A stretch of 17,367 nucleotides of DNA. It comes from Pavlovales sp. CCMP2436 (taxonomy: Eukaryota; Haptophyta; Pavlovophyceae; Pavlovales). A model generated the notes under the pieces. The model was not told where the DNA came from. It ran no database searches and was given only the letters and a program-made list of their open reading frames with translations. Positions 1 to 17,367 of this stretch are shown piece by piece; position 1 is the stretch's first letter; every line of letters begins with the position of its first letter. The stretch covers positions 54,135 through 71,501 of the forward strand of contig MU631780.1 of the NCBI GenBank assembly GCA_026770615.1, written 5' to 3'. Position numbers and translations under genes: made by a program.

Positions 1-19
1 TTGGGATCGGCGCCTAAGT

Positions 20-55
20 ATGCCGCCTGGGTGACTACATGCCGCCTGGGTGACT
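20..55. repeat. 19-bp tandem repeat, two copies
   Basis: The 17-bp word atgccgcctgggtgact occurs at 20-36 and again at 39-55, a period of 19 bp. No coding frame is evident. The rest of 1-169 holds no gene I can support. It ends in a pyrimidine-rich stretch (118-140) and a run of ten A at 154-163. Confidence 0.8.
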
Positions 56-169
56 GAACGTCGTCGCGCCTACACGCTCGGAGTCGACCACTTCTGAGAC
101 AGAATGTCTGCAACTCACTGCCTGCTGCCCTTTTCTTTAGTAAGTCGTAATTCAAAAAAAAAATCATAG

Positions 170-466
170 ATAGAGACAGAGAAAACTCCGCGCATCAGTA
201 AGGACGACACCGTGGTACTTTGCGATGGAGACGTGATCGTGTTCGGGATGGGACGCACAGTGGCCGTGGAGACGTTCACGCTCTTCACCTTCACTATGCG
301 TGACGTGTCGCTGCCGCGCGAGGAGGTCTACCGCAAGGGCGAGCTGGACGCCGTGGAGGGTGGGCTCAAGGCGCTGCGCGCGAGTGGCGACGACCAGGTA
401 ATTTTCCTCGGACACGCTGGCGCGCTGGTCCGCGCGATGCACGGCGGAGGCGATGCTCAAGAATGA
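170..466 (+). pseudogene. Unrecognised protein-coding fragment
   Basis: The frame is open from just after a TAG at 167-169 to a TGA at 464-466, about 98 codons. There is no convincing ATG; the first GTG is at 212. Composition looks like real protein (mixed charged and hydrophobic residues, e.g. VLCDGDVIVFGMG and LPREEVYRKGELDAVEGG), unlike the low-complexity frames next to it. A CAG|GTAATT at 395-403 would make a good splice donor, so the real exon may end at 397 with the rest intronic. I do not recognise the family. It could be an internal exon or a relic. No partner exon was found nearby. Confidence 0.35.
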
Positions 467-556
467 ACATGCGCATGCTAACCAGAGCCAGCAGCAGCGG
501 CAGGCTGGGGCGCGGACGACCATGGCAAAGGGCCAAAGAGGACGCAACGAGGAAAC

Positions 557-720
557 GGCGGCAGCCGGCGGCCACGGGGTGGGAACTGGCGGTGGGCGGC
601 GCGGCGGGGGCGTCGGCGGCAGCGGCGGTTGTAGCGGCGGCAGCGGCAGCAGGCGCGGCAGTGTCAGCGGGCGCGGCGGTGGACGCAGCGGGCGCGGCGG
701 CGGCGGCTCGTGAGGGCGCG
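557..720. repeat. GGC/GCG-rich low-complexity DNA
   Basis: A stretch of almost pure GGC, GCG and GCA triplets. It gives Ala-rich or Gly-rich frames on the plus strand and Pro-rich frames on the minus strand. Being open in several frames is expected from the composition, so I do not call a gene here. Confidence 0.75.
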
Positions 721-1228
721 GCGGTGGTTTCACATCGACTGGTCACGTCGCCCCCAACTCAGGCATCTCCAAGAGCGCGCGTAGGCAGCGGCGTGGCCGG
801 CAATAAGAGGTAAGGAGTCATAGACGGGCATTAAGAAAGCTGGAAACCCGATTGAGGCCAGTTTCTTAGGGTTTCTTAGGGAAGCCCAATTTCTTAAATT
901 GTTGCTGATTTGGCTCTGGCTTACCGGCAGTGAGGCGCTTAAGTTCCCTTATCTGGTATTTCTTAATTACCCAAGGAGTTATTTTCTAGCCTTGCGTCCG
1001 TCTCCACGTACGTTATTATGAAGGGCCAGAGACTGAGACAGTGCGAGGGCTACATAGGGCATGGACAAGAGGGGCAAGGCTTGCACAAGGGTTTAGGGAC
1101 TAAGTACTCTACCCAGCAAGGCCGCCGGCCCCTAAAAAACTCCATCTGCTTTGAGATATTATAAAACCGCAAAAAAAAAAAAACGAGGCGCTAATTACTT
1201 TTATATATATATGAATATATATATGTAT
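721..1228. other. Non-coding spacer with a short dispersed motif
   Basis: No supportable gene. At 819-837 lies catagacgggcattaagaa, whose reverse complement recurs with a 4-bp insertion at 5405-5427. A short duplicated word (tttcttaggg) occurs near 870-889. AT-rich microsatellite-like DNA (tatatatatatgaatatatatatgtat) lies at about 1200-1228, next to the repeat that starts at 1229. Confidence 0.6.
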
Positions 1229-1381
1229 GGATTCAAGCTGGCGTCTGACTGTTCTGAATGTTTTTGCTGGTCTGAGCGCTGCGTCGCCCATTGCCTGCTG
1301 CGTGCCTTAGTCGGCTGCGCTGGCTTGGGCGCCACCGCGCGTGCCGATGGATCTCCGGTAGTGTGCCCGGGCAAGGGCGTT
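1229..1381. repeat. Long direct repeat, copy 1 (partner 17220-17367)
   Basis: About 150 bp matches 17220-17367 in the same orientation. The part from about 1290 to 1381 appears identical by eye. Differences (a few substitutions and an indel) cluster at about 1261-1290. The identical part contains the 3' end of the minus-strand reading frame 1307-1570; the differing part would be its 3' untranslated region. Partial coding identity with a diverging tail suggests a recently duplicated gene or element end. Confidence 0.9.
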
Positions 1382-1570
1382 TAGGGAGATGATCTGCTGG
1401 TTGCTGTTTGTCGTGTTCCCAAGCTGGGCAGCGATCGGGGCCAGCGCGCTCAAGCGCGCGAGCAGCAGCTGCGCATGGCCGCGTGCCGCGATCGTACCGA
1501 TCGTGTCGATGAGTTGCTTCTTGATGCGCGCGGCCGCCTCCATCGGACTCACGCCCATCAGCGTGTACAT
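1307..1570 (-). CDS. Unrecognised small protein, 3' part of a multicopy gene
   Basis: The minus-strand frame starts at an ATG at 1568-1570 and ends at TAA at 1307-1309 (87 codons). It stays open upstream to a stop at 1670-1672, where it reads ...HSLVKEIAAQGGRK before that ATG, so the true start may lie further upstream or in another exon. The middle is Ala/Leu/Ile-rich and probably helical (RIKKQLIDTIGTIAARG; LLLARLSALAPIAAQLG). The C-terminus contains RSIGTRGG. No family is recognised. The last 24 or so codons plus stop recur unchanged at 17220-17367, which supports real coding and a multicopy status. An overlapping minus-strand frame (1233-1772) is Arg/His/Pro-rich and looks like a shadow. 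Confidence 0.5.
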   Translation of the reverse strand: MYTLMGVSPMEAAARIKKQLIDTIGTIAARGHAQLLLARLSALAPIAAQLGNTTNSNQQIISLNALARAHYRRSIGTRGGAQASAAD

Positions 1571-1624
1571 CTTGCGGCCTCCCTGCGCCGCGATTTCTTT
1601 GACGAGCGAGTGCGTATCGGCGCA

Positions 1625-1703
1625 TATATATGGCCAGTGCGGGCTTCCGATATTTGGAATTTTGAAAACTTACGGACCTCGTACTCAAAATGGGCTTAAA
1701 TTT
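1625..1703. repeat. Diverged dispersed repeat, copy A (partner 5172-5242)
   Basis: Both copies begin with an AT tract running into ggccagtg, then share ttccg, aatttt, and an end block with acttaaaat/actcaaaat followed by gcttaaattt. They differ by several substitutions and a roughly 10-bp gap. Confidence 0.6.
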
Positions 1704-1746
1704 AGGCCTCATGCTTGAGCTCAGGAAACTCAACTTCAATCCATAA

Positions 1747-2001
1747 CGCACGCCTTCCCCATTCAGCGACAAGCGGATCCGCTACGACGCGGTCATCGCC
1801 GAGCTCTTCGTCGCGGGCGGGCACTACAAGCTCTTCACGGTAATTACGACCCAGTACGACAAGGCGATCACGCCGACGCTACGCTCGAACGCGGACTACG
1901 TGCTCATTCTGCACAACAAGCAGGAGGGCCAGCGAGAGGCGCTGTGGCGCGACTTTGCGGGGTCCTCTCAGTACAAAAAAAGCTACTTCCTCGATCTGTG
2001 A
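1747..2001 (+). pseudogene. Fragment of giant-virus-type A32-like DNA-packaging ATPase
   Basis: The frame is open from after TAA 1744-1746 to TGA 1999-2001, with no start codon. It matches the C-terminal half of the FtsK/HerA-superfamily packaging ATPase of nucleocytoplasmic large DNA viruses and relatives. Visible blocks in order: DKRIRYDAVIAELFVAGGHYK (cf. the family's ..LFMNGRHYK.. block after Walker B), LFTVITTQY (sensor-like strand with Gln), TPTLRSNADYVLIL (cf. ..P.LR.N.DYVFIL), and WRDFAG. The Walker A and B motifs are missing from this piece. The family protein loads genomic DNA into capsids. The fragment begins right after ccttccccattcag, a good splice-acceptor shape, so it is either the last exon of a captured gene or a plain relic. 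The family call comes from motif memory, not a search. Confidence 0.7.
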
Positions 2002-2097
2002 CAGGATTCTGGCCCTATACGGCTGGCCGTCTGTGTATGTGCACATATCGTTTATCACATTCATGTTGTATTTGTGGTGAGGAACCCCTACCTCGTT

Positions 2098-2556
2098 TTA
2101 CTTCGTCAAATAATAATAATAATAATAATTCGCTGGCTGCGCGAGCAGCCAGCGCAGCGCGATCGAGCCCTCGCGCAGGTAGGGCTGCAGCGCCGCCGAG
2201 CTGAGGAAGCCCAGCGAGAAGCGCGCGACGGTCGTGCCGTGCGGCGGCGCGGTCACCCAGGAGAGGAGGCGCAGCAGGTAGACCTGGTTCAGCGAATCGA
2301 CGAGGGTGCTCGCGCAGAAGTGCTGGAAGCCTGCGCCGAGGAATGGGTGGGCGTAGGCGGTGCCATCGGCGAACATGGAGAAGGCGTAGAGGAAGGCCGC
2401 GAGGCTGCGGCCGTTCGTGTAGTAGCGCTGCATGTTGTACACGAAGACGGCGGGGACGGCGGCGCTCGCTGGTGTTGGACAATCGCCTCGTCGCCGCCAC
2501 CCGGCGTACGTAGCGCGTGGCGCGGGCGTGCGCTCGTCATCGCGCGCACCGAGCAA
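2098..2556 (-). CDS. Unrecognised protein, partial
   Basis: The frame opens at 2556 and ends at 2098 (152 codons). The convincing part begins around residue 28 and runs to the microsatellite: AVPAVFVYNMQRYYTNGRSL, AAFLYAFSMFADGTAYAHPF, GFQHFCASTLVDSLNQVYLL, LLSWVTAPPHG. It is rich in aromatic and hydrophobic residues and could have one or two membrane-associated helices. The first 25 or so residues are Arg-rich and may be out of the true gene. The end is a poly-Tyr run from a TAA repeat. I do not recognise the family. The giant-virus-like fragment just downstream makes a viral origin possible but unproven. Confidence 0.4.
   Translation of the reverse strand: MLGARDDERTPAPRATYAGWRRRGDCPTPASAAVPAVFVYNMQRYYTNGRSLAAFLYAFSMFADGTAYAHPFLGAGFQHFCASTLVDSLNQVYLLRLLSWVTAPPHGTTVARFSLGFLSSAALQPYLREGSIALRWLLAQPANYYYYYYLTK
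2108..2130. repeat. (TAA)n microsatellite
   Basis: About seven TAA units. On the minus strand this adds a poly-Tyr tail to the reading frame at 2098-2556, so the last residues of that frame are probably not native. Confidence 0.9.
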
Positions 2557-2708
2557 ACGCTCCCAATCGACACCAGAGCGCCCTCCGCCATTGATAATTG
2601 AAATTTGGTATGGGACGACCTGTCCCAGTCTGACTCATTCACGTTCTGTTAGAGGCGACTAGTCTTCTGTGGGCTGAAAACGGCTAAAAAATGGCCGGAA
2701 TGGTGCAT
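2557..2708. other. Spacer
   Basis: This AT-rich spacer lies between two minus-strand genes. It includes the 3' flank of the LRR pseudogene. I see no further feature. Confidence 0.5.
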
Positions 2709-4538
2709 TTAAAGTTGCATTTTAATAGAAGTCCGGATGACCGACTGGAGCGCGGCCCCGAACTTGTTGCCGCTGAGCTTGAGCTTGGTCAGCGACGCGT
2801 TGCCCTTGAGGCTCTCGCCGAGGCCGACTGCGCCCGCGTCGCCGATATGGTTGCTACGGAGGTCAAGCTCGATCAGCGACGCGTTAACCTCGAGTGCCTT
2901 GGCGATGCCGAGCGCGCCCGGGTCGGCGATCTGGTTCCAGCGGAGGTCGAGCGTGGTCAACGTCGCGTTAGCCGCGAGGCCTTCGCCGAGCGCGACCGCG
3001 CCCGCGACGCCAATTTTGTTTCATTGGCGTTAAAGTCTGAGCGTGGTTAGCGACGCGTTGACCTCGAGCGCCTTGCCGAGGCCGAGCGCGCCCATGTCGC
3101 CGATCTGGTTGCCCCTGAGGCCGAGCTCGGTCAGCGCCTTGCTCGACGAAAGGAAGGTGCCCACGAGCATGGCGCCCTTGTCACCGATCTTCACGTATGG
3201 CAGCAGCACCTCCACGGCCGAGCTCGGCAGCGAGCGCACGAGCATGTGCGCATGGACCTCGCCGATCGCGCTCGTCAGCGACAGCCGCGGAAGCGCTGAG
3301 CGTCCGAGCGCCTCGAAGCCCGCGGCCACCAGCGCCGCACCGTTTTCCGCCTTGACGACTGCCTCGAGCGCGGCCACAAAGTAGCGAGCGCGCACCGTCG
3401 CGTCGAGCAGCTCGGCACCGAGCAGCATGGCACCGAGCAGCTCGACACCGAGCAGCTTGGCACCGAGCAGCTTGGCACCGAGCAGCTTGGCACCGAGCAG
3501 CTCGGCACTGGCTGCCTGCCGCTGCACGTCCTGCCGCTGCACGTACAGCACGATGTTGTCGCGGTCGAGCTGCACGGCCGCCTTGGTGTCCTTGAGCGCA
3601 AATTTGAGGGCGCGCTCGATGATGGCGAACGAGAATTTTTTGTCGCGGCCCGCCTTCTGTTTCGCATTGTTATTGTCACGCGCGATGAGCCCGTCGGTGA
3701 GCCGCTGCACCTCGCCCTCGTGGTGCGTGTAGATGTCGATCAGGTAGCCCGCCCCGCCCACGACCATCGCCAGGTTCATCTCGAGCGCGCACCACGACCG
3801 GTCGAGCACGCCCTCGCCCTCCGCCGCGACGATGATGAGCGTCATGGCCGTGGCCTTGAGCGCCTTGAAGAAGGGCGAGTCCTCGATCGCGCCGAGCTCG
3901 ACATCGTGCTGCCGGATCGCGAAGGCGCAGATCCAGATCGGCTCGTCATTGCCGTAGCCGCGGTCCTTGGCGTGCTACACGAGCGCCTCTCACGTCTGCA
4001 GCAGCGAGTGCGACCACGCGTGCGAGAGGAACACCTTGGGCGTGCGCTGCTGCCCGCGCGCGAAGAGCTCCGAGAACGAGATGCCGAGCTCGGCGCCGAG
4101 CCGCGCGAGCAGGTTGAGGTTCACATCGTACAGGTTGACCTCCTCGGGCTCGAGGCCTCGCACCTCGAGCCACGCGCCGGCCGACCAGTGCCGCCCGACC
4201 CACGACCACGAGTGCCGCTTGACGTGCTCGACGAGCAGGCCAAGCTCGCGCAGGGTGATCGCGCGGTACTGAGCGCCCTCGACGCGCACCGGCTGCCCGT
4301 GCTCTCGCGCCACCTCGGCGGCAAACACCCGGGCCGCCGCCCTCGCCGCGACGTCGTCGTTGTGGGGCAGCGCCAAGCCGCCCGTCAACACCACCGGAGC
4401 GAACTCGCCGAGCGCCGGCTCCTCGCGCGCCGCATGCCGCAGGCCGACGGGCGCCGCCGCGTGGTCGAGCTTGATGTGCACGTCGTCCGCGCCAACGCCC
4501 TCGTCGGCCTCAATCGCCGCACTCTGGCAGGCCCCCAT
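2709..4538 (-). pseudogene. TIR-like domain/leucine-rich repeat protein, nonsense-mutated
   Basis: One continuous minus-strand frame of about 610 codons. The chosen start (4536-4538) gives MGACQS, a fitting N-myristoylation motif with a neighbouring Cys for palmitoylation, so the protein was probably membrane-tethered; an in-frame ATG also lies at 4613. Residues about 118-145 (WSAGAWLEVRG..PEEVNLYDVN) lead into a TIR-like fold: VFLSHAW at 169-175, DEPIWICAF, SPFFKAL, then the Arg-Ser-Trp-Cys-Ala-Leu-Glu block. Next come charged helical sequence, a 15-bp tandem repeat giving GAKLL-type pentads, and RI-type leucine-rich repeats (LTELGLRGNQIGDMGALGLG, LDLRWNQIADPGA, LDLRSNHIGDAGA). Such TIR-like/LRR proteins are widespread in algae and may act in sensing or immunity (inference). 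Four in-frame stops break it: TGA 3990-3992 (a Trp position), TAG 3975-3977, TAA 3030-3032 and TGA 3021-3023. No frameshift is needed, so decay is recent or some stops are read or spliced around. Confidence 0.8.
3405..3509. repeat. 15-bp tandem repeat in the TIR/LRR pseudogene
   Basis: About seven units of gagcagctNggcacc. On the minus strand they encode pentads of the type Gly-Ala-Lys/Glu-Leu-Leu. The repeat is in frame, so copy number could vary without breaking the protein. Confidence 0.9.
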
Positions 4539-4613
4539 GACCAAGCGGCAAGCGAGCGATTCAGTGAAAGTCAAGGTGGGAAATCCAAAGCCAACGGTAA
4601 CGCTATTGCTCAT

Positions 4614-4810
4614 GTTATTCTTGATTGTTTTATTTTGCTTTATTATTCTTGATTATTGATGTTGTTATTGCTGTCATTGTTGTTGTTGCATGGGGGAGGG
4701 ATTGGTGCAGCAAGCGCACTGTCTCTGCCTTGCCGGCGCGCGCCGCTGCGGCGAGCACGGCTGCGTCCCAAGCGCACGGGGGGTGAGCGGAGATTTTTGA
4801 TAGAGGTTAA
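4614..4810. other. AT/TTG-rich spacer
   Basis: A T-rich stretch with repeated TTATT and TTG words (about 4605-4690), then GC-rich DNA. No gene can be supported. A TAA at 4808-4810 closes the frame upstream of the next coding island. Confidence 0.5.
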
Positions 4811-5100
4811 AAGAGGAAATTCTCGCCGACGGAGTTCCCGACTGAACACATCACCGCATCACCGCACTCCAAAATTGGGGGCCACATCAACCTGTCGAAC
4901 GCGCAGACCCAGGCGCTCAAGCTCGACTTCGCCGGGCGCTCGGGTAAGACGTACTCGGTATATATATGAATGTAGGGGGGTTCGGGCTGGCGGTACGTTT
5001 CAAGTTCAAGTCAGGCTGATCTTGGCGCTCCGACGCAGGCTCCTACGCGCTACGCCGAAGTGGGAAGCTGGTAGAAGTGGTGGATGATGTGAAAGCCGAT
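4811..5100 (+). CDS. Two-exon fragment of an unrecognised protein
   Basis: Exon 1 is open from 4811 to 4943 and reads FSPTEFPTEHITASPHSK, IGGHINLSNAQTQALKLDFA, GRSG. A GT donor (gg|gtaaga) at 4944 and an AG acceptor (gacgcag|g) ending at 5037 delimit a 94-nt intron with ctgat upstream as a possible branch site. Joining there keeps the frame into SYALRRSGKLVEVVDDV, which runs into the TA tract at 5109. Without splicing the frame stops at a TGA within the intron. The intron and exon 2 form a repeat also found inverted at 17045-17176, where exon 2 reads SYALRRSKELVEVVDDEEAE, so the reading frame is conserved. I do not recognise the protein. Confidence 0.5.
4969..5099 (+). repeat. Dispersed repeat, copy 1 (inverted partner 17045-17176)
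   Basis: About 131 bp, closely similar to the reverse complement of 17045-17176. Both copies run from aatgt(a/t)gggggg through gctcctacgcgctacgccga to a TA microsatellite side. Substitutions are scattered. Confidence 0.9.
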
Positions 5101-5106
5101 ATTTAC

Positions 5107-5108
<2 letters not shown>

Positions 5109-5180
<72 letters not shown>
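5109..5180. repeat. (AT)n microsatellite, about 36 units
   Basis: About 72 bp of uninterrupted AT dinucleotides, able to extrude as a cruciform. Shorter TA tracts lie at about 5287-5310, 16891-16904 and 17011-17024, each next to a dispersed repeat. Confidence 0.95.
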
Positions 5181-5183
<3 letters not shown>

Positions 5184-5242
5184 CAGTGTTCTTGTTCCGG
5201 TAAATAATTTTGGGGCCCCACACTTAAAATCCGCTTAAATTT
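5172..5242. repeat. Diverged dispersed repeat, copy B (partner 1625-1703)
   Basis: It starts from the end of the AT tract with ggccagtg and ends with gcttaaattt, as in copy A. The stretch 5243-5440 that follows is non-coding, with a short TA tract and the word taatgcccgtctatg (5413-5427) that recurs inverted near 819. Confidence 0.6.
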
Positions 5243-5440
5243 CAAACCTAGGTTTGAAAACGGGGGCCTATGTGACAGGACGGGCATATATATATATATG
5301 TAAATATATATTGCTTTCGTTCTTAAGCTACCTTGCTATTGGAGGCCCAGTTTCTCCACTTTTTCTCCCAGCAACATTGATGCTCAGTTCTGTAATGCCC
5401 GGTTTTCTTAATTAATGCCCGTCTATGCCTGTATTGGGAC

Positions 5441-6341
5441 CCAGTTGTCTTCACCGCGAGCCCGGCTGTCTGGTCCACACAAGTGGTGGCCGGTAGACTG
5501 ATTGTCGTTCGGGCGGCTCTTCGGTCGGCGTGGCCCGCCGGCCGGGGATGCGGAAACCTGCGCTGGCCATCGCAGCGGCGTGGGCCCGCCGAAGGGGAGG
5601 TCGGCTGTCTTCGCGGATGGTTAACTGATCTGGGGAACGGTACGCTCTAGTCCAACCTCCTCTTCTCTGCAGTGCCTATCCTGTTGGACGGCCGGGCTTT
5701 GCCCCTGGAGTGACCTACGCATCAAGCAAGGAAGGTTTGGGTGAGACCCTCAAATTGCGAGGAAGTCCAAGCGCTCGGTGATCTGCGATGTGAAGTAGAT
5801 CACTGTACGAGCCCACCCGCGATCTACCTCCGGCGCACTGAAAGGTGCGTGGCTAGGACGGACTCTGCGTGCGGTTCTCGCGCGCAGTCTCTCGAGCCGA
5901 TCGGGTCCCAAGAGCGCGAGCAACTTGGGGGGTCATAATGATCGCGGGGCAAAGGACCACACGCAGCTAAGCTACTCGGTTAACCACCCCAGAAATGGGA
6001 TACGTGGAGTCCGCTGAGCGTCCAGTGCAACCGGCGTCCGAGCAGCATGTTCAACGACTGGACGGGGGTCGGTCGGGGTTGTAAGTTTGCTGAGGGGCTC
6101 TAAACCTCGAGGACGCACGCCCGGCTTAAGATACAGTCTCTCGCCCCGGGAGACCGGGCCGCCGGACTAAGGGGTTGCGCCCTATAGCCGGCGGAGCGAG
6201 CCACCCTTCTCGTTATGGGTCTTGCCTGCGGACAGGTGGGGAGGTGTGCAACCCCCATCCGCAGGCCTAGTGGTGGCAGGCTCCCATGTAATGCCTTAGT
6301 GGCTGGCTGGGTGGCCTGTCCTGCTGGGCAGGGCACGATCG
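5441..6341 (+). ncRNA. Group I self-splicing intron (IC1-like ribozyme)
   Basis: The four conserved core elements occur in order and resemble the Tetrahymena rRNA intron. P is ctcaaattgcgagg (5749-5762). Q is accacacgcagctaag (5956-5971). R is gttcaacgactggacggg (6049-6066), followed by gtcggtcgggg. S is cttaagatacagtctc (6125-6140). Pairings visible by eye: P3 5745-5749 with 6066-6070; P4 5755-5759 with 5962-5966; P7 gactg 6056-6060 with cagtc 6134-6138. After S there are P9-type hairpins: gtctc/gagac around 6136-6154, ccgccgg/ccggcgg (6159-6165/6188-6194), gcctgcgga/tccgcaggc (6224-6232/6258-6266), and gccaccc with gggtggc (6200-6206/6309-6315). The likely terminal G is at 6341, just before the Glu codon of a ubiquitin tail. 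No homing endonuclease frame is inside. The 5' splice site and P1 are not identified. Nuclear group I introns are known almost only from rDNA; the flanks here are not rDNA. Confidence 0.85.
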
Positions 6342-6401
6342 GAGGACTACAACATCAAGAAGGATTCGACGCTGTACGGCATGGCGAGGCTACCGGGAGG
6401 T
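6339..6401 (+). pseudogene. C-terminal 21 residues of a ubiquitin (unit 1)
   Basis: In frame with the ankyrin ORF and directly after the intron, the translation SEDYNIKKDSTL...RLPGG aligns without gaps to ubiquitin residues 56-76. By hand, 12 of 21 positions are identical, including Asp58-Tyr-Asn-Ile61, Lys63, Ser65-Thr-Leu67, Arg72-Leu73 and the terminal Gly-Gly. Position 74 is Pro instead of Arg. The first residue (Ser, where Leu56 is expected) probably belongs to the intron end, which would put the 3' splice site after 6341. Residues 1-55 are not found anywhere upstream. Confidence 0.8.
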
Positions 6402-7494
6402 GCAGACGCGCAGAGCGTCACGGGTGAGCCTAGCACCGGGAGCGAGCCGAGCGCTGCGGGCGGTGGTGCTCCGAGCGCGCCGAGTGGGGCAGAGACGACG
6501 CTCCCGCTGCTGCTTCGCGCTCTTGTCGGTGATCCACTACGAGCTCTCCCCACGCACCTAGACGGGGGCGACCGCATTTGTGCCATGCTCACGTGCAAGA
6601 CCTTCAGAGAACACTCGGGTCATGAGACGGGGGAGACGACTAGGAGGTCTGACCTCCTGCGCACACGCGCGTTGGCGGCTTTTGCGTGCATACACATGCC
6701 AGACTTTGTCCGCCTCTCCGATTGGGTCCGCCCACTCGACGATGACGAATCGGAGCGCCCTCCAGCCCTGCTGAATAATGTCGCAGTGAGATATGGCTGT
6801 GTGGGCGCCCTCGAGGTACTTGTTGACGAGTGGATGTGTGATCTGGGCGGAGACTTGAACGGCACAGCATGCGATGATGCCGCTCAGGAGGGGAACCTCG
6901 AAGCACTGATCTGGCTCCTCTCCCGAGGCTGCCCCGTGGGCAAGTTTACCTGCTTCTCGGCCGCTCAAGGAGGGCACTTCGAGGCACTACGCCACGCGCA
7001 CGAGCACGGAGGCGAGATTGACAGCAGCAAGTCCATCATCGCTGCGCTGGGAGGCCACATGCAGACACTGCGATACAGCATCGAGCACGGCGGCCAACTC
7101 TCGGCAGGGGATAGGAAGTGGTTGGTTACCGAAACCACGAGGTGCGGGTTCACCGAGGTGGCCGAGTACTTGCGCTCTGCCGAGCAGGCAGGCAGCGCGC
7201 CGAGCACCATGGGTGGTCCAAACGCCGAGCACACGGCGAGCGCGCTGTCGGGCGGGTTACCGAACACACCGCCAAGCCCGCCGCCGCCGGGCCCACCGCC
7301 GCCAAGCCCGCCACCACCAAGCCCGAACGTGTCGCCTAGCCCGCTAATGCTGAGGGTTCGCACCCTGCCAGCGCGGAGTGCGCTGCCGCTGCCCAGCGCA
7401 CCGTCATGCGAGTCGCTGAGCGCGCCACCGAGCACAGCACAGACGCTCAGTGCGCCGCCGAGCGCTGCGCCACCGCCGGACGCAGCGTCGAAGC
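6402..7494 (+). pseudogene. F-box-like/ankyrin repeat module of the retroelement
   Basis: It continues the ubiquitin tail in the same frame, with an ATG at 6381 inside that tail. A Gly/Ser/Ala linker is followed by a short F-box-like helix (DRICAMLTCKTFREH). Then come three or four algal-type ankyrin repeats: AVRYGCVGALEVLVDEW, DDAAQEGNLEALIWLLSRGC, FSAAQGGHFEALRHAHEHGG, IAALGGHMQTLRYSIEHGG. A Pro-rich tail follows (PPSPPPPGPPPPSPPPPSP). Ankyrin repeats bind proteins and F-box helices recruit ubiquitin ligase complexes (family knowledge); a role in the element is not known. Near 7494 the sensible frame ends and Arg/Cys-rich shadow sequence begins, while the Ser/Pro-rich pattern resumes in another frame, so a frameshift lies there. 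Confidence 0.7.
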
Positions 7495-7969
7495 TAGCGC
7501 TGAGCGTGACACGCCGCTGTCGAGCGTGCCCAGGGTATCGCCGCTGCAGGGCGTGTCGGGGAACACGCTGCTGGGCGCGCCGAGAGTGTCGCCGCCGAGC
7601 GAGCCGCCGCTGGGTGCGCTGCTTGCGCTGCCGCCGCCATCGCCGGGCACGCTGCGCGCCGAGCCGCCAGTATAAAGGTGCGTCCACCCCCAACACACTG
7701 CCCAGCCTGTTCCCCAGCCCTATCCATCGCCGCCGCCCCTACCGTTGCCAAAGCCTACCGCGCTGTCGGCGCCCTCACCGTCGCCCCAGGACTCGCTCAC
7801 ACCGTCGCTGCCCCCACTGGCGCCCACTATTACTGCGCCGTCGGGCGTGCTGCTGAGCGCTTCACTGAGCGCGCCGCCGCCGCCGAGTGCACAGTCGGGC
7901 GTGTCGCCTAGCGCGGCGCTGAGCGGGGCGTCGGCGCTGAGCGCGGCGCACAATGCCGAGTCAAGCCCC
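7495..7969 (+). pseudogene. Pro/Ser/Ala-rich linker of the polyprotein
   Basis: After the frameshift the frame reads LSSVPRVSPLQGVSGNTLLG, APRVSPPSEPPLG and so on, meets a TAA at 7673-7675, then continues in the same frame as SPPPLPLPKPTALSAPSPSP to the second ubiquitin. Recurrent (L)SAPP/SAALS units link it to the linker before the shift. It is probably an unstructured spacer between the ankyrin module and the ubiquitin-like unit. The TAA could come from CAA by one C-to-T change. Confidence 0.6.
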
Positions 7970-8197
7970 ATGCACATTTTTGTCGTGATCTTCGCTGGCC
8001 AGACGCTGGTGGTCGAGGTGAAGCCATACTTCACGGTCGAGACGGTCAAGGACGCTATCACGCTCAAGACCGGCATCGCACGCGACCTCCAACTCCTCAC
8101 CTGCGAAGGCAAGCGGTTGGATGACCAGCACTTACTCGTCGAGTGCGGTGTCGAGAATCATGCGACGCTGCGCCTCACGAGCCGCATGAGAGGCGGC
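7970..8197 (+). CDS. Ubiquitin-like domain (unit 2), 76 residues
   Basis: Starts at an internal Met (7970-7972) as MHIFVVIFAGQTLVVEVKP and ends with RMRGG. It is exactly 76 residues, the length of ubiquitin, and aligns without gaps. My hand count gives 32 of 76 identities. Lys27, Lys33, Lys48 and the terminal Arg72-x-Arg-Gly-Gly76 are kept. Lys6, 11, 29 and 63 are lost, and the Leu8/Ile44/Val70 patch is altered (Phe/Thr/Thr). It is embedded, with Pro-rich sequence before it and ASNDPFF after the Gly-Gly, as in ubiquitin fusions that deubiquitinases cut after Gly76. The likely job is a processing site or fold-and-release tag in a polyprotein (inference), rather than a signalling ubiquitin. Confidence 0.88.
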
Positions 8198-8690
8198 GCG
8201 TCAAACGACCCTTTCTTCGCAGCCAGCATCTTAGTCTCTTACAACGAGATATACGCGCTGCTTCACGCGGCGGGCGGCCCGATCAGGGTAGAGCGCTCTA
8301 GATCGGGTCGCGAGCTTGCACGCGCGATCCTCGCTGCGCTGCCCGTCGCGCCGAAGGCCATCGAGCCTAGCGAGATCCTCCCGCGACAGAGCCGCATTCG
8401 GGTTTTTAGTTAGAAAAGTTTTTTTTATTATTCTGTGCGGATGCGCAGAAGGCCCGCGACAAGACGCTCAAGACTGCATTCAATGTGAGTTGCGGCAAGG
8501 AGCTGCACATCGACAAGCTCTGGCACATGGTGCAAGGCTGCACAGTGGCTCATGAGCTCGCGACTACCTTGATCTTCGCCGTCTGCTAGCGTGCACTGCA
8601 AGTCATCGACGAGGCTGACACACTTGCCTTCGACGACGACCGCAACCGAGTCATCGCTCTCGTCTTAGATGATGTGGACAATTTTCCCAA
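8198..8690 (+). pseudogene. Polyprotein segment after ubiquitin unit 2
   Basis: The first part (to about 8406) reads DPFFAASILVSYNEIYALL, AAGGPIRVERSRSGRELARA and meets TAG at 8411-8413. The same protein resumes one frame over as LEKFFLLFCADAQKARDKTL, TAFNVSCGKELHIDKLWHMV, crosses TAG at 8587-8589, and goes on as RALQVIDEADTLAFDDDRNR and VIALVLDDVDNFPNY. The composition looks like a folded helical domain. I do not recognise the family. Its place before an RGG tail and RT makes it the N-terminal part of a Gag-like protein. Confidence 0.55.
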
Positions 8691-9160
8691 CTACCGCACC
8701 ACCGGATGGATGGGGCGCCAACCGGCCCTTGCTCTTCGAGGCCCATGCTGCCAAGCATGCCTTCAGGGTCCGGACGCAAGCTGATGCCAGCGTGTTTGCG
8801 AACATGCTCCCAGTCGCACGCAGAGATGCCCTCGACAACGCCGCCAACGTTGCCGACGAAGCTGCAGCTACGCTCCTACGCCCAACTCTTGACGGGGAAG
8901 CCTGGAAGGACCACATCGCCGGCTCCGTACCACTGTTGCAGCCGCTTCCAAGACCGCCAGCTCAGCCACCGCCGCCACCGCCGCAGCAGCGGCCACCGCA
9001 GCGGCCGCCACTGCATCGCGGTGCGTATGGTGGAGGTTACAGGCGCGGCCGTGGTGGGGGGAGAACGGGGGGGGTACAGGAGGGCGCGCGCGCGGCGATT
9101 GCAACGCGCTCTCTGGTGGGCATGGGAGACTGCTACCACCACCCCGTCGTCAACGGCAAG
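8691..9160 (+). pseudogene. Gag-like segment with Pro-rich and RGG-rich tail
   Basis: Reads PPDGWGANRPLLFEAHAAKH, TQADASVFANMLPVARRDAL, NVADEAAATLLRPTLDGEAW, then a PPPPPP stretch and an arginine/glycine box (HRGAYGGGYRRGRGGGRTGG). RGG boxes bind RNA, which suits an ORF1/Gag role in packaging element RNA. No CCHC zinc knuckle is seen. The frame differs from the segment before it, so a frameshift lies near 8690; another follows at about 9070-9160. Confidence 0.6.
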
Positions 9161-9490
9161 CGCCATCGTCGAGCGAGGACGTCGAGCGCCTAACCATGCC
9201 CCTACCCACACGGCCAAGCGCAGATCCGACCGGCCGCGACTTCTCCGTCCTCGACCACCTCACAGTTGCTGAAGTCGCCGGGCACGCGGGGAACACGTCT
9301 CGGCAACTCGATGCCATACCCCAAGACTTCCACGAGCCCTGGGCCGCCGCGACGGTCCTCGTCATCGAAACCATCCGCAACTCCGGGCCGGACAACGAGG
9401 TGGAGGAGGTGCGAGCGCTGAAGATGCTGCTGATCCTACCCTCGCTACTACATACTCCGAAAGCAGCCCGCGGCCTGCGGGGGCCGTCAA
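9160..9490 (+). pseudogene. Linker between Gag-like and RT segments
   Basis: Reads VERLTMPLPTRPSADPTGRD, FSVLDHLTVAEVAGHAGNTS, QDFHEPWAAATVLVIETIRN, VEEVRALKMLLILPSLLHTP. It is well composed and probably helical, with no recognised domain. It corresponds in position to the region before the RT in related algal retroelements. It shifts frame again near 9480-9490. Confidence 0.5.
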
Positions 9491-10045
9491 GGACGTCTGG
9501 CGAGCGCCAGACTGCTCGCCTCCCGCTTTGACCGATGGGGGTGGGGAGACTTTGGCAGCCTCATTGCTGACTGGTCTGGAGACTGCGCGGCGGGGGCACA
9601 GCAGCGCAGCAGCCGGCGCTCCCGTCCAGCCAACCCCGAGCGAGACATCAAGGCGGACGTCGCCCTTCTCGCCCAGGGCAAGTTTTCCGACGCCGCAAAG
9701 CTGCTTCAGAGCCACGGCCTCACTGACATCGCGGACCCGGCCGTGCTCCAGTAGATGCTCGCCAAGCATCCGCCCAGGAGGTCCCCCATGCCAGCGGTCA
9801 TCATGGGCCTAAACACCACCAACCGTATCGTTGTCGGCGTCACGGAGATGGAGGAGGCATACCGAGGACTCAAGACCGACAAGGCACAGGGTGCCTCGCC
9901 CTGACGATACGAGTACCTTATCCCACTCGCCCCGACGGAGCCTTTCGTGGGCGACGCTGCACGCCACGTGCTCGGGTCGCACGCCTGGCTGGCATCATCC
10001 TTCGCCAACGGCAATCTGCCCCCCTGGTTCTACTTCGTCTTCTGC
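9491..10045 (+). pseudogene. RT N-terminal extension and fingers
   Basis: Reads LASARLLASRFDRWGWGDFG, then RDIKADVALLAQGKFSDAAK, LLQSHGLTDIADPAVLQ, MLAKHPPRR, EMEEAYRGLKTDKAQGASP, YEYLIPLAPTEPFVGDAARH and SSFANGNLPPWFYFVF. The block of a short helical repeat (GKFSDAAKLLQSHG) followed by LxxKHP and then RT sequence is typical of a non-LTR RT group seen widely in algae and protists (family memory). TAG at 9752-9754 and TGA at 9902-9904 interrupt it; each is one C-to-T change from CAG or CGA. Confidence 0.7.
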
Positions 10046-10760
10046 GCCGTGTGCCACTCCGCAAGTGTGCGGTCCAGGCCGGCGTCGCGGAGTCTGCGCG
10101 GCCAATCGGCATCTCGTGCGCGCTGAGACGAGGTCTCACCAAGGAAGTCTTCCTCAACAAGGGCCTTCGCGGCGAGATTAAGGACTACCTCTTTCCGCAG
10201 CAGCTGAGAGTGCTCGTCTCGGCAGGCGGAACGAAGCTCATCTTTGGCGTGCGCGAGCTCCTCGAGAACCCCAGCTTCTGCATCGCCGGCTCCGACATCT
10301 ACAACGCGTTCAACGAGGGCGACCGCGCAGAGATGGTGGCGCGCACCCTCGCCAGCTCCTCCGGCCTTGTCCCGCTCGCACGCCTCTTCTACGCCACGTT
10401 TGCCCCCAAGTACCCCATATTCGTCAGCGGCAAGGGCGGCGGCTTGACGCCCATGGGCAGGGACGGCGAGACGGGTGTCGCCCAAGAGTCGGTGGAGGGC
10501 GGAGTCGCCTCCCAAGCTACAGGTGCTGGACGCCGAGCTGCGGCCATACGGTGGGAGCGCTCGGGCCGGCCACGATGATGTACGGGCGGTCGGCCCGCCC
10601 CATATTGTCTTCCCGGCGATGCAGCGCTTCCATGACGCGCTCTTCGCGCGGCTCGGCCTCGTCGTGCAACCGGCCAAGTGCGAGTGCTGGATCGATGAGG
10701 CCCACATCGATTCCCTCGACACCCACCGCGGCCTGGTGACGCACAGCCACCTACTCGACG
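10046..10760 (+). pseudogene. Reverse transcriptase catalytic core
   Basis: RNA-directed DNA polymerase that would copy element RNA at the target site. Fingers motif: ARPIGISCALRRGLTKEVF. Motif A: SDIYNAFNEGD, with the catalytic Asp at 10294-10296. Motif B is degraded (ETGVAQES in place of a G-x-x-Q-G-D-type block) and lies beside a frameshift around 10450-10480. Motif C is Gly-His-Asp-Asp (10568-10579), which keeps both catalytic Asp but replaces the usual aromatic/Ala or Met residues before them. The thumb start follows: FHDALFARLGLVVQPAKCEC. Confidence 0.8.
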
Positions 10761-11940
10761 GCGTGACTCCGTACTACGGCGTCATGTGCTACGGCATCTC
10801 CATCGGGTCGGAGGAGTACATCAAGCTTGCCCTAGCTGGCAAGTGTGACGAGATCACATGCATCTCAACCAAGCTAATCACTTCGCTCAGCTCGTCACAC
10901 AAGCAACAGCTCTGGCTCTTGACCCTCTTTTCCACGGCGCGCAAATTCGAGTACTTTGCGCGGCACTGCTACCCGGACGACTCGCGCGACGCATGCACCC
11001 GCTTCGACGCGATCATCCACGCGCAGGCGACGCACGTTCTAGGAGTCTCGCTCGACGACGATCAGTTCGCGACCGCCCGCCTCGCACTTCTCCGCCGCTA
11101 CCGTGGCGCCGGACTTTGGCGGATGGTCGACATCGCGCCGGTCGCCTTCTGTGGCGCCATGGTGCAGGCGGTGCCAGCCTTTCTCGACGTGTGGGCCAAC
11201 GCGACCAACCCGGCCAGCGGCGTCACGCAGCGCGGGTTGCTCGAGCTGCCGCAGGTCGAGCGCACGGTGGGGCGGAACTCCTTTGTGGACATGCAGCAGC
11301 ACAGCTGGCGCGCATACCAGCTGCCGTCTTCCGGGGCAGGCCCTCTGCCACCGCCGCTACAGGGACAGGCCTTCCGCCGCTGCTGGTTGCTGCTGCAGCA
11401 GGAGGCCGGCATCGCCACAGGAGCGGGGCCCAACGGAGATTGGCCAACCTCCGTGCTCCACCTACCTCCAGAGGAAACATGGCCGACGGCGCGCAGGAGC
11501 GCCGGCAGGCTGTGTCTCAACATGCAGAAGGACCTCACTGACGACCTGGAGGCTCACCGGTACGACGTGCTCAAGATGCAGATTAACGCGCGACACCGCA
11601 GCGATCGCGCCGTACACCTCTTCAGAAGCCTCGATCGTAACAGCTCTGCCTGGGTCACTGCACAACCGGGCGGCTACGGGCTCTGCAACACCGGCGAGTG
11701 GGTGGAGATCACCGCGCGCTTCTTCGGCGTCCAGAGCCCCATCTGCGCCGGCCTCGTCGCGCGCGGCGCGCGGCTCTTCGGCCACCTCATCGACGCGTTC
11801 GGAGACAACCTCGTCGCAGCCACAGGCGCAGGCGTCACCGGCGGTCACATCGCCAAGATCCGGCACGACCCGATCCTCGCCCTCCTCGCGAAGTTTGCGA
11901 GGTCCGTGGGTGCGTTCGCGCGCACCGAGGTTGGAGACAT
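10761..11940 (+). pseudogene. RT thumb/connector domain of the retroelement
   Basis: The same frame as motif C stays open without a stop from 10475 to 11989. It reads YYGVMCYGISIGSEEYIKLA, SSHKQQLWLLTLFSTARKFE, RFDAIIHAQATHVLGVSLDD, RLALLRRYRGAGLWRMVDIA, PVAFCGAMVQAVPAFLDVW and LRAHRYDVLKM-like helical sequence, then CAGLVARGARLFGHLIDAFG. This resembles the helical C-terminal region that follows the RT in algal elements of this type, between polymerase and endonuclease. No separate named domain is recognised. At 1.5 kb it is the longest intact frame of the element. Confidence 0.65.
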
Positions 11941-11960
11941 CGCACCGAGGTTGGAGACAT
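11921..11960. repeat. Perfect 20-bp tandem duplication that causes a frameshift
   Basis: The word cgcaccgaggttggagacat occupies 11921-11940 and is repeated at 11941-11960. Twenty extra bases move the reading frame exactly from the upstream RT-connector frame to the downstream nuclease frame, so this one event accounts for the break. Confidence 0.95.
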
Positions 11961-12523
11961 CTTTGGCTCGGAGCTCGCCGCCAACCTAGGGGCCTACCAC
12001 CTCTACTACGGCGGAGTCGGCCGGCGACCCGGGCCGAAGGTCGACTTTTACGCCGTGTCCGACCACTGGAGTGGGCGAGCAGTCCCGCGGCTATTCGAAC
12101 TCAAGACCATCGCGTTCTGCCCTACTCGGTATAAGGACACCAACGGGCAGTACGCGCAGGGTGCGGTGGGTAGGCGTGCCGACACGCTACCTGGCGAGCG
12201 CATCAAGGAACTCATCAAGCTCGACCGCGACTTCTTCCACACACCAGCCGGGTAGACTGGCCCAATGGAGGCCCGCGCGCTGACCTTCTGCCCCCCAGGC
12301 GGCGACCCGTTCACTACTCTCGCAGTTGGCGCCTTTGGGGAGTTTTCGGTCGGCTTTTAAACGCTGGTCGCCGACTTTGCCAGCATGGGCGCACGCGCAC
12401 TGCGCGGGCGCACGGGAGCTCCCTCCGAACAGCTCGCACGCACCGCCCTCCTGTGGAAAATGCGGCAGGAGATCGGTATGTGCGCCTTGCGTGGACATGC
12501 AAAGGTCATCATAGCGCGCGCGT
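11961..12523 (+). pseudogene. PD-(D/E)XK-type nuclease and C-terminal domain of the retroelement
   Basis: Reads IFGSELAANLGAYHLYYGG, then KVDFYAV with an acidic residue at 12043-12045 and FELKTI with Glu 12097-12099 and Lys 12103-12105. The D...ExK spacing is that of restriction-like endonucleases, used by several non-LTR retroelements to nick the target DNA. After TAG 12253-12255 the frame continues with LTFCPPGGDPFTTLAVGAFG, crosses TAA 12358-12360, then ADFASMGARALRGRTGAPSE and MRQEIGMCALRGHAKVIIAR, matching the usual tail of this RT group (family memory). Confidence 0.7.
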
Positions 12524-12646
12524 ATGAAGAACATCGGTGGCGGCGGCGTGGCACACGGTGGCGCAGACGACGACGGCACCGAGGAGTGGGCTGAGGGCGA
12601 ATACCACCAGCGACAAGAGACACGGTCGTGGCATGAAGCCGCGTAG
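12524..12646 (+). pseudogene. Gly/acidic C-terminal tail of the retroelement polyprotein
   Basis: After the ALARAYEE-like end of the previous frame, a shift near 12524 gives KNIGGGGVAHGGADDDGTEE, WAEGEYHQRQETRSWHEAA and a TAG at 12644-12646. The alternative frame is Arg-rich and ends at 12579, which looks like shadow sequence. I take this as the last piece of the polyprotein. Confidence 0.45.
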
Positions 12647-12709
12647 GCCCGCCACCTAGGCGATCACTGGCTGAATTCGTCGGCCGTACACATCAGATTT
12701 GTCTGACTG

Positions 12710-12768
12710 CTGCTGCCTGTCTTCCTATAAAGTAAGTCATAGTTACTTTATAGGAAGACAGGCAGCAG
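12710..12768. repeat. Perfect 26-bp inverted repeat (3' hairpin of the retroelement)
   Basis: The arm 12710-12735 (ctgctgcctgtcttcctata + aagtaa) is exactly complementary to 12743-12768, with a 7-nt loop gtcatag. A run of seven A follows at 12771-12777. It lies just after the last polyprotein piece, so it may be the 3' structure that the RT recognises, or a 3'-end processing hairpin (inference). Confidence 0.95.
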
Positions 12769-12777
12769 TGAAAAAAA

Positions 12778-13079
12778 TCTAGCCCTTGAGAGGGGACTGG
12801 GGACGCGCGTTTACGTCACGGCTGAATCACACAAAGCGCCTTAACAATGCGGTCAATAATAATTAATACATAATTAAAGAATCCATTACCCCGGGCTCGT
12901 TGGCCGACGGTGATGCCCCTACCTGGGGACGGTAATGCCCCTACCTGGGGCTCCTCGGATACCCCTACATAGCCCCACCTGGGGAACACCTTTTTCCGGT
13001 GACCCGAGTGAGGAACGACCCCCCCCCGTGCGCGGGCTACCGTATTTACATTACTGTGCGTTGGATTCAAGGTCGCTTA
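12778..13079. other. Spacer with three CCCC/GGGG mini-hairpins and a C-run
   Basis: The word atgcccctacctgggg occurs at 12913-12928 and 12935-12950, and a shorter gccccacctgggg at 12972-12984. Each can fold as CCCC/GGGG with a short loop. A run of C lies near 13016-13027. No gene is supported. Confidence 0.75.
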
Positions 13080-13892
13080 TAAAGATTTTTCAGAAGAATG
13101 GCTTGACGCGAAGCACCCCTGGAGGCCGACTAGACCATGCGGCTTACGCGAGCATCCGAGGGCACGGCGATGGCCGACGGTGGAGGTACATCTGGCGCCG
13201 ACGTGGATGACGATGGAGACCCATGTGGTCCATCCGCCGCGGGCGCCGCGCCGCGTAGTGCTCGCGCAGGCAAAGGCCGACGGTTGCACACGCAGCTCAT
13301 GGAGCCCATGGTCTGGCAGTTCCTGTTCCTTGGTTGGGACGTGGTTGCAATCGCGGAGAACAACCGCACGTTCGACAACACTGTTGTCGAGTCGACCGTG
13401 CGCGCAGTTCTGTAAGGGTATGACGACACCGGCTTCGTCGACTACCTGCCGCGCGCAAGCCGGGAGAGGCTGATGCCGCTCGTACCCCGGCGGCAGCTCG
13501 GTCAGCACGTTGTCCTCCTCGAGCCGAGAGTTGAGGTACGCGTCCTTAACGTCTCCGACCGATAGAACGTCACGGATCGAGAGCACAGCGACCTGCGGGT
13601 TTGCGCACCTGCGCAGCCGCTTGCCGTGGATCTTGGCACCGACCGCTATCATCATGCGATTTTGCTCGCCGCGGACGGTCGGTGAGAATGTCTGCTCGAA
13701 ATCGATACCTGGACGCTGCATGTTGCCCCACACGACGGTGCGCGCCTTGAACCGCGTGACCTCGTTCTTGTTGCTCGACTTGAGCGAGTATGTCCAGCGG
13801 CAGGGGAGCCGTCTCGTCTTGAGCGGCACGGCGACCACTTGGAACGTGTCCTTCTCGTCATGCATCTTGGAGTGGTCCTGCATGGCTCGCAG
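13080..13892 (-). pseudogene. Copia-type reverse transcriptase, truncated
   Basis: Begins in the integrase frame after one TAG. Recognisable blocks: WTYSLKSSNKNEVTRFKART, VVWGNMQRPGIDFEQTFSPT, VRGEQNRMMIAVGAKIHG, VGDVKDAYLNSRLEEDNVLT (motif A; the Asp of VKDAYLN where copia has DVKTAFLNG) and ELPPGYE. After that the frame is disturbed: the tyrosine/VDS-containing segment TARTVDSTTVLSN appears in another frame. Later VSIVIHVGARCTSTV fits the motif C strand, where HVDD is expected and HVGA is found, so both catalytic Asp seem lost (tentative). The thumb and RNase H are missing beyond 13080. It would have copied element RNA in virus-like particles. Confidence 0.8.
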
Positions 13893-15323
13893 CTAGTCCG
13901 CGGCGTGCTCTGAGCGAAAGGCCTGCATATAGTTAGTAGGGATGCTTACTGGTTGCCCGCCGTAAAACGCTGTGTTGGCCGGTCGTGCGTGCGCTACGAC
14001 AGGGATGCTCGATGCTGCGGCGGCAGCGACTCGATCACTCGGCGCGGCGCCGACGCGACTGCGCGATGCGGCCGCCGTGTCAGCGTCTTGACCACGCGGC
14101 GCGGCCAAGCCGCGCGACTTGCTCCTTGAGGCTCGATCACGCCTCTGCGGGTCGTGCTTGAGCGTGAGGGGCGGAGCGCCTGCACGCCGCAAGATAGTGG
14201 CCTCGGGCTTGTCGGCCTCGAGCTCGCTCTCACTCTCCGACTCGACGAACTCGGGCTTGCCGACAGGCGTGGACGACTCGGACTCGCCGGCGAGCGTGGA
14301 CGGCTCGGACTCGAAAGGCGTGTGCCCCCCCTCGAGGAGCGGGCGCTCGTCGACTTGTACATGCCGTGAGAATGCGAGACGTCCGTCGTCTAGCAACACA
14401 ATCCAGCCCAGCATGTAGCGGTAGGTCCGATCAAGCTGCACGCCGTCCACGCCGCGGCCCATCACTCTGCCGCGCGCCGACTGCATGCCGAACTTGCCCT
14501 TGGGTTTGGTCCCCTCTCCGAGCAAGAGGACCCGGCACGGCGCTCCAAAGATGACAGAGCGCTTGCAGCTCGGCCGCCGGTCGAAGAAAAGCTCGAAAGG
14601 CGAGACAACGCGCACGGCGCCAGTCGTCGGGTCGACGACGTGCCGCGATGCGAGACGGTTGCAAGCTGCAACCGCGTGCCTGAGCGCCCAATGCCAATGG
14701 CGGAAGCTTTGGCCTGACGTGGCCAGCTTCGCACGCACATCTGGCTCGAGAGTCCCAAAGCTGCGCTCAGCCACGCCATTGCTGGCAGGGGTGTGCGGGC
14801 ACGACGTGACGTTGGCCGCCAGGCCATACTCGAGAAGCACCTTGCCAAAGGCCTCCGAGTTTATAGGTGTACCTCCGTCGGTGTGAACGTACCGACGAAA
14901 ACCCTTGCCAAGCATGAACAAGCCGCCGCCATGTGCCGACGCGCCGAGCTTGGGAAGGTAGTGCCGTGCGAGCCCGGGGAGCTCGCGCTGCGACTTCGCA
15001 AAGTAAGCCCGGCGGAATCGCGAGTATACATTCACGAAGAGAATGGCATACTTGTAACCCGACCGGCCCCCCTCGATGTTCTTGATGGACAAGTCGTGCT
15101 TGGACGCCGAGTAGACGTCCAGGTACGTGATCTCGCCGGCGGCCTTGGAATCGGACAACGGCAACTCGTGTGTGAGTCGCCGCATGCGTGCGTCCGACAG
15201 CGTGTTGAGGGCCAACGCCATTAGAGTTTGACTCCTTATGTCGTCGACTGCCCTGCGCGTCCGCGCGAGCAGGTTCTTGTCAGTTGTGCCCGTCCGGACA
15301 GACCACAAATGCAGCCAGTCCAC
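13893..15323 (-). CDS. Copia-type integrase
   Basis: 476 codons, intact from a GTG at 15323 (open to TAG just upstream) to TAG at 13893-13895. It joins element DNA into the host genome. The DDE triad is present: Asp69 in TYLDVYSAS, Asp149 in YVHTDGGTP and Glu186 in NGVAERSFGTL, with 36 residues between the last two. Other landmarks: GYKYAILFVNVYSRFRRAYF, SPFELFFDRRPSCK (the post-core copia block) and VIFGAPCRVLLLG. A long acidic/Ser-rich stretch (ESEPSTLAGESESSTPVG...) and Arg/Ala-rich tail precede the RT. The His/Cys zinc-binding N-terminus is not evident, so the N-terminal end may be missing or in another frame. TAG at the end sits where a Trp or Gln codon would continue into RT. Confidence 0.9.
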   Translation of the reverse strand: MDWLHLWSVRTGTTDKNLLARTRRAVDDIRSQTLMALALNTLSDARMRRLTHELPLSDSKAAGEITYLDVYSASKHDLSIKNIEGGRSGYKYAILFVNVYSRFRRAYFAKSQRELPGLARHYLPKLGASAHGGGLFMLGKGFRRYVHTDGGTPINSEAFGKVLLEYGLAANVTSCPHTPASNGVAERSFGTLEPDVRAKLATSGQSFRHWHWALRHAVAACNRLASRHVVDPTTGAVRVVSPFELFFDRRPSCKRSVIFGAPCRVLLLGEGTKPKGKFGMQSARGRVMGRGVDGVQLDRTYRYMLGWIVLLDDGRLAFSRHVQVDERPLLEGGHTPFESEPSTLAGESESSTPVGKPEFVESESESELEADKPEATILRRAGAPPLTLKHDPQRRDRASRSKSRGLAAPRGQDADTAAASRSRVGAAPSDRVAAAAASSIPVVAHARPANTAFYGGQPVSIPTNYMQAFRSEHAAD

Positions 15324-15469
15324 AGAGGGGCGCCCCCCTCCGTGACCAGCAACGCCGGTCTACCCCGGGCCGCCTAGTTTCCCTGGCCATAGGAGGCCTG
15401 GGAACGCTGCTCTGCGCGGCGTAGGTTGGAGGGGCCACTGCGGCGCGACGATGCGCGTACCTTTGGCGG

Positions 15470-15920
15470 CTACGCGGCTGCGGCTGGCTTGCCGTCGGCC
15501 GACGCCTTGTTGGCGCGCATGCTTGCGCGCGCGCCGCTGATGCCGTTGATCACAACGAGACCGGTGATCTCGGCGACCGACTGCGAAGCTCCTCCCCAGT
15601 GCACGATGTGGCTGCTGGACTTGATGCCGCCGACCCTGCACGCCTCCACTTCCTTGGTGATCATATTCTTGGGGAACAGCCTCTGGTCGGCGCCAGGGTC
15701 CAAGCACATCTTGACGTTGTCGAACGAGGTGCCGTCCTGACCCTCAATGTTACCGTAGACCATGGAGTTCTTGGCGACGGCGACGCAGCCGCCGCCGATG
15801 GCCGAGAGGTCGAGGTACGACCCTCCCTTCGCGAAGTGGACGGTTGCGCCTGCCTCAATAAGGCACGACACGCTGATGAGCAGGACCGACACGTCGTTGG
15901 TGCCCATGCGTGCAGCTCGA
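15470..15920 (-). pseudogene. Copia-type aspartic protease with altered active site
   Basis: The frame reads TNDVSVLLISVSCLIEAGAT, VHFAKGGSYLDLSAIGGGCV, AVAKNSMVYGNIEG, LFPKNMITKEVEACRVGG and SSSHIVHWGGASQSVAEITG, ending at a stop at 15470. The position between gag and integrase and the shape of C-L-x-x-x-G-A-T-x-H match the D-S/T-G-A-T-x-H active site of copia protease, which cuts the Gag-Pol polyprotein. Here the motif is Glu-Ala-Gly-Ala: the catalytic Asp is replaced by Glu and the next residue by Ala. The upstream gag-like frame is one shift away (near 15910-15940). Confidence 0.75.
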
Positions 15921-15929
15921 CCTTGGCAC

Positions 15930-16526
15930 CGAGCTTGGGGCGGGTGTCGAATGAACTCCACGGTGGCCGTCGTTGCTGAACACCGCGGGGTGCTGGGGAA
16001 TCGCAGAGCAGGCGTGCGCATGCTGCCGTGTCTCCGCGCCGAGCCCGTACCCGCCGCGCCCGCCGCCACGGCCCTGCATTTCGCCATGCCCGCTCTGGGA
16101 GCTGACAAAGCCGCGGCCGTACCCGAAGTGGAAGCCGTCGATCTCCGGCTTGCCGTCGATCTCCGGCTTGTCCTGCTTGGTGTCAACCTTCTTGATTGCG
16201 CAGATCTGCTCCTCCATCTGCATGTACTTGACCAGCTGGGTGTCGTTGGGGTCGACGGGTGTCTTCAAGTAGTCCTCGGCGGAGAGCAGCTTGAGGCGCC
16301 CCGTCGAGATCTCCTTGACGTCCAGCTCGTTGCCGATGATGCCCTGCGCAAGGGCCTTGTCCTTGTCGGTGATCGCCTGGAAGTGGCCGAGCATCTGCTG
16401 GTTGATCACCGGGTTGCCGAGGTCGGCGAGGGTGATCTTGGACGACTTGAACTCGTCGCTGTTCTTGCCCTTGTCAAACCAAGAGAGGTTGAAACCGGTA
16501 CGGGGGAAGCTCCCCGATGACGTCAT
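15930..16526 (-). pseudogene. Copia gag-like segment
   Basis: Starts at ATG 16524-16526 (MTSSGSFPRTGFNLSW); another in-frame ATG lies 24 nt upstream. It reads GKNSDEFKSSKITLADLGNP, VINQQMLGHFQAITDKDKAL, LKLLSAEDYLKTPVDPNDTQ, LVKYMQMEEQICAIKKVDTK. A short tandem (KPEIDG twice, from an 18-bp repeat) is followed by a Gly/Arg-rich RGG-like stretch (GEMQGRGGGRGGYGLG). No CCHC zinc knuckle is seen. About 200 codons, short for a copia Gag. It was identified by position upstream of protease in the same strand; sequence alone would not prove gag. Confidence 0.55.
16135..16170. repeat. Perfect 18-bp tandem repeat in the gag-like frame
   Basis: The word ccgtcgatctccggcttg occurs at 16135-16152 and again at 16153-16170. 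In frame on the minus strand it encodes KPEIDG twice, so it does not shift the reading frame. Confidence 0.95.
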
Positions 16527-16550
16527 GTTGGATACACCGGTAGATCTCAT

Positions 16551-16860
16551 CTCGCGTCTAGTCCTTGCAGCGCTAGACGGTACCCGTCGACTCGACGGGC
16601 GGCAGGTCTCTAGGGAAGTTAAGCGAATGTAAGCAGAACGGAAACGGACGAACAAAAACGGCTGATGAAGCAAAAGCGGGCGGGAAGCCGAAACCCGTAA
16701 CCGAAGAGTGATTAACAGCAACAGTGTTGCTATTAATCTGACTCTCGGTTCAACTGGACTGTAAGTCCAATGACTGGACCACAGTAGCAAGCGGCTTACC
16801 CGTATGACACGGGTTGGAACCAGCAAGTGTGTGCTGTGTGCTGCGGGGCAGGCGGGCAGT
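16551..16860. other. 5' flank of the copia element with strong hairpins
   Basis: No gene is supported. The stretch 16702-16748 folds as a long hairpin: gattaacagcaac (16710-16722) pairs with gttgctattaatc (16726-16738) around a 3-nt loop, and ccgaagagt pairs with actctcgg outside it. A smaller hairpin tggac/gtcca lies around 16755-16770, and acccgt/acgggt at about 16798-16814. This is the position where an LTR and leader would be, but no second LTR copy was found. Confidence 0.6.
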
Positions 16861-16890
16861 GGTATAGGCTGGAGTATATGCAATAGCTAT

Positions 16891-17024
16891 ATATATATAT
16901 ATATAGCGGCTCAGCATGGTTCGAAAGGTGTTGTTCACTCACTGACTTGGTCGACGTCAGACGTTAGTCCTGGCAGCAGGGATGGTGGTGGTAGAGGTGA
17001 GGTAAGAGCATATATATATATATA
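16891..17024. repeat. TA tracts and a 19-bp repeated word
   Basis: TA dinucleotide tracts lie at 16891-16904 and 17011-17024. The word tagcggctcagcatggttc follows the first tract at 16904-16922 and recurs at 17183-17201, next to the long repeat copy at 17220. Confidence 0.85.
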
Positions 17025-17044
17025 GCGACTCCAGCGCTTTGTTT

Positions 17045-17176
17045 TCGGCTTCCTCATCATCCACCACTTCTACCAGCTCCTTACTTCGGCGTAGCGCGTA
17101 GGAGCCTGCGTTGGAGCGCTAAGATCAGCCTGACTTAAACTTGAAACGTATCGCCAGCCCGAATCCCCCCAACATT
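17045..17176 (-). repeat. Dispersed repeat, copy 2 (inverted partner 4969-5099)
   Basis: The reverse complement closely matches 4969-5099, including the AG acceptor and exon-2 frame (SYALRRSKELVEVVDDEEAE), which stays open through the differences and runs on longer than in copy 1. Exon 1 is not found beside it. A TA tract lies at its exon side, as in copy 1. Confidence 0.9.
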
Positions 17177-17219
17177 AATATGTAGCGGCTCAGCATGGTT
17201 CAACATATACTTATGATAG

Positions 17220-17367
17220 GGATTCAAGCTGGCGTCTGACTGTTCTGAATGTTGTGCTGAAGCGCTGCGTCGCACATTGCCTGCTGCGTGCCTTAGTCGG
17301 CTGCGCTGGCTTGGGCGCCACCGCGCGTGCCGATGGATCTCCGGTAGTGTGCCCGGGCAAGGGCGTT
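17220..17367 (-). repeat. Long direct repeat, copy 2 (partner 1229-1381), cut by window end
   Basis: Same orientation as copy 1. The minus strand carries the last codons and TAA of the same unrecognised protein (ending RSIGTRGG...), so a second copy of that gene starts beyond the window. The last 90 or so bases appear identical to copy 1. Confidence 0.9.

Follow-up and report, generated by a model that had tools for sequence, protein, structure and literature searches.

A dispersed group I ribozyme outside rDNA in chimeric retrocopies with a LINE-like element of a haptophyte, and a possible role for the ribozyme in their joining

The window analysed here is a stretch of 17,367 nucleotides from Pavlovales sp. 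CCMP2436 (contig MU631780.1, positions 54,135–71,501). In line with this origin, six of ten protein matches are to proteins of Pavlovales sp. CCMP2436, with 79–82% identity across 19–51% of the query. Its central part carries, on the plus strand, a segment of about 1.03 kb with a group I ribozyme core (limits approximately 5311–6344, which fit better than the earlier 5441–6401) that runs directly into part of a LINE-like retroelement. Judged by their sequences, this locus and its relatives elsewhere in the genome are chimeric retrocopies of ribozyme RNA and LINE; the whole retrocopy in the window would span 5311–12744 (+), with the complete ribozyme RNA in front and the LINE, from a ubiquitin Asp58 codon onward, behind it, as delimited by the common 5′ limit of the ribozyme copies, the joint at 6344/6345 and the cluster of LINE 3′ ends. 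A TA repeat flanks the chimera at its 5′ side and an inverted repeat follows its 3′ end. On the minus strand, the window also holds a leucine-rich-repeat gene or its fragments (2709–4652; LRR_6 E = 5.1e-20 in 2709–3020) and pieces of a Copia-like retrotransposon (13077–15359), with an RVT_2 match at 13077–13892 (E = 1.3e-15) and an integrase-like frame recognized by eye at 13893–15359. Repeats at 1226–1381/17217–17367 and 4975–5099/17045–17169, direct (97–99%) and inverted (92%), lie beside TA repeats. These repeat sequences also occur next to several of the full-length ribozyme copies, as would be the case if TA repeats served repeatedly as places of insertion.

The group I assignment made in the preliminary description is borne out by a full-model match to the Rfam family Intron_gpI (RF00028) at 5702–6160 (+), which scores 33.8 bits, with E-values of 1.9e-5 when the whole window is searched and 1.3e-6 when 5300–6500 is searched; this score and the 36.7 bits of a sister copy, the best in the genome among the 26 of 827 candidates scored, both lie below the Rfam gathering score of 50 bits. 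The RF00028 alignment and pair counts place the catalytic core at 5745–6158 (+). On that strand we could draw P3 (5745–5751/6064–6070), P4 (5755–5759/5962–5966), P5 (5766–5768/5954–5956), P7 (6056–6059/6135–6138), P8 (6071–6077/6120–6126) and P9 with a GAGA loop (6145–6149/6154–6158), together with the motif AAGAUACAGUC. The segment has the P3–P9 core with P7 and the J8/7 motif by which a group I ribozyme is recognized. When 12 of the 23 copies are aligned, with helix pairs defined by us, the pairs of P3, P4, P5, P7, P8 and P9 are kept in at least 9 of the 11–12 lettered rows, conservation that is weak evidence by itself because the copies are nearly identical (most are 92–97% identical to the window copy). 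In the divergent copy, L014 (82%), P7 has lost its 3′ strand, and this ribozyme is presumably inactive. Folding of the whole segment gives −327 kcal/mol with a z-score of −3.1 against 20 shuffles; a fold of this kind is unable to hold the P3/P7 pseudoknot.

Outside the core, a candidate P2 hairpin lies at 5692–5708 (+), where five of the six drawn pairs hold and the sixth holds in no row. Upstream of it, GUCCAAC at 5650–5656 can pair with a guide, GUUGGAC, at 5683–5689 to form a candidate P1 (5650–5689, +), which would set the 5′ splice site at 5653/5654 (+). The corresponding strand reads GUCCUAC in 9 of 10 rows, and six of the seven pairs are kept in at least 9 of the 10–11 rows, with a U·U mismatch at +1 in 9 of 10. 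Both P1 and guide were assigned by eye, when the joint motif described below was already known, and the same assignment puts a C–G pair at the candidate splice site (GUCC|UAC with GUUGGAC). Group I introns more commonly have U than C at this position, just 5′ of the splice site. At the other end, a 3′ extension of hairpins predicted by folding (6159–6344, +) ends in CGATCGGAG, and G6344 is the proposed terminal guanosine of the ribozyme RNA. The leader comprises 5316–5433 (+), which is 82–84% like one end of a repeat of about 505 bp with inverted ends of about 35 nt (C145, C96 and C52), and a remainder at 5434–5653 (+) that is without rRNA match, ends in GUCC and is a candidate 5′ exon. Parts of the approximately 505-bp repeat (L052, L053 and L054) also resemble window positions 816–1174. 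No spliced genomic copy was found: at all 12 loci with the string GCTCTAGTCC, which lies just 5′ of the proposed 5′ splice site, the string leads into ribozyme sequence. Two exact core words scanned in viral contigs gave 0 matches.

Nuclear group I introns of rDNA share with this segment the core helices and, as proposed here, a P1-like guide and a terminal G, and they interrupt rRNA genes. Here, each of the 22 copies that retain the 3′ end leads into LINE sequence, in some cases that of a diverged relative, and an Rfam scan found no rRNA family in the window at E ≤ 1, nor in L001, the one further locus scanned, at E ≤ 0.01. The first description was right to place the ribozyme outside rDNA and beside the ubiquitin codons of a mobile element. 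A universal SSU rRNA word has 0 matches in the assembly, and a master copy of the ribozyme may still exist in rDNA.

A search of the genome (119 Mb, 703 contigs) with window positions 5181–6500 and L014 as queries revealed that the ribozyme segment is a dispersed repeat with at least 23 loci, a lower bound obtained by scoring 40 of 98 candidates. The 3′ end in CGATCGGAG is kept in 22 of the 23 copies, four of which have one or two changes in the last nine bases; only C405 (L015) is without it. The 5′ ends vary: 9 of the 23 copies share an end near 5311 and have TA-rich or unrelated DNA upstream, not the 5′ part of the LINE, and the remaining 14 begin between 5323 and 6237, resembling truncated retrocopies.

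The downstream partner behaves as a LINE, with a fixed 3′ end, clustered at window positions 12731–12744, and variable 5′ truncation of its copies. It encodes ubiquitin-like domains at two places, the C-terminal part of a ubiquitin unit at 6345–6404 (+), identified from its sequence and from uninterrupted relatives, and a second domain at 7976–8188 (+; PF00240, E = 5.7e-11); long GAGCACGCCGCCGAGC-type repeats lie upstream of the first domain (L036, 1–1551). A reverse-transcriptase-like region, with approximate limits 10100–10760 (+), was located by motifs read by eye and has a broken frame in this copy. The window's LINE open reading frames have no Pfam reverse-transcriptase match; the relative P0011 matches RVT_1 at 19.6 bits (E = 8.1e-4), below the cut-off of 29.6, and by the motifs and this sub-threshold match the LINE may carry a reverse transcriptase. 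P0011 is 48% identical to P0006, whose structure prediction (mean pLDDT 32.5) was of no use, and a search of solved structures returned no match. Directly after the LINE 3′ end, an inverted copy of that end forms a long perfect hairpin (12705–12773), which draws weak microRNA-family matches below cut-off.

The preliminary description had read the segment as a self-splicing intron within a ubiquitin coding unit of the element, a reading suggested by the group I core and by a joint that falls at a ubiquitin codon. Ubiquitin codons do follow the ribozyme, but the GAG taken for Glu57 belongs to the ribozyme segment, and the LINE starts at 6345 with GAC, Asp58 in our numbering. The window has no ubiquitin N-terminal half directly upstream, and the ubiquitin sequence is continuous in all 12 related LINE loci printed with sequence before 6345 (over just 86 nt in L028; one of them, L047, corresponds to C229 and has a ribozyme further upstream), so the segment is the 5′ part of a chimeric retrocopy and does not interrupt a ubiquitin unit. 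Other ribozyme copies are joined elsewhere in the LINE: of at least 23 copies, the 22 that keep the 3′ end have 19 or more different joint points. Related copies without a ubiquitin N-terminal exon had been named at the outset as grounds for abandoning the intron, and on this criterion it fails. On the continuous relatives, the missing N-terminal half and the varied joints we reject the intron, whose probability we put at close to nil.

All 22 ribozyme copies with a 3′ end run in the same strand into the LINE (19 copies) or into a diverged relative that is 70–85% similar in parts (L010, L014 and L022). With the L014 joint left out, 21 joints could be read at 19 distinct points. In window coordinates these lie at 6345 (the window copy), 8512, 8635 (twice), 8648, 9228, 9530, 9878 (twice), 10574, 10757, 11129, 11203, 11540, 11780, 11792 and 12010; two more, in L004 and L006, fall in LINE sequence upstream of 6345, and those of L010 and L022 in the diverged relatives. 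At every one of the 21 joints, C is the LINE base lost immediately ahead of the joint, as read from the closest uninterrupted LINE copy or, in the case of C614, from the window only. In L003 and L020 this reading rests on closer copies, which have C where the LINE of the window has T. After the joint the LINE continues with GAC in 18 cases, with GGC in two (L012 and L023, the latter with GAC in the chimera itself) and with GAG in one (C614), so that 18 of 21 joints read C|GAC, the bar marking the joint. The L004 joint sits in a tandem repeat whose displayed copies all have C ahead of GAC. The joints of L010 and L022 were read after the C rule had been written down, and both are C|GAC.

This pattern departs from the composition of the LINE and from the way in which its ribozyme-free copies begin. 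C precedes 57 of the 131 GACs of the LINE body and 27 of the 53 in-frame GACs, so the chance of finding C at all 19 distinct sites is 1.4e-7 or 2.7e-6 with the respective background. Among 17 control truncations without ribozyme, one starts at C|GAC (C111) and another (C162) within 1 nt of such a site, compared with an expectation of 0.7 of 17 from the 4.3% of random LINE points that lie within 2 nt of C|GAC; 18 of 21 joints versus 1 of 17 truncations gives a Fisher probability of 1.3e-6. The 17 controls come from 21 start points, and none of the four left out (C426, C79, C520 and C369) reads C|GAC at its listed point in the window. The truncations speak against a general drop-off of reverse transcriptase at C|GAC, and inspection rejected spliceosomal or spliced-leader joining, as the LINE is without a regular AG before the joint.

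We favour, as the probable origin of the chimeras, joining of the ribozyme RNA to LINE RNA by the ribozyme's own catalysis, with the products fixed by LINE reverse transcription, and we infer the following course from the joints. In cis, the guide GUUGGAC would pair with the ribozyme's own GUCC|UAC. In trans, the guide, which lies just 5′ of the candidate P2 hairpin, would pair in the same register as in the candidate P1 with C|GAC of LINE transcripts through G5686–C(−1), U5685–G(+1), U5684–A(+2) and G5683–C(+3), and thus account for both sides of the joint, the C before it and the GAC after it. Hydrolysis at the 3′ end would release the terminal G, as happens in full-length circularization, and this G would attack the LINE RNA at C|GAC in a reaction like the first step of reverse splicing, yielding a [leader–ribozyme]–[LINE 3′ part] RNA with the LINE from GAC onward. 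By this route the approximately 1.03-kb ribozyme RNA would have been joined by its 3′ end many times to transcripts of the abundant LINE, and reverse transcription would have carried the chimeric RNAs into the genome; the window contains one of the resulting copies. The steps have precedents: reverse splicing with a guide of 4–6 nt is described chemistry (PMC1299323), as is 3′ hydrolysis followed by attack of the terminal G on the 5′ splice site (PMC3679873). Recognition would rest on four bases, of which a single one lies 5′ of the cut, because pairing beyond −1 is not significant (pyrimidine at −2 in 13 of 21 joints, p = 0.07). GUYG occurs at nine places in the segment, and none clearly stood out in a scan for extended guide pairing.

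The main rival, possible but in our view less likely, is template jumping, in which the LINE reverse transcriptase would pass from LINE RNA to a plentiful ribozyme RNA at its 3′ end (...GGAGGAC); the cDNA end GTC, by annealing to GAC, would favour GAC sites, and ribozyme chemistry would have no role. Such switching is a known explanation of similar chimeras (PMC2104539, PMC13174262), and it suits the 5′ truncation of the ribozyme parts at many points. With a ribozyme RNA ending in GGAGGAC, GAC alone could serve as microhomology, and L019 and L023 fit such an end unchanged; if the ribozyme ended at G6344, L019 would need one inserted base and L023 one substitution. Template jumping leaves unexplained, however, why all 21 joints are preceded by C: microhomology has no means of selecting this lost base, which the product does not contain and which stands opposite a G of the ribozyme. 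The ribozyme-free truncations do not share the C|GAC motif, and L012 (C|GGC) and C614 (C|GAG), which show that GGAG alone can come from the ribozyme, would need mismatched annealing.

The fixed ribozyme end and the site motif would also follow if fragments of LINE RNA, cut at C|GAC by a nuclease that thereby set the site, were ligated to the ribozyme RNA by an RNA ligase of the host. Ligation at the RNA level has been proposed for U6/LINE-1 chimeras (PMC13174262), but here it requires a C|GAC-specific nuclease, for which nothing was found, and the 17 truncated LINE copies are without such cuts; we consider it improbable. Against ribozyme joining we count the want of significant pairing beyond −1, the assignment of the guide by eye, the L014 guide, which reads GUAGGAC and fits GAC less well, the fit of L019 and L023 to GGAGGAC, the less common C at the candidate splice site, and the failure to find a spliced copy at the 12 loci.

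In its architecture, a fixed non-coding RNA end fused in sense to varying LINE 3′ parts, the family resembles MINE of Magnaporthe grisea, the closest precedent, in which WEIRD, a non-coding RNA of about 1.1 kb, is fused to truncated MGL LINE copies at 28 different sites, six used twice, with a short LINE-site motif, GCC*A/U (PMC2104539). Target duplications are described in that report, whose authors favour template switching and saw no microhomology; of the 18 rows of its Table 3, by our own count, 16 have C and 2 have T immediately ahead of the joint. The motif differs from ours, and WEIRD, which we compared by description only, is not called a ribozyme there, with 0 occurrences of the word. 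Chimeras of U6 and other RNAs with LINE-1 in mammals likewise place a sense non-coding RNA 5′ of a truncated LINE (PMC13174262); here the partner differs in being a ribozyme with a guide-like sequence that fits the joint. Among the matches listed from the open-licence PMC literature, judged by title and start of abstract, none describes a LINE-borne group I ribozyme.

Spread of group I introns at the RNA level by reverse splicing has been proposed (PMC3679873, PMC1299323). According to a 2013 review, all known eukaryote nuclear group I introns interrupt rRNA genes, and experimental evidence for complete RNA-level mobility, comprising reverse splicing, reverse transcription and genomic integration, was still lacking (PMC3679873). 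The copies studied here differ from rDNA introns in lying in LINE chimeras, with the LINE as host RNA and only the half-joined product seen. We give even chances to the fuller view that a group I ribozyme outside rDNA is a parasite of LINE transcripts, its guide directing the terminal G to C|GAC and LINE reverse transcription writing the products into the genome. If this is true, RNA recombination catalysed by a ribozyme would have left a natural record in DNA in the form of these copies, one that takes in the steps of reverse transcription and integration, and the some twenty genomic joints with their ribozyme-like rule would amount to a natural experiment for the RNA-level mobility pathway. 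Since all its tabulated joints follow a pyrimidine, the WEIRD RNA of Magnaporthe might be a second such ribozyme, and a ribozyme-based reading would be on offer for LINE chimeras so far ascribed to template switching.
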